Of a DNA stretch of 64,000 nucleotides, positions 1 through 64,000 are shown piece after piece. The notes beneath the pieces are model-generated. The model made no database searches. It worked only from the letters and a program-made list of their open reading frames with translations, and was not told the origin of the DNA. The stretch comes from Ruegeria sp. SCSIO 43209. GTDB lineage: Bacteria > Pseudomonadota > Alphaproteobacteria > Rhodobacterales > Rhodobacteraceae. Position numbers and translations under genes: made by a program. The stretch spans positions 3,589,433-3,653,432 of the forward strand of contig NZ_CP065359.1 of assembly GCF_019904295.1 (NCBI RefSeq), in the 5' to 3' direction. Numbering within the stretch: the first letter of the stretch is position 1; every line of letters starts with the position of its first letter.

Positions 1-896
1 TGATGGATGGCAGCGTGGTCGAAATTGGAGGTGCCTATCTGGATGCAGGCGGGTTGGACCTGTTGGGTGTTATCTGCGGATCCGAAGGGCAATTGGGTGT
101 CGTAACTGAAGCAACGTTGCGCATCCTGCGCAAACCTGAGGGCGCGCGTCCCGTTCTGATGGGCTTTGACGATAATGAAGTAGCCGGTCAATGCGTCTCT
201 GACATAATCAAATCGGGCATATTGCCTGTCGCGATCGAGTTCATGGACCGCCTTTGTATTCGAGCCTGCGAGAATTTCGCCCAAGCGGGTTATCCTGATT
301 GCGAGGCGTTGCTGATCGTCGAAGTTGAAGGATCAGAGGCAGAGATCGATAGCCAGTTGTCGAAGATTATCGAGATCGCCAAGCGGCATAATCCGGTTGA
401 GCTGCGAGAAAGCCAATCGGCTGATGAAAGCGCCCGTATCTGGCTGGGGCGGAAATCGGCCTTCGGCGCGATGGGGCAAATCAACGATTATATGTGTCTG
501 GATGGGACGATCCCGGTCTCATCGCTACCCTTCGTCCTGCGCCGGATCGGGGAGCTGAGCAAAGATTATGGCCTGCCAGTCGGCAATGTGTTCCATGCCG
601 GTGACGGCAACATGCACCCCTTGATCCTGTTTGACGCCAACAAACCCGGCGATCTTGAGAAATGTGAAGCGTTCGGGGCGGACATCCTGAAGCTTTGCGT
701 TGATGCGGGGGGCTGCCTGACTGGTGAGCATGGGGTCGGCATCGAAAAGCGTGATCTGATGACACACCAATATGAACCACAGGATCTTGAGGCGCAGATG
801 GCGGTGAAAGATGTGTTTGACCCGAATTGGCTGTTGAACCCAGCCAAGGTGTTTCCGCTAAAGGCGTCTGCCACGCGCAGGATGGCCGCGGAATAG
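1..896 (+). CDS. glcD: Glycolate oxidase FAD-linked subunit GlcD, C-terminal part (5' end outside window)
   Basis: The reading frame is open from the window edge, so only about the last 298 residues are present; GlcD is usually near 480 residues. GlcD carries FAD and oxidises glycolate to glyoxylate at the membrane together with GlcE and GlcF. Visible are the end of the FAD-binding PCMH domain (GVICGSEGQLGVVTEATLRI) and the C-terminal FAD-oxidase domain, with NVFHAGDGNMHP and the conserved GGCLTGEHGVGIEKR near the end. It is followed on the same strand by glcE and glcF, which fixes the assignment against a D-lactate dehydrogenase of the same fold. Confidence 0.93.
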   Translation, partial: MDGSVVEIGGAYLDAGGLDLLGVICGSEGQLGVVTEATLRILRKPEGARPVLMGFDDNEVAGQCVSDIIKSGILPVAIEFMDRLCIRACENFAQAGYPDCEALLIVEVEGSEAEIDSQLSKIIEIAKRHNPVELRESQSADESARIWLGRKSAFGAMGQINDYMCLDGTIPVSSLPFVLRRIGELSKDYGLPVGNVFHAGDGNMHPLILFDANKPGDLEKCEAFGADILKLCVDAGGCLTGEHGVGIEKRDLMTHQYEPQDLEAQMAVKDVFDPNWLLNPAKVFPLKASATRRMAAE

Positions 897-920
897 ATGA
901 GCCTTCCCCATCAATACCCA

Positions 921-942
921 GAGTATTTGCGAAAAGATGAAG
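921..942 (+). repeat. Short intergenic motif, copy 1 (GAGTATTT..AGATGAA type)
   Basis: The glcD-glcE gap contains GAGTATTT followed by GCGAAAAGATGAAG. Closely similar strings occur at 9068-9089 and 58907-58929 in this window, always between genes. This copy ends 4 bases before the glcE start, so its purine-rich end may double as the ribosome binding site. Confidence 0.5.
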
Positions 943-946
943 TGCC

Positions 947-2041
947 ATGACACCTGAAACCGAGGCTGAACTTGCGGACATCGTTGCCGGCCTGGATGGC
1001 CCAGTGCGTATTGCCGGAGGCGGCACGCGCGGCCTTGATGGGCCCGAGCCTGTGCTGAACCTATCGGGACTGCACGGAATTACACAGTATGAGCCGGGCG
1101 CATTGACTCTGGTCGCGCATGCCGGGACTCCAGTGACTGAGATCGAAGCGGCTTTGGAGGCCGAGGGCCAGCAACTGGCGTTCGAGCCGATGGATCATCG
1201 CGGTTTGCTGGGCACCACGGGGGAACCGACAATCGGCGGTGTTGTCGCGGCCAACATCTCGGGGCCGCGTCGAATTCAGGCTGGCGCGTGCCGGGATTTC
1301 CTGTTGGGCGTACGTTATGTCGACGGGTTGGGGCAGGTAATCAAGAATGGCGGGCGGGTGATGAAGAATGTCACCGGTTACGATCTGGTCAAGCTCATGG
1401 CAGGTTCCTGGGGCACGCTAGGGGTGCTGTCAGAGGTCTCGCTGAAAGTGCTGCCTAGACCTGAGATCGAGACCACTCTGGCAGTCGGGGCCGCTGATGT
1501 AGGAACCGCAGTTGATCTCATGTCCACTGCCCTGAAATCCCCCTTCGAGGTGAGCAGCGCAGCCTATGATCCACTGGATGGGCAGGCGCTGTTGCGGATC
1601 GAAGGATTTGCCGACTCTGTTGCCTATAGGGTAGGTCGATTGCGCGAAATCCTTGGGGGCGAATGCACCGAGTTAGAGAATTCGAGGAACCGCTGGGTCG
1701 ATCTGCGTGATCTGCGTGCATATCAGGATCTGGAAGGTGATGTCTGGCGCTTATCGGTGAAACCCGGCGATGCAGCCAGCCTTGCAGAACGGATCGACGC
1801 GGATCGAACCCTATTTGACTGGGGTGGGGGCTTGATCTGGGTATTGGTGCCAAAGGGCACCAATCTGCGTGCACGACTGGGTCACTTTGAAGGACATGCA
1901 ACGCTGGTACGTGCAGAGGCTGACACCATCGTTGAATTTGGGCGATTCCAACCAGAGAGCACGCAGATTCAGGCTCTAACAAAGGCAATTCGGAAGAGAT
2001 TTGACCCTCGGAACGTGTTCAATCCGGGTCTGATGGGGTAG
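947..2041 (+). CDS. glcE: Glycolate oxidase FAD-binding subunit GlcE
   Basis: This is a 364-residue protein, the normal length for GlcE, the second flavin-binding subunit of membrane glycolate oxidase. The PCMH-type FAD domain shows GTTGEPTIGGVVAANISGP near residues 88-107 followed by RRIQAGACRDFLLGV, and the C-terminus has the DPRNVFNPG motif shared by these oxidases. It lacks the full C-terminal oxidase domain of GlcD, as expected for GlcE. It lies 50 bases after glcD and 3 bases before glcF, so the three are almost certainly cotranscribed. Confidence 0.93.
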   Translation: MTPETEAELADIVAGLDGPVRIAGGGTRGLDGPEPVLNLSGLHGITQYEPGALTLVAHAGTPVTEIEAALEAEGQQLAFEPMDHRGLLGTTGEPTIGGVVAANISGPRRIQAGACRDFLLGVRYVDGLGQVIKNGGRVMKNVTGYDLVKLMAGSWGTLGVLSEVSLKVLPRPEIETTLAVGAADVGTAVDLMSTALKSPFEVSSAAYDPLDGQALLRIEGFADSVAYRVGRLREILGGECTELENSRNRWVDLRDLRAYQDLEGDVWRLSVKPGDAASLAERIDADRTLFDWGGGLIWVLVPKGTNLRARLGHFEGHATLVRAEADTIVEFGRFQPESTQIQALTKAIRKRFDPRNVFNPGLMG

Positions 2042-2044
2042 GCG

Positions 2045-3358
2045 ATGCAGACGAAATTTACCGAAAAGCAGTTGCAAGACCCAGCGATTCAGCGATCCAA
2101 CGAGATACTCCGAAATTGTGTTCACTGTGGTTTCTGTACAGCAACCTGCCCGACTTATCAGGTGCTAGGCGATGAGTTGGACAGCCCTCGCGGGCGCATC
2201 TATCTGATCAAGGACATGTTGGAGAATGAGCGTGTTCCGGACGAAAAGACTGTCAAGCATATCGATCGCTGCCTATCCTGCCTCGCCTGCATGACCACGT
2301 GCCCCTCGGGCGTGCATTACATGCACCTCGTGGACCACGCACGGGAATATATCGAAGACAACTACAAGCGCCCGTTCTCGGATCAGGCTCTGCGCTGGAT
2401 ATTGGCCAGAATTCTGCCCTATCCGACACGCTTTCGCTGGGCTCTGATCGGGGCAAAGCTGGGTCGTCCGTTCCGGTTTCTGATGCCGGATGCCCGGCTG
2501 AAGGCGATGCTGGACATGGCGCCGAGATATATTCCGCCAGTTAGTCGCAATGATGACCCTCAGAGCTTTGCAGCAAAAGGCGCTAAGAAAAAGCGCGTCG
2601 CCCTGATGACGGGCTGTGCGCAAAAAGCGCTCAACACTGACATCAACGACGCGACGATTCGCCTGCTGACCCGATTGGGCTGCGAGGTCGTTGTCGCCGA
2701 AGGTGCCAGCTGTTGTGGCGCATTAACCCATCACATGGGTAAAACCGGTGAAAGCCATGCGTCTGCTGCAGCCAATATCCGGGCCTGGACACGCGAAATG
2801 GATGGTGATGGTCTGGATGCGATCGTGATCAACACCTCGGGGTGTGGTACCACGGTCAAAGATTATGGGCACATGTTCCGCAGTGATCCGCTGGCGGTGG
2901 ATGCGGGGCGTGTATCCGCCATGGCGATGGATATCAGTGAGCTTTTGGTGCAGCTGGAGATGCCGGACAGCGACAAGAAAGAACTGGTTGTTGCCTACCA
3001 CGCGGCGTGTTCATTGCAACATGGGCAAAAGGTTACCTCATATCCCAAGAACCTGCTGAAATCTGCTGGATTCACAGTGTTAGAGCCTAAAGATAGTCAT
3101 TTGTGCTGTGGCAGTGCAGGAACCTACAACCTGATGCAGCCTGAGATTTCGGGTCAGTTGAAACAACGAAAAGTGCGCACGCTTGAGGCTAGGAACCCTG
3201 ATGTTATCGCGGCAGGTAACATCGGATGCATGATGCAGATCGGCTCTGGGACTGACACGCCCGTTGTCCACACAGTCGAGCTGCTGGACTGGGCCACCGG
3301 AGGGCCGGAACCGCGCGCATTGCGCGACGGCATGGCTGGGGTACCCCATCTGCGCTGA
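2045..3358 (+). CDS. glcF: Glycolate oxidase iron-sulfur subunit GlcF
   Basis: This 437-residue protein passes electrons from the flavin subunits GlcD/GlcE to the quinone pool. Two 4Fe-4S motifs are visible near the N-terminus: CVHCGFCTATCPTY (about residues 26-39) and CLSCLACMTTCPSG (about residues 78-91). Two cysteine-rich CCG-type domains follow, with GASCCGALTHHMGK and HLCCGSAGTYNLMQP, which bind redox cofactors in this family. It starts 3 bases after glcE and ends the operon; the next gene is unrelated. Confidence 0.95.
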   Translation: MQTKFTEKQLQDPAIQRSNEILRNCVHCGFCTATCPTYQVLGDELDSPRGRIYLIKDMLENERVPDEKTVKHIDRCLSCLACMTTCPSGVHYMHLVDHAREYIEDNYKRPFSDQALRWILARILPYPTRFRWALIGAKLGRPFRFLMPDARLKAMLDMAPRYIPPVSRNDDPQSFAAKGAKKKRVALMTGCAQKALNTDINDATIRLLTRLGCEVVVAEGASCCGALTHHMGKTGESHASAAANIRAWTREMDGDGLDAIVINTSGCGTTVKDYGHMFRSDPLAVDAGRVSAMAMDISELLVQLEMPDSDKKELVVAYHAACSLQHGQKVTSYPKNLLKSAGFTVLEPKDSHLCCGSAGTYNLMQPEISGQLKQRKVRTLEARNPDVIAAGNIGCMMQIGSGTDTPVVHTVELLDWATGGPEPRALRDGMAGVPHLR

Positions 3359-3475
3359 TCGATTGCTGCACCCGCGCATCAGGTCCGGTTGAATTTCATC
3401 CAAGGGGCAATTGCCCTATTTTCGCCGCACCAACGGCATACGAATCTTGGTCGGACCTCATGACCGGAGACCCGC

Positions 3476-4261
3476 GTGCGCAACTGGATCACGGCTATTG
3501 TCTTCAGCTTGCTGCCCTTGGCAGGACAGGCGCAGGATACTGGGCTTAGGAGCCTGGAAACCACCGATGCTGGGCGCGAGTGGATGGCAGTTGGTCGGCT
3601 GGATATCGACGGCACCGGGTTTTGTACCGGATCGCTGATATCTCCGACTCTGGTACTGACGGCTGCGCATTGTCTGTACGACAAAACCACGAAACAGCGA
3701 ATTAATCCGGCCCGGATCGAGTTTCTGGCCGGTTGGCGCCTCGGTTCCGCCTCGGCTTATCGCCCGGCGCGTCGAACAGTGGTTCACCCCGACTATGTGT
3801 ATGAAGGCAATGTTTCTGCAACGCGGGTGCGTCATGATATTGCGCTGATCGAGCTGTGGCAGCCGATCCGCAACACCTCGGTCATTCCTTTCGAAACCGG
3901 ACGTCGTCCTGCCCGCGGTCAAGAGGTGGGGGTTGTCTCGTACGCGCATGACCGCGCCGAAGCGCCAGCACTGCAGGAAGTCTGTTCCGTCATTGGGCGA
4001 CAGGCTGGAATTCTGGTTATGTCCTGCAACGTGGATTTTGGGGCATCCGGCGCGCCGATCTTTTCGTTTGACGGCGAGCGGCCACGCATTGTGTCGGTCG
4101 TTGCAGCGAAGGCCGAATTGCAGGGTCAACGCGTTGCGCTGGGCACCGCCTTGGATGAATCGCTGGAATTGTTGCGGGCCGAGCTTTCGCAGGGGCGGGG
4201 TATGAACGCCACATTGGACAACAACACCAAAAACCTCGGAGCAAAGTTCCTTAAGCCATGA
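3476..4261 (+). CDS. Secreted trypsin/V8-like serine protease (first of a tandem pair)
   Basis: The product has 261 residues from a GTG start, with a signal peptide ending near GQAQ (residues 17-20). The catalytic triad of chymotrypsin-fold (S1) proteases is complete: His65 in LTAAHC, Asp121 in HDIALIEL and Ser191 in FGASGAPIF. The serine loop reads GASGAP rather than the trypsin GDSGGP, closer to glutamyl-endopeptidase (V8) types. It should act in the periplasm or outside the cell. The C-terminus ends NLGAKFLKP, and the GAKFL string recurs at the end of the next gene's product. Its stop overlaps the start of that gene (ATGA), so the two are translationally coupled. Substrate unknown. Confidence 0.85.
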   Translation: MRNWITAIVFSLLPLAGQAQDTGLRSLETTDAGREWMAVGRLDIDGTGFCTGSLISPTLVLTAAHCLYDKTTKQRINPARIEFLAGWRLGSASAYRPARRTVVHPDYVYEGNVSATRVRHDIALIELWQPIRNTSVIPFETGRRPARGQEVGVVSYAHDRAEAPALQEVCSVIGRQAGILVMSCNVDFGASGAPIFSFDGERPRIVSVVAAKAELQGQRVALGTALDESLELLRAELSQGRGMNATLDNNTKNLGAKFLKP

Positions 4262-5076
4262 TGCGTGTTTTTCTAAGTATCACCTTGCTTGTTTCTATTC
4301 TCGTAACTGCCGCGCAGGCCCAGACCAGCAGCAAGCGCCGACTGACGGATCGCGATGATCTGTATGGGTGGGAGGCGGTCGGACGTCTGGATATCGGCGA
4401 ACAGGGCTTTTGCACCGGTACTTTGATCGCAAAGGACATCGTGCTGACAGCGGCGCATTGCGCTGTGAGCAAGGCCACCGGAAAACCCTATGCCCCCGGT
4501 GAATTGACCTTTCGCGCCGGTTTGAGCGACGGTCAGGCGCTTGCGGATCGCGAGGTCATCCAGATTGCGACCCATCCCGATTTTGTTGCCAATGCGCCGG
4601 TATCGGCGTCACGTGTTCGAATTGATGTGGCTCTAATGCGGCTGGAAGAGCCGATTCCCTATTCGATTGCTGATCCGTTCGCCCTGCACAGCGGCCGCGT
4701 CAGCGACAGCGAAATCAGCGTCGCCTCGTATGGTCGCGGTCGGGCCGAGGCGATCACGCGCCAACGCTCTTGCCGCATCCTGCAACGCGGGCAGGGGCTG
4801 ATCAGCTTTGATTGCGATATTACATTCGGTTCGTCGGGCTCCGCTATTTTAGCAAAAAAAGGCCCGCGTTGGCAGATCCTGTCAGTTGTTTCGGCGGGCG
4901 CATCGGATGGTCAACGCAAGATCGGCTACGGGATGGAGCTGTCGGGGATTGTCTCGGAACTCAAGGCGATATTGCGTCGTGACGCGCCCCGACCCACGGC
5001 AACAATCCGCAGATTGCAGCCGGGTTCAGCCAAGTCCAGTTCGGGTGCTAAATTCCTCAGCGCGGGCGGGTCTTGA
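4258..5076 (+). CDS. Secreted trypsin/V8-like serine protease (second of a tandem pair)
   Basis: This 272-residue paralogue of the preceding gene probably arose by tandem duplication. A signal peptide ends near AAQAQ (residues 18-22). The triad is His68 in LTAAHC, Asp123 in RIDVALMRL and Ser193 in FGSSGSAIL; GSSGS is characteristic of V8-like glutamyl endopeptidases. Conserved blocks shared with the first copy include VGRLDI, GFCTG and SYGRGRAEA versus SYAHDRAEA. The C-terminus ends GAKFLSAGGS, sharing GAKFL with its neighbour. The -35 element of the downstream heat-shock promoter overlaps its stop codon. Confidence 0.85.
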   Translation: MMRVFLSITLLVSILVTAAQAQTSSKRRLTDRDDLYGWEAVGRLDIGEQGFCTGTLIAKDIVLTAAHCAVSKATGKPYAPGELTFRAGLSDGQALADREVIQIATHPDFVANAPVSASRVRIDVALMRLEEPIPYSIADPFALHSGRVSDSEISVASYGRGRAEAITRQRSCRILQRGQGLISFDCDITFGSSGSAILAKKGPRWQILSVVSAGASDGQRKIGYGMELSGIVSELKAILRRDAPRPTATIRRLQPGSAKSSSGAKFLSAGGS

Positions 5077-5100
5077 ACCCAGTCCTTTTACTTCCCATCT
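5072..5100 (+). promoter_or_regulatory. RpoH (sigma-32)-type promoter for the small heat-shock gene
   Basis: CTTG at 5072-5075, an 18-base spacer, and CCCATCT at 5094-5100 match the alphaproteobacterial RpoH consensus CTTG-N17/18-CYTATNT at all but one position. It lies about 100 bases before a small heat-shock gene, the expected target. CTTG overlaps the TGA stop of the upstream protease. Transcription from it would give a leader of roughly 90 bases. Confidence 0.6.
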
Positions 5101-5144
5101 GAGTTTTACTGGATCGCCAAAGCTGGGGTCCGGCATAAATCACC

Positions 5145-5198
5145 GCCCGTCCATTTCGGAGGGCAATTTCGTGAATCGCTCAAAGATGAGGATACGAC
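5145..5198 (+). promoter_or_regulatory. ROSE-like RNA thermometer in the hsp20 leader
   Basis: The last hairpin pairs ATCGCTC (5175-5181) with GAGGAT (5188-5193) around a 6-base loop, leaving G5178 bulged. It covers the ribosome binding site AGGA (5189-5192), six bases before the ATG at 5199. TCGCT fits the UYGCU signature with bulged G that defines ROSE elements of alphaproteobacterial small heat-shock genes. An upstream hairpin pairs GCCC-TCC (5145-5152) with GGAGGGC (5158-5164), also with one bulged G. The pairing was worked out by hand. Confidence 0.55.
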
Positions 5199-5666
5199 AT
5201 GCGTACATTTGACTTCGCACCACTTCACCGCGCAACCATCGGTTTCGACCAGATTGCAGACATGATGGACCGGGTTTTGACCAATGACGTGGCTCAGCCC
5301 AGCTATCCCCCTTACAACATCGAAAAGACCGATGCTGATACCTACCGCATTTCGGTCGCTGTTGCAGGGTTTTCCGAGGCCGATCTGTCGGTTGAGGTAA
5401 AGGAAAATTCTCTGGTGGTTTCCGGCAAGAAAGCTTCGGACGAAAAAGAGCGCAGCTACCTGCACCGTGGCATCGCCACCCGCGCGTTCGAGCGCCGCTT
5501 TGCTCTGGCCGACCACGTTCGCGTTACCGGCGCGAGCCATGAGAACGGCATGCTGAACATCGATCTGAAGCGCGAAGTGCCAGAAGCCCTGAAGCCGCGC
5601 CGGATCGAAATTTCGTCTGGCAAGGCCATTGAAAAGGACGTGGTTGACGCCAAAGCCGTGAACTGA
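5199..5666 (+). CDS. Small heat-shock protein, Hsp20/IbpA family
   Basis: The product has 155 residues and is an ATP-independent cytoplasmic holdase that keeps unfolding proteins soluble for DnaK/ClpB. The alpha-crystallin domain runs from about residue 35 (YNIEKTDADTYRISVAVAGF) to about residue 130, with the class-defining ENGMLNIDLKREVPE. The N-terminus MRTFDFAPLHRATIGFD is typical of alphaproteobacterial IbpA-like class A proteins. Control by RpoH and an RNA thermometer is suggested by the preceding elements. A 9-base perfect inverted repeat follows downstream. Confidence 0.93.
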   Translation: MRTFDFAPLHRATIGFDQIADMMDRVLTNDVAQPSYPPYNIEKTDADTYRISVAVAGFSEADLSVEVKENSLVVSGKKASDEKERSYLHRGIATRAFERRFALADHVRVTGASHENGMLNIDLKREVPEALKPRRIEISSGKAIEKDVVDAKAVN

Positions 5667-5717
5667 GGCTGTTGATCACTTAGCGACAGTCCCGCCTCTC
5701 TGGATTGTCGCACCACA

Positions 5718-5745
5718 CGCCCCGCGTTCCTCCAGGCGCGGGGCG
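5718..5745 (+). terminator. GC-rich inverted repeat after hsp20, possible terminator
   Basis: CGCCCCGCG (5718-5726) and CGCGGGGCG (5737-5745) are exact reverse complements separated by 10 bases, 52 bases after the hsp20 stop. There is no T-run, so termination would be weak or Rho-assisted. Confidence 0.45.
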
Positions 5746-5889
5746 AAGTTGTATCCATCGCAACACGGACATGGTGGGCAACACGTTTTCACGAAAATCT
5801 GGCAATAGTTTAGGTCGTCAGGCTAGTCTCTTCTGGAACACTTCAATGAACTGAATTTTGTTCACTGCCTTCAGAGGGAGACGAAATAG

Positions 5890-6321
5890 ATGCGAATGAA
5901 ATCCGTTATTGCCGCTATAGTCTGTGCCGTTGTTGCATCGACCACACTGACCGCGACACCAACCCGTGCCAACGATACAGGAGCGCTTATCGCTGGGGTC
6001 GCGTTGGGTGTGCTGGGAGCGTCGATCGCCAAACACCATCACAAGCACGGATCAAAATACCAGAAGCACCCGCATGTTTCGCCGGAGGAGAATGCGATCG
6101 GGCTCTGTATGCATCGGACCCACACCGCCATGAGCAATCAAGGCTACTATGCCGTCGATTTTGAGCGGACGCTTTCCTATACGACGAATTCTGATGGCAT
6201 CGATCTGATTGATTTGGAGGTCGCGCGCTCAAAGGACAGCAATGACGCGCGGAGCCACATAAAAGCCCATTGCGCTATTCAAGATGATGCTGTGGTCAAT
6301 TTCCGGTATTCGAACTACTGA
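5890..6321 (+). CDS. Small exported protein of unknown function
   Basis: The product has 143 residues, with a clear signal peptide (MRMKSVIAAIVCAVVAS to about ATPTRAN). A glycine/alanine-rich hydrophobic stretch (GALIAGVALGVLGASIA, about residues 31-47) and a His/Lys-rich patch (KHHHKHGSKYQKHPH) follow. Two cysteines (in IGLCMHR and AHCAIQD) could form a disulfide in the periplasm. The ribosome binding site GAGGGAG lies well placed before the ATG. I do not recognise the family. It stands alone, separated by about 200 bases on each side, so it is probably a single transcription unit. Confidence 0.7.
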   Translation: MRMKSVIAAIVCAVVASTTLTATPTRANDTGALIAGVALGVLGASIAKHHHKHGSKYQKHPHVSPEENAIGLCMHRTHTAMSNQGYYAVDFERTLSYTTNSDGIDLIDLEVARSKDSNDARSHIKAHCAIQDDAVVNFRYSNY

Positions 6322-6490
6322 GCTTGCCATCGGCAGCTTCAACTTAAGAAATCCAAGAGCTTCTATTTTCCCTTCTGAAAACCAGCGGGCAATGTGTCTC
6401 GGCCTTGTCTCTGCGTCTATCTTTTTAGCGTCGAGTTTGTCACAGTCTTGGTGATTTGGAGACCCAAGGGGATGTAAATTGCCATAACAT

Positions 6491-6524
6491 TCCCTATGTC
6501 ATTGGATGATAAGAAGAATAGGGA
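6491..6524 (+). promoter_or_regulatory. Inverted repeat covering the ribosome binding site of the 6531 operon
   Basis: TCCCTAT (6491-6497) is complementary to ATAGGGA (6518-6524), 20 bases apart. The second arm contains the purine-rich ribosome binding region directly before the ATG at 6531. It could be an operator or an RNA hairpin limiting translation of the first gene of the operon. Function is inferred from position only. Confidence 0.3.
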
Positions 6525-6530
6525 TAGCAG

Positions 6531-7610
6531 ATGTCGAACCAGCAATTCGAAGCATTGATTCAAGAGACGCAACAGAAAGTCCGCGAAAGCCAGTCGCAGA
6601 TTGAAGGCTTGACCTCACGGATCGAAGCGGCGCGTGCCAAGATCGGAACCGCAGAGGCAGATATCGACATTGAAAATGCCACTTTGGAAGATGTGCACGC
6701 CCATACCGAGGTGATGAACGCCAACATCGCTGAGCTGATCATGGGGCTCGACGACGTGACCAACGCGTTTTCTAAGGATTTCGACGAAATGCGTTCGAAA
6801 ACCGGGTGGGAGTCGTTCGTCGGCATCTTCGCCAAGGCCAAATCCGAGTCCATGCGGCAGGAACGCATGCGCACCGCCAATATCGACGACAAGCTACAGG
6901 ACCTGATCGCTAAATCGGATGTGATCGTCAAACTGCTTGAAGGGCAGTTGGCCGTGCTGGAAGAACAGCGCGTCAAGGTCGAGGACAACCTGACCGTCAC
7001 GCTGGACGACCGCGAGGCGACCGTGGCCGAACTGGAGGCTTTGCGGGCAGAGATTCAGGGCATGGACCCGGCGATCATCACGCTGGAAAACAAGATCAGC
7101 GTCGAACAGGATGCCGCCGCGCGGACTCAGCTGGAAACTGAACTGGCCGAGCTGAACAAGCAATACAACGCCAAGGTTCAGGAAGAGCAGGTCAAGCTGG
7201 CCAAGTCTCAGACGTTGGAGCGGTACATCGAAAAGGGTAAAACTTGGGTCGATTCACTCCAGAACCAGGCAGCGACGCAGATGGTGCTGATCAACAAGCT
7301 GCAGACAGACACGCAACAACGCGTGGTGCTGTATGACGCCCTGACCAAATCGCTGAAAACTGCACAGCAGCAGGACGTGGCCCACCGCATCAACGAGATC
7401 GGTGTGCAGACGGACCAAGAGGCGCAGACCGCCATGGCCGCCATCGGCACCGCGACCAATCAGAAAATGGCCGACATGCTTGAGGCGCATGAGGACCACA
7501 TGGTCTTTGCCCGCGACGTGCTGGAGAAAAAGGCCAAGGCAGATGAACGCTTTGCCCGCCGGTTCGCGTCGATTGTCGAGAAGCATGATAAGAATTTGTA
7601 TGGTGGTTAA
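6531..7610 (+). CDS. Long coiled-coil protein, possibly TelA-like; first gene of an eight-gene operon
   Basis: The product has 359 residues, without signal peptide or membrane segment, so it is cytoplasmic. It is Ala/Glu/Gln-rich with heptad-like patterning over most of its length (about 5-65, 130-215 and 230-350), broken by an aromatic patch GWESFVGIFAKAK near residues 91-103. The C-terminal half (LERYIEKGKTWVDSLQNQAATQM onward) has the length and rhythm of TelA/KlaA toxic-anion-resistance proteins, but the resemblance is weak by eye and unverified. The next gene begins on the base after its stop. As the first gene before an AAA ATPase gene it could be a structural partner or substrate of that ATPase; that is inference. 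Confidence 0.75.
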   Translation: MSNQQFEALIQETQQKVRESQSQIEGLTSRIEAARAKIGTAEADIDIENATLEDVHAHTEVMNANIAELIMGLDDVTNAFSKDFDEMRSKTGWESFVGIFAKAKSESMRQERMRTANIDDKLQDLIAKSDVIVKLLEGQLAVLEEQRVKVEDNLTVTLDDREATVAELEALRAEIQGMDPAIITLENKISVEQDAAARTQLETELAELNKQYNAKVQEEQVKLAKSQTLERYIEKGKTWVDSLQNQAATQMVLINKLQTDTQQRVVLYDALTKSLKTAQQQDVAHRINEIGVQTDQEAQTAMAAIGTATNQKMADMLEAHEDHMVFARDVLEKKAKADERFARRFASIVEKHDKNLYGG

Positions 7611-7931
7611 GTGCGTTTCGCTCACCAACAATTTCTATTACTAGCAGTTAGTCTTGGTCCCTTGGAGGTGCCGAGATTCTTGGAAAAATTTGGTTTCATA
7701 GATCAGAAGCCGACTTATCCTGAAGTGCTACAGGTATTGCTTATGGCAGTAATTGCGGCTTGCTTAATGCGACTTCTGTGTTGGTTGAGTTGGGGCAGCG
7801 AAAGGGGGCGGCGTTTTCAGCACTCGGTTGGGATCAACCCTCAAGTAGTACTGCATAGTGTCGGTTCGCCTCTCTTTAGATGGTGGTTTCATATCGACAA
7901 AAACGGGAAGGACTTGGACGCCCCAAGATGA
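7611..7931 (+). CDS. Small membrane protein of unknown function, AT-rich
   Basis: The product has 106 residues from a GTG directly abutting the previous stop codon. It overlaps the next gene by the four bases ATGA (7928-7931), so coupling on both sides supports a real gene. One strong membrane segment (VLQVLLMAVIAACLMRLLCWLSW, about residues 40-62) is preceded by a possible second hydrophobic stretch at the N-terminus. The base composition is visibly lower in GC than the genes on either side, suggesting separate acquisition or weak constraint. No family recognised. Confidence 0.5.
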   Translation: MRFAHQQFLLLAVSLGPLEVPRFLEKFGFIDQKPTYPEVLQVLLMAVIAACLMRLLCWLSWGSERGRRFQHSVGINPQVVLHSVGSPLFRWWFHIDKNGKDLDAPR

Positions 7932-9052
7932 CCGATACCAACCCCACCCAAGACCATGTCGGCCTGACCGACACCTTCGCCTCACGCCGCTATTTCCGCA
8001 AATTCGAAGTCATCACCGTCCACCTCCTGCGCGTGGCCGCGACGATGGAGGCGGAGGGCGCAATCAGCAAGCAAGAGGTGCGGATCGTGTCGCGCTACCT
8101 CTCGGGGCTGCTCTACACCTTCCGCGCGCTTTCCATGAAGTATCTGCTGGTCGGTCGCGATACGGGACGGTTTTTTGGCAGCCTTGCGATGGACAAGCGT
8201 GACAGCGGTTTTCCGGTGGCGGCTGAGCTGCTGACCATGGCCAATGACGCGCAGCAGGCGCAGGTGCATCTGGCGAATATGCCATCCGAGGATGATCTGA
8301 AAACCGATATGGTGCGAACGATCATCGGCGATCAGGAAATCCCCACCAAGCTGCAATTCGCATTGTCCCAAAGGCTCTATTACGAGGAGTTGTTGAAGGG
8401 AGAGCTGTTCTGGGCCCGCAACGATCCCGAGTGCCACTGGATCGGGAATGAGGGCGATCGGCGGAAGTTCATGATCCACTGGGCGGTCTATGACAGCCAG
8501 ATCAACCTGCCAGTGATCTACCTGATGCAACTGGAGGACAGCGGCAAAACCGCCCTTCCCAAAGACCAACGCCGCTGGCCCGAAGTGCAGGCGCATCTGA
8601 TGGCGCAGTCTCTGGGCGGGTTGAAACTGGTGACCATTGCCAATGGCTTCGATCAGGATTTCGACGACCTGCACCCCAAACACCTGCGCCGCATTCATGT
8701 GGGGCCAATGTATTCCTCGGCCTATACCGAACAATCCGGCCCCCTGCGGCAGGTGCTGGAGGATGCGCAATCTCCGCAAGGTCAGGATTGGGCGCTGGCC
8801 TGGACCACGGAAGAGCTGGAAAGCGAAGATGTGATCGAAGAACGCGCCGGTTGGTTTTCCACCGTCGAACGTGAGGTCTTTGCTCTCGACCCATTCGGCG
8901 CGCAAGGGGCCGAAACCGGGGCCACACGCACCCAACGGTCGATCATCTTGCCCCAGCGTCCGTTTCAGGTGCTGGCCGAGCGTAACCCTCCAGGGTTTGC
9001 CGATGTGCGCAAGTTCGTGGTCAGCAAGTCAGGGCAGGTGTTGAGGTATTAG
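7928..9052 (+). CDS. Conserved-looking protein of unknown function in the AAA/Mrr operon
   Basis: The product has 374 residues using the ATG at 7928 (MTDTNPTQDHVG), which overlaps the preceding stop as ATGA. It is soluble, with no signal peptide. An all-helical N-terminal region (about 20-125) precedes a mixed region with several aromatic patches (ECHWIGNEGDRRKFMIHWAVYD). The C-terminal part is acidic and ends KFVVSKSGQVLRY. High GC and biased third positions mark it as genuine coding sequence. I cannot assign a family. A 55-base gap containing a UUCG-type hairpin (CGCC-TTCG-GCG) separates it from the ATPase gene. Confidence 0.72.
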   Translation: MTDTNPTQDHVGLTDTFASRRYFRKFEVITVHLLRVAATMEAEGAISKQEVRIVSRYLSGLLYTFRALSMKYLLVGRDTGRFFGSLAMDKRDSGFPVAAELLTMANDAQQAQVHLANMPSEDDLKTDMVRTIIGDQEIPTKLQFALSQRLYYEELLKGELFWARNDPECHWIGNEGDRRKFMIHWAVYDSQINLPVIYLMQLEDSGKTALPKDQRRWPEVQAHLMAQSLGGLKLVTIANGFDQDFDDLHPKHLRRIHVGPMYSSAYTEQSGPLRQVLEDAQSPQGQDWALAWTTEELESEDVIEERAGWFSTVEREVFALDPFGAQGAETGATRTQRSIILPQRPFQVLAERNPPGFADVRKFVVSKSGQVLRY

Positions 9053-9067
9053 TTTCGCCTTCGGCGA

Positions 9068-9089
9068 GAGTATTTTTGAAAAAGATGAA
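9068..9089 (+). repeat. Short intergenic motif, copy 2 (GAGTATTT..AGATGAA type)
   Basis: GAGTATTTTTGAAAAAGATG plus AA lies in the 55-base gap before the AAA ATPase gene, directly after a CGCC-TTCG-GCG hairpin. It matches the copies at 921-942 and 58907-58929. Confidence 0.5.
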
Positions 9090-9107
9090 TCAAGGGCGGT
9101 TTTTAAG

Positions 9108-11045
9108 ATGAGTTTGACGTCAGATCAGATGGAATTGCGCGAGGCGGATATTCGCAAGCATTACCCGGCAGCGACCGCCTTGCTGAATGGGTTCGAACAC
9201 GCGCCGCGGATTGCCAAGGCGGTGGAGACGTCGACGGAACGGTCGCCGGGGGTGTCGACCGGACGGAGGTTTCGGTCCACCACGCCGGGTTTGGTGACAC
9301 GGCGCACAGTGCGCGCAGACGGGGTGCATTTGGTCGAACGGATCGAGGCCTCGGATGATGGCGATGCGCTGGTCTCGCCACCGCAGGCCACAACGCAGCA
9401 GGCAATCCGCCGTGCGGTTGCCATCGCTCTGGCGGTGAGCGAGGCCTACGCCGAACAGACACCGTTGGCAGACTTGAAACGCGCGAACCTTGCGGGCGAT
9501 TTGCCCGCCGCGCGGAAGACCGAATTCTCGGAACTGCTGACTGCCGAGGCTCTGATCACCTCGCACACCTTCGGCAATGCGCTGGCGTACTTGATGTCCT
9601 CGCATCTGGGAGAGACCACTGTCGATATCGGTGAGATCGAAGAGGTCCTGACCGACAACGGCCAACTCGCCTTGCACGGCGCGCTGTGGGAGTTGGACCA
9701 GACCCTTGCCAAACACGCCCCCGATGATGCCCACCTGATCGCAGCCACCAGCGCCTATGCCGAGCAATTGATGGAAAAGGTCGCTCTACGCGCCCAGTCC
9801 GCAGGCCATCTGGCACCGTTCCAGAATGCCGCCTGGCATATCGAAGCGGATGACCTGACAATCCGGGGGTTCGAACCTGCGTCCAAAGCCAAATCCACCA
9901 CGCTAACCATGACGTTCAAGAAACCGAACGAGGTGGTGGGCAACCATATCGCCAAGTATCAGGCGATGAAACTGGCCAAGATGGTGATGGCCTACGACTT
10001 CGACCGACGCCTGAACCCGTTTGCTGAGCTTGGCGGGTTCATCTTTACCTTCATGGGCGACGGCAAACCGGGCACCGGTAAAACCACTCTGATCCAGATG
10101 ATGGCCGGGCTGATCAACGACTATTGCCAGAACGCGGCTTATCCCTTCCGCTATCAGAACCTGAGCACCGACAATATCGACAGCTATCAGGGCAAGTCGG
10201 GCCAGAACGCCAAGGCTTTTATCAACACGATCATTGACCCCTCAGTCATAGGTTTCGGCACCATCGACGATATCGACCAACTGGCGGGCAAACGCGGCGA
10301 CCGGCAGTCGTCAGCCGGGCAGTTGGAAATCACCGCCGTGCTGATGGAGAGCTTTGCGGGCGCCAACACCGTCGTGCGCGGCAACTGCACCTTTGGCATG
10401 TTCTCGAACTACCCCGAGAATGTGGACGACGCCCTGCGCCAACGGGCAGGCGCGCGGTTCCTGGTGGACGGGCCGCAAACGCGCGAGGATTACATCGACA
10501 TCCTGCACCTGCTGATGGGCCGCAATCACGACATTCCGCTGGGCGAACACGAAGCCTATGCCGCGCAGGAAATCAAAAAGGCCGTCGCGGCCAGCTTCGA
10601 AAGCCATTCCCGACCGCATGAGGATGCGCTGCTGCAAGTCTATGATCGGGTCTCCGGCGATATCGGCCAGATGGACACGATTGCCAAACTGGGCACCTAC
10701 CTCAAGGCGATCCAACAGGCCGATGAGCGCTTTACCGGCCGCGCGATCAAGAACATCACCGACGCGGTCAAGGTGCGTGCGATGGATTTCGAACTGCCCG
10801 ACGAATGGATGGAAAACCCCGACCTGTTCCTGTTCCGCGACTACGACACCAAGAAGTCGATGATCGAGGACCTGCGCCAGCCGATCACGGTCGAGATGGT
10901 GATGCAAGAGATCAACCGCTACGCCGACAGCGAGTTCCGCTATGCCGACAAGAGCGACGAGATCGCCATCGAAAACGCCGTCCGCGAGATGGGCCGGATG
11001 GAAGAGGCGAAGCGGCGGTATTTAGAAGGAAAGAACATTGACTAG
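9108..11045 (+). CDS. AAA-type ATPase of unknown function
   Basis: The product has 645 residues. An N-terminal region of about 300 residues without recognisable motif precedes an AAA module: Walker A GKPGTGKTT at about 319-327, Walker B GFGTIDDID with acidic pair Asp387-Asp388, and a sensor/arginine-finger-like stretch ENVDDALRQRAGARF near residues 437-451. This architecture fits a ring-forming remodelling ATPase rather than a DNA helicase; no helicase or protease motif is visible. It is the only energy-consuming enzyme in the operon. The gene ends by overlapping the downstream Mrr-type gene by 8 bases (TTGACTAG). Substrate and partner are unknown. Confidence 0.82.
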   Translation: MSLTSDQMELREADIRKHYPAATALLNGFEHAPRIAKAVETSTERSPGVSTGRRFRSTTPGLVTRRTVRADGVHLVERIEASDDGDALVSPPQATTQQAIRRAVAIALAVSEAYAEQTPLADLKRANLAGDLPAARKTEFSELLTAEALITSHTFGNALAYLMSSHLGETTVDIGEIEEVLTDNGQLALHGALWELDQTLAKHAPDDAHLIAATSAYAEQLMEKVALRAQSAGHLAPFQNAAWHIEADDLTIRGFEPASKAKSTTLTMTFKKPNEVVGNHIAKYQAMKLAKMVMAYDFDRRLNPFAELGGFIFTFMGDGKPGTGKTTLIQMMAGLINDYCQNAAYPFRYQNLSTDNIDSYQGKSGQNAKAFINTIIDPSVIGFGTIDDIDQLAGKRGDRQSSAGQLEITAVLMESFAGANTVVRGNCTFGMFSNYPENVDDALRQRAGARFLVDGPQTREDYIDILHLLMGRNHDIPLGEHEAYAAQEIKKAVAASFESHSRPHEDALLQVYDRVSGDIGQMDTIAKLGTYLKAIQQADERFTGRAIKNITDAVKVRAMDFELPDEWMENPDLFLFRDYDTKKSMIEDLRQPITVEMVMQEINRYADSEFRYADKSDEIAIENAVREMGRMEEAKRRYLEGKNID

Positions 11046-11964
11046 AAGATTTGTAATTGAAGCGGAAGGCTTTCCGGATTTGCCGGGTATGATGCTGGTT
11101 ACACTAGAGGCTTTGCGCGCTATGGGTGGTTCTGGAACCATTCAAGAAATGGATGAAAAGGTTGCAGAGCTTGAGGGTGTAACAGAAGAAGAGCAAGCAT
11201 TTCAGATGTCTGGTGATGATCCTCGTCCCAGATTGAACTACTATCTAGCTTGGTCGCGAACTTATCTAAAGCGTGGTGGAGCAATTGAGAACTCTGCTCG
11301 TGGAGTCTGGGCCATAACCGAATCCGGGGCACGAATAACCGAATATAAACAAACAAAAGAAATTAGCGATCAAGTTAATGCGGAAGAGCGCGAAAAAGCG
11401 CGGTTAAAACGCCTTGAAAAGAAAGCGAAAGAAGAAAAAGTACAACAAAGCCCTGAATTCATAACCGGCTCAATGGCAGCGGTTGAGGGACCTGACAGTA
11501 GCGTTCGGGATTGGCGTAATGAGCTCTTGGACGTTCTAAAATCGATGGACCCATCAGCGTTTGAAAGACTTGCCCAACGACTACTGAGAGAAAGTGGTTT
11601 CACTAAGGTGGAGGTCAGAGGAAAGTCGGGCGATGGAGGGATAGACGGGGTCGGTGTTCTCAGAGTCAACCTTGTTTCGTTCCAAGTCTTTTTTCAATGC
11701 AAACGGTATAAAGGTAGCGTTGGATCCTCTGATATTCGCGACTTTAGAGGCGCGATGATGGGACGTGCAGACAAAGGTCTGTTCATAACAACCGGAAGTT
11801 TTACGGCCCAAGCATCGGATGAAGCGACCCGCGACGGCGCGACAGCGATAGATCTGATTGATGGGGAACGGCTGTGTGATTTGCTAAAAGACAATGAACT
11901 TGGTGTCTCAAAAAGGATGATTGAAGAAGTTCATGTTGATGAAAACTGGTTCATGAGCATATGA
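11038..11964 (+). CDS. Mrr-type restriction endonuclease-like protein
   Basis: The product has 308 residues from a TTG start inside the end of the ATPase gene. The N-terminus (about 1-105) resembles the Mrr winged-helix DNA-recognition domain (LNYYLAWSRTYLKRGGAIENS). A charged Lys/Glu linker (about 110-137) follows, then the PD-(D/E)xK nuclease fold with FERLAQRLLRESGF (Glu176), GDGGIDG (Asp203), FFQCKRYKG (Gln220, Lys222) and FITTGSFTAQASDEA. Mrr-family enzymes cut modified DNA in several bacteria. Base composition is much more AT-rich than the flanking genes, which points to horizontal acquisition. Yet the gene overlaps both neighbours (8 bases upstream, ATGA downstream), so it is expressed as part of the operon. 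Confidence 0.85.
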   Translation: MTRRFVIEAEGFPDLPGMMLVTLEALRAMGGSGTIQEMDEKVAELEGVTEEEQAFQMSGDDPRPRLNYYLAWSRTYLKRGGAIENSARGVWAITESGARITEYKQTKEISDQVNAEEREKARLKRLEKKAKEEKVQQSPEFITGSMAAVEGPDSSVRDWRNELLDVLKSMDPSAFERLAQRLLRESGFTKVEVRGKSGDGGIDGVGVLRVNLVSFQVFFQCKRYKGSVGSSDIRDFRGAMMGRADKGLFITTGSFTAQASDEATRDGATAIDLIDGERLCDLLKDNELGVSKRMIEEVHVDENWFMSI

Positions 11965-13298
11965 TCCGCCTCATCGAAAAAGGCTTGATGTTCGGCAACC
12001 TCGTCCACATCTCCAGCCCGGCTCTGGTCGAGCGGTATAACCGCGCGCTGCAGCATCTGGCGGGCAAGACCACGGCGCTGACCGATTTCCATGTCGATAT
12101 CTCGGGTTATTCTCCGGAGGTGGGGATTGAGCTGGAGGATGAGCTTTACCTCAATCCCAACGGGGTCAACCGGCAGTTCATCCTGCTGACGACCGAGCAG
12201 AAACGCGCGCCTTTGCTGAACGTCAAATTTTCTACCTCGCGCGATATCCTGCGCGAATTCATCGAGATGAACGAGGCGCAGCTTTTTGCTCTGACCGCCA
12301 CCGATGCGGTGGCCGGAGAGCTGGTGAACTCAGTCATCAAACTCAGCACGCCGCGCGACCTGTTGAACCTGAGCAAGATCGAGATCGAGGCCGACACCGC
12401 AGGCGGCACCCTACGCAAGGCCCAGCAGCTAGCGGGCATGGTCGAACGTTTCAAAACCGAAGAGGATGCATGGTTCGACGATGTGCTGATCGCCAAGATG
12501 ATCGAAACCGCCAAAGAAACTGGCGACGTAACGCGCAATCCGGTGCGCCTGCGCCATACCGCTTTCGAGCAGTGCAACTTCTGGACGGCACACTTTGGCG
12601 GGCTCTACCTGTTCCCGGATATGGATCACCCGGCGGCGATTTGCATGGGCGAAAAGCCTGACGATATGCCGATCAAATATATTTTTGACCCGTCGCAGCG
12701 GAACCAGATTGCCAAGTTTCTCGACTACAACGATCTGGTTGAACCTATCGTTAAGGCGCGCGGCGTGGATGCCGCAGCGATCTTACAACAGAAGATGGAC
12801 TTTCTGACCATTGCTGCGGCTGCTGACGCAGATGTTGATCTGAGCGGGCTGGATCGCAGCGATATGCGACGACTGGCCCGCAATCACGCCGATCGCCTAC
12901 CCGAGGCGTATCACGGCCTCGCACAACTGTTGCGCTGGGCGACGGATGGCGGGCGCTGGCCACGCATCACCTCGGATCATCCCGCTTATTTCTACACATT
13001 GCGCGCAGCCGATACGCCGAACCGCGATCTGGTGAATATGCTGTTGACCGAATTGGCTCCGCTGGATCCGCGGCAGATGTTCATCTGCCACAAGGAATTG
13101 TTTTATAGTACTTACAGGACCTGGCCCGAGACCAAGAAAGCCTATGTTGCCGACTTCCTTGCCCGCGAGTATCAGGTGGACAAGGCTGGTGCGCGGGCGG
13201 CTTTATTTGGTCATGAACCTGATATGTTAGGCAATGACCGGGTCAGCGAAACAGTGATCGCACGGGTCGGCCCTTGGGGCGCGGTCAGGAGAGATTAA
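11961..13298 (+). CDS. Protein of unknown function in the AAA/Mrr operon
   Basis: The product has 445 residues starting at the ATG that overlaps the Mrr stop (ATGA). It is soluble, with no signal peptide, GC-rich like the ATPase gene. The N-terminal third is mixed (FHVDISGYSPEVGIELEDELY); the middle contains a helical region (TLRKAQQLAGMVERFKTEEDAWFDD) and a Cys/aromatic patch (EQCNFWTAHFGGLYLFPDMDH). I see no nucleotide-binding loop or metal site. I cannot assign a function. Its position between the nuclease and two membrane proteins suggests a shared process with the AAA ATPase. Confidence 0.72.
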   Translation: MIRLIEKGLMFGNLVHISSPALVERYNRALQHLAGKTTALTDFHVDISGYSPEVGIELEDELYLNPNGVNRQFILLTTEQKRAPLLNVKFSTSRDILREFIEMNEAQLFALTATDAVAGELVNSVIKLSTPRDLLNLSKIEIEADTAGGTLRKAQQLAGMVERFKTEEDAWFDDVLIAKMIETAKETGDVTRNPVRLRHTAFEQCNFWTAHFGGLYLFPDMDHPAAICMGEKPDDMPIKYIFDPSQRNQIAKFLDYNDLVEPIVKARGVDAAAILQQKMDFLTIAAAADADVDLSGLDRSDMRRLARNHADRLPEAYHGLAQLLRWATDGGRWPRITSDHPAYFYTLRAADTPNRDLVNMLLTELAPLDPRQMFICHKELFYSTYRTWPETKKAYVADFLAREYQVDKAGARAALFGHEPDMLGNDRVSETVIARVGPWGAVRRD

Positions 13299-13299
13299 G

Positions 13300-13566
13300 A
13301 TGTTCGGAGCGTTGCGCCTGTTTCTGATCCTGCTGGTGATCCAGACGATTGCCTATTTCGCGCTGTCCTTTTATTCGCGAGGAGTTAGGCGGCGAAAGTT
13401 GGAGACGTGGTGGGACGAAAAGGGCAAAACCGGTAACAAAGAAGCGTTTGTTGCGCGAGGTTTGCACGTCTACGACAACTCATTCCGGCGCAAACTGATT
13501 TTGGGTGTCTATATTGTACCTTGGGTGGCGATTGGCGCGCTGATCTACATCGTGAATTACATGTGA
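13300..13566 (+). CDS. Small two-helix membrane protein
   Basis: The product has 88 residues, starting one base after the preceding stop. Two membrane segments are visible, at about 4-24 (ALRLFLILLVIQTIAYFALSF) and about 66-86 (LILGVYIVPWVAIGALIYIV), joined by a basic loop of roughly 40 residues (SRGVRRRKLETWWDEKGKTG) likely facing the cytoplasm. It could anchor the soluble operon products at the inner membrane. No family recognised. Confidence 0.7.
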   Translation: MFGALRLFLILLVIQTIAYFALSFYSRGVRRRKLETWWDEKGKTGNKEAFVARGLHVYDNSFRRKLILGVYIVPWVAIGALIYIVNYM

Positions 13567-13576
13567 GGGTTAAGGC

Positions 13577-14221
13577 ATGGCCTATGTGAAATGGGCGTTC
13601 ATTATCATCTTCTGGGGCACGATCGCCGTGATCTTGCAGTATTCCCTACCGCAGCACGATGTGGTGCGGATCGTCAACACCTACGAGGAACGTCAGGACC
13701 TGACGGACTGGACGCGAATCTTCTGGTCCGAGCCTGAAGATCAATCCACCAGCCTGTCAAACCGCGATGTACAGTTCATTCAGGCCGTACGCGCCAACGG
13801 GAAGCCGATTGTCTATCGCAACGAAGACACCGGTTGGGGCTGGCCGCCTTATTTCAAGTTCGACACTGCGAACCTTTACACCGAGGCCAACGATGCCAAG
13901 TCGACCAAAGATAACCCCGATTGGGTGGTCGTAACGCACTACGGCTGGCGGAATGAATTCATGTCGATTTTTCCCAACGCAATTTTCATCCGGCATGTCG
14001 AGGGGCCGGATGTCCGCATCATCCCGTGGTTCAATATCGTCTTCCTGACTGTGTTTGCTGCGCTGGTTTGGGCCATCTGGGTTCGATGGCGGCGGTTTCG
14101 GCAAAAGAAGATCGATCCTGTTTTGGAGAACATGGAAGATGGTCTTTACGCCGCTGGTGATGCAATAGATGAAAAGCGCAAGGGCTTTCGCCGCTGGCTG
14201 GACAGTTGGAAATCCAAGTAA
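13577..14221 (+). CDS. DUF1523-like membrane protein
   Basis: The product has 214 residues and is the last gene of the operon. A membrane segment at about 4-22 (VKWAFIIIFWGTIAVILQY) is followed by a periplasmic-looking domain of about 125 residues rich in Trp/Tyr, with DTGWGWPPYFKFDTANLYTE and VVTHYGWRNEFMSIFPNA. A second membrane segment lies near 155-175 (NIVFLTVFAALVWAIWVRW), then a basic cytoplasmic tail. This layout matches my recollection of the DUF1523 family of Rhodobacteraceae, whose function is unknown. Convergent with flgI; only 38 bases separate the two. Confidence 0.7.
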   Translation: MAYVKWAFIIIFWGTIAVILQYSLPQHDVVRIVNTYEERQDLTDWTRIFWSEPEDQSTSLSNRDVQFIQAVRANGKPIVYRNEDTGWGWPPYFKFDTANLYTEANDAKSTKDNPDWVVVTHYGWRNEFMSIFPNAIFIRHVEGPDVRIIPWFNIVFLTVFAALVWAIWVRWRRFRQKKIDPVLENMEDGLYAAGDAIDEKRKGFRRWLDSWKSK

Positions 14222-14259
14222 AACCGTACACCAAAAGGCGCACGCTGTGGTCTGACTGC

Positions 14260-15354
14260 TCATCTCACGATGAACTCAGCATGAAGCGCCCCGGCAGCCT
14301 TGATGGTTTTCAGGATGTCGATCATATCGCGTGGCGACACGCCCAAGGCGTTCAACCCGGCGACCACTTCGGACAAGGTGGTTGCCTCGGGGATTTCTGC
14401 AAGCCCCGTTCCTTCTTCCTCTTCGATCCCAGCGTTGGTGCGCGGAACAACGACTGTTTCGCCTCGCGCAAACGGATTTGGCTGAACAGCAATCGGGGCT
14501 TCCTCGACCGTGAGGGTCAAGTTGCCCTGCGATACCGCCACGCGTGAAATCCTGACGTCCCGACCCATGACAATTGTGCCCGATCTTTGATCCACCACGA
14601 CGCGGGCTTTGCTTTCGGGTTCGACCAGAATGTTTTCAATACGTCCAATGGCGTGCGCGGTTGATACGGCCCGCGTCGCCTCAATGCTCAACTCCACAGT
14701 GCCGGAATCGCGCATGAGTGCGACCGCTCGGTTGAATTCCTTATTGATGGCGGCCTCTATGCGGCTTGCAGTCGTGAAATCCGGTTCTCTCAACGCCAGT
14801 CTGAATTGAGTCAAATCAGCAAGCTGAAAATCGATCTCGCGCTCCACACGCGCGCCCGAGGGTATGACGCCCGATGTCGGCACCCCGCTTACAACCGACG
14901 CTGCTTCGCCTTCAACCGCAGCGCCTCCGGCTAGCACTGTCCCTTGCGCCACGGCATAAATCTGACCATCTGCTGCATTCAGGGGTGTCATGATCAATGT
15001 CCCCCCAAGAAGTCCTTTGGAATCTCCGATGGCAGAGACGGTGACGTCAATCTGACCGCCGACGCGCGCGAAGGGTGGTAGGGTGGCGGTGACCAATACG
15101 GCGGCGACGTTTTTGGGGCGAAAATCTTCGCCATTCACGTTTACGCCCAGCCGTTCGAGAATGTTGGACATAATCTCTTCGGTGAACGGAGAATTGCGCA
15201 AGCCGTCGCCGGTGCCATTCAGGCCAACCACAAGGCCGTAGCCAACCAGATCATTGCCGCGGACACCGTCGAAATCCACCAGATCTTTCAGGCGTATGGC
15301 CCCCGCATTGGCAATGCAGGGTAAGGTTATCAAAAGGAATACGAGTATCTTCAT
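14260..15354 (-). CDS. flgI: Flagellar P-ring protein FlgI
   Basis: This 364-residue protein is exported by a Sec signal peptide (MKILVFLLITLPCIANAGA) and polymerises into the periplasmic P-ring around the flagellar rod. Highly conserved FlgI stretches are visible: RLKDLVDFDGVRGNDLVGYG, LVVGLNGTGDG, VTATLPPFARVGGQIDV and the C-terminal SEVVAGLNALGVSPRDMIDI. It is the last gene of flgE-flgK-flgL-flgI, overlapping flgL by ATGA. It needs FlgA, encoded at 24476, for assembly. Confidence 0.97.
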   Translation of the reverse strand: MKILVFLLITLPCIANAGAIRLKDLVDFDGVRGNDLVGYGLVVGLNGTGDGLRNSPFTEEIMSNILERLGVNVNGEDFRPKNVAAVLVTATLPPFARVGGQIDVTVSAIGDSKGLLGGTLIMTPLNAADGQIYAVAQGTVLAGGAAVEGEAASVVSGVPTSGVIPSGARVEREIDFQLADLTQFRLALREPDFTTASRIEAAINKEFNRAVALMRDSGTVELSIEATRAVSTAHAIGRIENILVEPESKARVVVDQRSGTIVMGRDVRISRVAVSQGNLTLTVEEAPIAVQPNPFARGETVVVPRTNAGIEEEEGTGLAEIPEATTLSEVVAGLNALGVSPRDMIDILKTIKAAGALHAEFIVR

Positions 15355-16364
15355 CTCAGGAAATTCACCAGTGACAGGTTGGCGTTGCGAACGGTCACGG
15401 AATACAGACTCTCCAGTTGGAACTGCACGGTTTGCAACTGTGCCGCAGTCTCATAGGGATCTGCAGCGATCAACGCATTGCGCGCATGCTCAGCGCTGGT
15501 CTTTGCGGCGGCGTTGCGCGTTGCGGCTTGCTCCACACGCGCCTCAGCCGCGCCGACCTGGGCGCGCAAATTGACCGTCGCATCCTGTGTATTGGCCAAC
15601 TCAACACCAAGTTGCGTGAACAATGCGGTTCGTAGATCAGGTGTCCATCCAAGCGCATCATCTGTGGCCAGAGCCGCAACCGCAACATCGCGCAAAGCGT
15701 CCTTGAGCGCGGGGTCTGTCGCAGTGATCGGAAGAGTGATCCGCTCGTTCTCGGAAATCTGCATCGGAGCCAAGGTGTCTGTGCCACCTTGATACATCAC
15801 CGCATCAAATCCGGCGGGGTCGTTGAACCAATCCTCAGCGGCCTGTTGGATATCTGTTAGGGAGGTCAGCCCTGTCAATTCGGCCTGCAGCGCTGTCAAT
15901 AATGTTTCAGCGGAGGGCAGAGGTGAGACGTCAGTCGACGTTCCGGAATACAGGCTGCGCCCTCCCGCCCGCGTATTCAGGGCTGAGATCATTGTGTCGA
16001 GCTCATTTCGTGCCTGAACCGATGCTTGTTCATGTGTCACGGTCTGGTTCGCCGTACCGAATGATAGCAGCGACGCTGACATCTCGGCTACCGAGCCGCT
16101 TAGCGTTGTCAGGCTCAATTGCATTGCGTCCGTGAATAGCCGCGCCTCGGCGGTGGCGATGGAAAGCGCGTCCAACCGTTCCAGGCTGCGATCTAGATCC
16201 AGTAGGTGCGAGTAATCACCACCCAGACGACCCGAGATATCCTGCACCTTGCCGGTGGACATCTCATACGACAGTGTTTCGATTTGTGATTTGATCTCGG
16301 CGCTGCGAGTTCTGAGGGTAAGGCCGCGGGCCAGATCCCCGATCGAATTCAGTGTCATGTTCAT
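15351..16364 (-). CDS. flgL: Flagellar hook-filament junction protein FlgL
   Basis: This 337-residue protein forms the second junction layer (HAP3) between hook and filament. The N-terminal helix (SIGDLARGLTLRTRSAEIKSQIETLSYEMSTGK) and the C-terminal helix (AATRNAAAKTSAEHARNALIAADPYETAAQLQ) have the flagellin-like pairing pattern of FlgL. It overlaps flgK upstream and flgI downstream, each by ATGA. The sequence is divergent, as usual in alphaproteobacteria, but position and the flagellin-type ends make the call safe. Confidence 0.9.
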   Translation of the reverse strand: MNMTLNSIGDLARGLTLRTRSAEIKSQIETLSYEMSTGKVQDISGRLGGDYSHLLDLDRSLERLDALSIATAEARLFTDAMQLSLTTLSGSVAEMSASLLSFGTANQTVTHEQASVQARNELDTMISALNTRAGGRSLYSGTSTDVSPLPSAETLLTALQAELTGLTSLTDIQQAAEDWFNDPAGFDAVMYQGGTDTLAPMQISENERITLPITATDPALKDALRDVAVAALATDDALGWTPDLRTALFTQLGVELANTQDATVNLRAQVGAAEARVEQAATRNAAAKTSAEHARNALIAADPYETAAQLQTVQFQLESLYSVTVRNANLSLVNFLR

Positions 16365-17812
16365 AACCTCAACAGGGTATCCATCAGTTCATCCACGACA
16401 GCGACGATGCGTGCGTTTGCGGCATAGGCTTGCTCGATCTGCATCAAGCGCTGCAGTTCCGCGTCACTGTCAACACCTTGCTCCGCGACGACTTTTTGCA
16501 TCTCCAGCTGCGCGTTTGCTGCAAAACTGCTGCGCTGGTCAGCTGTGTGTGCGTTTGCCCCGGCTTTGGAAAGCAACGCCTCGGCGATCTCGGCCGCGCG
16601 CATCGTGCCTGTCCCAAACCCCACGCTGGGGGCCGGGCGCGAGTCGGTCAGAACGGCCCCAAAAGCTTGCAACTGGCTGGCATCACCCGGCGCACCGGGG
16701 ATCAATGCCCCCAGACCCGCGCGTAATCTCCAGCTGTCACCCCCTGCATCCGGGTCGACCACAACATTTAGTGAGATGCGCGACGCAAGACCGGTTTCAG
16801 AAACCGGATCAAAGCGGCTGCCGTCATCCGTGAAGACGCCCGGATCGGTCGCGGCAGCGGTCGGGTCCAACCCGGTGGTTTCAAAGCGCTCGATCAGGTC
16901 GCGGGCGACGGCGTCCAGATCGGCTTGCGCTTCGACGGTCAGTTCGTCGCGGACCGAGAACTGGGCCATCAATGCGCCGCCTCGGATTTGGGCGAACTCT
17001 CCGCTCACGCGAACGGGTCGGCCGTTGATCTCGAGCCCGGACAACAACCCGTTGCCAACGGTCATATGCGGCATGGTATCGCCTGTGGTCGAGAACGAAA
17101 ACTCGGCCGCGGTTCCTTCCAGCAGGATCAACCCGCCATCGGAATAAAGGGAAATCTGATCATTATCGCGCGCGATCGCGTTGACAGGCACCAACTCGTT
17201 GACTTGATCGACCAGAATCTGACGATGATCCAACAGCGCGCCAATATCACCGCCCGAATTGCGGACAGCGGGGATACGAGCATTCAGTTTCTCGATGTCT
17301 TTCAGAGTCTGATTCAGCGTATCGACCTGTTTGCCTATCGTGCGATCCGCATCGGATCGCATTTGCCGCACCCCTTCGGACGCTGTATTGAGCGCTGTGC
17401 TCAATGTACCGCCTGCACGGGCGGCCTGATCCAGCCGTTGGGCTGAGCCGGGCAGGCTTGCAGCTGTAATCAGGCTGCTTTCGAATTGGGCCAGTCTGGC
17501 CGAGATCGAAGTGGCATCGTCGGCTGCCCCCAACAGTTTCTCGTAACTTGAATGAAATTGCGCCACGGTTTTGGCTGCCATCAGGTCTGCATCGGTCGCA
17601 CGGCGGTTTGCGATCAGTACCGGATCCTGGTGCCGAGTGATACCAACGACACGAACGCCATTACCAGAAACTGCGCTGGTCGCCAGTTCAAGCGATCTGC
17701 GAGCATATCCCGGGGTCAAGGCGTTGGCGATGTTTCCTGAAACCACCGCCGCACCACGGCTGGCTGCGCTCAGCCCGCCCAGAGCGTTGTTCAGTGCTGT
17801 CGACATATTCAT
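16361..17812 (-). CDS. flgK: Flagellar hook-associated protein FlgK
   Basis: This protein of about 483 residues (HAP1) is the first junction layer above the hook. The N-terminus carries the rod/hook-family motif SAASRGAAVVSGNIANALTPGYARR, and the C-terminus matches the FlgBC/FlgK domain (LMQIEQAYAANARIVAVVDELMDTLLRL). The start was placed at the second ATG (MNMSTALNNAL) because an AAAGGG site sits nine bases before it; an ATG nine bases earlier leaves no spacing. It overlaps flgL by ATGA and follows flgE by 33 bases. Confidence 0.95.
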   Translation of the reverse strand: MNMSTALNNALGGLSAASRGAAVVSGNIANALTPGYARRSLELATSAVSGNGVRVVGITRHQDPVLIANRRATDADLMAAKTVAQFHSSYEKLLGAADDATSISARLAQFESSLITAASLPGSAQRLDQAARAGGTLSTALNTASEGVRQMRSDADRTIGKQVDTLNQTLKDIEKLNARIPAVRNSGGDIGALLDHRQILVDQVNELVPVNAIARDNDQISLYSDGGLILLEGTAAEFSFSTTGDTMPHMTVGNGLLSGLEINGRPVRVSGEFAQIRGGALMAQFSVRDELTVEAQADLDAVARDLIERFETTGLDPTAAATDPGVFTDDGSRFDPVSETGLASRISLNVVVDPDAGGDSWRLRAGLGALIPGAPGDASQLQAFGAVLTDSRPAPSVGFGTGTMRAAEIAEALLSKAGANAHTADQRSSFAANAQLEMQKVVAEQGVDSDAELQRLMQIEQAYAANARIVAVVDELMDTLLRL

Positions 17813-17845
17813 CGGACGCATCCCTTTCGTTGATCAATCATCAGA

Positions 17846-19141
17846 TCAGCGTTTGATATTGGTGGTTTCCTGCAGCATCTCATCCACAGTCTGAATGACC
17901 TTGGCGCTTGAGGAATAGGCCCGCTGGGTCTGGATCATTGAGGTCAACTCGGTGGCGACATCGGTGGTCGATTCCTCGCGTGCGAAAGACACGAGATCGC
18001 CTGTTGGACCTTCACCCGCGTTCCATAAGAAAAAGGTGCCGCTGTCGCGCGAGGGGGCATAGGTCTGACTGTCCAACGCCGTCAGACCGTTTGGATTCGG
18101 CACATCGGCCAGCGGAATCTGGAACATCCGGCGGCTGACCCCAGTATCATAGAAAGCATAGACATAGCCGTTCTCATCAACCTGTACGCTTGTCATCGTG
18201 CCAACGGCCGAACCATCGCGTGTGATCGAAACCGGAGCAAAGGTATCGGAAAGCTGTGTAATGCCGTCCGCATCGCCGATCTGGCCGATGTTGATCTCCA
18301 TCGGTCCGCCGGCGACGTTGACGACAACGCTGCCGTTTGCCGGGTCATAGGCACCGCCGGTCACGGCGGTGACGCTGGCTAGTGTACCACCGGCTGTACG
18401 GCTATCGGTGAAGGTCAGGGTATATTCTCCGATGACAGCACCGCCCGAGGCTGAATCGCGCAATGTCATGGTCCATTCATTGCTGCTGCCGGTTGCAGGA
18501 ACGGTGGGGACCAATTCGATATCGACGCTTTCAGACTTGCCCAAATTGTCAAAATACTCGACCGACAAGGGCTGCGTGTCACCCGGAGCACCGGCGTCGG
18601 TCGCTGTTGCAGGCAGGTTCATCCGCAGGTTCATGGATGTTGTGGGGGCGCCCGAAAGTTGATTAACGCTTAGCTGAATGGGTTCCAGAGCGGCGGGCGT
18701 ATCCCTCGGGACGCTGGGGATCGAGCCATCTGGATTGGCACGCCAGCCAAGAAGTACAAGGCCGGATTGTGTGACCAGATATCCCTCCTCATTGGTGCGG
18801 AATGAGCCTGTCGTGGTCAGCAGCATCTCATTTGAACCTGACGCGATCTGCGAACTGGGACGGACAGGCAGCATGCCTCTACCGCGCACGGCCAGATCGG
18901 TTGAATTGTTGGTGGTTACCAGCGATCCGCGCTGATCTATCAGGCGTTGGCTGGTGGTTCTGACCCCGCCTGCCGAATAGCTGCCGCCCTGACCAGACGT
19001 GACCATGGAGTGAAAGTCGGTCTCGACTCTTTTATAGCCAAATGTCGATGAATTGGCGATGTTGTCAGAGATCGTGGCCAGCCTGTTGGCGTTGGCCTTC
19101 AACGCTGCCACACCGGCATTCAGCGAAGAGGATATGGTCAT
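17846..19141 (-). CDS. flgE: Flagellar hook protein FlgE
   Basis: The product has 431 residues from the ATG at 19141 (MTISSSLNAGVAAL), chosen for its AAGGG site and because the family begins there; a longer in-frame extension is unlikely. FlgE polymerises into the hook, the universal joint of the flagellum. Diagnostic are NANRLATISDNIANSSTFGYKRVETDF at the N-terminus and ELTSMIQTQRAYSSSAKVIQTVDEMLQETTNIKR at the C-terminus. It is the first gene of the flgEKLI operon, with a CtrA-like site 55-69 bases upstream. Confidence 0.96.
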   Translation of the reverse strand: MTISSSLNAGVAALKANANRLATISDNIANSSTFGYKRVETDFHSMVTSGQGGSYSAGGVRTTSQRLIDQRGSLVTTNNSTDLAVRGRGMLPVRPSSQIASGSNEMLLTTTGSFRTNEEGYLVTQSGLVLLGWRANPDGSIPSVPRDTPAALEPIQLSVNQLSGAPTTSMNLRMNLPATATDAGAPGDTQPLSVEYFDNLGKSESVDIELVPTVPATGSSNEWTMTLRDSASGGAVIGEYTLTFTDSRTAGGTLASVTAVTGGAYDPANGSVVVNVAGGPMEINIGQIGDADGITQLSDTFAPVSITRDGSAVGTMTSVQVDENGYVYAFYDTGVSRRMFQIPLADVPNPNGLTALDSQTYAPSRDSGTFFLWNAGEGPTGDLVSFAREESTTDVATELTSMIQTQRAYSSSAKVIQTVDEMLQETTNIKR

Positions 19142-19195
19142 CGGTACGCCCTTTTGTTGCGTCATTCGTTGATGCAACACGTACCGCACTGGCCC

Positions 19196-19210
19196 TTAAC
19201 AGCCGGCTAA
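19196..19210 (-). promoter_or_regulatory. CtrA-like site upstream of flgE
   Basis: TTAA (19196-19199), seven bases, then CTAA (19207-19210) match the CtrA consensus TTAA-N7-TTAA with one mismatch. It lies 55-69 bases before the flgE start. CtrA control of flagellar genes is established in alphaproteobacteria. Confidence 0.5.
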
Positions 19211-19239
19211 CAGCTAAAATGCTGTCTATCCTTTACCCC

Positions 19240-20079
19240 TTAAGGGTTGCGTAAAAAGATGATCTCAATCCGATTATTGCGTATCGCCATGGGGTTTTTA
19301 TCCGAAAGCTCTCGGTCCGCGTGCCCAGTCACGCGGTCCAACCGCTGTGGCTGGATGCCTTTGTTCTGCAGCAGTTGGCGGGTGCTTTGCGCCCGCGCGG
19401 TCGACAGATCCCAGACCGGGTTATTCGCCAACACGACGGGCGCAGACCGCACATGCCCTTCGACCGCGATTGCGTTTGTCACCAGATCAGAAGACCGCGC
19501 TACCAAAAGTGTCAGCGCGCGCATCATTTGGGTTGGCGTGTCTGTCCCCGATTCGAACAACGGTTGATCCTCAGTGGCGAACAGCTCGACCACCAGCCCT
19601 TCGTCGGTGACGCGGGTCACGATGTGCTTGCGCATCTTATCGGACACCAGGCTTTCCCCAGCGCGCCCCAGCAACTGCGCCTCGAGCGACGAGAAATCTT
19701 CGAACGCACCCTTACCGCCGCCTTTCGCATCCACGCCGGTTGATCCGCGCGCCTGTTTCGCCTCGGTGGGGTTCCGATTGCTGGCACCTGATCCATCCAT
19801 AACCATGGTTTTTTCCGAAAACATGTTGTCACCGCCGAAGGCACCATCGCCACCGCCCGAGACCGGATTGACCGGTATCGTGGGCGAAAAATAATCCGCC
19901 AGACCCTTGCGTTGCGTCTCGGTCGTTGCATTCAGCAGCCACATCAACATGAAGAACGCCATCATGGCAGTGACAAAGTCCGCATACGCGACCTTCCACG
20001 CACCACCGTGGTGAGAATCGCCACCCGATACACGTTTCTTCTTGATGATGATTGGCGCCGCATTGGATTGCGCACCCAT
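19240..20079 (-). CDS. motB: Flagellar motor stator protein MotB
   Basis: The product has 279 residues from the ATG at 20079; a GTG nine bases upstream is a possible alternative. One membrane helix with the proton-carrying aspartate is visible in VAYADFVTAMMAFFMLMWLL. A periplasmic linker and the OmpA-like peptidoglycan-binding domain follow, ending VTGHADRELSDKNPMAIRNNRIEIIFLRNP. MotB anchors the stator to the wall and forms the ion channel with MotA. No motA lies next to it in this window, so the partner must be elsewhere. Confidence 0.95.
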   Translation of the reverse strand: MGAQSNAAPIIIKKKRVSGGDSHHGGAWKVAYADFVTAMMAFFMLMWLLNATTETQRKGLADYFSPTIPVNPVSGGGDGAFGGDNMFSEKTMVMDGSGASNRNPTEAKQARGSTGVDAKGGGKGAFEDFSSLEAQLLGRAGESLVSDKMRKHIVTRVTDEGLVVELFATEDQPLFESGTDTPTQMMRALTLLVARSSDLVTNAIAVEGHVRSAPVVLANNPVWDLSTARAQSTRQLLQNKGIQPQRLDRVTGHADRELSDKNPMAIRNNRIEIIFLRNP

Positions 20080-20126
20080 CTCCACCACCTTCTATTCACC
20101 CGCTTACTGGCCTAGCAGGGCAGGTG

Positions 20127-20141
20127 TTAAGGTGGGCTTAA
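20127..20141 (-). promoter_or_regulatory. Perfect CtrA box upstream of motB
   Basis: TTAA-GGTGGGC-TTAA is an exact match to the TTAA-N7-TTAA binding consensus of the response regulator CtrA. It lies 48-62 bases before the motB start, in the 83-base gap after fliI. Confidence 0.65.
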
Positions 20142-20162
20142 CACTTAAAACTGTTCTGAATT

Positions 20163-21506
20163 CTAAGACTGCGACACCGGGTTTACACCAGCGCGCCTTA
20201 AAACCAGAGATAATCGATTAAAGCTGTTTTCGATACCATCGGGATCGGCCTTCGCAAAAAAGCTATCTAGCTCTTCGTGGACCCGGACGGCGCGATCCAA
20301 CAAAGCATCTGTTCCTTCGGCATAGAGACCGGCTTTGATCATCACCTCAGATTGCTCATAACTGCCGACCAGCTTGCGGGTTTCTGTAATCAACTGGTTC
20401 TCATCTGCGGTCGCCGCACCTGGTAGGCTGCGTGATACGGATCGGCTGAGGTCAATCGCTGGGAAGCGCCCGCGTTCGGCGATGTCTCGGCTCAGCACGA
20501 CATGTCCGTCCAAGACGCCGCGCAGAATGTCCGCAATGGGCTCGTCCATGTCAGAACCCGCGACAAGAACACTGAAGACTGCGGTGATGTCACCTTGATC
20601 GGCAGTTCCGGGACCCGCCCGTTCGCACAGGTTTGCAATCAGCGGCGTGACCGATGGCGGGTAGCCACGTAGCGATGGGGCCTCACCCATTGCGGCGGCA
20701 ATCTCGCGATGCGCTTCGGCAAAACGAGTAACTGAATCGGCCAGAAACAGAACGTTTAACCCTTGATCCCGCAGGTATTCCGCCACCGACATGGCCGACC
20801 ATGCGCACCGTCTGCGTATCAGGGCCGATTGATCCGAGGTTGCGGCCACGACGACGGATCGTTTCAGACCTTCGGCACCCAGGGCGTTCTCGACAAACTC
20901 ATTCACTTCGCGCCCGCGTTCGCCCACCAATGCAACGACCACAGCATCCGCCTGGACTGAGCGGGCAAGCGTCGCCAGAAGTGTCGATTTGCCAACGCCT
21001 GAACCAGCGAACAGGCCGATTCGCTGACCCTGGACAATGGGCAGCATCGTGTTGAGGATGGCCAACCCGGTTTCCATACGACCGCCCAGCGGCTTGCGCG
21101 ATACCGCAGTTGGCGGGGCCTGCATAAGGTCACGTTTAAGCGTGCCAGGCAGCAGGGGCTTGCCGTCCAGAGGTTTGCCAAACGGATCGATCACCCGCCC
21201 AAGCCAATGCATTCCGGGCGCAAAGGCAGGCATCTGGTCGAGAGAGACCTGATCCCCCAGGCTTACGCCATCGGGTGCGGAGGCTGGCAGCATATGGATC
21301 GCGCCTGATTCGACATGCAGGACCTCGCCCGGCAGGTCCGGGCCTTTTTGTCGGCGCAGCGTCAGATGATCCCCGATCCGGGCTTGGGCGGTCAGACCAT
21401 CGATTTCAACCACGCCGCGCGCAACACCGGTCACACGCCCGATATGGTGTACCGCCGACATCCTATCGAATTCGCATTTCAGACGCATCGGATCGAGATC
21501 GGCCAT
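20163..21506 (-). CDS. fliI: Flagellar type III export ATPase FliI
   Basis: This 447-residue enzyme is an F1-beta-like hexameric ATPase that unfolds and delivers export substrates to the FlhA/FlhB gate. Walker A is GSGVGKST at about 168-175; further conserved stretches are VGERGREVNEFVE, DSVTRFAEAHREIAAAMGE and YPPSVTPLIANLCERAGPG, the last being typical of flagellar/type III ATPases rather than F1. The ribosome binding site GGAGG lies before the ATG. Divergent from flgB, sharing an 89-base control region. Confidence 0.96.
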   Translation of the reverse strand: MADLDPMRLKCEFDRMSAVHHIGRVTGVARGVVEIDGLTAQARIGDHLTLRRQKGPDLPGEVLHVESGAIHMLPASAPDGVSLGDQVSLDQMPAFAPGMHWLGRVIDPFGKPLDGKPLLPGTLKRDLMQAPPTAVSRKPLGGRMETGLAILNTMLPIVQGQRIGLFAGSGVGKSTLLATLARSVQADAVVVALVGERGREVNEFVENALGAEGLKRSVVVAATSDQSALIRRRCAWSAMSVAEYLRDQGLNVLFLADSVTRFAEAHREIAAAMGEAPSLRGYPPSVTPLIANLCERAGPGTADQGDITAVFSVLVAGSDMDEPIADILRGVLDGHVVLSRDIAERGRFPAIDLSRSVSRSLPGAATADENQLITETRKLVGSYEQSEVMIKAGLYAEGTDALLDRAVRVHEELDSFFAKADPDGIENSFNRLSLVLRRAGVNPVSQS

Positions 21507-21557
21507 CGCAGGTCCTCCAAATAGATTTGTTGAAAACGGTTTCTAAAGGAATCGGGG

Positions 21558-21572
21558 TTAAGCCTTGATTGA
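21558..21572 (+). promoter_or_regulatory. CtrA-like half-matching site between fliI and flgB
   Basis: TTAA-GCCTTGA-TTGA keeps the TTAA-N7-TTAA spacing with one mismatch. It lies in the divergent fliI/flgB control region, 24-38 bases before flgB, so it could serve either operon. Weaker evidence than the motB box. Confidence 0.35.
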
Positions 21573-21595
21573 AATTGATCGAGGGAGAAGCCCCG

Positions 21596-21982
21596 ATGTT
21601 CAATGACCTGAACGTCTTTAAGACTGCGTACGCAATGGCAACCCATGCCGGACAACGGCAAGCGGTTGTTGCGCGCAACATGGCCAACGCGGATACGCCG
21701 GGATACAAGCCCCGCGATATTGAAGCCTTCCAGACAGCGTTTGAAAACACGAGCCGAGAGGTCGCGATGACCGCGACTCGGACGGGTCATCTGAATGGTG
21801 ATGTGCGCGCTCAGCTTTGGGCTGAATTCACGGTCGCGGCTTCGAGCGATCCGAATGGCAATGGTGTTTCATTGGAAGAAGAGATGCTGAAAGCTGTCGA
21901 GGTCAAGCGACAACATGACCGGGCATTAGCGATCTACAAGTCTTCAATCGGTGTGCTGCGCACGAGTCTGGGCCGGGCATAG
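21596..21982 (+). CDS. flgB: Flagellar proximal rod protein FlgB
   Basis: The product has 128 residues from the ATG at 21596, preceded by GAGGGAG; an upstream TTG in frame is not needed. FlgB is one of the proximal rod subunits in the periplasm. The rod motif ARNMANADTPGYKPRDIEAF is at about residues 26-45, and the C-terminus contains SLEEEMLKAVEVKRQHDRALAIYKSSIGVLRTSLGR. First gene of the nine-gene flgB-fliL operon. Confidence 0.95.
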   Translation: MFNDLNVFKTAYAMATHAGQRQAVVARNMANADTPGYKPRDIEAFQTAFENTSREVAMTATRTGHLNGDVRAQLWAEFTVAASSDPNGNGVSLEEEMLKAVEVKRQHDRALAIYKSSIGVLRTSLGRA

Positions 21983-21993
21983 GGGGTTTCACG

Positions 21994-22380
21994 ATGAGCG
22001 ATTTTTCCTACTCGTTGGACGCGTCGGCTAGCGCACTGCGTGCGCAAGCAGCGCGGTTGCGTCATGTGTCCGAGAACATCTCGAACGCCGATACGCCCGG
22101 ATACCGGCGTAAGACAGTCCCGTTTGAGACAGTCGAACGGGACGGAAAAGAGATGGTCCAGGCGGGGCGCGTCAAACTCGATCGTCGCGACCTGAGCCGA
22201 ATTTATGATCCTGGCCACCCTATGGCTGATGAGACTGGCCATTACAGAGGATCAAACGTCGATCTGATGATCGAAATCGCAGACGCCCGAGAGGCGCAGC
22301 GCAGCTATGAAGCCAACCTCAAGATGTTCGACCAGACCCGGCAGATGTCATCGAGTCTGATGGATCTACTCCGTAAATAA
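21994..22380 (+). CDS. flgC: Flagellar proximal rod protein FlgC
   Basis: The product has 128 residues and is a rod subunit assembled next to FlgB. Signature ENISNADTPGYRRKTVPFE lies near residues 25-43, and the C-terminal helix reads IEIADAREAQRSYEANLKMFDQTRQM. It begins 11 bases after flgB and precedes fliE, the canonical flgBC-fliE order. Confidence 0.95.
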   Translation: MSDFSYSLDASASALRAQAARLRHVSENISNADTPGYRRKTVPFETVERDGKEMVQAGRVKLDRRDLSRIYDPGHPMADETGHYRGSNVDLMIEIADAREAQRSYEANLKMFDQTRQMSSSLMDLLRK

Positions 22381-22392
22381 AGGAATACCAGA

Positions 22393-22683
22393 ATGGATGT
22401 TCGCTCACTTACCGCCGCGCAGAATTATACGGGGGCGCGCCCTGCAACGCAGGCCGCCCCCGAACATCAGGGGACAGCGCAAGGGCTGCGATCCTCGTTT
22501 CAGGATTTCGTGGCGACGCTGAAACAAAGCGAGCAAGTCACGCAATCTTCGATGGTTGGGCAGGCCGACCCGCACGCTTTGGTTCAGGCGCTGGCGCAGA
22601 CAGAGCTGGCAGTGGAAACGGCTGTGATTGTTCGGAACAAAGTCGTTGAAGCCTATCAGGAAATCTTGCGGATGCCGGTCTGA
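22393..22683 (+). CDS. fliE: Flagellar hook-basal body protein FliE
   Basis: The product has 96 residues and joins the MS-ring to the rod. The C-terminal helical pair is conserved (DPHALVQALAQTELAVETAVIVRNKVVEAYQEILRMPV), matching FliE's typical ending. The variable, Gln/Ala-rich N-terminus is normal for the family. It sits between flgC and fliQ with short gaps. Confidence 0.93.
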   Translation: MDVRSLTAAQNYTGARPATQAAPEHQGTAQGLRSSFQDFVATLKQSEQVTQSSMVGQADPHALVQALAQTELAVETAVIVRNKVVEAYQEILRMPV

Positions 22684-22686
22684 ACG

Positions 22687-22959
22687 ATGCTGAGCGAAGG
22701 TCTGTTCTACGACATCGTGCGCCAGGCACTTTGGGTTGCAGTCATCACGTCGGTTCCGATCCTGGCGGTGGCGCTGATCTCGGGCCTTACAGTTGGTTTG
22801 TTTCAGGCCTTGACCTCGGTTCAGGAGATGACCCTGACCTTCGTGCCTAAGCTGATTGCAATCGTGGTCGTGTTCTGGATGTCGATGGGTTTCATGACCC
22901 AGACCCTTGTTACGTTTTTTACCGGGACATTGGTCCCGCTTATTGCCGGAGGTCGCTAA
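22687..22959 (+). CDS. fliQ: Flagellar export gate protein FliQ
   Basis: This 90-residue membrane protein has two hydrophobic helices (WVAVITSVPILAVALISGLTVGLFQALTSV and LIAIVVVFWMSMGFMTQTLVTFF) and the conserved TSVQEMTLTFVPK between them. FliQ builds the FliPQR core of the export gate in the inner membrane. Its stop overlaps the flgF start by one base. Confidence 0.95.
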   Translation: MLSEGLFYDIVRQALWVAVITSVPILAVALISGLTVGLFQALTSVQEMTLTFVPKLIAIVVVFWMSMGFMTQTLVTFFTGTLVPLIAGGR

Positions 22960-23669
22960 TGGACACCGCTTATGTCACCTTGTCCCGTCAATCCGGTCTC
23001 ATGGATGAGATGCGAATGGTGGCCAACAATATCGCCAATGCCAACACGACCGGGTATCGTCAGCAGGGGCTGGTGTTCTCCGAATTCGTCCGGGATATGC
23101 CGGGCAATCCTTCACTATCGCTCAGCCGTGCGCAGGTTCGAAACACTTCTCTGCAACAAGGTGTGCTGACCGAGACAGGCGGGTCCTTCGACTTTGCCAT
23201 CGAAGGGGACGGGTTCTTTATGATCGAAACGTCCGCTGGGAACCGCCTGACGCGTTCCGGCAGTTTCTCACCCAATGCTGAGGGCGATCTGGTGACGATG
23301 GACGGGCACCGGGTTTTGGACAGCAATGGCGCGCCGGTCTTTGTCCCGCCCGACGCCGCAACGATCGATGTTGGCAGCGACGGCACGATGAGCGTCGATG
23401 GACAATTTCTGAGCCAGATCGGTGTCTACAACGTCGCTGATCCCGAAAACCTGGTGCGCGAAGGAAGCACACATTTTCGTGCAGGCGGGCAGGTGGAACC
23501 GGTGGGCGAGCCGGTCGTGCTGCATCGGTTCCTCGAAGGATCGAATGTCAATGCCATTGGTCAGGTGACCCGGATGATTGAAATTCAGCGGGCCTACGAG
23601 CTCGGGCAGAGTTTTCTTGAGGCCGAAGACGAACGGGTTCGCGGGGCGCTTAAGGCATTGATGCGCTGA
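22959..23669 (+). CDS. flgF: Flagellar proximal rod protein FlgF
   Basis: This 236-residue protein is a rod subunit of the FlgE/F/G family. The N-terminus has the rod motif ANNIANANTTGYRQQGLVFSE, the middle shows FDFAIEGDGFFMIETSAGNRLTRSGSF, and the C-terminus ends VTRMIEIQRAYELGQSF. It is shorter than FlgG and directly upstream of it, the usual arrangement. Confidence 0.94.
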   Translation: MDTAYVTLSRQSGLMDEMRMVANNIANANTTGYRQQGLVFSEFVRDMPGNPSLSLSRAQVRNTSLQQGVLTETGGSFDFAIEGDGFFMIETSAGNRLTRSGSFSPNAEGDLVTMDGHRVLDSNGAPVFVPPDAATIDVGSDGTMSVDGQFLSQIGVYNVADPENLVREGSTHFRAGGQVEPVGEPVVLHRFLEGSNVNAIGQVTRMIEIQRAYELGQSFLEAEDERVRGALKALMR

Positions 23670-23690
23670 TTACCGGAAGGAGAATACGAC

Positions 23691-24476
23691 ATGCGAGCAT
23701 TGAAGATCGCGGCTACGGGCATGACCGCACAGCAGATGCGGGTTGAGACAATTTCAAACAACCTCGCGAATATGAATACAACCGGCTACAACACCCGCCG
23801 GGCCGAGTTTGCCGATCTGCACTATCAACAGATGGCGCGCGCCGGGGCGGTCAATGCCTCGGATGGAACGGTCCTTCCGACAGGTATTCAGCTGGGGTTG
23901 GGCGTGCGCCCTGCCGCCGTCACCGTACAGCTGCAACAGGGTGGGCTCTCGGCAACGGGCAGTGATCTGGATATCGCCATCGAAGGGCGAGGTTACCTTG
24001 AAGTCACCATGCCGAATGGCCAATCCGCCTTTACCCGAGACGGAAGCCTGAAACGTTCGGCCGAAGGTCTGATCGTAACTTCTGATGGCTTTGCCGTTGC
24101 CCCTGAAATTACCATTCCAGACGATGCCAGATCGATCTCGATCAATGCGGCGGGTGAGGTCTATGCCTATTTCGATGATACGGCCGAGGGGCAGTTGCTG
24201 GGCGAGTTTACGCTGGCCAGCTTCTCGAACGCCAAGGGTCTTGAGGCCATTGGTAGCAACCTCTTCAAGGAAACCGAAGCCTCGGGTGCACCGGTGGTCG
24301 GCACCCCGGGCGAAGATGGGCTGGGAACATTGCGGCAGGGCTATCTTGAGGACAGCTCTGTCGATGCGGTGCGCGAGGTCACGGAACTGATCGAAGCGCA
24401 GCGTGGCTATGAAATGAACGCCAAAGTTATTTCCGCCGTCGACCAGATGATGGGCGCGACCACGCAGGTGCGGTGA
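23691..24476 (+). CDS. flgG: Flagellar distal rod protein FlgG
   Basis: The product has 261 residues, exactly the common FlgG length. FlgG forms the distal rod to which the hook attaches. Conserved blocks: MRALKIAATGMTAQQMRVETISNNLANMNTTGYNTRRAEF, then LDIAIEGRGYLEV, and the C-terminal VDAVREVTELIEAQRGYEMNAKVISAVDQMM. A ribosome binding site AAGGAG precedes the ATG. Its stop overlaps the flgA start (TGATG). Confidence 0.96.
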   Translation: MRALKIAATGMTAQQMRVETISNNLANMNTTGYNTRRAEFADLHYQQMARAGAVNASDGTVLPTGIQLGLGVRPAAVTVQLQQGGLSATGSDLDIAIEGRGYLEVTMPNGQSAFTRDGSLKRSAEGLIVTSDGFAVAPEITIPDDARSISINAAGEVYAYFDDTAEGQLLGEFTLASFSNAKGLEAIGSNLFKETEASGAPVVGTPGEDGLGTLRQGYLEDSSVDAVREVTELIEAQRGYEMNAKVISAVDQMMGATTQVR

Positions 24477-24889
24477 TGCGCCTGTTAACCTTCATACTAT
24501 GCATGATGCCGATGCCAAGCTTGGCCGAGATCGTTGTGCCGACCCGCACGATCCGCGCCAAAGAGGTCATTGTCTCATCCGACCTCGAAATCAAAACCAC
24601 TGAGGTCAATGGGGCGGTTCGTAGGCCAGAGGATCTTATCGGTCAGGAGGCACGTGTTGCGCTTTATCCAGGTCGGCCAATCCGCCCTGCCGATGTCGGT
24701 CCGCCTGCGATTGTGGACCGAAACGATCTGGTGACGCTGGTGTTCGATCACGTCGCGCTATCGATCACTGCCGAAGGCCGCGCGTTGGGTCGGGGCGCAG
24801 CAGGCGAGCGTATCCGTGTCATGAATCTGGCGTCTCGCACGACAGTAACGGGCGTAATCCGTCCCGATGGACAAATTGAGGTTAAATGA
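24476..24889 (+). CDS. flgA: Flagellar P-ring assembly chaperone FlgA
   Basis: The product has 137 residues from the ATG overlapping the flgG stop. A signal peptide (MRLLTFILCMMPMPSLAE) sends it to the periplasm, where FlgA helps FlgI assemble. The SAF-domain core is visible: ALYPGRPIRPADVGPPAIVDRNDLVTLVF and the conserved ending GERIRVMNLASRTTVTGVIRPDGQIEV. Shorter than enterobacterial FlgA because the N-terminal domain is reduced, as in other alphaproteobacteria. Confidence 0.93.
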   Translation: MRLLTFILCMMPMPSLAEIVVPTRTIRAKEVIVSSDLEIKTTEVNGAVRRPEDLIGQEARVALYPGRPIRPADVGPPAIVDRNDLVTLVFDHVALSITAEGRALGRGAAGERIRVMNLASRTTVTGVIRPDGQIEVK

Positions 24890-25620
24890 TGCCGAGCCTT
24901 TCGAAACCCTTGCTATTTGTCGTTCTGAGTGTTGCGGCGTGTGGACGATTGGACCACCTTGGCAAGCCGCCCAGCCTGACACCAAACACGGAATCGCCTG
25001 AGCATGTAGCGATGCTGTGGCCCGGACTACCTTTGCACAGCCAGCCTCAGCGAACCGTTGATCAGTCATCTTTGTGGAGTGGCGGTCAGCATTCCTTGCT
25101 TGGGGATCAGCGCGCGATGAAAAAAGGGGACATTCTAACGGTCGTGATCGAGCTGGATGAAAAGGCCGAAATTTCCAACGATACCAATCGATCGCGCGCG
25201 GGGTCGGAAAGCCTTGCAGTGCCGGAACTCTTCGGCCTGCCGCAGCGTGCAGGTGAACGACTACCTGAAGGGGCCTCACTTGATGATGCCGTTTCAATTG
25301 ACTCCGCTTCGGTCAGCAAAGGGAAGGGATCGGTCAAACGCAAAGAGAAACTGACCTTGCGCGTGGCGGCAACGGTCGTCGACGTGCTGCCTAACGGTGT
25401 GCTTTCGATTTCTGGATCGCAAGAACTGCGGGTGAATTTCGAACTTCGGGAACTGCTGGTCTCGGGCTATGTCCGCCCCGAAGATATCTCGCGCCAGAAT
25501 GAAATCACCTATGACAAGATCGCGTCAGCGCGGGTGTCTTATGGTGGCCGCGGGCAGATCACGGATGTGCAGCAACCACGCTATGGACAACAGATACTTG
25601 ATACCTTGCTACCGTTCTGA
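24886..25620 (+). CDS. flgH: Flagellar L-ring protein FlgH
   Basis: This 244-residue lipoprotein forms the outer-membrane L-ring. A lipobox is visible (LSVAACG, cysteine at about residue 19). Conserved L-ring stretches include SLWSGGQHSLLGDQRAMKKGDILTVVI, SGSQELRVNFELRELLVSGYVRPEDIS and NEITYDKIASARVSYGGRGQI. The start overlaps the flgA stop. Confidence 0.95.
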   Translation: MMPSLSKPLLFVVLSVAACGRLDHLGKPPSLTPNTESPEHVAMLWPGLPLHSQPQRTVDQSSLWSGGQHSLLGDQRAMKKGDILTVVIELDEKAEISNDTNRSRAGSESLAVPELFGLPQRAGERLPEGASLDDAVSIDSASVSKGKGSVKRKEKLTLRVAATVVDVLPNGVLSISGSQELRVNFELRELLVSGYVRPEDISRQNEITYDKIASARVSYGGRGQITDVQQPRYGQQILDTLLPF

Positions 25621-25631
25621 GGGCCGTTCTG

Positions 25632-26126
25632 ATGGGAAAACTACTACCGATCGTTTTTCTGGTTTTCGGCCTGGCTGCCGGTGCGGGCGCCCGGATCCTA
25701 TTGTCCCCTTCCGGGGAAGCTGAAGATCTTGCGGAGGTTGGGCAAAAACCCAATGAAGACAAGAAAAACAAAACTAAACCCGGCAAAGATGATCAATCAG
25801 AAACATATGAGTATCTGAAACTCACCAAACAGTTCGTGGTCCCCGTGGTTTCTGAGGACGAGATATCGGCGCTCGTCACCATGTCCCTCAGCCTTGAGGT
25901 GAGGCCGGGGATTGCCGAAGCGTTTTATGAGATCGAGCCAAAATTAAGGGACCGGTTTCTGCAAGTTCTGTTTGATCACGCCAATATCGGCGGGTTTGAC
26001 GGCGCATTCACGCGGTCAGACAACCTGACGGCTTTGCGCAATGCGTTGCTGGAGGTTGCGAGAAAGGATCTGGGCGAAGATGTCTCGCAAGTTCTGATCA
26101 TGAGTGTCAGCCGACAGGATACCTGA
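25632..26126 (+). CDS. fliL: Flagellar basal body-associated protein FliL
   Basis: The product has 164 residues, with one N-terminal membrane helix (LLPIVFLVFGLAAGAGARIL), a charged Glu/Lys linker, and a periplasmic domain with YLKLTKQFVVPVV near the start and FTRSDNLTALRNALLEVARKDLGEDVSQVLI at the end, as in FliL. FliL surrounds the stator and supports motor torque. Last gene of the flgB operon; the next gene is convergent, 11 bases away. Confidence 0.9.
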   Translation: MGKLLPIVFLVFGLAAGAGARILLSPSGEAEDLAEVGQKPNEDKKNKTKPGKDDQSETYEYLKLTKQFVVPVVSEDEISALVTMSLSLEVRPGIAEAFYEIEPKLRDRFLQVLFDHANIGGFDGAFTRSDNLTALRNALLEVARKDLGEDVSQVLIMSVSRQDT

Positions 26127-26137
26127 ACGGGTTGGGG

Positions 26138-26524
26138 TTACGATTCCTGAGCTTTAGATTGTCGCACGCGTCGCTTGTGTTCCTGCAGGCGGCGCGACAG
26201 ATCGGCAACGGCCAGTTTGCGCCCAAATGCCCCACGCAATTCTTCCATTGCCGCAAGCTTTTGTGATCGCAGGCGCGCCAACTCGGTGTTCAGGTTGCGC
26301 CGTGTCAAAGATTCCCAGCCGTGCCACAACAGGTCTGCGCCGGTGACCTGATAGCCATCCGACTGTGAACTCGTCGATTTTACTTCGGCTAATTGAGAAT
26401 CCAGACGCGTCAATTGCTGAAGCAACTGGGCTTCGCGCTGCAACAAAGGGTGCAATTTTTGGTGTTCCCGTTGATAAACAGCTTCGGCGACGGTCAAAAG
26501 GTTGCCCATGCGATCTTGCGTCAT
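26138..26524 (-). CDS. FliJ-like coiled-coil protein next to flhB
   Basis: The product has 128 residues, highly charged and almost entirely helical (EHQKLHPLLQREAQLLQQLTRLDSQLAEVKS; RRNLNTELARLRSQKLAAMEEL). It overlaps flhB by ATGA at the end of the export-gate operon. Size, coiled-coil pattern and context fit FliJ, the stalk that couples the FliI ring to FlhA, but no FliJ motif is strong enough to settle it. No other fliJ is visible in this window. Confidence 0.6.
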   Translation of the reverse strand: MTQDRMGNLLTVAEAVYQREHQKLHPLLQREAQLLQQLTRLDSQLAEVKSTSSQSDGYQVTGADLLWHGWESLTRRNLNTELARLRSQKLAAMEELRGAFGRKLAVADLSRRLQEHKRRVRQSKAQES

Positions 26525-27606
26525 CCGACCTGACCCTTCGCTCGTTTGCGCATGGCTTCGGCAAACCGAATAGCAGCTGCAACGGGTCGGTAGTATTCTT
26601 CGGTAATTTCCTGTCCGATCCCGACGGTCGCGTGCAATGCGCGTGCTGTTGGTGGATCGGAATGAATAGGAATGCCTGCGTCTCCGGCCGTGGCCCTGAT
26701 TGTTGCCGCGATTTCATCTACCCCTTTGGCGACGCAAACCGGAGCGCTGCCACTTGCTCGCGACCATTTCAGCGCCACCGCATAATGCGTCGGGTTGACG
26801 ATCACCACATCGGCCTTGGGCACATCCGCCATCATCTGATTGGTTGCTATGTCCTGCGCGCGTTGGCGACGCTGCTGTTTGACGTGCGGATCACCCTCGG
26901 AATCCTTGGTTTCATCCTGAATTTCTTTGCGTGACATTCTGTTTTTGCGAAGGTGTTCGGCATGTTGCCACAGATAGTCGATCACGCCGATCGCCAGCGC
27001 GATCATTATGACGATAAACAGAAATTGGCTGAGTAAGTTCATCATCAACAGAATTGAGGATCTCGGGGCGGCTGCACTGGCTGTCAGAATCTCGGGCAGG
27101 TGGGCGTGCAAAAATAGGGTCAGGCATGTTCCATAGATCAACAATTTAACAAAGCTCTTGGCGAATTCGAACAACCCGCCCCGGCCAAACTTGTTCTTTG
27201 CGTTTGAGACGATCGAGATGCGTGAACCGCGTAGTTTCAGCTTTTCCGGCGCGAAGATCAGTGCGCGCTGGGCGATCAGGCTGAGCAACACCGCGACTGC
27301 CGGAACGATAAACAACGCGGCGATTGGTGCCAGAGTTGATCTCAGAATCCCAGCGACGGTAGATGTCGCGGGTCCGACGGTCAGCAAGCTTGCGAATTGA
27401 TCTGATTGGTCGATCAAGACCACGAACAGAGTCCCCAGATGCTCTGCCGTGAATTGCCCCGTGAGCAAAAGTGCGACGAGCAGTCCCATGTATGCAGCCA
27501 CCACCGACAGATCATTGGACTTCGCCACCTCGCCTTTTTTGCGGGCTTTTTCTAGCTTTTGCGGGGTCGCCTCAAATGACTTATCACTGTCGTCTGATGC
27601 GCTCAT
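26521..27606 (-). CDS. flhB: Flagellar export switch protein FlhB
   Basis: This 361-residue protein has four membrane helices followed by a cytoplasmic autocleavage domain. The cleavage motif NPTHYAVALKW is intact at about residue 270, preceded by RRQRAQDIATNQMMADVPKADVVI. The N-terminus (DKSFEATPQKLEKARKKGEVAKSND) is the usual FlhB opening. FlhB switches export specificity from rod/hook to filament proteins. It overlaps fliR upstream and the FliJ-like gene downstream by ATGA. Confidence 0.96.
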   Translation of the reverse strand: MSASDDSDKSFEATPQKLEKARKKGEVAKSNDLSVVAAYMGLLVALLLTGQFTAEHLGTLFVVLIDQSDQFASLLTVGPATSTVAGILRSTLAPIAALFIVPAVAVLLSLIAQRALIFAPEKLKLRGSRISIVSNAKNKFGRGGLFEFAKSFVKLLIYGTCLTLFLHAHLPEILTASAAAPRSSILLMMNLLSQFLFIVIMIALAIGVIDYLWQHAEHLRKNRMSRKEIQDETKDSEGDPHVKQQRRQRAQDIATNQMMADVPKADVVIVNPTHYAVALKWSRASGSAPVCVAKGVDEIAATIRATAGDAGIPIHSDPPTARALHATVGIGQEITEEYYRPVAAAIRFAEAMRKRAKGQVG

Positions 27607-28376
27607 CTCAGCCCTCCAAGCGGGTTTTGGAGAAAGGCGAACAAAGCGTCAGACCAGGTTGCCAGGATCAATGGTGCCCCGGCGAAAAGCAGGAAAAGGC
27701 CTGCGAAAGTGATTGCTGGGGCACCGACAAAAGCGACCATGAGCTGCGGCATGGCGCGGTTAATTACGCCCAGTGCGAGGTTGTAGATCAGCGATGCGAT
27801 GACAAAGGGCGTCGCCAGCGCAAAGGCCAGTCCAAAGCTGCGGGCGACTTGCGCAACGCCCCATTGCGACAGATCAGGCGCAGTTGGAAGCGCGCCCATC
27901 GGAAACAGCATATAGCTGTGGATCATGAACTGCGCTGCACGGATATGAAGGCCAAGCAATACCGCCAGCGCCAAGCCGGCCAGCGTCAGCAGATACCCCA
28001 TCGCCGGGACAGGTTCTGCGGCCGCTCCGCCCAGGATCTGAGACAAAGATGTCGCTTGCGCCGCGATTGAACCTGCAGTTTGTAATGCAAGGACAAAAAG
28101 GCGCAACCCGATGCCGAGCATAAGACCGATCAAGACTTCGATGGTGATTAATCCAATCATTTTGTGAAAGCCCGGCATAACACCCGATGCGGGTATGGCG
28201 GGAATGACAATCATTGTGAAAGCAACTGCCACGCCCAGTTTGACCCGCACAGGGACGCTGCGTTCACCAAAGGCCGGTAGCAGCGAAACCAATGCGGACA
28301 CACGAAGAAATACGGCGAACAGATGCCACAGGTTTTGCCCCAGATGTGGCAAAAGCTCTGACGGGACTGAGATCAC
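27603..28376 (-). CDS. fliR: Flagellar export gate protein FliR
   Basis: This 257-residue protein is very hydrophobic with about six membrane stretches. Recognisable FliR features are FLRVSALVSLLPAFGERSVPVRVKLG near the N-terminus and FALATPFVIASLIYNLALGVINRAMPQLMVAFVGAP. FliR forms the FliPQR channel core. The gene overlaps flhA and flhB by ATGA on either side, giving flhA-fliR-flhB order. Confidence 0.94.
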   Translation of the reverse strand: MISVPSELLPHLGQNLWHLFAVFLRVSALVSLLPAFGERSVPVRVKLGVAVAFTMIVIPAIPASGVMPGFHKMIGLITIEVLIGLMLGIGLRLFVLALQTAGSIAAQATSLSQILGGAAAEPVPAMGYLLTLAGLALAVLLGLHIRAAQFMIHSYMLFPMGALPTAPDLSQWGVAQVARSFGLAFALATPFVIASLIYNLALGVINRAMPQLMVAFVGAPAITFAGLFLLFAGAPLILATWSDALFAFLQNPLGGLR

Positions 28377-30460
28377 GCGGGCACCGTTCCGACCAAGGCG
28401 GGGCGCGCCTCAAGCCCGATCTCTTCAAAAGACAGGACGGGGTTGGCGACGCCGCGCGCGTGCATAATGGTCCTGAGCAATCTGCGTCGGCGGGTCGTGG
28501 TTACGACCGCCGGGAACAACCCGTGATCTGCTGATTTTGCGACGCTATCGACAACTCCATCGGCCAGCTTATTGAACAGGTTGGGCGGTAGTGCCACGTC
28601 GATACCTGCGTTCGCGGCGTCGATCTGGTAGGTGGCAAATGTGTCCTCCCATTCCGGCGCGAGTTGGATCAGAGGGATCGAGCCGTCCTCGCGCTTCATG
28701 TCGGCAACCAGTTGAAAGCCCAGCCGCTGGCGGACCAGTTCGCAGATCCCTTCGGGCTGGGTGGTGGTCAATCGTGCTTCGGCAACGCTTTCAAGGATCA
28801 GCGCCATGTTCCGGATCGAGACCCGCTCGTCTAGCAACAGCCGCAGAACAGCATGCAGTGTGTCGATCGGCACCTTGTCTGGGATCAATTCGTCCAGCAT
28901 TTTGCGGTTGGCTTCAGCTCGGGTCGGATCGCTGAGCCGCGTCATCTCGGACAGCAGGCGGCGAAGGGATTTCAGGGTCAAAAGGCGCGAGAAATTCTGT
29001 TTGATGATCTCAAGCAGATGGGTCGCCAGAATTTCAGGAGGGGTGACGATGGTGGCCCCATTCAGTGCGGCGACCTCCTGGTCCTTGGGCAATATCCAGC
29101 GCGCCGGGGCACCGTAGACGGGTTCGGTCACATCGGTGCCATCAGGTAGAAAGTCGTGCCCGTCCTGTACCAGTGCGAGCACGAGTTCAGAATTCAGAAC
29201 ACCACGCGCCTGTTCGACCCCTTGTACTTTGATCACATAAGTTCCGGTCGGAAGATCGGCGCGGTCAGTCAATCGAATTTCGGGCAGGATAAGCCCAAAG
29301 CTTGAGGCGACATAGGTCCGCATGTTGGCGATCCGCGCGTCAAGGCCGGTACCGGGATTCAGCACCATGCTGACTAGATCGGGGGCGAATTCTAAGTGAA
29401 CGTCGTCGAGGTCAAGGATATCACCGATGGCCTGTGAAACCGGAGTGTCAGACTCGGCCTCGGGCGTCTGTGCCTCTGCCTCGCTGGCGTTGCGTTTTCT
29501 GAGGCCTGAATAAGCCGCATAGCCCAGTACCCCGGCCCCAAGAATGAACGGTAAGAACGGCAATCCAGGCACCAGGGCGAACAGCACCATCAGAACCGCT
29601 ACGGTGCCCAACGCCGCCGGGTGGCGTCCAAGCTGCGAGAAGATCGCATTGTCGGTTGCACCCTGCGTACCGCCACGCGCCAACAGCAAGGCGGACGCAA
29701 TCGAGATGATCACTGCTGGTATCTGCGACACCAACCCGTCCCCAACGGTCAGGATTGCATAGGTTTCGAAGGCGGACGATACCGGCATCCCATGCACGAT
29801 GACCCCCATGACCAATCCCATCACAAGGTTGAGAAGTGTGATCAGCAACCCGGCAATCGCATCGCCTTTGACGAATTTCGACGCGCCGTCGAGCGAACCG
29901 AAAAAGGTGGTCTCCTGCTGCTCGCGCTCGCGTCGTTCTTTGGCTTGCTGGTGATCGATGGCTCCAGCCGACATGTCACTGTCGATGGCCAACTGTTTGC
30001 CTGGCATCCCGTCCAGCGCGAACCGGGCACCCACTTCGGCCATGCGGGCCGCACCCTTTGTGATGACCATGAAGTTCACGATCAGCAGAACGCCAAACAC
30101 CACAAGGCCCAGAAAGATGCTGCCGCCCATGACAAACTGGGCGAAACCTTCGATCACGTCACCAGCGGCGTTGGTGCCGGTGTGCCCCTGACCGATGATC
30201 AGCTTGGTTGAGGACACGTTCAGCGACAAGCGCAACATCAGTGAGGCCAGCAAGATCGTCGGGAAGGATGAGAAATCCAGTGGCCGTTCGATGAACAGCG
30301 TCAATGTGAAGATCAGTATCGCCAGCGCAAAGGATGCCGCCAGCCCCACGTCCAGTACCCAGGCTGGCATGGGCAGGATCATCATCACGATGACCGCCAT
30401 CAGCGCCAGCGCCAGCAATATGGTCGGAGAGAACAAGGTGCGGGGATCGATACGGGGCAC
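28373..30460 (-). CDS. flhA: Flagellar export gate protein FlhA
   Basis: This 695-residue protein is the largest export-gate component. Eight membrane helices occupy about the first 330 residues, with the conserved cytoplasmic loop AEVGARFALDGMPGKQLAIDSDMSAG and FVKGDAIAGLLITLLNLVMG. The C-terminal cytosolic domain, which docks export substrates and chaperones, includes ILPEIRLTDRADLPTGTYVIKVQGVE and LLKSLRRLLSEM-type helices. Starts after the transglycosylase gene, separated by 9 bases. Confidence 0.97.
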   Translation of the reverse strand: MPRIDPRTLFSPTILLALALMAVIVMMILPMPAWVLDVGLAASFALAILIFTLTLFIERPLDFSSFPTILLASLMLRLSLNVSSTKLIIGQGHTGTNAAGDVIEGFAQFVMGGSIFLGLVVFGVLLIVNFMVITKGAARMAEVGARFALDGMPGKQLAIDSDMSAGAIDHQQAKERREREQQETTFFGSLDGASKFVKGDAIAGLLITLLNLVMGLVMGVIVHGMPVSSAFETYAILTVGDGLVSQIPAVIISIASALLLARGGTQGATDNAIFSQLGRHPAALGTVAVLMVLFALVPGLPFLPFILGAGVLGYAAYSGLRKRNASEAEAQTPEAESDTPVSQAIGDILDLDDVHLEFAPDLVSMVLNPGTGLDARIANMRTYVASSFGLILPEIRLTDRADLPTGTYVIKVQGVEQARGVLNSELVLALVQDGHDFLPDGTDVTEPVYGAPARWILPKDQEVAALNGATIVTPPEILATHLLEIIKQNFSRLLTLKSLRRLLSEMTRLSDPTRAEANRKMLDELIPDKVPIDTLHAVLRLLLDERVSIRNMALILESVAEARLTTTQPEGICELVRQRLGFQLVADMKREDGSIPLIQLAPEWEDTFATYQIDAANAGIDVALPPNLFNKLADGVVDSVAKSADHGLFPAVVTTTRRRRLLRTIMHARGVANPVLSFEEIGLEARPALVGTVPA

Positions 30461-30469
30461 TATCTGCTC

Positions 30470-31138
30470 CTAATTGAAAGCGATAAAGGCGGTGGCTGTA
30501 GAGGTTTCGGGAACCAGTGATCCCAGCGCGTTCTGGCCGACCGGATGAGCGTTCAGCGGGATGAGCGGACTGGCAGATGCTGTGAATGGATCGCGTTCGT
30601 GGGCTGTGCCCGAGCCATCCAGCTGCGCCAGGACGGTCTGAAAACGATCAGAATATGAGGCCGCAAGGTGCTGCGTGCGCGAGTGGTAGGCGCCGGCAGC
30701 GGCAGGCCATGATCCAAGCTCCGCATAAAGCTGGGCCAGAAACCGCGCCGCATAGGTTGCGTTTTCATCCGGATCGAACATCGCGTCGATCGAGCGAAAA
30801 GCCTTGCCGTGCCAGCGATAGTTGATCTGAAAGCAACCGACGTCAAAGCTGCGTACACCGGATTTGAAGATGTCGAACACGTAGGACTTTGCCTCAACCT
30901 CGGAGGCAAACCAATATCCCTGTCCTTCACGATTGACGGTCCATGGCCAGGGTTCCAGTGCTCCGTTTTGCGTGCGGCCTGTTTCTACGCGGGCAATTGC
31001 CTTTAGAACATCGAGCGGAACGTCTTCGGCCAGCGCAGCCCGTTGCGCTGCGCGGTCACAAAGAGCTGCCGTTGTCGCCGCGTCTGCGGCCTGCGCCAAA
31101 AACATAAGCGCCGCAATCAGGAGGTTTTGAATTGGCAT
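30470..31138 (-). CDS. Lytic transglycosylase (SLT domain) of the flagellar operon
   Basis: The product has 222 residues, with a signal peptide (MPIQNLLIAALMFLAQAADA). The SLT fold has the presumed catalytic Glu52 in AIARVETGR, then FDVGCFQINYRWHGKAF and ATYAARFLAQLYAELGSWPAAAGAYHSR, typical of this superfamily. It would open peptidoglycan in the periplasm. It lies first in the flhA-fliR-flhB operon; a dedicated transglycosylase that lets the rod cross the wall is known in Rhodobacter, where FlgJ lacks that domain. Its role here is inferred from position. Confidence 0.88.
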   Translation of the reverse strand: MPIQNLLIAALMFLAQAADAATTAALCDRAAQRAALAEDVPLDVLKAIARVETGRTQNGALEPWPWTVNREGQGYWFASEVEAKSYVFDIFKSGVRSFDVGCFQINYRWHGKAFRSIDAMFDPDENATYAARFLAQLYAELGSWPAAAGAYHSRTQHLAASYSDRFQTVLAQLDGSGTAHERDPFTASASPLIPLNAHPVGQNALGSLVPETSTATAFIAFN

Positions 31139-31210
31139 TCTGCCGGTCCGGGATTCTGATCAGTCCGGGCCAAGCTATCCAGTTACCTGTTTACAGAGAG
31201 TTAGCGTGCC

Positions 31211-31639
31211 TTAGTTCCGATCAATCTTTCGACCGAAGACCACGCTGGTGTTGGTGCGCGACACGCCAGGGATGCGCGCAAGTTCATCGACCAGAATGTC
31301 GAGGTCTTCGATCCGTGGCGCTTCGGCGGAAAGCAGCAGGTCAAATTCGCCATTGATCGACAAACACAGTTTGACCTCGGGATAAGCTTCAAGCCGCTTG
31401 ATGATACGTGTGGTCTCTTTCTGCTGCACTTCAAGCAGGACGATGATCTGAACGCGTGGCGTATCTTCGGTTTCGCGCAGGACGACCGAGTAACCAGCGA
31501 TGACGCCCCGCTCTTCCATTCGATTGATGCGTTCATGCACCGTTGTTCGGGCGACGCCAAGCTTAGAGGCGATGAGGGTCGTCGAATCGCGTGCATTGTG
31601 TTGCAAAGCGGCGATGATGCGTCGGTCAAGCTGGTCCAT
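31211..31639 (-). CDS. Lrp/AsnC family transcriptional regulator
   Basis: The product has 142 residues from the ATG at 31639 (MDQLDRRIIAALQ), preceded by GGAG; a TTG seven codons upstream is unlikely. The N-terminal helix-turn-helix is DSTTLIASKLGVARTTVHERINRMEERGVI. The C-terminal RAM ligand domain (about 65-140) contains GEFDLLLSAEAPRIEDLDILVDELARIPGVSRTNTSVVF. Lrp-type proteins sense amino acids; the ligand here is unknown. It lies 56 bases downstream of an MFS transporter on the same strand. Confidence 0.92.
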   Translation of the reverse strand: MDQLDRRIIAALQHNARDSTTLIASKLGVARTTVHERINRMEERGVIAGYSVVLRETEDTPRVQIIVLLEVQQKETTRIIKRLEAYPEVKLCLSINGEFDLLLSAEAPRIEDLDILVDELARIPGVSRTNTSVVFGRKIDRN

Positions 31640-31695
31640 TGCGGCTCCGGGTTCAGGCAACTTCGCCTCGGTTTAGGGTAGTTTGGTGTTCGGGC

Positions 31696-33015
31696 TCAAG
31701 GTTGGTGCGGATAACGGGGATGCAGTTCATCAATGATGATCGGATGCGCATGAGGTTTTGGCCCAGACAGGTGGGGGTGATCCTGTGGAAGGTCAGGATG
31801 ATTATGGACCACCGCATTGTCTTCGCGCCGTGGCCAGGCAATGAGCACAAGAACCAGACCCAGAATCGCGGCAGTTACCATTCCGGCCATGGCCACAGTT
31901 ACGCCAAAGCGGGTCATCAGCCACCCGGCCAGGGGATAAAGCACCATCCAGCAAGCATGAGACAGAGTGAACTGTGCGGCAAACACAGCGGGTCGATCTT
32001 CGGGGTGGGCGGATCGGGTCAGCAGGCGGCCCGAGGGCGTCAACGTGCTGGAGTATCCAAAGCCGACCAATAGCCAGGTCGTTGTCAGTAAGCCCAGCGT
32101 CATCGGTAGGGTGGCAGATAGCAGCGCCGCTGCTGCCATGGTGCCCGTCGCCAATGATGCACCACCCAGCATGACGCGACGCTCTGGAATGTGATCCAGA
32201 AGGCGTGGCAGTGCAAATGCCGCGAGCATCGAACCGCCACCGAACCCGGCCAGCGCGATGGCAACGGCGCTTTCAGAAAGACCAAGATCGCCGCGCACGA
32301 TCACGACCGTGTTGACGATGACCATCGAACTGAGCGCGGCCGCGCTCCAACTCAGCGCCAGCAGGCCCCGCAGGCGCGGGGTTTTAAGGTAAATTCGAAT
32401 GCCGCGCGTTGTGCGGTCATAGATGCCACGCGGCTGGGATGGTTTGGGTGAGGGCAAAGTTGCAGACACCACAAGCAGGGCCGAGGCGACAAAACCGATA
32501 CAGGTGCCCAGAAACAGGCTGTCGAAACTGACGAACAGCAGCAAGGTGGCGGCCAGCATCGGGCTCAGCAGGCTTTCCAGATCGTAAGCCAGCCGCGACA
32601 GGGACAAGGCTTTGGTATAGTCCTGTTCGTTGGTCAGCACATCCGGGATGGTGGCCTGAAACGCGGGTGTAAATCCGGCTGAGGCGGATTGCAGCACAAA
32701 GATCAGCACGTAGACCTGCCAGATTTCGGACACGAAAGGCAGGCAGAGCGCAACCACAGCGCGCACCAGATCCAGTGCAACCAGCATCCGGCGACGATCC
32801 AGCCGCTCGGCAAAGGCAGCAGCAAGCGGGGCAACGGTGACATAGGCGATCATTTTGATCGTCAGGGCGGTGCCAAGGACCATCCCGGCGGCCTCTCCGG
32901 CCAGATCAAAGGCTAACAGCCCCAAGGCAACCGTCGCCAACCCGGTTCCGGTCAGTGCCACGACCTGCGCGGCCAACAGGTGTCTGTAGGTACGGTTTCT
33001 CAGGATGCTGAGCAT
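31696..33015 (-). CDS. MFS transporter with histidine-rich C-terminal tail
   Basis: This 439-residue protein has about 12 membrane helices. It has an MFS loop 2-3 type motif (AAAFAERLDRRRMLVALDLVRAVVA) and resembles the drug/enterobactin-exporter branch. The last 36 or so residues are cytoplasmic and contain eight histidines (HNHPD, DHPHL, PHAHP, ELHP, YPHQ), unusual for the family and suggestive of divalent-metal binding. Substrate unknown; metal or metal-chelate export is one possibility. Divergent from rnd with 144 bases between. Confidence 0.85.
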   Translation of the reverse strand: MLSILRNRTYRHLLAAQVVALTGTGLATVALGLLAFDLAGEAAGMVLGTALTIKMIAYVTVAPLAAAFAERLDRRRMLVALDLVRAVVALCLPFVSEIWQVYVLIFVLQSASAGFTPAFQATIPDVLTNEQDYTKALSLSRLAYDLESLLSPMLAATLLLFVSFDSLFLGTCIGFVASALLVVSATLPSPKPSQPRGIYDRTTRGIRIYLKTPRLRGLLALSWSAAALSSMVIVNTVVIVRGDLGLSESAVAIALAGFGGGSMLAAFALPRLLDHIPERRVMLGGASLATGTMAAAALLSATLPMTLGLLTTTWLLVGFGYSSTLTPSGRLLTRSAHPEDRPAVFAAQFTLSHACWMVLYPLAGWLMTRFGVTVAMAGMVTAAILGLVLVLIAWPRREDNAVVHNHPDLPQDHPHLSGPKPHAHPIIIDELHPRYPHQP

Positions 33016-33159
33016 TGTCGGAATTTCTCAATCGCGGTGTCGCCGATCCATAGTTCAAGTGTTGGCCACAAGGTCAAGTGGACGCTTTTCCAAGGACGGC
33101 GTTGAGTTTGCGGGCCAAACCGCCTATCTCGGGGCCGAAAGCGCACAAAGGACAATTCC

Positions 33160-33774
33160 GTGGCGAACCATCTGTATAAAAATGACCTGCCGGACGGGTT
33201 GGATTTGGGCCCCATCGTGGCCATCGACTGTGAAACTATGGGGCTGAATCCGCATCGGGATCGCCTGTGCGTAGTCCAGATGTCCGGAGGGGATGGCAAC
33301 AGCCATATCGTTCAGGTCGAGAATGGGCAGACGCAGGCACCGAACCTTTGCGCGATGCTGGAGAACCCGAATGTTTTGAAGCTGTTCCACTTTGGTCGCT
33401 TTGATATCGCTGCGATGTATCACACCTTTGGCGCTTTGGCCGCTCCGGTCTATTGCACCAAGATCGCCAGCCGGTTGGTGCGCACCTATACTGATCGTCA
33501 TGGTCTTAAGAATCTGTGTCAGGAACTGATTGGCGTCGATATCTCGAAGCAGCAGCAGATGAGCGATTGGGGCGCTGAAACGCTGACGGATGCCCAGTTG
33601 GACTATGCGGCATCGGATGTTTTGTACCTGCACCAACTGCGGGATGCACTGGACGGACGTCTGGCCCGCGAAGGCCGCACCGAAATGGCGCAGGCGTGTT
33701 TTGACTTCCTGCCAATGCGTGCGAAGCTTGACCTCGCAGGCTGGCCCGAAACCGATATTTTTGCGCACTCATGA
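33160..33774 (+). CDS. rnd: Ribonuclease D (short form)
   Basis: This 204-residue enzyme has a 3'-to-5' DEDD exonuclease domain only; the HRDC domains of E. coli RNase D are absent, which is normal in alphaproteobacteria. Metal-binding motifs are intact: AIDCETMGLNP (Exo I, Asp and Glu), LFHFGRFDIAAMY (Exo II) and DYAASDVLYLHQL (Exo III, YxxxD). It probably trims tRNA and other stable RNA ends. It overlaps kdsD by ATGA. Confidence 0.9.
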   Translation: MANHLYKNDLPDGLDLGPIVAIDCETMGLNPHRDRLCVVQMSGGDGNSHIVQVENGQTQAPNLCAMLENPNVLKLFHFGRFDIAAMYHTFGALAAPVYCTKIASRLVRTYTDRHGLKNLCQELIGVDISKQQQMSDWGAETLTDAQLDYAASDVLYLHQLRDALDGRLAREGRTEMAQACFDFLPMRAKLDLAGWPETDIFAHS

Positions 33775-34733
33775 CTGACACCGAAGCATTCCTCAGAACC
33801 GCCCGGCAGGTCGTTACCGACGAAGCCCGCGCATTGGAGGTCCTTGCCGAAAGCTTGGACGAGCATTTCGCCGAAGCCGTGCAACTGATCCTGCAGGCCA
33901 CTGGCCGCATCATTATCAGTGGTATCGGCAAATCCGGCCATATTGGCCACAAGATCGCGGCGACTCTGGCCAGCACTGGTACACCCGCCTATTTTGTCCA
34001 TCCCGCCGAAGCCAGCCATGGTGATTTGGGCATGGTCTCGAAAGGCGATGTGGTCCTTGCGATCTCGAACTCAGGTGAAGCGCCGGAACTGGCGAACTTG
34101 CTGGCCTTTACGCGTCGCTTTGGAATTCCGCTGATCGGGTTGTCGAGCAAGCCGGAAAGCACCTTGATGAAACAGGCGGATGTGCATCTGCTTATCCCGT
34201 CACTGGGAGAGGCCTGTGGTTTTGGGATGGTGCCTTCAATCTCGACGACGCTGACCCTTGCGATGGGCGACGCGCTGGCGATTGCGCTGATGAAGTACCG
34301 GGATTTCAAACCCGAAGATTTCCGCGCTTACCACCCCGGTGGAAAGTTGGGGGCGCAACTGTCTACTGTGCGTGATCTGATGCATGAAGATTTGCCCTTG
34401 GTGACCGCTGGCACCCCGATGAGCGAGGCGCTGCTGGTCATGAGTCAGAAGAGCTTTGGTGTTGTGGGAGTCACTGATCAGGCAGGTCGTTTGCTGGGTA
34501 TTGTGACCGATGGCGACCTGCGCAGGAACATGGACGGACTATTGAGCAAAAACACCGAAGAGGTGATGACCGAAAACCCAATGACCATTGCGCCAAGTGC
34601 CATGGCGGAGGAGGCGGTTGCAGTCATGAACGATCGCAAGATCACGTCACTCTTTGTGGTTGATCCTGACACAAATGGCCCAGCCTTGGGTCTGCTGCAC
34701 ATACATGACTGTCTGCGTGTAGGATTGGGTTAG
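33771..34733 (+). CDS. kdsD: Arabinose-5-phosphate isomerase KdsD (KpsF/GutQ family)
   Basis: This 320-residue enzyme converts ribulose-5-phosphate to arabinose-5-phosphate, the first step to Kdo for lipopolysaccharide. The N-terminal SIS domain shows GRIIISGIGKSGHIGHKIAATLASTGTPA and VLAISNSGEAPELANLL; two CBS domains follow (DLMHEDLPLVTAG and EVMTENPMTIAPSA). Placement directly before lptC-lptA-lptB supports the LPS role over a sugar-catabolic GutQ. Confidence 0.92.
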   Translation: MTDTEAFLRTARQVVTDEARALEVLAESLDEHFAEAVQLILQATGRIIISGIGKSGHIGHKIAATLASTGTPAYFVHPAEASHGDLGMVSKGDVVLAISNSGEAPELANLLAFTRRFGIPLIGLSSKPESTLMKQADVHLLIPSLGEACGFGMVPSISTTLTLAMGDALAIALMKYRDFKPEDFRAYHPGGKLGAQLSTVRDLMHEDLPLVTAGTPMSEALLVMSQKSFGVVGVTDQAGRLLGIVTDGDLRRNMDGLLSKNTEEVMTENPMTIAPSAMAEEAVAVMNDRKITSLFVVDPDTNGPALGLLHIHDCLRVGLG

Positions 34734-34737
34734 GAAG

Positions 34738-35346
34738 ATGGCTGAAGTTGATCGCCATTCCCGATGGGTGCAGTTCCTGAAGGTACTGCTACCGCTTGTG
34801 GCGATTTTGTTGCTGTCTTCTGTCTTTCTTCTTTCTCGCAGCGTCGACACCAATGTCTCGGTGCCGTTCAGTGATCAGGATATTGACGACCGGCTGACAG
34901 ATCAGGTGGTCACGCGACCCGACTACAAAGGTGTCACCCGCAAGGGCGAGGAAATCCGCGTCGAAGCCCGAAGGGCCAGTCAGGGTGGCGATGGCGACAC
35001 ACCGACGGCAGCCGAAGTGCAGGGCCGCTTTGGACTAAGCAATGGGGGCGAGATCACACTCGAATCCAACACAGGCATCATCAGGCCAGACAAGGGTACT
35101 GCAACGTTTGCAGGGGATGTGGTCATCACCACCAGAGACGGCATCCAGGTCACCACCGACCTGTTGAATACGTCGCTGGATGAAATACGTGGTGATAGCC
35201 CTGGACAGATTGACGGGACCGGTCCGATTGGCGACTTTACTGCCGGAAGAATGGTGTTTGGGACCGAAAAAAAGGACGGTCCGGTTCATATTCTTTTTAC
35301 AGGCGGCGTGAAGTTGATATATGAGCCGCAAAAAGCAGAAAGATAA
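34738..35346 (+). CDS. lptC: LPS export ABC transporter periplasmic protein LptC
   Basis: The product has 202 residues. One N-terminal membrane helix (FLKVLLPLVAILLLSSVFLLS) anchors a periplasmic beta-jellyroll domain with TLESNTGIIRPDKGTATFAGDVVITTRDG, typical of LptC/OstA folds. It relays lipopolysaccharide from LptB2FG to LptA. AGGAAG lies just before the start, four bases after kdsD; lptA follows 3 bases after it. Confidence 0.9.
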   Translation: MAEVDRHSRWVQFLKVLLPLVAILLLSSVFLLSRSVDTNVSVPFSDQDIDDRLTDQVVTRPDYKGVTRKGEEIRVEARRASQGGDGDTPTAAEVQGRFGLSNGGEITLESNTGIIRPDKGTATFAGDVVITTRDGIQVTTDLLNTSLDEIRGDSPGQIDGTGPIGDFTAGRMVFGTEKKDGPVHILFTGGVKLIYEPQKAER

Positions 35347-35349
35347 CTT

Positions 35350-35841
35350 GTGTTCGATTTACGTGTCGCCTTTTTGTGTCTAGCCGTGGCTGTCGGAGCC
35401 ACACCTGTTTCTGCACAAGAGGCTCAGGTGGCGTTCGGCTCGGTCAATGCCGACCCGACGCTGCCGGTCGAGGTGACGTCCGAGACATTGAACGTGAATC
35501 AGGAAGATGGATCGGCCGAGTTTATCGGCAACGTCATTGTCATCCAGGGTGAGATGCGCCTGACGGCAGACCGGGTTCTTGTCATCTATAACGAAGAACG
35601 CTCGGCCATCGAACGGATGGAGGCCACCGAAAACGTGGTTCTGGTCAGTCCGCCCGACGCAGCCGAGGGCGATTGGGCAGAATACACCATCGACTCCGGC
35701 GTGATTGAGATGAAGGGCAACGTGTTGCTGACGCAGGGCCCAAGTATCATCAGCGGCGACGAGATGATTGCAAATCTGACGACGGGAACTGCGACGATGT
35801 CAGGGCGTGTCAAAACCATTCTGCAACAAGGTGGCAACTGA
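35350..35841 (+). CDS. lptA: LPS transport periplasmic protein LptA
   Basis: The product has 163 residues from a GTG start, with a signal peptide ending near PVSAQ (residue 22). The OstA/LptA domain shows VTSETLNVNQEDGSAEFIGNVIVIQGEMRLTADRVLVIY and GNVLLTQGPSIISGDEMIANLTTGTATMSG. LptA forms the periplasmic bridge carrying lipopolysaccharide to LptD. Overlaps lptB by one base. Confidence 0.92.
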   Translation: MFDLRVAFLCLAVAVGATPVSAQEAQVAFGSVNADPTLPVEVTSETLNVNQEDGSAEFIGNVIVIQGEMRLTADRVLVIYNEERSAIERMEATENVVLVSPPDAAEGDWAEYTIDSGVIEMKGNVLLTQGPSIISGDEMIANLTTGTATMSGRVKTILQQGGN

Positions 35842-36599
35842 TGAACCGGCCCGAACTCTCCATCGCTGAAGGTTCTTCCGGTCTGAAGATCGAAAAGCTA
35901 CGAAAGTCTTATCGCAAGAAGACCGTCATTCGCGATGTGTCCATGGAATTGAACCGCTCCGAGGTCGTGGCGTTGCTAGGCCCGAACGGATCGGGCAAGA
36001 CCACCACTTTTTATTCTGTCGCCGGTCTGGTTTTCCCCGAAGCGGGCACGGTCACGATTGATGGGCAGAGCGTCACGACCCTGCCGATGTATCGTCGTGC
36101 ACGGATGGGGATCGGATATCTGCCGCAGGAGATGTCGATTTTCCGCGGGATGAGCGTTGAAGACAACATCGCTTCGGTTCTAGATATCACGGTTAAACAT
36201 GCCCATCGCCGCAAGGAGCGGCTGGAAGAGCTGCTATCGGACTTTTCCATCGAACACCTGCGCCGAGCGCCTGCATTGGCATTGTCCGGCGGGGAACGCC
36301 GCCGGGTCGAAATTGCGCGCTGTCTGGCCGCCGATCCGAAATATCTGCTGTTGGACGAACCATTTGCGGGTGTCGACCCGATCAGTGTCGGTGATATCCG
36401 GCATCTGGTGGCCGATCTGAAAAAGCGTGGCATCGGAGTGCTGATCACGGATCATAACGTCCGGGAAACGCTGGAGATTGTGGATCGGGCCTATATCTTG
36501 CATGACGGCCAGGTTTTGATGTCAGGCACGCCCGATGAAGTTGTCGAAAACGAAAATGTTCGCCGGGTCTATCTGGGTGAAAACTTCCGTATTTCATAA
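35841..36599 (+). CDS. lptB: LPS export ABC transporter ATP-binding protein LptB
   Basis: This 252-residue protein is the cytoplasmic ATPase dimer powering LPS extraction. Walker A LLGPNGSGKTTTF, signature LSGGERRRVEIARCLA, Walker B YLLLDEPFAGVDP and the switch histidine in LITDHNVRETLEI are all present. GIGYLPQEMSIFRGMSVEDNI is characteristic of LptB. Last gene of kdsD-lptC-lptA-lptB; hpf follows after 252 bases that hold no gene I can support. Confidence 0.96.
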   Translation: MNRPELSIAEGSSGLKIEKLRKSYRKKTVIRDVSMELNRSEVVALLGPNGSGKTTTFYSVAGLVFPEAGTVTIDGQSVTTLPMYRRARMGIGYLPQEMSIFRGMSVEDNIASVLDITVKHAHRRKERLEELLSDFSIEHLRRAPALALSGGERRRVEIARCLAADPKYLLLDEPFAGVDPISVGDIRHLVADLKKRGIGVLITDHNVRETLEIVDRAYILHDGQVLMSGTPDEVVENENVRRVYLGENFRIS

Positions 36600-36851
36600 G
36601 GTTGTGCGGAGATGCGCCTGATGCATGACGGAAATCACGTATATACACACCTGTTTTGATTGACTCTTCCCTCACCTCTTGGCTCAATTGGCATATGGCA
36701 TTTCTTCGGTTCCAAACTGGATCTCGATCTCCCTTCGTTGAAGGGCCGGGCCAACGGCAACCGCAGACCATGCCGATACCCCCCACCCGATAAAAACAAG
36801 TCAGTCGCGTTACGCGACGTCAGAATGGGTGTGAATTGTGAAGGAGATCAC

Positions 36852-37415
36852 ATGCGTTACCAAATCAGCGGAAAACAGATCGACATCGGTGCGGCCCTGC
36901 AGACCCATGTGCAGACCGAACTGGGCGAGGTCGTGGGCAAATATGCCCAGCGGCCTACAGACGCCAACGTCGTCTTTTCCCGTTCGGCGCATGAATATGT
37001 ATGCGAAACCACCGTGCATCTGTCGACCGGCCTGACCGCACAGGCCAAGGCGCACGCGACCGAGATTTACGCGGCATTCGAAGGCTGCTGCGACAAGATG
37101 GAGACACAACTGCGACGCTATAAGCGCCGCCTGAAAGACCACCACAAGGATCGGTCCGAGCCGGTTGAACTCTTTGGCGCGTCCTCTTATATCCTCGCCT
37201 CTGACGAATCGGAGACGGCAGACGAACCCGAATCGCTGCAGCCTATGATCGTGGCTGAGATGGAAACCAAGATCCCATCGCTCAGTGTTGGTGAAGCCGT
37301 CATGCAGATGGAACTCGCTGGTGCTCCGGTACTGGTTTTCCGAAATGAGAACAAGGACGGATTGAATGTCGTTTATCGCCGCGAGGACGGCAATATCGGT
37401 TGGATCGATCCGTAA
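36852..37415 (+). CDS. hpf: Ribosome hibernation promoting factor, long form
   Basis: The product has 187 residues from the ATG at 36852, preceded by AAGGAGA; an extension upstream in frame is non-coding in character. The N-terminal S30AE domain (MRYQISGKQIDIGAALQTHVQTELGEVVGKY to about residue 105) blocks the decoding centre. The C-terminal domain of about 60 residues, with AVMQMELAGAPVLVFRNENKDGLNVVYRREDGNIGWIDP, dimerises ribosomes into 100S particles. Followed by ptsN, as in many proteobacteria. Confidence 0.93.
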   Translation: MRYQISGKQIDIGAALQTHVQTELGEVVGKYAQRPTDANVVFSRSAHEYVCETTVHLSTGLTAQAKAHATEIYAAFEGCCDKMETQLRRYKRRLKDHHKDRSEPVELFGASSYILASDESETADEPESLQPMIVAEMETKIPSLSVGEAVMQMELAGAPVLVFRNENKDGLNVVYRREDGNIGWIDP

Positions 37416-37471
37416 CAGGCAAGACTAATCGGCCTGCCCCCGAATAGCCGGGGGCACGGCTTAGGAGCAAA

Positions 37472-37939
37472 ATGATGGAGCTTTCGAGCATTCTAAAGCC
37501 AGAAGCGGTGCGTGTACTGTCCGCTGCTTCCAGCAAGAAGCGTTTGTTTCAGGAAATTGGCGATGTCGGCGCCGCGACGCTTGGGCTGGATGCTCAGACG
37601 ATCGTAGACAGCCTGCTTGAGAGGGAGAGCCTTGGCCCAACTGGTGTTGGACATGGTGTTGCACTTCCGCACGCACGGCTTTCCGAACTAGAATCGGTTT
37701 CGGGTGTGTTTGTCATGCTGGAAAAGCCCATCGACTTCGGTTCGGTCGACCGTCAGCCGGTCGATTTGGCGTTTTCCCTGTTTGCGCCAGAAGAGGCGGG
37801 GGTTGAACACCTTAAGGCGCTGGCGTTGGTCTCGCGCACGCTGCGCGAGCAATCGGTCTGCGCCAAGCTGCGGGCCAACCCTGACCCGGTAAAGCTGTAT
37901 GCCATTCTGACTGAAGCGCAATCGATGCAAGCTGCCTGA
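37472..37939 (+). CDS. ptsN: Nitrogen-regulatory PTS protein EIIA-Ntr (PtsN)
   Basis: The product has 155 residues (start at one of two adjacent ATGs). The phosphorylation-site histidine is His67 in GHGVALPHARL. Conserved DSLLERESLGPTGVG precedes it and LVSRTLREQSVCAKLRAN follows. It takes phosphate from NPr and regulates metabolism rather than transporting sugar. Placed after hpf and followed by a strong terminator. Confidence 0.94.
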   Translation: MMELSSILKPEAVRVLSAASSKKRLFQEIGDVGAATLGLDAQTIVDSLLERESLGPTGVGHGVALPHARLSELESVSGVFVMLEKPIDFGSVDRQPVDLAFSLFAPEEAGVEHLKALALVSRTLREQSVCAKLRANPDPVKLYAILTEAQSMQAA

Positions 37940-37955
37940 TTGGCCCACTTATCAA

Positions 37956-37995
37956 CAAAAAAAGCCCCCGATTTGTCGGGGGCTTATTTTGTTTC
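37956..37995. terminator. Bidirectional Rho-independent terminator
   Basis: GCCCCCGA (37964-37971) pairs with TCGGGGGC (37976-37983), flanked by an A-run on the left and a T-rich stretch on the right. It sits between convergent ptsN and the CAP-domain gene and can serve both strands. Confidence 0.88.
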
Positions 37996-38009
37996 TTTAG
38001 CTGGCGTGA

Positions 38010-38525
38010 TCAGCCGCCGGATCCCATTTCCAGCGTCCACCAGATCTTGCCACCGCCTTCTTGGTGCCAGGCGAATCCCATCTGGGTGGCGCGCGGGTCC
38101 ATGATCACAGCACGAGGACCGGGTTCCTGCATCCATGCGGCCAGCGTTTCGGTCTCGGTCTCAAAGGTTTCCGAGATCGCTTCACCCAGGAATGTACCGA
38201 AGTAACCGGCGCGCGCCGCGCGATCCAACGGAGACGAACCGTCCGAACCGAAATGCCATGGCCGATTCTGTCGCGCCATGTCTTTCGCATGAGTGGCGGC
38301 AGCTGCATTCAGTTGCGAGTTCAATTGGACCTGTTGCAGGCCAGATGCTTGCCGCAAGGCATTCACCGAATCCAGCATTCTGAACTGCAGCTTTTCAGGG
38401 TTGCCACGAATTTTGTACACAGATGGCAGCGGCCTGCCATCGGCGCCAATAGCGGATGTGCCCGAATCGGTACATGCCGCAAGTGCGACAAAACAAATCG
38501 CTAGTAGAGAAAGAATACGTGTCAT
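38010..38525 (-). CDS. CAP/SCP-domain lipoprotein
   Basis: The product has 171 residues from the ATG at 38525 (MTRILSLLAICFVALAAC); the longer frame upstream lacks a sensible start. A lipobox LAAC places Cys18 as the lipidated residue. The CAP domain follows: MLDSVNALRQASGLQQVQLNSQLNAAAATHAKDMARQNRPWHFG (His at about 92), LGEAISETFETETETLAAWM, and FAWHQEGGGKIWWTLEMGSG. Bacterial CAP lipoproteins are common but mostly of unknown role. Divergent from the L,D-transpeptidase gene by 169 bases. Confidence 0.88.
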   Translation of the reverse strand: MTRILSLLAICFVALAACTDSGTSAIGADGRPLPSVYKIRGNPEKLQFRMLDSVNALRQASGLQQVQLNSQLNAAAATHAKDMARQNRPWHFGSDGSSPLDRAARAGYFGTFLGEAISETFETETETLAAWMQEPGPRAVIMDPRATQMGFAWHQEGGGKIWWTLEMGSGG

Positions 38526-38694
38526 GATCGGCCTAAATATTGTGTCGAGAAGGGAAATAGCCTGCTTGACCGCCCGGAGCAAACCTACAATGCCCCAACC
38601 TTGCGTGATTCTGCCGGTTTGATTTGCGACTGAAGCATTCTGGCCATAAAATGCCTTAGATTTTGCATTTGCTGTTAGCAGAGGACCGATCTCC

Positions 38695-39294
38695 ATGGTC
38701 AAGAAACATATTCTTACATCGACGCGCCGGGGATTCCTGGCCGGTGCAACCGCTAGCTTGGCCTCGCCTGCGTTGGCTCAGTATATTCCGGGCGACCCGC
38801 TACGCCCTGCCCCGGAACCGGAAGCTCCGGTACGCCGCAATGTGTCGGGATTCCGTGCGCTGGACTGGCAGCCCTATTTTTCGAACACAAGAAACGGTGC
38901 CATTCTGGTGGATACCGTATCCAGAGCGCTGCATTATTGGTCAGATGATCAATCCGTATACAAACTGTACCCCTCTTCGGTGCCTCTGACCGAGGAATTG
39001 ACCCGTCGCGGACGCACCAGTGTCATTCGCAAGGTGGAAGGCCCAAGCTGGTCACCGACGCCATCGATGAAGAAGCGCAACCCTGAATGGCCGGATTATA
39101 TTCCGCCGGGTCCTGATAACCCGCTGGGAACACACGCTTTATATCTGAGCTGGAAGTATTATCGCATCCATGGCACCCACGATACGCGTAAAATTGGACG
39201 CCGGTCGTCGAACGGGTGCATTGGCTTGTTCAACGATGACATCGCCGAACTGTTTTCTATGGCCAAGGTCGGCACGCAAGTGTTGCTAATTTGA
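38695..39294 (+). CDS. L,D-transpeptidase (YkuD family)
   Basis: The product has 199 residues. The N-terminus TSTRRGFLAGATASLASPALAQ has a twin-arginine plus hydrophobic export signal, so it probably goes out by Tat. The catalytic motif is HGTHDTRKIGRRSSNGCIGL, with the nucleophilic cysteine in SNGCIGL and the upstream histidine of the HGT block. Such enzymes crosslink peptidoglycan by 3-3 bonds or attach outer-membrane proteins to the wall. Confidence 0.92.
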   Translation: MVKKHILTSTRRGFLAGATASLASPALAQYIPGDPLRPAPEPEAPVRRNVSGFRALDWQPYFSNTRNGAILVDTVSRALHYWSDDQSVYKLYPSSVPLTEELTRRGRTSVIRKVEGPSWSPTPSMKKRNPEWPDYIPPGPDNPLGTHALYLSWKYYRIHGTHDTRKIGRRSSNGCIGLFNDDIAELFSMAKVGTQVLLI

Positions 39295-39433
39295 CGACAT
39301 TTTCGCGCACGAACCCGCTTGCGGGACAAGTTGCAATTGCAATCCGCCTGCATTGCTGATTAGAAAAACTCACGAGGTAAGTCTTAGATGCGTGGTTTCG
39401 CTATTGGGAATCGCGCAAATTCTGGAGGTTAAT

Positions 39434-39616
39434 ATGAAGAAACTCGTTCTCGCTGCTGCTCTGACTGCTGCTGCTTCGACCGCATATGCTGGCAACCTGG
39501 AAGAGCCGGTTGTTGAAGCACCTGTTGTTGTCGAAGAGACCCAAGGTTCGTCGCAGGGCATCATCCTGCCGCTGATCCTGCTGGTTGTTGTTGCCGCAGC
39601 TGTTGCAGCAAGCTAA
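39434..39616 (+). CDS. Tiny exported protein with C-terminal membrane segment
   Basis: The product has 60 residues from the ATG at 39434, preceded by a strong GGAGG. A signal peptide (MKKLVLAAALTAAASTAYAG) precedes a short Glu/Val/Pro segment (NLEEPVVEAPVVVEETQG) and a terminal hydrophobic helix (GIILPLILLVVVAAAVAAS). A perfect terminator follows 25 bases later, so it is a stand-alone transcript. Function unknown. Confidence 0.75.
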   Translation: MKKLVLAAALTAAASTAYAGNLEEPVVEAPVVVEETQGSSQGIILPLILLVVVAAAVAAS

Positions 39617-39639
39617 GTCGACGAGACTTTATGCACTTA

Positions 39640-39671
39640 AAAGGCGGTGGTGCAAACCACCGCCTTTTTTC
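39640..39671. terminator. Rho-independent terminator
   Basis: AAGGCGGTGGT and ACCACCGCCTT form a perfect stem around a GCAA loop, followed by a T-run. It sits between the convergent 60-residue protein gene and hemH and, with A's on the left, may act for both. Confidence 0.9.
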
Positions 39672-39692
39672 GTGTCTGGTGAAAGCGCGCGA

Positions 39693-40742
39693 CTAGTCTA
39701 ACCAACCACGCAGATTGTCTTCGATCACTTTACTCAGCGCGGCGATATGCGAATCATCGTCGTTAAGGCAAGGGATATAGGTGAACGATTCACCACCCGC
39801 CTCTTCGAAGCTCTCTTTGATCTCTTCGTTGATCTCTTCCAGCGTCTCAATGCAATCGGCAGAGAAGGCAGGTGCGATGACGGCGATGTTCTTCTTACCC
39901 TGACGCGCCAGATCAGCCACGTGATCGACGGTGTAGGGCTTCAGCCATTCTTCAGGTCCAAAGCGCGATTGAAAGGTCGAGATCAGCTGATCATCCGTCC
40001 ATCCCAGACGCTCTTTCAGTAGCCTTGATGTTTTCACGCATTGGCAGTGGTAGGGGTCCCCTTGCTGCAAATAGCGCTGGGGCATACCGTGATACGAGCA
40101 GACCAGGACATCCGGTTTTGTCTCCATATTTGCATAGGCGCGCTCGACAGAGCTCGCCAAGGCATCGATATAGGCAGGTTCGTCGAAATAGGCCGGAACA
40201 GTTCGGCTGGCAGGCTGCCATGTCTCTTTCATCAACGCGCGGAAGAACTGATCATTTGCTGTAGCAGTCGTGGCACCGGCATATTGCGGGTAGAGCGGGA
40301 AGAACAGGATGCGATCACAGCCTTCTTCTACCATCTCCCGGACCTTCGACGGAGTTGAAGGATTGCCGTAACGCATGCAAAAATCCAGCATCACCCGATC
40401 GCCATACCGCTGCTGCATCGCTGCGCGCAGCTTGGCAGTCTGATCTTTGGTGATCGTCATCAACGGGCTTTCGCCCTTATCGTGATTCCAGATTGACTTG
40501 TACGCCTCACCCGAACTGAAAGGCCGCTTGGTCAGAATGATGCTTTGCAGAATCGGCTGCCACTTCCACGCCGGGTAGTCGATCACGCGCTTGTCCGACA
40601 GGAACTCGTTCAGATACCGCCGCATAGGCCAATAACTGTAGTCATCTGGAGTTCCCAGATTAGCCAGCAGGATGCCGACGCGGCCCATCTTGACCTTGGG
40701 ATGGTCTGCAGGGGCATGGGTTGGACGAGTGGCATCAAACAT
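39693..40742 (-). CDS. hemH: Ferrochelatase HemH
   Basis: The product has 349 residues from the ATG at 40742 (MFDATRPTHAP), which has AGGAAGC before it. It inserts ferrous iron into protoporphyrin IX, the last step of haem synthesis. Conserved blocks: KMGRVGILLANLGTPDDYS, VCSYHGMPQRYLQQGDPYHCQC with the active-site histidine in SYHG, and VIAPAFSADCIETLEEINEE. Preceded on its strand by a methyltransferase gene. Confidence 0.96.
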   Translation of the reverse strand: MFDATRPTHAPADHPKVKMGRVGILLANLGTPDDYSYWPMRRYLNEFLSDKRVIDYPAWKWQPILQSIILTKRPFSSGEAYKSIWNHDKGESPLMTITKDQTAKLRAAMQQRYGDRVMLDFCMRYGNPSTPSKVREMVEEGCDRILFFPLYPQYAGATTATANDQFFRALMKETWQPASRTVPAYFDEPAYIDALASSVERAYANMETKPDVLVCSYHGMPQRYLQQGDPYHCQCVKTSRLLKERLGWTDDQLISTFQSRFGPEEWLKPYTVDHVADLARQGKKNIAVIAPAFSADCIETLEEINEEIKESFEEAGGESFTYIPCLNDDDSHIAALSKVIEDNLRGWLD

Positions 40743-40797
40743 TGAAAGCTTCCTGATTTGTGGTGTCTGGCCTGAGATATAGGGAAAAGGCCGGTCG

Positions 40798-41628
40798 TCA
40801 ATCGGGCAGTTTGCCCTCATCCGTACCTAGCGCATCAGCCAGCCGCATCTTGGCGGATCCCGGACGCAAAGGTTTGGGTTGGCTGTCATCGGGGGCCCAG
40901 CCCGTCAGACAGATCAATTCAAATGTTGCCGCCAGGCGGCCCTGTGGCGATTTGTAATGTCCGGCATAGATGTCTTGCGCTTTGTCAAAAACAGCACGTC
41001 GGGTCGCGTGTTTCAGGCGATCGGCCAATGCGTTGGTTTCTCCCATTGCACGCAGGTCACGCATCAGATGCAGCAGATCGCGGTATTCCGCAGACAGTGT
41101 CGCCTTGTCGGCGACGGGCAAAGCCAGCCCGGCCCGCTGCAGCAGCCCCCCCAGATCACGAAGCTCGGCCATGGGAGCAATACGGGGGCTGAGACCGCCA
41201 GTCACCTCGATCTCGGCTTGACCCAAGGCCGCGCGTAATTCCTGAAGGGTGTCGCCCCCTAAACATACCGCTAACAGCAATCCGTCGGATTTTAGGGCGC
41301 GATGGCATTGGATCAGTTGGCCGACCGGGTCGTTTGCCCAATGCAGTGCCATCGCATGTATCAAGAGATCATGCTCTCCTGGAGTTAGGTCGAGAACATC
41401 TTCATCCCTGATCACCCGAGCCTCGGGCCACAACCCCTCCCAGATATGGGGGAAGGGGGTCACGACGGCGGGCGCCTTAAAGGTTTTGTTAACCATGGAC
41501 AGACGATCCTGCACTTCGTCAACGGCGGCACGGTGCAGGAAAAGCGCCTCGTCCCGCACGCGGCTGCGGTGAAGCGCAAGGACGGCGCGGTCAAACAGAG
41601 AGGGTGCAGTGTCGGACGGAAGCTTCAT
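40798..41628 (-). CDS. SAM-dependent methyltransferase-like protein (BioC/NDUFAF5 type)
   Basis: The product has 276 residues from the ATG at 41628 (MKLPSDTAPSLFDR). LFDRAVLALHRSRVRDEALFLHRAAVDEVQDRLSMV at the start is typical of the NDUFAF5-like methyltransferase family of alphaproteobacteria. The usual glycine-rich SAM loop is not obvious (the region reads VVTPFPHIWEGLWPEARVIRDEDVLDL), while motif IV-like DLLIHAMALHWANDPVGQLIQCHRAL is clear, as is LAVCLGGDTLQELRAAL. Human NDUFAF5 modifies complex I. Its start overlaps the divergent comF start. Confidence 0.78.
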   Translation of the reverse strand: MKLPSDTAPSLFDRAVLALHRSRVRDEALFLHRAAVDEVQDRLSMVNKTFKAPAVVTPFPHIWEGLWPEARVIRDEDVLDLTPGEHDLLIHAMALHWANDPVGQLIQCHRALKSDGLLLAVCLGGDTLQELRAALGQAEIEVTGGLSPRIAPMAELRDLGGLLQRAGLALPVADKATLSAEYRDLLHLMRDLRAMGETNALADRLKHATRRAVFDKAQDIYAGHYKSPQGRLAATFELICLTGWAPDDSQPKPLRPGSAKMRLADALGTDEGKLPD

Positions 41629-42373
41629 AAGCCGCAAGTATCGCATTCGTCAGGGGATTCAAACAGCTGTCGAGATGATCTACCCACCGCGTTGCTTGTC
41701 CTGCGGAGCACTGACCGAATCCGATTTTGGCCTCTGCGGTGCATGCTGGCGCGACACGCCGTTCATCGGTGGCACCGTCTGCGAAAGCTGCGGCATGCCA
41801 CTTCCCGGCGCGCAGGACGGACACCGGATTGAATGTGATGACTGCCTCAGGGCACCGCGCGCGTGGCAGCATGGTCGGGCAGCGTTGCAGTATCAGGGGG
41901 GCGCGAAGGCACTTATACTTGCCTTTAAGCACGGGGATCGGCCTGAGCTGGCCCGCCCTGCCGCCCGCTGGATGGCCCAAGCCGGGCAAGAGCTGTTGCA
42001 CCCGAACATGCTGATCGCACCGGTTCCGCTGCACTGGACCCGGCTGATCAAGCGTCGCTACAATCAATCGGCGCTGCTGGCGGGGCATCTGGGCCGGGAA
42101 GCGGAGTTGAGTGTCTGCCCCGATCTTCTGGTACGCACGGTACGCACCCCTGTTCTGGATGGAAAAACTGCAGTTGAGCGATCCCTTGCGTTGTCCAACG
42201 CCATATCCCTGCACCGAAAACGTGCTCCCATGATCAGAGGCCGGGATATTCTTCTGGTCGATGATGTTATGACCTCGGGTGCGACGTTGGACGCCTGCGC
42301 GCGTGTCTGTCGCGCGTCAGGGGCAAATCATATTTTCGTGTTGGTACTGGCGCGCGTTGCCAAGGATGCCTAA
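41609..42373 (+). CDS. comF: ComF family phosphoribosyltransferase-like protein
   Basis: The product has 254 residues from a GTG with GAGAGG upstream; an ATG at 41675 (MIYPPRCLSCG) is the alternative and would avoid a 20-base overlap with the divergent methyltransferase gene. An N-terminal double zinc-finger is visible (CLSCG, CGACW, CESCGMP, CDDC). The C-terminal phosphoribosyltransferase fold has the PRPP loop ILLVDDVMTSGATLDACARV. ComF proteins take part in DNA uptake in competent bacteria; the role in Rhodobacteraceae is not clear. Confidence 0.88.
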   Translation: MSDGSFISRKYRIRQGIQTAVEMIYPPRCLSCGALTESDFGLCGACWRDTPFIGGTVCESCGMPLPGAQDGHRIECDDCLRAPRAWQHGRAALQYQGGAKALILAFKHGDRPELARPAARWMAQAGQELLHPNMLIAPVPLHWTRLIKRRYNQSALLAGHLGREAELSVCPDLLVRTVRTPVLDGKTAVERSLALSNAISLHRKRAPMIRGRDILLVDDVMTSGATLDACARVCRASGANHIFVLVLARVAKDA

Positions 42374-42410
42374 TTCGCCCAAGAATGTGCGAAACCCAAA
42401 GGGACGGAAT

Positions 42411-42668
42411 ATGAAGCCGGTAGAAATCTACACCTCGCCGCTGTGCGGCTTTTGTCATGCGGCCAAGCGGTTGTTGAAACAGAAAGGCGTCGAATTCAAG
42501 GAAATCGACGTGCTGATGCATCCGAAACGCAAACCTGAAATGATCCAGCGCGCGTCAGGAAAACGCACTGTGCCGCAGATTTTTGTGGGTACCACCCATG
42601 TTGGTGGGTGCGACGATCTTTATGAGCTTGAACGTCAGGGCAAGCTGGATCGCCTGCTGGCGGCTTGA
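42411..42668 (+). CDS. grxC: Glutaredoxin 3
   Basis: The product has 85 residues from the ATG at 42411. It is a dithiol glutaredoxin with active site CGFC in YTSPLCGFCHAAKRLL, the cis-proline TVPQIFVG and the glutathione-binding HVGGCDDLYELE. The active site is CGFC rather than the common CPYC. Stop overlaps the start of the hydrolase gene, so these two are coupled. Confidence 0.93.
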   Translation: MKPVEIYTSPLCGFCHAAKRLLKQKGVEFKEIDVLMHPKRKPEMIQRASGKRTVPQIFVGTTHVGGCDDLYELERQGKLDRLLAA

Positions 42669-43498
42669 TGAAAACCGCTTTGCTGCAGATCACCGCGTCG
42701 GATGATCCGACCGAGAATCTGGACATGGTGCGAACCATGATGGCCGATGCGGCTGCGCAAGGTGCGCAGTTCATTCTGACGCCTGAGGTCACGAATTGCG
42801 TCTCAACCAGCACCACTCGGCAGCGCGAGGTTTTGCAGCATGAAGAAGACGATATCACTCTGGCGGGCCTTGGCGAACAGGCCGCCAATTTGGGTGTGTG
42901 GCTGCTGATCGGGTCACTAGCGATCAAAACGCATGATGCCGATCGCCGCTTTGCCAACCGTAGCTTCATGATCGACCCGCAGGGGCAGATCGTGGCGCGG
43001 TATGACAAGATTCACATGTTCGACGTGCAGGTCACGGAATCCGAGACCTTCCGCGAATCGAAGAACTACCGCCCCGGTCAGAAAGCGGTGATTGCCGACA
43101 CCGATTTCGGTAAAGTCGGCCTGACCATCTGCTATGATATTCGATTTCCCCACCTGTATGCCGCTTTGGCGCAGGCAGGCGCGCGGATTCTCACCGTCCC
43201 GGCGGCGTTTTCGCCGGTCACCGGTGCGGCCCATTGGGAAGCACTGCTGCGCGCGCGGGCCATTGAGACAGGCTGCTGGGTGTTGGCCCCGGCCCAGACG
43301 GGCGAACATCCGAAGACACGCGGAAAGATCCGTTATACCCACGGCCACAGCATGGTTGTCGCCCCGTGGGGAGAGGTTCTGATCGACGCAGGCACCGATC
43401 CGGGCATTCACTTTTTTGATTTGGATGATAGGTCTGTTACAGAGGCGCGACGACGCGTGCCTTCACTAACACATGTCCGCCCCTTTGACGGACCCTGA
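42668..43498 (+). CDS. Carbon-nitrogen hydrolase (nitrilase superfamily, Nit1-like)
   Basis: The product has 276 residues from the ATG that overlaps the grxC stop. The Glu-Lys-Cys triad is present: Glu in ILTPEVTNC, Lys in RYDKIHMFDVQV and Cys in VGLTICYDIRFP. KIHMFDVQVTESETFRESKNYRPG is typical of the Nit1/deaminated-glutathione amidase subgroup. That activity would fit the coupled glutaredoxin gene, though substrate cannot be read from sequence alone. Confidence 0.88.
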   Translation: MKTALLQITASDDPTENLDMVRTMMADAAAQGAQFILTPEVTNCVSTSTTRQREVLQHEEDDITLAGLGEQAANLGVWLLIGSLAIKTHDADRRFANRSFMIDPQGQIVARYDKIHMFDVQVTESETFRESKNYRPGQKAVIADTDFGKVGLTICYDIRFPHLYAALAQAGARILTVPAAFSPVTGAAHWEALLRARAIETGCWVLAPAQTGEHPKTRGKIRYTHGHSMVVAPWGEVLIDAGTDPGIHFFDLDDRSVTEARRRVPSLTHVRPFDGP

Positions 43499-43512
43499 TC
43501 CAGAACCGGACC

Positions 43513-43953
43513 ATGACTGACGAAAAAAATGCCCTTGCGGTCACGCTGTTCAGCGAGATCCTGACCGCCGATCAGCTATTGCGCAACCGGCTGAGCCGGG
43601 TGCTGCCCAAAGGCATGGAAATCTCGCATTTCTCGGTGCTGAACCATCTGGTGTTTGTCGGCGACGAGCGAACCCCCGCGCAATTGGCCAACACCTTCCA
43701 CGTGACCCGAGGCGCAATGACCAACACTTTGGCCAAGCTAGAATGGGCCGGTTATATCCACATCCGCCCCGACTGGGACGACGCCCGCCGCAAGATGGTC
43801 GCCATCAGCCCCGCAGGCCGACGCGCACGCGATCAGGCGATTTCCTCGATTGCCCCGCTGATCAACCGCGTGGTCGGAGAGCTGGGGCTGGAGCGGGTGC
43901 GCAGCACGCTGCCCGTGCTACGGGATTTGCGGTTGCAGTTGGAGGGGGAGTAG
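43513..43953 (+). CDS. MarR family transcriptional regulator
   Basis: The product has 146 residues with a winged helix-turn-helix core: ERTPAQLANTFHVTRGAMTNTLAKLEWAGYIHIRPDWDDARRKMVAISPAGRRARDQAI, where the wing DWDDARRKMV is the typical MarR beta-hairpin. It follows the hydrolase gene by 14 bases and may be cotranscribed. Target and ligand unknown. Confidence 0.9.
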   Translation: MTDEKNALAVTLFSEILTADQLLRNRLSRVLPKGMEISHFSVLNHLVFVGDERTPAQLANTFHVTRGAMTNTLAKLEWAGYIHIRPDWDDARRKMVAISPAGRRARDQAISSIAPLINRVVGELGLERVRSTLPVLRDLRLQLEGE

Positions 43954-43989
43954 GGGCTTTACGCCAACTGCGCCAAAGGATCGTAAAAG

Positions 43990-44679
43990 ATGACGGATGA
44001 AATTTGGGTTTCAGACATTACCGTCGGGATGGACCTGCAGAGGCCATTCCGGGCGCTTGTCCCCGATGATTTTCCTGAAGAACCAAGTGAACGCTTCAAG
44101 GCCTTCAGGTGGCAACCCGGATCAGGATATCATGCGAATCTGTATCGTTGGCAGCGCCACGGGGAGCCGCTGGAGCAGCAGGATATCTTGCCGGATTTCT
44201 TTCAAGAGGTTGCTCCTGAAGATCATGATTTTGAGCCTCACTACGGGGAGTATTCTCCTGTAATCACTTTGTTTGGAATTCTGGCGATCCGATCAGATGT
44301 GGCTGATATCCTCAAAAATCTCGAATTAGGGCAAGGGGGGCTTTATCCCGTCAACCTGTTCGAAAGAGACAAGATCACACCGATTGAGCAGGACTACTCG
44401 ATCCTGTGGATCGCAAACAAATCCGGCACGCTGAACATTGCTGAGTCAAAAAGTCTTCGACGAGCCCGACCCGACCGGGATGACCTTTTTCGACTTCCTG
44501 AATGGAAGGATGCCAAGCCCGGGGACGTTGTCTGCAATGCAGATGCGGCGTCCGGGATCGACATTTGGCGCGACCCGGGCGTACCACATCGCGTTTTTCT
44601 AAATGGGCGTCTCAAACACTCGTTGGACGAAGCTGGTTTTGCCTCAGCGTTTTACCTTCACCGTTTAGCCGTAAAATAA
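43990..44679 (+). CDS. Imm11/DUF1629-like protein, orphan
   Basis: The product has 229 residues, acidic, with no signal peptide. The C-terminal block (about 185-225: GIDIWRDPGVPHRVFLNGRLKHSLDEAGFASAF) resembles the ending of the DUF1629 (Imm11) immunity-protein family, where a xDLWRDP..vfvSdrLk..l...G pattern recurs. No toxin gene lies beside it. The gene is followed directly by a palindromic repeat. The family call is by eye and tentative. Confidence 0.55.
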   Translation: MTDEIWVSDITVGMDLQRPFRALVPDDFPEEPSERFKAFRWQPGSGYHANLYRWQRHGEPLEQQDILPDFFQEVAPEDHDFEPHYGEYSPVITLFGILAIRSDVADILKNLELGQGGLYPVNLFERDKITPIEQDYSILWIANKSGTLNIAESKSLRRARPDRDDLFRLPEWKDAKPGDVVCNADAASGIDIWRDPGVPHRVFLNGRLKHSLDEAGFASAFYLHRLAVK

Positions 44680-44685
44680 TCAAGC

Positions 44686-44754
44686 GTAGGATGGGTTTTA
44701 ACCCATCGCTTAAGATCGAAAACGCTTGCAAGATGGGTTGAAAACCCATCCTAC
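44686..44754. repeat. REP-like palindromic repeat pair
   Basis: Two mini-palindromes built on GATGGGTT..AACCCATC face each other: 44686-44707 (GTAGGATGGGTTTT-AACCCATC) and 44732-44754, whose reverse complement is GTAGGATGGGTTTTCAACCC plus ATC. Together they form a BIME-like unit of 69 bases between convergent genes. The right arm runs into the end of ubiG and supplies its TAG stop codon. Confidence 0.8.
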
Positions 44755-45497
44755 CTAGGCTTCACACTCGCCGTCACGTAATTCACGCTCAAATCCCGGT
44801 CCGAGATCGACCAGCTCCACAGGATCGGGTTGAAGACGAACCCCTTGCGGTCCACCGGATCCAGCCCGGCCTGGCGCAGCAGGTCGAACAGCTCATCCGG
44901 GGTGATGAACTTGTTCCACTCGTGCGTGCCGCGCGGCAGCCAACGCATGACGACCTCGGCCCCGATGATGGCCATCGCGTAGGATTTTGGGTTGCGATTG
45001 ATGGTTGAGCAGATCAGTAACCCGCCCGGTTTCAGCAATTGCTGCGATGCGGTCAGGAAACCCAACGGATCAGCGACGTGTTCGACCACTTCCATATTCA
45101 GCACCACATCGAACTGTTCGCCTGCGGCGGCCATGTCTTCGGCGGTAGTGTGGCGGTAGTCGATCTGCAGCCCCGATTGCTCGGCATGGATGCGAGCGAC
45201 AGGCAGGTTGCCTTCGGCGGCGTCGGCGCCCACGACCGTGGCGCCCAAACGCGCCATCGGTTCGCTCAATAACCCGCCGCCGCAGCCGATATCCAGCAGG
45301 CGCAAGCCTTCGAAGGGACGCGGAGCTTTCAGATCACGGTCGAACTCGCCTGCGATCTGCTGTGTGATATAATCCAGGCGACACGGATTCAGCATGTGCA
45401 GAGGTTTGAATTTCCCATGCGGGTCCCACCATTCCGCAGCCATCGCCTCGAATTTTGCGATCTCGGACGGGTCAACCGTGTTCGGATGCGCTTGCAT
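44751..45497 (-). CDS. ubiG: Ubiquinone biosynthesis O-methyltransferase UbiG
   Basis: This 248-residue enzyme makes two O-methylations in ubiquinone synthesis. Class I SAM site [31 protein letters not shown] at about 66-96; [33 protein letters not shown] is the diagnostic UbiG N-terminus, and [23 protein letters not shown] is conserved near the C-terminus. The stop codon lies inside the neighbouring REP-like repeat. Confidence 0.95.
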
Positions 45498-45545
45498 TCC
45501 TGTCTCCGTGTGCTCTTTTACGCTTAAGGACTATATAGGGCCGTA

Positions 45546-46523
45546 ATGGATAAGTACCCGGACCAAAAGCGCGCAGTTCAATATCTTTACCCGCCGATCG
45601 ATCCGTTCGATCAGCGCGTGGTCGATATGGGCGATGGGCACCGTATTTATGTGGAACAATGCGGTAATCCCAATGGGATACCAGTGGTGATCCTGCATGG
45701 CGGGCCGGGCGGCGGCTGCAGTCCGGCGATGCGACGGTATTTCAACCCGGATGCCTATCGGGTGATTCTCTTTGATCAGCGCGGATGTGGCCGGTCGCGG
45801 CCAACCGCGTCGGTCGAAAACAACACGACATGGCATCTGGTGGCGGATATCGAGCGTCTGCGCAAATTGTTCGACATCGAAGATTGGATCGTCTTTGGCG
45901 GCAGCTGGGGCGCGACACTGGCGTTGATCTATGCCCAAACACATCCAGATCGGGTAAATCGGCTGGTATTGCGCGGCGTGTTTCTGGCCACACAGGCCGA
46001 GCTGGACTGGTTTTATGGCGGTGGTGCGGGCAAATTCTGGCCTGAACAATGGGCCAAGTTCACCTCTCTCTTGCCCGAACATGAAGTAAATGACGCAATT
46101 TCGGCCTACAACAAGCGCCTGTTTTCGGGCGACCGCGCGACCGAGATCCTCTATGCCCGCGCGTGGTCACATTGGGAAAACGCTTTGGCTTCGATCCACA
46201 CCAACGGATCGGTCGGGGAAAGCCCCGGCGAATACGCGCGAACTTTTGCGCGGCTTGAGAATCACTATTTCACGAACAAGGCGTTTCTTGAGTATGACGG
46301 GCAAATTCTGGATCAGATGGACCGGATTGCCCATATTCCCGGTCATATCGTTCAGGGACGCTATGACATGATCTGCCCACCGCAGGCTGCATGGAACCTG
46401 TCCGAGCGCTGGCCCAATGTCGAACTGAAGATGGTGCGGCAGGCCGGTCACGCCCTGTCAGAACCGGGCATCAGCGCGGAACTGGTTCGGATCATGGATC
46501 GCGTGTCGGAGGAAACGGTATGA
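45546..46523 (+). CDS. pip: Proline iminopeptidase
   Basis: This 325-residue alpha/beta hydrolase (peptidase S33) releases N-terminal proline. Oxyanion motif VVILHGGPGGGCSPAM, nucleophile FGGSWGATLALIYAQTHP, Asp in GRYDMICPP and His in RQAGHALSEPG are all present. FDQRGCGRSRPTASVENNTTWHLVADIERLR is strongly diagnostic of Pip. Its stop overlaps the next start by ATGA. Confidence 0.95.
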   Translation: MDKYPDQKRAVQYLYPPIDPFDQRVVDMGDGHRIYVEQCGNPNGIPVVILHGGPGGGCSPAMRRYFNPDAYRVILFDQRGCGRSRPTASVENNTTWHLVADIERLRKLFDIEDWIVFGGSWGATLALIYAQTHPDRVNRLVLRGVFLATQAELDWFYGGGAGKFWPEQWAKFTSLLPEHEVNDAISAYNKRLFSGDRATEILYARAWSHWENALASIHTNGSVGESPGEYARTFARLENHYFTNKAFLEYDGQILDQMDRIAHIPGHIVQGRYDMICPPQAAWNLSERWPNVELKMVRQAGHALSEPGISAELVRIMDRVSEETV

Positions 46524-47332
46524 CTCGCATCGACCGTCGCGCATTATTTGCCTCGGGCGCCGCCGCCGCTTTGCTGGCGGCGACAGGAGCGTCTCTGGCC
46601 GATACGCCGAAACAGGGCGGCACCTTGCGGCTGGCGGTGCCACGCGACAACAGTCTGGAACAGGTGGCTCGGGGCGCAGTCTTTGACAGCCTGACCGAGA
46701 TCGCGCCTGATGGTACCCTGCGCGGAGAGCTGGCTACAAATTGGCAGACCGATGCTGATGCGCGGGTCTGGAACTTTGATTTGCGCGACGATGCTGTGTT
46801 CCACGATGGCACCAAGCTGGACGTGAACGATGTTCTAGCTGTTCTGGAAGATATTGGTCAGGCCGAGGCCATTGCACCTGATCGTGTGCAGCTGCAATTG
46901 GCCGAGGGCAACCCGGGACTACCATTCTTGCTGGCTGGGTCACGGTTTGTCATTGCGCGAGGGGGCGTGACGCCACTGGCTCAGGCCAACGGCACAGGAT
47001 GCTACCGGGTTGAGCGGGCCGAGGATGAACGTCATTTCCGCGCACGGAGGGTGTCCAATCACTACAAAAGCGGAACGGCAGGATGGGTTGATACGCTTGA
47101 GATTATCGTGATCCCGGACGCCGGGGTGCGGGCCGAAGCATTGCGCGATGGATATGTAGATATCGCAGCGCTCCCGGCTGGTGAGGAGCTGACCGCGCAA
47201 CGCGGGCTGCGATATCATCCGTCTGAGGCCGAGATGGCGTTGGCAATGGCCTCTCATGTCGGTATGCCGCGCCAGATCAGCCGGGCTGCGCTGGATGATG
47301 GGCGCATCGCCGAACGGTGGTGGCTGGCGTAA
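46520..47332 (+). CDS. Short family-5 solute-binding protein, domain I only
   Basis: The product has 270 residues from the ATG overlapping the pip stop. The N-terminus (RIDRRALFASGAAAALLAATGASLADT) looks like a Tat-type signal. The mature part matches the start of SBP_bac_5 peptide-binding proteins (GGTLRLAVPRDNSLEQVARGAVFDSLTEI, LRDDAVFHDGTKLDVNDVLAVLEDI). The family normally has about 500 residues, so the second half is missing. Only 160 bases remain before rimP, so no downstream frame could hold it. No permease genes adjoin. It is either a decayed gene or a genuine short form. Confidence 0.7.
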   Translation: MTRIDRRALFASGAAAALLAATGASLADTPKQGGTLRLAVPRDNSLEQVARGAVFDSLTEIAPDGTLRGELATNWQTDADARVWNFDLRDDAVFHDGTKLDVNDVLAVLEDIGQAEAIAPDRVQLQLAEGNPGLPFLLAGSRFVIARGGVTPLAQANGTGCYRVERAEDERHFRARRVSNHYKSGTAGWVDTLEIIVIPDAGVRAEALRDGYVDIAALPAGEELTAQRGLRYHPSEAEMALAMASHVGMPRQISRAALDDGRIAERWWLA

Positions 47333-47492
47333 ATTTGATCACGATTTGCGCCGGGGGTTGCAGACTCAGGAACTCCTGCGTATATGCAGTTGCAACAGCG
47401 GCGCGTCGGACTTCTGGTCCGGGGCTCCACCGGAAAATTCGACGGGCCGCGCGCCCGTTTTTTTGTGCCCGATAGCAGGGTAGAGAACCTGA
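47333..47492 (+). promoter_or_regulatory. Structured leader of the rimP-nusA-infB operon with internal terminator
   Basis: Several hairpins can be drawn by hand: CAGG-AACT-CCTG, GGAC-TTCTG-GTCC, TCCGG-GGCTCCA-CCGGA and, last, CGGGC-CGCGC-GCCCG (47443-47457) followed by seven T's. The last is a good Rho-independent terminator only about 30 bases before rimP. The region could be a terminated small RNA or an attenuator in the operon leader. No tRNA was found here, unlike E. coli, where metY precedes rimP. Confidence 0.5.
47442..47464 (+). terminator. Rho-independent terminator/attenuator before rimP
   Basis: A GC-rich stem (CGGGC/GCCCG) with a 5-base loop is followed directly by TTTTTTT. It sits 110 bases after the upstream gene and about 30 before rimP. 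Confidence 0.7.
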
Positions 47493-48083
47493 ATGACAAA
47501 CGACCTGATAGCCAAAGCTGCCATCGACCGGCGACTGGCCGAGATCATCACCCCTGTGATCGAGGATCTGGGGTATGAGCTTGTCCGCATTCGGCTGATG
47601 AGCGGCAAGACCACCACGATGCAGATTATGGCAGACAAGCCCGATGGCGGCATCGAAGTGGATGACTGCGCCGAGATTTCCAATGCGGTCAGCGCCACGC
47701 TGGATGTCGAAGACCCCATTTTGGACGCCTACACGCTTGAAGTTTCCAGCCCTGGAATTGACCGTCCTCTGACCCGTCTCAAAGATTTTGAGACGTTCGA
47801 AGGGTATGAGGCCAAGATCGAAACCGCAGAACTGATCGACGGTCGCCGCCGCTTCAAGGGCGAATTGGCCGGGATCGAAGGGGATGAGGTTCTGATCAAC
47901 ATCCCTGAGGGGGATGAGACGATCACTATCGGTTTGCAGTTTGACTGGCTGAGCGATGCCAAGCTGGTCCTGACCGATGACCTGATCAAGGAAATGCTGC
48001 GCCAGCGCAAAGATGCTGGTGCCCTGAACGAGAACGCTTTCGACGAGATTGAGACCGAAGGGTCCGAAGAGGAGACGAACTGA
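47493..48083 (+). CDS. rimP: Ribosome maturation factor RimP
   Basis: The product has 196 residues and is needed for 30S subunit assembly. Conserved N-terminal domain with [17 protein letters not shown] and [25 protein letters not shown], then the hallmark [21 protein letters not shown], and a C-terminal SH3-like domain. An acidic tail (about 20 residues) ends it. One-base overlap with nusA; canonical rimP-nusA-ylxR-infB order. Confidence 0.96.
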
Positions 48084-49696
48084 TGGCAATCACCTCAGCC
48101 AACCAGCTGGAGCTGCTGCAGACCGCCGAGGCCGTGGCCCGCGAAAAGATGATCGACCCCGGTCTGGTTGTCGAAGCGATGGAGGAATCGCTCGCCCGTG
48201 CCGCCAAAAGCCGCTACGGCGCGGAAATGGACATCCGTGTGTCCATCGATCGCAAAACCGGCAAGGCGACCTTTACCCGTGTCCGTACCGTGGTCGAGGA
48301 TGAAGAGCTTGAGAACTATCAGGCCGAGTTCACCGTCGAGCAGGCCAAGCAGTACATGGAAAACCCCGAGGTCGGCGATGTCTTCGTGGAAGAAGTGCCG
48401 CCGGTTGAAATGGGCCGGATTGCTGCTCAGTCCGCTAAGCAGGTCATCCTGCAGAAGGTTCGCGAAGCTGAACGTGATCGTCAGTACGAAGAATTCAAGG
48501 ATCGTGCAGGCACCATCATCAACGGTGCGGTCAAGCGTGAAGAGTTCGGCAATGTGATCGTCGATCTGGGCGGTGCCGAGGCCGTTCTGCGCCGCAATGA
48601 CAAGATCGGTCGCGAAAGCTATCGCCCGAACGACCGTGTGCGCGCCTATATCAAAGAGGTTCGCCGCGAGGTTCGTGGCCACCAGATATTCCTGTCGCGC
48701 ACTGCGCCGGAATTCATGGCCGAGCTGTTCAAGATGGAAGTGCCGGAAATCTATGACGGCATCATCGAGGTTAAGGCCGTGGCCCGTGACCCCGGCTCGC
48801 GCGCCAAGATCGCTGTGATCTCGTATGACGGCTCGATCGATCCCGTCGGGGCCTGCGTAGGTATGCGCGGCAGCCGTGTGCAGGCCGTTGTGAACGAACT
48901 GCAGGGTGAGAAAATCGACATCATCCCGTGGAACGAAGATCAGCCGACTTTCCTGGTGAACGCGCTGCAGCCCGCTGAGGTTTCCAAGGTGGTTCTGGAC
49001 GAAGAAGCCGGCAAGATCGAAGTTGTGGTTCCCGAGGAGCAACTGAGCCTCGCCATTGGCCGTCGTGGTCAGAACGTGCGTCTGGCCAGCCAGCTGACCA
49101 ATCTGGACATCGACATCATGACCGAAGCCGAAGAATCGGCGCGCCGTCAGAAAGAATTCGAGGCCCGTACCCAGTTGTTCATGGAAACGCTGGATCTGGA
49201 CGAATTCTTCGCTCAGCTGCTGGTTTCTGAAGGCTTCACCAACCTCGAAGAAGTGGCATACGTTGAAATCGACGAACTGCTGGTCATCGACGGTGTGGAT
49301 GAAGGCACCGCGCAAGAACTTCAGACACGTGCACGCGAATTCCTGGAAGCTCAGGCCAAGGCGGCGCTGGATGCAGCCCGTGCGCTGGGTGCCGAGGACA
49401 GTCTTATTGAATTCGAGGGCCTGACACCCCAGATGGTAGAGGCGCTGGCCAAGGATGATGTGAAGACTCTGGAAGACTTCGCAACCTGCGCCGACTGGGA
49501 ACTGGCCGGTGGCTGGACCACGGTCGATGGCGAACGCATCAAGGATGATGGTGTACTGGAGCCCTTCGGCGTGACGCTGGAAGAAGCGCAGGATCTGGTC
49601 ATGACCGCGCGCATCATGCTGGGCTGGGTTGATCCGGCCGAGCTGGAGCAGGCCGAAGAAGACGGCGAAGCAACCGATGAGGAGGTCGAGGCCTGA
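48083..49696 (+). CDS. nusA: Transcription termination/antitermination factor NusA
   Basis: This 537-residue protein binds RNA polymerase and controls pausing, termination and antitermination. Domains in order: NusA N-terminal (about 1-130), S1 (about 135-200, [23 protein letters not shown]), two KH domains ([28 protein letters not shown] and [19 protein letters not shown]), then two helix-hairpin-helix-like C-terminal repeats and an acidic end. In operon with rimP and infB. Confidence 0.97.
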
Positions 49697-49718
49697 TCTC
49701 AGGCCTCGGGTGGCTGAC

Positions 49719-50342
49719 ATGGGTCGCGGTGGCGTCCATAAGGATCGGTCGGAAGGCCCTGAACGCAAGTGCATCGCCACGGGCGAGGTTCAGCCCAAAT
49801 ATGGCTTGATCCGCTTTGTGACGGGGCCGGATGGTCAGGTCTTTCCCGATGTCGCGGCGAAATTGCCGGGGCGTGGGGTTTACGTGGCGGCGGATCGTGC
49901 GGCGCTGGACAAGGCGGTGAACAAGAAACTGTTCTCGCGCGGGTTTAAGGCACAGGTGAGTGCCGCCAAGGACCTGACCGATGAGGTCGAGAAACAGGTG
50001 GCGCGTCGTGTGATCGAGCTGATCAGTCTGGCGCGCAAGTCCGGTGACGCGGTCGCCGGGTATGAAAAGGTCAAGTCGTGGCTGGACCGGGAAGAGGCCC
50101 AGGTGCTGATTCAGGCCTCAGATGGATCGGGGCGCGGCAAGTCGAAACTCAGCACGCCGCACTTCGGGAAATACATCGGCTGGCTGACCGCAGACGAGCT
50201 TGGGGCGGCATTTGGGCGCCAAACCGTGATTCATGCGGCCTTGGCCTCTGGCGGACTCGCCAAACGTGTTGTAGAGGAAGCGCAGCGCCTGCGTGGCTTG
50301 CGCGAAAAGGATGACGGCGGCAAGGGCCGCTCGGAAGGGTAA
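49719..50342 (+). CDS. YlxR (DUF448)-type RNA-binding protein fused to an L7Ae-like domain
   Basis: The product has 207 residues from the ATG at 49719, 22 bases after nusA. The N-terminal YlxR domain has [20 protein letters not shown] and [19 protein letters not shown]. The C-terminal part (about 95-190, [27 protein letters not shown]) resembles ribosomal L7Ae-like proteins. It is encoded between nusA and infB as in most bacteria, where it probably binds RNA. Confidence 0.9.
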
Positions 50343-50350
50343 GAAGCTTT

Positions 50351-52825
50351 ATGAGCGATAGTGACGGCAAAAAGACATTGGGTCTTCGTGGCGGGGCACG
50401 CCCCGGAAATGTGAAACAGAGTTTCAGCCACGGACGCACCAAGAATGTCGTGGTGGAGACCAAACGCAAACGCGTGGTCGTACCCAAGCCGGGCGCGACC
50501 AAACCAAGTGGTGGTGCGACACCTTCGGGTGATCCTTCGCGTCGCCCAGCGGGTATTTCCGATGCGGAAATGGCGCGTCGTATGAAGGCGTTGCAAGCCG
50601 CCAAAGCGCGCGAGGCTGAAGAGGCCGCTGCCCGTGAGGCGCAGGAAAAGGCGCGCGAAGAAGAACGCGCACGCCGCCGGGCCGAACAAGAGGCCAAGGA
50701 ACGCGAACAGCGTGAAGCTGAAGAGCGTGCCCGTGCCAAGGCCGAAGAGGAAGAACGCAAGCGTAAAGAGGCCGAGGAAGCAGCCCAGCGTGCTGCCGCA
50801 GCCCCGGCACCCGCCGAGCCCAAGGCCGCACGCAGCCCATCCAGCAAGCCTGCACCTGCTGCGGCACCGCGCAAGCAGGATCGCGAGCGTGAGCAGCGTG
50901 GCCGTGGCAAGGGCCGTGACGACAACCGCCGCTCGGGCAAGCTGACACTGGGTCAGGCCACCGGTGGCGAAGGCAACCGCCAACGCTCGATGGCTGCGAT
51001 GAAGCGCAAGCAAGAGCGGGCGCGCCAGAAGGCCATGGGCGGCACGGTCGAGCGGGAAAAGGTGATCCGCGACGTTCAGCTGCCCGAGGCGATCATGGTC
51101 TCGGAATTGGCCAACCGTATGGCCGAGCGTGTCGCTGACGTTGTCAAATCGCTGATGCAGATGGGCATGATGGTCACGCAGAATCAGACCATCGACGCTG
51201 ACACCGCTGAACTGATCATCGAAGAATTTGGCCACAAGGTCACGCGTGTCTCTGATTCGGATGTTGAAGACGTCATCAAAGAGGTCGAAGACAGCGATGA
51301 TGATTTGCAACCGCGTCCGCCGGTTATCACCATCATGGGTCACGTTGACCACGGTAAGACCTCGCTGCTGGATGCGATCCGCGACGCGCGTGTTGTTGCC
51401 GGCGAAGCTGGTGGCATCACCCAGCATATCGGCGCCTATCAGGTGAAAACCGATGGTGGCACCACGCTGACCTTCTTGGATACACCGGGCCACGCGGCCT
51501 TTACCTCAATGCGCTCGCGCGGGGCTCAGGTCACGGATATCGTGGTTCTGGTTGTCGCCGCTGATGACGCGGTGATGCCGCAGACAATTGAGGCGATCAA
51601 CCACGCCAAAGCGGCCGAAGTGCCGATGATCGTGGCGATCAACAAGATCGACAAGCCCGACGCGAATCCCGACAAAGTCCGCACTGACTTGCTGCAGCAC
51701 GAAGTGATCGTCGAGAAGATGTCGGGTGAGGTTCAGGACGTTGAGGTCTCGGCCATGACTGGTCAGGGTCTGGACGAATTGCTGGAAGCCATTGCACTGC
51801 AGGCCGAGATTCTGGAACTAAAAGCCAACCCAGATCGCGCCGCCCAAGGTGCCGTGATCGAGGCGCAGCTGGATGTGGGCCGTGGTCCCGTCGCCACCGT
51901 TCTGGTTCAGAACGGCACGCTGCGTCAGGGCGATATCTTCGTTGTGGGTGAGCAGTACGGTAAGGTCCGTGCGCTGATCAACGACAAGGGCGACCGCGTC
52001 AAAGAAGCTGGCCCCTCAGTTCCGGTCGAGGTTCTGGGTCTCAACGGTACGCCCGAAGCAGGTGACGTTCTGAACGTGACCGAGACCGAAGCGCAGGCCC
52101 GTGAGATCGCTGCTTATCGTGAGCAAGCCGCCAAGGACAAACGCGCTGCTGCTGGTGCCGCGACCACCCTTGAACAGCTGATGCAGAAGGCGAAGGAAGA
52201 CGAAAACGTCACCGAGCTGCCTATTCTGATGAAAGCGGATGTGCAGGGCTCTGCCGAAGCCATCGTTCAGGCGATGGAGAAGATCGGCAACGACGAAGTG
52301 CGCGTACGCGTTCTTCACTCGGGTGTTGGTGCGATCACCGAGACGGATGTCGGCCTGGCCGAAGCCTCCGGTGCACCGATCTTTGGCTTCAACGTGCGTG
52401 CGAACGCATCGGCGCGGAACACCGCCAACCAGAAAGGCGTCGAGATTCGCTACTATTCGGTGATCTACGATCTGGTGGATGACGTGAAAGCGGCAGCATC
52501 TGGCCTGCTGAGCGCCGAGATTCGCGAGAAGTTCATCGGTTACGCCGAGATCAAAGAGGTCTTCAAGGTTACCGGCGTCGGCAAAGTTGCTGGCTGTCTG
52601 GTCACCGAAGGTGTTGCCCGCCGCTCGGCTGGCGTACGCCTGCTGCGCGACAACGTGGTGATCCACGAAGGCACGCTGAAGACCCTCAAGCGCTTCAAGG
52701 ATGAAGTGGCCGAGGTACAGTCGGGTCAGGAATGCGGTATGGCGTTCGAGAACTACGACGATATCCGCGCTGGCGACGTGATCGAAATCTTCGAGCGCGA
52801 AGAGGTCACGCGTACGCTGGACTGA
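50351..52825 (+). CDS. infB: Translation initiation factor IF-2
   Basis: This 824-residue GTPase delivers initiator tRNA to the ribosome. A long Ala/Arg/Glu-rich low-complexity N-terminus (about 55-225) precedes the IF2_N domain ([27 protein letters not shown]) and the G-domain: G1 GHVDHGKTS at about 330-338, G3 DTPGHAAF and G4 NKIDKP. Domain IV at the end contains the [21 protein letters not shown] signature. Terminator follows. Confidence 0.97.
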
Positions 52826-52847
52826 TCCGGATCTAGAAAAAACTTGA

Positions 52848-52876
52848 AACAGCGGCCCCACTAGGCCGCTGTTTTC
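52848..52876 (+). terminator. Rho-independent terminator after infB
   Basis: ACAGCGGCC pairs with GGCCGCTGT around a six-base loop, followed by TTTTCATTT. It also lies convergent to the 3' end of the downstream hydrolase gene. Confidence 0.85.
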
Positions 52877-52883
52877 ATTTAGG

Positions 52884-53714
52884 TTAGTCCGTGCGCGACG
52901 ACAGAAACGTGCCCGAAGGCATGATGATGTCAAAATGATGCTTGCCCTTCTGCAGATCGAAACTGACCGAATGTCCGGCCTTGCGCAGTAGTTCAGCATA
53001 GTCACGGCTTTGGCGGATAAACTCGGGCGTATCCCGCTCGGCGACTGTCACCCTGTAACGGGGTCCCGGCGCGGGCAGGTTGAGGCAGGGTGAGAAATCG
53101 TGAATCTCGACTTTGGTCAGTTGCAACGGATCATTCACCGAGGTCAGGCAGATCGGAACAAGGTCATAGATCCCGCTAATCAGGATCACATTGCGCACCC
53201 GCAGGCCAGCCTGCGCAAATGCCTTCGAAGATGTCGCCATCACCATCGCAACCAGATGGGCACCTGCACTATGACCCGATAGCGTGATGTTTGATGGATC
53301 AAAACCCAGTGTTTCGGCCTGTGACGCAAGCCACAACAAGGCGGTACGGCATTCGTCGACCATCTGCCCCAATCTGGCATCGGGTGCGAGCGTATAATTC
53401 AGCGTGGCAAAGGCTTGCCCGTTCTCGTGCAATACCGGTGCCATAGGGGCCGACTCACGCTGGCTAAGCGCCTGCCAATAGCCACCATGAATAAAGACAT
53501 GCAAAGGCGCGTTGGCGCCAGGTGCGGGGAAGAAATCCAGAACTTGCGTCGGGCTGTCGCCATAGGAACGGTTTTCCTGCATCCTAATTTCAGACCGTGC
53601 CTGTGCGCTGAGGGCAGAATAGCTGGCTAGATATGGCGTCAGATCACCGCCAATCATTGAGCTAGGGGAATACTCCTGCTCAAGCTCTTCTTGGGTGAAT
53701 CCGCGATACAGCAT
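52884..53714 (-). CDS. Alpha/beta hydrolase, probable arylformamidase (kynurenine formamidase)
   Basis: The product has 276 residues. It has the oxyanion-hole motif HVFIHGGYWQAL, typical of the arylformamidase group of alpha/beta hydrolases, and the nucleophile Ser in ITLSGHSAGAHLVAM. The His of the triad is likely in GKHHFDI near the C-terminus. The gene follows kynA by 3 bases on the same strand; hydrolysis of N-formylkynurenine is the next step after KynA, so this is the natural reading. It is not the metal-dependent cyclase-type KynB. Confidence 0.85.
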   Translation of the reverse strand: MLYRGFTQEELEQEYSPSSMIGGDLTPYLASYSALSAQARSEIRMQENRSYGDSPTQVLDFFPAPGANAPLHVFIHGGYWQALSQRESAPMAPVLHENGQAFATLNYTLAPDARLGQMVDECRTALLWLASQAETLGFDPSNITLSGHSAGAHLVAMVMATSSKAFAQAGLRVRNVILISGIYDLVPICLTSVNDPLQLTKVEIHDFSPCLNLPAPGPRYRVTVAERDTPEFIRQSRDYAELLRKAGHSVSFDLQKGKHHFDIIMPSGTFLSSRTD

Positions 53715-53717
53715 GGC

Positions 53718-54593
53718 CTATTCCCCAGTATACATCAGTTCGGTTCGCACGTCGTAGAGGTCGTGGAAAAACCGCAACTCCAGCGCTTTGCGCAGGAAGG
53801 CCACGCCGCTAGATCCACCCGTTCCGGGCTGCATTCCGATCACGCGCTCAACCGCGGTTGCATGATCGAATCGCCACCTCTGGAACAGAGATTCCACATC
53901 CATCAGTTTTTCGGCCAGCGCGTAAAGATCCCAGTATTGTTCCGTGTTGCGGAACACTTCGACCCAGATTTTGACGATACGCGGATCGCCGGAATAGGGC
54001 TTTGCGTAATCCCGCTCGATCAGCTCCTGCGGCACGTCAAACCCTTGCCGGGCCAGCAACCGCAGCACTTCGTCATAGAGCGAGGGTTTGGTAAGAGCCG
54101 CGTTCAGCATCTCCATCACTTCTGGGTCATGCGCATGCACTTTCAGGGTCGCGGGATCTTTGTTGCCCAGAATAAACTCGATTTGGCGATAGCCATAGCT
54201 TTGAAAGCCTGACGAACTGCCTAATGCGTCCCGAAACGTCATGTAGTCCGCGGGGGTCATAGTCAGTAGCGTCTCCCACGCGGCGATCAACTGCCGTTGG
54301 ATCGCCTTGATCCGGTCGAGGTTCTTCATCGCGGGACCGAAATCGTCCTGCTGCAAGAACCGGCGGACTTCGACAAGTTGATGGTGCATCAGTTTCAGCC
54401 ACAGTTCGCTGACCTGATGAATGATGATGAACAACATCTCATCAGGTTGGGCCGGGTCCTGAAAGGTCTTTTGCAGGTTCAGCAGAGTCTTAAGTTGCAG
54501 AAAATCCCCATAGCTTTTGCGGTGAGTTTCTGTGAAATCGGTGACCAGAGACTCTTCGATTCCCCGTTCTGTATACCTGTCTTTGTCGCCCAT
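53718..54593 (-). CDS. kynA: Tryptophan 2,3-dioxygenase KynA
   Basis: The product has 291 residues from the ATG at 54593 (MGDKDRYTERG) with GGAGC before it. A haem dioxygenase opening the indole ring of tryptophan. Diagnostic blocks: YGDFLQLKTLLNLQKTF, DEMLFIIIHQVSELWLKLMHHQL (distal-side His), SSGFQSYGYRQIEFILGNK, and WRFDHATAVERVIGMQPGTGGSSGVAFLRKAL, the last containing the proximal haem His. Upstream neighbour on this strand is tdh, with a long hairpin between. Confidence 0.95.
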   Translation of the reverse strand: MGDKDRYTERGIEESLVTDFTETHRKSYGDFLQLKTLLNLQKTFQDPAQPDEMLFIIIHQVSELWLKLMHHQLVEVRRFLQQDDFGPAMKNLDRIKAIQRQLIAAWETLLTMTPADYMTFRDALGSSSGFQSYGYRQIEFILGNKDPATLKVHAHDPEVMEMLNAALTKPSLYDEVLRLLARQGFDVPQELIERDYAKPYSGDPRIVKIWVEVFRNTEQYWDLYALAEKLMDVESLFQRWRFDHATAVERVIGMQPGTGGSSGVAFLRKALELRFFHDLYDVRTELMYTGE

Positions 54594-54608
54594 GTGCTCC
54601 TCCAGACG

Positions 54609-54642
54609 CGCGGGTTTATCCCTGTTTAGGGACAAAACCCGC
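54609..54642 (-). other. Long stem-loop between tdh and kynA
   Basis: On the minus strand, GCGGGTTT and AAACCCGC pair, with a second stem TCCCT/AGGGA inside. No T-run follows, so it is not a standard terminator. It lies 15-48 bases after tdh and close before the kynA ribosome binding site, so it may stabilise, terminate or attenuate the transcript. Confidence 0.5.
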
Positions 54643-54656
54643 ACGGTTCCAGAGCG

Positions 54657-55700
54657 TTAGGTCCAGTCCAGAACCACCTTGCCTGATTGACCGGATTTCA
54701 TGGCCTTGAATCCCTGGGCAAAGTCATCGACCGCGAACTGGTGGGTGATTACGCGGCTGACATCCAGCCCGTTCTGCAACATGGCGATCATCTTGTACCA
54801 GGTTTCGAACATCTCGCGCCCATAGACACCCTTGATGGTGATAGCTTTGAACACGATGCGCGACCAGTCCACCGGAGATTTTCCGGGCGGAATCCCCAAC
54901 AGTGCGATCTTGCCGCCCATAACCAGCGCTTCGACCATCTGGTCCAGCGCGGCTTGCGAGCCCGACATTTCAAGCCCGACATCAAAGCCCTGAGTCATGC
55001 CCAGTTCCGCGATGACATCCTGCAGATCCTCTTTGGACACATCAACGGTGCGTACCGTTGGTACCACGTGTTCGGCCAGTTTCAGGCGGTCGGGGTTGAT
55101 ATCGGTGATCACTACATGCCGGGCACCGGCATGACGGGCAACGGCGGCGGCCATGATGCCGATGGGGCCTGCGCCAGTAATCAATACGTCCTCGCCCAGC
55201 AGATCGAAGCTGAGTGCAGTGTGCACGGCATTGCCCAGCGGGTCGAGGATCGCCCCGATCTCATCCGGTACGTCGTCAGGCAGGGGCACAACGTTAAAGG
55301 CAGGCAGTTTAAGGTATTGCGCAAAGGCTCCCTGTTCATTCACACCGATACCGCGCGTGCCGGGATCAAGGTGGAACTTGCCCGCACGGCTCTGGCGGCT
55401 GTCAGGGGTGATCAGATGCCCCTCGCCTGAACAGCGCTGGCCGACCGTCATCCCTGTCACGTTGCGACCCAATTCAACAATTTCACCCGCGAACTCGTGG
55501 CCGGTGATCATCGGGATCGGCACGGTGGCCGCAGCCCATTCATCCCAGTTCCAGATATGAATATCCGTGCCGCAAATCCCGGTCTTGTTGATGCGGATCA
55601 GAACCTCGTCTGGGCCGATCTCGGGTACCGGGGCCTGCACCATCCACAGGCCTTCCTCGGGCTTGGATTTCTCAAGGGCTTTCATCGTGTTGGGCCGCAT
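54657..55700 (-). CDS. tdh: L-threonine 3-dehydrogenase
   Basis: This 347-residue zinc-dependent enzyme oxidises threonine to 2-amino-3-ketobutyrate, which Kbl then cleaves. Catalytic zinc site [19 protein letters not shown] plus [12 protein letters not shown], and the NAD loop [22 protein letters not shown]. The chosen ATG overlaps the kbl stop (TGATG); a second ATG five codons in is an alternative. Follows kbl in the standard kbl-tdh pair. Confidence 0.96.
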
Positions 55701-56884
55701 CAGATTATCCCCAATTCTTTGCCGACCCTGCCAAATGCCGCGAGCGCCCGGTCTAATTCGTCGCGTGTTAGAGCCGCATTCATCTGCGTTCTGATTCGGG
55801 CCTGACCACGCGGCACGACAGGGAAGAAAAAGCCCGAAACATAGACGCCTTCGTCAAACAATCGCGATGCCATATCCTGCGCCAGGGTCGCTTCACCCAG
55901 CATGACCGGGATGATCGGGTGTTCGCCCGGAAGTAGGTCGAAGCCGAGATTCTCTAACCCGGCGCGCCAGTACTTGGCATTGCCGAACAATTGGGCGCGC
56001 AGCATGTCACCTTCTTCAACCAGACGGATTGCCTCAAGCCCTGCGGCAACGATGGACGGCGGCAGCGAGTTTGAGAACAGATAGGGCCGCGCCCGCTGCC
56101 GCAGCAGGTCGATCACTGGCTGCGGCCCGGCGATATAACCGCCGATTGCCCCCCCAAGTGCCTTGCCCAAAGTTCCCGTCAGAATATCCACGTCGACGCC
56201 GAAGTGGTCCGGCGTGCCCGCTCCGTTTGGCCCCATAAAGCCGGTGGCGTGGCAGTCATCGACCATCACGATGGCGTCGTATTTGTCGGCCAGCTCGCGA
56301 ATCTTCGGCAGATTGGCCAGATAGCCATCCATTGAGAACACGCCATCGGTTGCGATCATGATATGCCGCGCCCCGTCCTCGCGCGCTTGTTTCAGCCACG
56401 CTTCGAGGTCATTCATGTCGTTGTTCATGTAGCGATAGCGTTTTGCCTTGCACAGCCGTACCCCGTCGATGATCGAGGCATGATTTAGACTGTCAGAGAT
56501 GATGGCGTCTTCGGGCCCTAACAAAGGCTCAAACAACCCGCCATTGGCGTCGAAGCAGGCAGCGAACAGAATTGAATCGTCCTTGTTCAGGAACTTTGCC
56601 AGCTTCTGCTCAAGTTCGCGATGAATGTCCTGCGTACCGCAGATGAACCGGACCGAGGCCATGCCGAACCCCTTGGGCTCCATGACGCCTTTGGCGGCGT
56701 TGATCAGCGCGGGGTGATCGGCCAAACCCAGATAGTTGTTGGCGCACAAGTTGATCACCTGCTTGTCGCCCACCGTAATCTCACCGCCCTGAGGCGAGGT
56801 GATCATCCGTTCGCGCTTGTACAGACCCTCTGCCTCAATCTGCGCGAGTGTATCCGAAATATGGGACAGGAATGCATCAGCCAT
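55700..56884 (-). CDS. kbl: Glycine C-acetyltransferase (2-amino-3-ketobutyrate CoA ligase)
   Basis: The product has 394 residues from the ATG at 56884 ([12 protein letters not shown]), preceded by GGAGG. PLP-dependent alpha-oxoamine synthase: [34 protein letters not shown] with PLP-contacting Asp/His, and [18 protein letters not shown] with the Schiff-base lysine (GKALGG). Splits 2-amino-3-ketobutyrate into glycine and acetyl-CoA. A striking inverted repeat precedes it. Confidence 0.96.
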
Positions 56885-56931
56885 GGCGACCTCCGTTAAT
56901 CTGAGTCGCACGTCTAACATAGCGGATGAAA

Positions 56932-56963
56932 TTCCCAAATAGGAGAATTACAGTATTTGGGAA
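56932..56963. promoter_or_regulatory. Inverted-repeat operator candidate before kbl
   Basis: TTCCCAAATA (56932-56941) and TATTTGGGAA (56954-56963) are perfect 10-base reverse complements with a 12-base spacer, so equivalent bases are two helical turns apart. It lies 48-79 bases before kbl, in the gap after the XRE-cupin regulator gene, which is its likeliest binder. Confidence 0.6.
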
Positions 56964-56993
56964 AAATATCCGTGAAGGCGGAATCTTGCCCGT

Positions 56994-57557
56994 TCAGGCG
57001 TTTTTTACGATCAGGAAAACGCGGGCCGGGTTTTCAGCGCTTATCGAATGCGTAATATCGGCGGCATACCGGGCGGTATCCCCTTGTTTCAGATCGCTGG
57101 ATGCCGTTCCCGAAGTGACACGGACGGCGCCTTCCAGCACAGTCAGTTGCTCTCGTGCGCCGCGCGCATGAGGCTGGCTGTTCAGGCTCCCATTGGCCTG
57201 AAACTGAATATCATAGACCTCGTGTCCTCCGGCCTCTTCGGGGGGAGAGAGGATGCGAATCCGGCATTTCTCGCCCATATTGTCGATACTGGGCACTTCT
57301 GCTTGACGCAGCACTTCGATCTGGTCGGTCGTTTTGGCGTCTTCCAAAAGTCCGGCGAAATCCACCTGCAGAGCGCGTGTCAGGTTCCACAGGGTAGAAA
57401 TTGTGGGGCTGCTTTCGCCACGCTCGATCTGGCTGACCATGGAACGCGAGACGCCGCTGAGGTTGGCGACCGCCTCAAGCGACAGGCCTTTGGCGCGGCG
57501 CGCCTCTTTCAATCGGGCGGGCAGGCGCGTCAGAATATCGTCTGTGTTTTCCGTCAT
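56994..57557 (-). CDS. XRE-family regulator with C-terminal cupin domain
   Basis: The product has 187 residues from the ATG at 57557 (MTENTDDILTRL); an ATG four codons upstream (MDSVMTEN) is also possible. The helix-turn-helix is LKEARRAKGLSLEAVANLSGVSRSMVSQIERGESSPTISTLWNLTRAL at about 12-60; a cupin sensor follows (QLTVLEGAVRVTSGTASSDLKQGDTARYAADITHSISAENPARVFLIV). Such proteins control amino-acid or polyamine catabolism. It lies upstream of kbl-tdh on the same strand and probably controls them. Confidence 0.9.
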   Translation of the reverse strand: MTENTDDILTRLPARLKEARRAKGLSLEAVANLSGVSRSMVSQIERGESSPTISTLWNLTRALQVDFAGLLEDAKTTDQIEVLRQAEVPSIDNMGEKCRIRILSPPEEAGGHEVYDIQFQANGSLNSQPHARGAREQLTVLEGAVRVTSGTASSDLKQGDTARYAADITHSISAENPARVFLIVKNA

Positions 57558-57573
57558 GACGGAATCCATGGGT

Positions 57574-57583
57574 GTTGCGCAAC
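57574..57583. promoter_or_regulatory. Palindrome GTTGCGCAAC in the XRE/thiolase divergent region
   Basis: A perfect 10-base palindrome lies 17 bases before the regulator start and between divergent promoters. It could bind the regulator itself (autocontrol) or another factor. It differs from the kbl repeat. Confidence 0.35.
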
Positions 57584-57669
57584 GTAATGTCAATTCCGGC
57601 GTGACAGTGAGTCTAATATGAAGATCATGCTGCAGGTGCATAATGGGCGCGAGACTTGGAGGAGAAAAC

Positions 57670-58845
57670 ATGACGGACATAGTAATACTGGACGGTGCGC
57701 GCACAGCCATCGGGACCTTTGGCGGTGCGTTGGCCTCGACCGCTCCGATCGATCTGGCGACCGTGGCGACCGAGGCGGCAATGGAGCGTTCGGGCGTTGA
57801 AGGCGCGCAGATTGATCATGTTGTCTTTGGTCATGTGATCAACACCGAACCGCGCGACATGTATCTATCGCGTGTCGCCGCAATGCAGGCGGGTATTCCG
57901 AACGGGACTCCGGCGATGAACGTGAACCGGCTGTGCGGTTCGGGGGCGCAGGCAGTAGTGTCGGCGGTGCAGGCGCTGATGCTAGGCGATGCCGAGTTTG
58001 CCGTGGCGGGCGGTGCGGAAAGCATGTCGCGCAGCCCTTATGTCGTACCGCAGGCCCGTTGGGGGGCGAAGATGGGCGATGTCAAATCGCTCGACATGAT
58101 GCTAGGTGCGCTGAACTGCCCATTCGGCACCGGGCATATGGGGGTGACCGCCGAGAATGTGGCAGATGAACACCAAATCAGCCGCGAACAGATGGACGCG
58201 TTTGCGCTGACCAGCCAGACCCGTGCGGCTGCGGCGATTGAGGCCGGGTATTTCGACAGCCAGATCGCGCCGGTGCAGGTCAAGGTCAAGCGCGACATGG
58301 TCGACTTCAAGGTCGATGAACATCCCAAGGCCACCACTGCCGAGGCGTTGGCCGGATTGCGCCCGGTATTCCAGAAAGATGGGCGGGTGACGGCGGGCAA
58401 CGCCTCGGGCATCAATGACGGCGCGGCGGCGATGGTTTTGGCGACAGCAGATGCTGCAGAAAAGGCGGGCTTGAAACCTAAAGCGCGCGTGATTGGCTAT
58501 GCCCATGCCGGCGTGCGACCCGAGGTGATGGGCATCGGCCCGGTTCCAGCTGTGCAGAACCTGTTCGCAAAGACGGGTCTGTCTTCGGATGATTTCGACG
58601 TGATCGAAAGCAACGAGGCGTTTGCGGCGCAAGCTCTGGCCGTCAATCAGGAATTGGGTCTGGACGCTGCAAAGGTGAATCCGAACGGTGGGGCTATTGC
58701 GCTGGGCCATCCGGTGGGCGCCACAGGGGCGATTATCACGCTTAAGGCATTGTATGAGTTGGAGCGTATTGGCGGATCGAAAGGTCTGATCACCATGTGC
58801 ATCGGCGGAGGTCAGGGGATTGCCCTCGCCATCGAGCGGCTCTGA
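57670..58845 (+). CDS. Acetyl-CoA acyltransferase (thiolase)
   Basis: The product has 391 residues from the ATG at 57670, preceded by GGAGGA. Thiolase active-site elements: Cys in NRLCGSGAQAVVSAVQAL, His in IALGHPVGATGAIITLKALYEL, and the final CIGGGQGIALAIERL. Could serve as acetoacetyl-CoA thiolase (polyhydroxybutyrate) or in fatty-acid/amino-acid breakdown; the sequence does not separate these. No phaB lies beside it. A GC hairpin cluster follows. Confidence 0.92.
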   Translation: MTDIVILDGARTAIGTFGGALASTAPIDLATVATEAAMERSGVEGAQIDHVVFGHVINTEPRDMYLSRVAAMQAGIPNGTPAMNVNRLCGSGAQAVVSAVQALMLGDAEFAVAGGAESMSRSPYVVPQARWGAKMGDVKSLDMMLGALNCPFGTGHMGVTAENVADEHQISREQMDAFALTSQTRAAAAIEAGYFDSQIAPVQVKVKRDMVDFKVDEHPKATTAEALAGLRPVFQKDGRVTAGNASGINDGAAAMVLATADAAEKAGLKPKARVIGYAHAGVRPEVMGIGPVPAVQNLFAKTGLSSDDFDVIESNEAFAAQALAVNQELGLDAAKVNPNGGAIALGHPVGATGAIITLKALYELERIGGSKGLITMCIGGGQGIALAIERL

Positions 58846-58861
58846 GTTGGACCGGGGCAAG

Positions 58862-58897
58862 GGGGGGCTGTCTGCCCCCCATCGCGCCGGGGCGCGA
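58862..58897 (+). terminator. Two consecutive GC hairpins after the thiolase gene
   Basis: GGGGGGC-TGTCT-GCCCCCC (58862-58880) is followed by TCGCGCC-GG-GGCGCGA (58882-58897). There is no T-run, but two strong stems in a row between convergent genes suggest termination or transcript protection. Confidence 0.55.
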
Positions 58898-58906
58898 TTC
58901 CCCCCG

Positions 58907-58929
58907 AAGGTATTTTTGGCCAGATGAAG
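58907..58929 (+). repeat. Short intergenic motif, copy 3 (GTATTTTTGGCCAGATGAAG)
   Basis: Directly after the double hairpin comes AAGGTATTTTTGGCCAGATG plus AAG. It shares the TATTTTTG...AGATGAA core with the copies at 921 and 9068. Confidence 0.55.
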
Positions 58930-58942
58930 CGGTCGGGTTGGT

Positions 58943-60472
58943 TTAGCTGAGTGCGAAGATGACAAGCGTCGCGGCTATGCCTGCGGCCGCGCCGATCGCT
59001 GCTGGCAGAAGGTTTGCGATGAAACCAGGGGTCTTTGGGTCGTCTTTTTGGGTCTGGGCAATCAGGGCATTTTCCACCAGACCGGGCAAGCGGGGGCCGA
59101 AACGGGCAAGCACCAGGGCGGTTTTACCAAAATCGCGCAGGGCGGCGCGGGGGCCGATGGATTGTTTGATGTAATCCTCGACCACCGGTCGGGCGACTTC
59201 CCAGATGTTCATGTGATCATCAAGCGAGCGGGCGACGCCTTCGACCACCACCATGGTGCGTTGCAGCAGGATCAGCTCGGTGCGGGTTTCCATGCCAAAG
59301 CGTTCAGTGACTTCGAACAGGTAGCTTAGCAGCCGACCCATCGAGATATGGGTGGCGTCCATGCCGAAGATTGGCTCACCTACCGCGCGCAAGGCGCGGG
59401 CGAATTCGTCGACGTCCTGATTGGCAGGCACATAGCCTGCTTCGAAATGGACTTCAGCCACGCGTTTATAGTCGCGGCGGATGAAACCAAAGAGAATCTC
59501 GGCATATACCCGGCGAGTATATTCATCGATATGACCCATGATGCCGTAGTCATAGGCGATAATGTCCCCGTTCGCAGCGACCTTGAGGTTGCCTTGGTGC
59601 ATGTCGGCGTGAAAATAGCCGTCGCGTAGCGCGTGCAATAGGAACAGGCGGAGCACGCGCTCAGCCAGATCGCGGCGATTATGTCCGGCAGCGTCCAGCG
59701 CGTTGTTATCTCCCAAGGGAATGCCATCAGCCCAGCTGAGCGTCATGACGCGGCGTGCGGATAGCGACCAGACCACCGGAGGCAGCCAGAATCCGGCATC
59801 ATCCTTGGTATTGGCAGCGTATTCCGAGGCGGCGGCACTTTCCAGACGCAGGTCCAACTCGCCGCGTACTACGCCGTCGAAATGCTCGATCACTTCCATC
59901 GGGCGTAGTCGGCGCGCTCCGGGGGCGCAAAGTTGCACCATACGCGCAGCGAAATAGAACGCGTCTACATCCTTGCGGAAGGCGCGCTCGATACCCGGTC
60001 TCAGGACTTTGACAGCAACGTCTTCGCCTGTGCTGGTCAGCTTGGCCTTGTGAACCTGAGCAATCGAGGCAGCGGCGATGGGTTCACTGAACTCACTGAA
60101 TATCTCTGACGTCGGTTGGCCTAACTCTTTCTCGACCTCTGCCATTGCTTCAGCTTTGGAAAAGGGCGGCAGCTTGTCTTGCAGAACACGCAGTTGCTCG
60201 GCCAGTTCATTTCCCACTACGTCGGGGCGGGTCGAAAGCACCTGCCCGAATTTGATGTAAGCCGGACCCAATGCGGTCAGGGCACGGGTGGCGGGCGGCA
60301 TCTCGGGGTCGCCCTTGTAGCCCAGCCATTGGAACGGTTTGCCCAGCGTATGCGCCAGAATACGTACGGCGCGCGGCGCTTCAAACGCGTCCAGCACCAC
60401 ATTCATGGCACCGGTGCGTTCCAGCGTGGCGCCCGTCCGGACCAGGCGAATGATGTTGTGGGGGCCGCGCAT
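58943..60472 (-). CDS. ubiB: Ubiquinone biosynthesis protein kinase-like UbiB
   Basis: This 509-residue protein is an ABC1/ADCK-type atypical kinase required for ubiquinone synthesis. KxGQ motif AYIKFGQVLSTRPDV with Lys74 and Gln77, IAAASIAQVHKAKL (ADCK Ala-rich loop), HADMHQGNLKV and AYDYGIMGHID (metal-binding Asp). Two C-terminal membrane helices (LLPAAIGAAAGIAATLVIFAL at the end) anchor it. Abuts ubiE directly. Confidence 0.95.
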   Translation of the reverse strand: MRGPHNIIRLVRTGATLERTGAMNVVLDAFEAPRAVRILAHTLGKPFQWLGYKGDPEMPPATRALTALGPAYIKFGQVLSTRPDVVGNELAEQLRVLQDKLPPFSKAEAMAEVEKELGQPTSEIFSEFSEPIAAASIAQVHKAKLTSTGEDVAVKVLRPGIERAFRKDVDAFYFAARMVQLCAPGARRLRPMEVIEHFDGVVRGELDLRLESAAASEYAANTKDDAGFWLPPVVWSLSARRVMTLSWADGIPLGDNNALDAAGHNRRDLAERVLRLFLLHALRDGYFHADMHQGNLKVAANGDIIAYDYGIMGHIDEYTRRVYAEILFGFIRRDYKRVAEVHFEAGYVPANQDVDEFARALRAVGEPIFGMDATHISMGRLLSYLFEVTERFGMETRTELILLQRTMVVVEGVARSLDDHMNIWEVARPVVEDYIKQSIGPRAALRDFGKTALVLARFGPRLPGLVENALIAQTQKDDPKTPGFIANLLPAAIGAAAGIAATLVIFALS

Positions 60473-61225
60473 CTAGATCTTCCAGCCAGAATGCAGTGCG
60501 GCAATGCCCATGCTCAGGTTGCGGTATTTGGCGTTTTCGAACCCGGCGGTGCGGACCATGTTCAGGAATGTCTCCTGATCTGGGAACTTGCGGATCGATT
60601 CCACAAGGTACTGATAGCTGTCGTAGTCGTTGGCGATCAGCTTGCCCATACGCGGGATGACATTGAAACTGTAGAGGTCGTAAAGCTTCTGCAGCCCGTC
60701 ATTGGGTAACTGGCTGAACTCAAGCACCATCAGACGACCACCGGGCTTCAGAACGCGATAGGCCTCGTTAAGCGCCTCTTGCGGGCGGGTGACGTTCCGG
60801 ATGCCGAAGGAGATGGTGTAGACGTCGAAGGTGTTATCCTCAAAGGGCAGCGCCATCGCATCGCCCACCACCCAACTCAGGCTGTCGGACATCTGGTCGG
60901 CCTCGGCGCGCTGGCGGCCTTCGACCAGCATCGGCTCGGTCAGGTCCAGCACGGTAGCATGGCCGTGGCCTGCGCGCTTCAGAAAGCGGAACGAGATATC
61001 GCCGGTGCCGCCCGCCACATCCAGAAGCCGCTGACCGGCGCGCGGGGCAAGCCAGTCCATCATCGCGTCTTTCCAGACCCGGTGGATGCCCATCGACATC
61101 ACGTCGTTCATCACGTCGTATTTCGAGGCGACCGAATTGAACACGCCCTGCACGCGGCCGGCTTTTTCAGCCTCGCGCACGGTTTCGAACCCGAAATGGG
61201 TGGTCTTGTCGTTGGTGTCGGACAT
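60473..61225 (-). CDS. ubiE: Ubiquinone/menaquinone C-methyltransferase UbiE
   Basis: The product has 250 residues from the ATG at 61225 ([13 protein letters not shown]). SAM site [21 protein letters not shown]; UbiE signatures [60 protein letters not shown]. Followed without gap by ubiB; divergent from mutM by 86 bases, a common arrangement in alphaproteobacteria. Confidence 0.96.
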
Positions 61226-61311
61226 TTGCCTTGCCGTTTGTCGAATTTCGCCTCTGTTATAGGGCGATAAGAGGCGGGCACAATGCGGCCCTTTGGAATA
61301 GGAGCCCTGTA

Positions 61312-62163
61312 ATGCCCGAATTGCCCGAGGTCGAGACAGTAAGACGCGGCCTGAGCCCCGCAATGGAGGGCGCAGTGATCGAAAGGGCGGATGTGAATCG
61401 CCCCGATTTGCGTTGGCCTTTCCCGGCTCGGATGGCCGAGCGGCTGACGGGGCAACGGGTGGATCGGCTGCGGCGACGATCGAAGTACATTCTGGCGGAT
61501 CTCAGCAGTGGCGAGACGTTGTTGATCCATCTGGGCATGTCGGGGCGGATGACGGTCTCTGGCGATCCGCTCGGACAGTATGCGCATGAGCATCCGATGG
61601 CGCAGAAACATGATCACGTGGTGTTTCATATGGCTAATGGCGCACGCATCATCTTCAACGATCCGCGCCGGTTCGGGGCAATGGACCTGCTGCCGACGGC
61701 AACGGCGGAGCAGCACAAGCTGCTATCGGTTCTGGGACCTGAACCGTTGGGTAATGATTTTCACGAACAGCACCTGATAGACGCCTTCAAAGGCAAGAAC
61801 AGCCCGGTCAAATCGGCGTTGTTGGATCAGGGAATCGTTGCCGGTTTGGGTAATATTTACGTCTGCGAAGCGCTTTATCGCGGCAAGGTGTCGCCACGTC
61901 GCAAAGCGGGACAGATTTCTGCGCCACGCGTTGCGGCCCTTGTGCCGATCATCAGAAAAGTGTTGCAGGACGCGATTGAAGCGGGTGGGTCATCGCTGCG
62001 CGATTTCCGCCAAGCCGATGGAGAACTTGGATATTTTCAACACAGTTTCGACGTTTACGGCCGCGAAGGAGAGCCTTGTCGAACTGAGGGTTGTGGCGCT
62101 GAAATCAAGAGAATCACCCAGTCCGGTCGCTCATCCTTCTATTGCGCGCAATGCCAAAGATAA
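61312..62163 (+). CDS. mutM: Formamidopyrimidine-DNA glycosylase MutM
   Basis: The product has 283 residues from the ATG at 61312. It excises 8-oxoguanine and other oxidised purines. The catalytic N-terminus [18 protein letters not shown] is exact, with Pro2 as the nucleophile; [43 protein letters not shown] and the C-terminal zinc finger [28 protein letters not shown] complete the family set. Confidence 0.97.
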
Positions 62164-62229
62164 CTTGATCCAGCGAAATCGCGTGATAAGGAATCGTACC
62201 TGAACGGAACAACCGGAAGCTTACACCTC

Positions 62230-63006
62230 ATGGCTTTTGAGACGATCATCGTCGAAATCGAAGACCACGTCGCCCTTATCAAGCTCAACCGCCCCGATGC
62301 GATGAACGCGCTGAACACCCAGTTGCTGGGTGAGCTGTGCGAGGCGCTGGAAGATGCGGATAGCAATGACAAGGTGCGCTGCATCGTCATCACCGGCTCG
62401 GACAAGGCCTTTGCCGCCGGTGCGGACATTAAGGAAATGTCCGAGATGAGTTTTGTCGATGTATTCGACGTCAATCTGTTTGCAGACGCCAACGATAGGG
62501 TTTCCGCGATCCGTAAACCTATCATCGCTGCCGTTGCTGGTTACGCGCTGGGCGGCGGGTGTGAACTGGCGATGCTGTGCGATTTCATCATCGCTGCCGA
62601 CACCGCCAAGTTCGGCCAGCCCGAGATCAATCTGGGCGTCATCGCGGGGCTTGGTGGCAGTCAGCGTCTGACCCGCTTCGTTGGTAAGTCCAAATCGATG
62701 GATATGAACCTGACAGGCCGCTTCATGGACGCGGAAGAGGCCGAGCGCGCGGGATTGGTCAGTCGTGTCGTGCCCGCCAAAAAGCTGATCGAAGAGGCAA
62801 CCGGTGCGGCGCAGAAGATTGCAGAGAAATCGCAGATCACGGCCATCGCGGCCAAAGAGGCTGTGAACCGCAGCTATGAGCTGCCGCTGAGCGAAGGCAT
62901 GCTGTTTGAGCGTCGGGTGTTCCATTCGATGTTCGCGACAGAGGACCAGAAAGAAGGCATGGCCGCGTTTCTGGAAAAACGTGCGGCTCAGTTCCGCGAC
63001 AAGTGA
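62230..63006 (+). CDS. Enoyl-CoA hydratase
   Basis: This 258-residue crotonase-fold enzyme hydrates trans-2-enoyl-CoA in beta-oxidation. Oxyanion loop [15 protein letters not shown], catalytic glutamates in [17 protein letters not shown] and [20 protein letters not shown], and a terminal helix [12 protein letters not shown]. Both glutamates of true enoyl-CoA hydratases are present, supporting the activity. Terminator follows. Confidence 0.95.
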
Positions 63007-63031
63007 TCATAATCGTCGCTTAGTGATATTA

Positions 63032-63053
63032 GGCGGGCAGACCCCGCCTTTTT
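63032..63053 (+). terminator. Rho-independent terminator after the enoyl-CoA hydratase gene
   Basis: GGCGGG and CCCGCC form the stem around a short loop, followed by TTTTT. The 180 bases beyond it before rpsT hold no gene I can support and probably carry the rpsT promoter. Confidence 0.85.
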
Positions 63054-63233
63054 CCCTCATCACATACTGGAAGAATCAGCTTGGCAAACCTGCCAAACTT
63101 GGTTAGAGACCGCCGTCATACATGCGCGTGCGGCCCGCTTGGCCCGACTCACACTCGTGATTTCTGATCCGGTGCGGATATGTCCGTGGCGCGCAACCCA
63201 AGATAACCGTACCGAACAAAAGGTCAGAGACAC

Positions 63234-63497
63234 ATGGCAAATTCGCCCCAGGCAAAGAAACGCGCCCGTCAGAACGAAAAGCGCTTCGCCGTCAACAAAG
63301 CGCGTCGTTCGCGCATCCGTACCCACCTGCGCAAGGTTGAAGAAGCGATCGCATCCGGCGACAAGGACGCAGCTACCGCAGCCCTGCGCGCCGCTCAGCC
63401 TGAGTTGATGCGTGGCGTCACCAAAGGCGTCTTCCACAAGAACACCGCAGCCCGCAAAATGTCGCGCCTGTCGGCGCGCGTCAAAGCGCTGGGCTGA
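63234..63497 (+). CDS. rpsT: 30S ribosomal protein S20
   Basis: The product has 87 residues, rich in Lys/Arg/Ala. It binds 16S rRNA early in assembly. The N-terminus [39 protein letters not shown] and the C-terminal [22 protein letters not shown] match S20 throughout. In many alphaproteobacteria rpsT lies just before dnaA. A strong terminator follows. Confidence 0.97.
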
Positions 63498-63531
63498 TTC
63501 TTTGGGAAAACGCGTCAAGCGTTGATTTGCG

Positions 63532-63562
63532 AAAAAGGCGTCGCTGATTGCGACGCCTTTTT
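63532..63562 (+). terminator. Rho-independent terminator after rpsT
   Basis: AAAAAGGCGTCGC and GCGACGCCTTTTT are perfect complements around a TGATT loop. The A-run on one side and T-run on the other allow use on both strands. Confidence 0.9.
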
Positions 63563-64000
63563 CATTGTTGCCGGAAAGCCGCGTCTTCACGAAGCCGAGA
63601 GATTCTTTCGCCCAGAACCCCGAGTCAATATCAGAGTTTCGTTGCCCGGACCCTTGGGCTCTTGCTACGACTTAATCAGCGATTCACTCGCTTGGGGGGA
63701 CAGGCTGTTCCAAAGATCTGACCGACGGGCATCGGAAAGATTTAGGAACGAATGTTCGAAAGCTGGCTTCGGTCAGTTGGACGATCTGCTCTGGGTCTCG
63801 GGTTAGCCGAAGATCCTGGCCCTGTCGATAAATTGGAATATCATGCGCATCCCGGATTCCGGGTGTGCCCCCATTTTGGGGCCGTGCTGTATTGGACTGC
63901 GATGATATTCGAGCGTACCCGCCAGACCATCAGGTTTGGCGTAACGTTCCCTTGTGTGTGAGCGCCATAAAGGCCCGTAATTCGGGACACATTAAAAAAG
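63563..64000. other. Intergenic region without a supported gene, possibly upstream of dnaA
   Basis: No open frame here has a ribosome binding site or protein-like composition; the longest, 63752-63961, looks random. By gene order the region may be the dnaA upstream region or part of oriC, but I found no clear TTATCCACA-type DnaA box in it. The end (ACACATTAAAAAAG) is AT-rich. Confidence 0.4.

Follow-up and report, generated by a model that had tools for sequence, protein, structure and literature searches.

The operon at the centre of this study consists of a conserved core of six genes, identified by comparing loci (c1, c3, c4, c6, c7, and c8), which enclose two positions, slots 1 and 2, with highly variable content. 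We propose, with a probability of roughly 0.42, that it encodes a membrane system for stress response or abortive infection, organised around an AAA ATPase and equipped with exchangeable effectors, in which the core would form the sensor and switch and the slots would provide exchangeable subunits. The operon was first noticed in the window, i.e., the whole stretch of 64,000 nucleotides analysed, from Ruegeria sp. SCSIO 43209 (Table 1). The hypervariable slots are invisible from one sequence and show up only on comparing loci.

Table 1. Genes and slots of the operon, with positions in the window.
Feature	Position	Strand	Basis
c1, core coiled-coil protein, 359 aa	6531-7610	+	ORF
c2, slot-1 cargo, small protein with hydrophobic stretch, 106 aa	7611-7931	+	ORF
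c3, core protein, no Pfam family, 374 aa	7928-9052	+	ORF and alignment
c4, core AAA ATPase, 645 aa	9108-11045	+	PF00004 (E 1.9e-11), alignment
c5, slot-2 cargo, predicted Mrr-type nuclease (Mrr_N and Mrr_cat), 308 aa	11038-11964	+	Pfam
c6, core DUF6638 protein, 445 aa	11961-13298	+	PF20343 (E 1.4e-232)
c7, small membrane protein of the core, 88 aa	13300-13566	+	ORF, conserved place
c8, membrane protein of the core (DUF1523), 214 aa	13577-14221	+	PF07509 (E 8.2e-71)
Slot 1, between the stop of c1 and the start of c3, 317 bases	7611-7927	+	
Slot 2, between the stop of c4 and the start of c6, 915 bases	11046-11960	+	
Slot 3, between the stop of c3 and the start of c4, 55 bases, empty in the window	9053-9107	+	

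All eight head-to-tail open reading frames described in an earlier note on this DNA were found in place on the + strand, and the overlaps and gaps of 0–55 bases that it listed were seen again. The slot-1 gene c2 starts with GTG directly after the stop of c1 and is overlapped by the start of c3 at 7928 (4 bases), the slot-2 gene c5 starts with TTG at 11038 in an 8-base overlap with the AAA gene c4, and the start of c6 at 11961 again overlaps c5 by 4 bases; the other intergenic gaps are 0 (c1/c2), 55 (c3/c4), 1 (c6/c7), and 10 (c7/c8) bases. A longer form of c3, starting at an ATG at 7880, was not supported by the relatives in the alignment. The description as a coupled operon, in which an AAA ATPase and membrane proteins stand among proteins that mostly lack characterisation, was upheld, as were the assignments of c8 as DUF1523-like and of c5 as Mrr-type (Mrr_cat PF04471, E 1.8e-32; Mrr_N PF14338, E 2.8e-16; both over the cut-off). 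The view of it as a single eight-gene unit has to be revised, with c2 and c5 being cargo of the exchange slots, and c6, thought to belong to no recognisable family, is a DUF6638 protein. Of the Walker motifs of c4, both of which had been called intact, Walker A reads GDGKPGTGKTT; Walker B reads IDDID, a non-canonical form of the motif. Its residues D387 and D388 are invariant in 23 aligned ATPases, and hydrolysis by c4 might be weak given this sequence.

No Pfam family over the cut-off was obtained for c1 and no Pfam match for c3, and NCBIfam gave no match over the cut-off for any of the eight proteins. The predicted model of c6 (pLDDT 75) had no PDB fold match with an E value under 0.88, and PDB profile searches with c1, c3, c4, and c6 returned nothing useful. 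Judged by title, the papers found on DUF1523/DUF6638 and DUF2333 concerned unrelated subjects, and no description of this operon was found in the literature searched, which lay mostly outside subscription journals. We know of no phenotype for any core gene.

Of 54 genomes from the genus, 51 contain the core, as detected by its c3 gene. A relative of c4 with 80% identity occurs in Ruegeria pomeroyi. The arrangement reflects more than chance, since the same order of six of these eight genes recurs across dozens of genomes, and the neighbourhood survey proposed in the earlier note returned a gene set whose conservation does not depend on the nuclease. Matches to c1 were 73–99% identical in loci extending that far. 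In more distant relatives c1-c3-c4-c6 remain, in most cases with no cargo, and 11 of the 18 distant loci, Vibrio among these 11, had nothing in slot 2; because only a few initial candidates per genome were scored in the scans of the class and phylum, distant c3 genes may be missed. Within the genus, c8 occurs in three allele groups which follow the core tree (0 of 1000 shuffles reached the observed value). As a flanking control, the flgI-flgL gap was −4 in 21/21 loci. The stretch between Hsp20 and c1 was also variable.

Slot contents were highly diverse. The 51 loci of the genus carried 21 gene families in slot 1 and 22 in slot 2, in 48 different combinations. Over 111 distinct loci, a gene was called in slot 1 at 88 of 110 loci (53 clusters) and in slot 2 at 101 of 107 (58 clusters), by a simple slot-gene caller that favours junctions; slot 3 held a called gene in 14/111. 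Median lengths were 273 bases for slot 1 and 735 bases for slot 2, and clusters of at least 170 aa numbered none in slot 1 and 17 in slot 2. A simple hydropathy scan of clusters of at least 70 aa indicated a membrane helix in 38/42 slot-1 and 30/46 slot-2 clusters. The 80 relative loci used in part of the comparisons are the best 80 of at least 579 found; L027, where the ATPase alone was found, was excluded, L028 lacks c6 to c8, L059 lacks c7, and several loci end at contig ends.

The slot-1 gene c2 had no tblastn match in 90 loci (ten of which end short of slot 1) and formed a single-member cluster among the 111 loci. The proposal that the system is built on an Mrr nuclease was not supported: the Mrr cluster fills slot 2 in only 4 of 51 genus loci, the window included, and tblastn matches to c5 were obtained in 2 of 90 loci (L019 and L087). 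On these comparisons, c5 is one of many alternative cargo genes and no defining part of the operon.

Slot content showed no detectable phylogenetic signal, unlike the c8 allele. Among 1225 locus pairs with the slot filled, 154 had a common slot-2 family and 95 a common slot-1 family (clusters 8, 20, 22, and 32, judged spurious, were excluded from these counts), and sharing was independent of c4 identity (slot 2, rho −0.03, p 0.31; slot 1, rho −0.02, p 0.58). Slot labels changed on the core tree about as often as shuffled ones (slot 2, p 0.20 and 0.82; slot 1, p 0.11). Loci were sampled as one genome per species, and the exchange seen is therefore between species. The two slots were not clearly linked to each other (14.7 vs. 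11.9%), and no clear pairing of cargo with the c8 allele was observed: the same allele was found in 29% of pairs with common slot-2 cargo vs. 41% of others, and in 47% of pairs with common slot-1 cargo vs. 39% of others.

Exchange nevertheless respected the slot, as none of 44 multi-member clusters crossed between slots, compared with a mean of 32.5 and never fewer than 25 in shuffles. Four cargo families tested were nearly confined to their own slot, with all matches lying in the operon for one slot-2 family (11/11) and one slot-1 family (9/9), and were rare elsewhere in the same genomes. Slot genes were often start-stop coupled to the core. Counting ORFs of 90 or more codons independently of the slot-gene caller, 54 of 96 loci with a slot 2 of at least 250 bases had an ORF starting in a 4-base overlap with the AAA stop (2/104 in the control for overlap starts), 60 had one ending in an overlap with the c6 start, and 37 had both. 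Slot genes were mostly under purifying selection: of 21 clusters, dN/dS could be estimated in 16, with medians of 0.03–0.48. Pairs with the same slot-2 content were slightly more similar than others in the adjoining 200 bases (91.3 vs. 90.6 and 93.7 vs. 92.4%), and mid-gene stretches differed equally (93.5 vs. 93.0 and 80.8 vs. 79.5). For slot 1, the adjoining 200 bases (93.2 vs. 92.3 and 90.3 vs. 88.4%) showed an excess which mid-gene stretches did not (87.1 vs. 87.5 and 87.4 vs. 88.5); at slot 1 only, this may be a hint, at most, of recombination through the flanks.

Some of the slot genes make a role in stress or defence plausible. Defence-like matches in slot 2 included Mrr, putAbiC, AbiJ_NTD4, and PDC-S31, with HNH and HEPN matches weaker. 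By cluster, families with any such match fill approximately 29 of 107 slot-2 loci, and 18 of these belong to 2TM-coil family 0, for which the AbiC link is indirect (5/78 relatives carry the AbiC domain); the remaining slot-2 genes and almost all slot-1 genes matched no known family. Phaeobacter inhibens has a relative of family 0. In PADLOC, whose output gives members per family and not per protein, a selection of 32 slot-2 proteins from 80 loci gave at least 8 that matched at E 0.01 (two Mrr proteins and those of L008, L042, L044, L055, L066, and L067), vs. 4 to 15 of 32 random flanking proteins (150–350 aa), so that no enrichment of slot 2 over flanking proteins was seen. The flanking matches were to LmuA (4), Avs1b (4), two ZorB models (2 each), mad2 (1), RT-Protease (1), and MTase_II (1). 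Some further slot-2 families had one unassigned member in this output. Neither c3 nor slot-2 family 1 was found in viral contigs, which held one distant relative of family 0, and no c3 was found in phage records.

In the mechanism that we propose, the core proteins c1, c3, c4, and c6 and the envelope proteins c7 and c8 would act at the inner membrane as a machine that senses a stress such as phage attack and switches the response. Interchangeable subunits encoded in the slots would be co-translated with the core, slot 1 supplying a small multi-helix membrane protein and slot 2 a toxic effector (nuclease, HEPN-like, AbiC-/AbiJ-like) or further small membrane proteins. An envelope event would be reported by c8 and c7, upon which the ATPase c4 may remodel a c1/c3/c6 complex, so that a slot-2 effector held by this complex would be released or activated and halt either the cell or its invader. 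The response would stay diverse because species exchange slot genes, always like slot for like slot. The sequence comparisons show the core, the slots, their coupling to the core, the selection, the exchange, and the slot restriction; the sensing, the holding and release of the effector, and the defence role are what we infer here. In its wider form, the proposal is that this could be an undescribed combinatorial immune or stress machine, for which lineages draw a slot-1 membrane subunit and a slot-2 effector independently from large slot-restricted pools, such that nearly every species has its own combination on a fixed core; we put this forward tentatively. If right, it would add a system for defence or stress whose core families (c1, c3, DUF6638, DUF1523) have no assigned function, offer dozens of natural slot genes, mostly without a family, that could be tried singly on one core, and imply that effectors can be exchanged at set places only, within an operon that is kept in a genus.

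A housekeeping role of the core, as an envelope or protein-remodelling complex, fits its near-universal presence in the genus and its occurrence without cargo elsewhere. The gaps would then be mere landing sites, in which accessory genes, some of them defensive, profit from the operon's coupled expression but do their work without the core. This is a possibility that we take seriously, short of considering it likely; the variable Hsp20-c1 stretch is in line with it, and so are Sinorhizobium meliloti and loci of another family with DUF559 or Fic genes in the gaps, the S. meliloti gap gene adjoining an IS4 transposase. However, the absence of clusters shared between slots, the rarity of tested cargo families elsewhere in the same genomes, and the confinement of the larger clusters to slot 2 argue against it, since a plain landing site does not predict slot restriction and a size split, although recombination through the flanks could produce both. 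Even as landing sites, the slots would be a cheap place in which to search for new small defence genes of these bacteria.

It is unlikely, in our estimation, that the diversity serves bacterial competition rather than phage defence. The slot genes would then encode polymorphic factors for self-recognition or competition (toxin and immunity, or pore-former-like small membrane effectors) whose membrane insertion or release is controlled by the core. The prevalence of membrane helices in both slots and the three allele groups of the envelope protein c8 would suit such a role, but slot 2 also contains nucleases, HEPN-like, and Abi-like proteins, and loci that share slot-2 cargo do not tend to share the c8 allele. 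A Ter/TelA-like stress operon, suggested by the coiled-coil protein c1 adjoining an ATPase and membrane proteins and by a weak resemblance of c1 to TelA raised in the earlier note, is very improbable. The comparison of c1 with TelA by hhalign, with the TelA side built from the 10 of 20 TelA loci with the right frame, gave a probability of 0.4% (E 0.15), c1 had no match to Pfam TelA (PF05816) at E 1, and a true TelA lies elsewhere in the genome, as one does in 60/61 genomes of the order. At the sequence level, profile comparison contradicts this reading of c1.

Our preferred reading, a membrane-associated AAA machine with exchangeable effectors, shares features with several known systems. Of the components of CBASS with TRIP13/HORMA, PADLOC gave only a match of the AAA domain of c4 to TRIP13 (E 3.5e-6), with no cyclase or HORMA match among the eight proteins. 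As in Mrr type IV restriction enzymes, c5 carries predicted Mrr_N and Mrr_cat domains; unlike in Mrr restriction alone, it is one cargo gene among many alternatives. NTP-dependent conflict systems combine a MoxR-type ATPase and a vWA co-chaperone with varying effectors (eLife 2020, PMC7159879), and the present operon resembles them in its AAA+ core with conserved partners and in the genes, here putative effectors, that vary between genomes around a constant NTPase core. It differs in having a classical AAA (PF00004) with c1, c3, and DUF6638 and two separate variable positions, and no vWA family was found in any of the eight proteins (Pfam, NCBIfam). BREX defence loci have auxiliary effectors embedded in their core (Nucleic Acids Res 2026, PMC12839542) and likewise place differing nucleases inside a conserved locus. 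No PglZ, BrxC, or methyltransferase match was obtained among the eight proteins (PADLOC, Pfam, NCBIfam), and, unlike in the BREX loci of that source, the core here is near-fixed in one genus, and small genes make up much of the variable content. The core defence hotspots of Pseudomonas aeruginosa, with medians of 26 and 6 kb and whole systems (Nucleic Acids Res 2023, PMC10250203), similarly hold varying genes, in that case diverse defence genes, between fixed core genes. In contrast to the hotspots as described there, the slots found here lie inside one operon, are far shorter (medians as given above), are often start-stop coupled, and draw on slot-restricted families.

Genome contigs were scanned with the c4 AAA ATPase, which gave at least 579 relatives, and the best 80 of these were retained. 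In most of the 80 loci the order c1 (coiled-coil protein), c3, c4, c6, c7, c8 was kept; the exceptions were an ATPase on its own (L027), a locus lacking c6 to c8 (L028), one lacking c7 (L059) and loci broken by contig ends. No relative of c2 was found in any of the best 80 loci or in ten shorter loci, which end before slot 1, and relatives of the Mrr nuclease gene c5 occurred in one of the 80 (L019) and one of the ten (L087). The nuclease-free set, for which the earlier note had proposed a neighbourhood survey, proved to be the conserved unit. Two stretches varied, from c1 to c3 (slot 1) and from c4 to c6 (slot 2). The observations of the earlier note held, and its interpretation was partly right; the interest of the operon comes from the two slots, not from the nuclease.

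Addition of the loci of the genus (54 genomes) and three others gave 134 loci, of which 111 were distinct after removal of 22 duplicates and L027. Called genes filled slot 1 in 88 of 110 loci (103 genes, 53 clusters) and slot 2 in 101 of 107 (159 genes, 58 clusters); the interval between c3 and c4 (slot 3) was seldom used (14/111). Some called slot genes were surely spurious, and genes of at least 70 aa on the plus strand formed 42, 46 and 4 clusters in slots 1, 2 and 3, respectively. Variation was also seen ahead of c1: in L001-L021 the distance from the Hsp20 gene to c1 ranged from about 0.8 to 6 kb, with differing ORFs in relatives.

Re-reading of the window confirmed the eight ORFs where the earlier note had placed them. 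Pfam assigned c4 to AAA, c5 to Mrr_N and Mrr_cat, c6 to DUF6638 and c8 to DUF1523; c1, c2, c3 and c7 had no Pfam family above cut-off, and none of the eight proteins had an NCBIfam match above cut-off. PADLOC recognised the nuclease; less strongly, the AAA domain matched TRIP13 (E 3.5e-6) and the c1 coil LmuB (E 0.003). Among the matches listed for the ATPase, Ruegeria species were nearest (98% identity). In an alignment of 23 proteins, the AAA domain of c4 contained a Walker A motif, and IDDID was invariant (23/23) at the Walker B position, where the usual form is IDE. The weak resemblance of c1 to TelA suggested earlier was not supported. This genome (4.6 Mb, 6 contigs) has one true TelA, which lies far from the operon; within the order, 60 of the 61 genomes carried TelA. 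Hairpin counts across the region showed no excess over shuffles.

Coordinates of the features discussed (window positions unless stated otherwise)
Feature	Position	Strand	Remark
Eight ORFs	6531..14221	+	
Hsp20-c1 stretch	5666-6531		
Terminator-like hairpin	9053-9069		directly 3' of c3 stop, 5' of ATPase
c4, AAA ATPase	9108-11045	+	
c8, DUF1523	13577-14221	+	residues 41-60 and 101-120 most variable
TelA	G000 (genome of the window) C1:2116654-2117640		outside the window

Within the genus, c3 was found in 51 of 54 genomes, and the 51 loci (each slot occupied in 50 of them) carried 48 combinations, at a median ATPase gene identity of 88.6%. Among 1225 pairs of loci with filled slots, 154 had a slot-2 family in common and 95 a slot-1 family, and this sharing was independent of ATPase identity. 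On a tree built from the concatenated core genes (support of at least 0.9 at 30 of 48 nodes), the first slot-1 gene changed 37 times, compared to 39.3 with shuffled labels, the first slot-2 gene 37 times (shuffled, 38.8) and the slot-2 set 41 times (shuffled, 40.5). Since these counts were close to the shuffled ones, the slot labels carried no detectable signal on the tree. The tree itself was informative, because the c8 allele, which falls into three groups among these loci (29, 11 and 11), changed only 12 times vs. 19.5 when shuffled, and none of 1000 shuffles was as low. Nearby genes lacked this turnover: as a control, 21 of 23 loci had flgI, flgL and flgK all found; the flgI-flgL gap was -4 in 21/21 and the flgL-flgK gap -4 in 20/21.

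Judged from their sequences, the slot genes fit the operon. In a junction count made without a gene caller (96 loci whose slot 2 measured 250 bases or more; ORFs of at least 90 codons), an ORF started inside the ATPase stop in 54, ended inside the c6 start in 60 and did both in 37. In a control that covers starts only, a frame of at least 90 codons was opened by 2 of 104 out-of-frame start codons within c4. For slot 1, in figures without a control, the start lay at the overlap in 33 of 81 loci and the end at the overlap or 4 bases on in 51. Median dN/dS within clusters could be estimated for 16 of 21 clusters, several of them from few pairs, and ranged from 0.03 to 0.48.

Slot 1 encoded almost entirely small membrane proteins, with a helix predicted by a simple hydropathy scan in 38 of 42 clusters and none reaching 170 aa. 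Small slot proteins (n = 43) matched only five Pfam families at E 0.01, one member each. Slot 2 combined small membrane proteins with 17 clusters of at least 170 aa. Its matches included Mrr (the window and L019), AbiJ_NTD4 (L020, above cut-off), putAbiC (L048, in an ORF of its own that follows a 2TM piece), HNH (L044, just below cut-off), HEPN (L055 and L066, weak), PDC-S31 (L042), HATPase (weak) with DrmA (L067), a thioredoxin-like protein (L061) and DUF2971 in one protein, most likely that of L042. Slot-2 family 0, a cluster found in 18 loci, combined two helices and a coil; among the matches listed, 5 of its 78 relatives carried the AbiC domain PF16872, and a viral contig of 35.8 kb (L205) held a distant relative (29%). 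By cluster membership, families with a defence-like match occupied about 29 of 107 slot-2 loci. A general defence enrichment is not claimed, because like-sized flanking genes match PADLOC models too. One of 32 scanned slot-2 proteins matched Hint_2 (E 4e-52), probably the 412 aa minus-strand ORF in slot 2 of L063.

At wider ranks, c3 was found in 63 and DUF6638 in 69 of 149 genomes of the family. In the class, c3 was found in 4 of 240 genomes with a narrow profile and in 7 of 385 with a broader one; the latter found it in 26 of 398 genomes of the phylum. Ten records typed as plasmids (Vibrio, Sinorhizobium, Rhizobium, Shinella) carried c3, and none was found in phage records. In 18 distant loci (ten from one family), c1-c3-c4-c6 occurred together, and slot 2 was empty (< 70 bases) in 11, held a DUF559 endonuclease in 4 (L169 and L195 Pfam-checked, L194 and L203 by likeness only) and measured 294-425 bases with no clear gene in 3; the core thus exists in a cargo-free form, which is probably the older. 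In L169 (Sinorhizobium meliloti) the DUF559-type gene adjoins an IS4 transposase, and L200 has a Fic-family gene at the slot-3 position, between c3 and the ATPase. Large negative gaps in L193 and L201 probably reflect wrong start calls.

The main rival explanation takes the core as a housekeeping complex and its gaps as landing sites, a view that would agree with slots empty in distant relatives and a core near-universal in the genus. The restriction of cargo to its slot speaks instead for a complex that would hold or trigger effectors: none of 44 multi-member clusters occurred in more than one slot, while shuffles averaged 32.5 and never fell below 25. In the genus (54 genomes), every match of slot-2 family 1 (11/11) and slot-1 family 3 (9/9) lay inside the operon; slot-2 family 0 had 9 there, 2 elsewhere (E about 1e-12) and 2 more, marginal, elsewhere. 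The Mrr gene had 4 close full-length copies, all in slot 2, and outside the operon one close copy in two pieces and 4 distant relatives.

The best reading of these sequence patterns is an ATPase-driven membrane complex, in which the core at the membrane would hold or trigger interchangeable slot-encoded effectors; c8 may be an envelope part, to judge by its alleles and the two hydrophobic stretches it contains. Such a complex would resemble NTPase-thresholded conflict systems (PMC7159879) in logic, although its parts differ.
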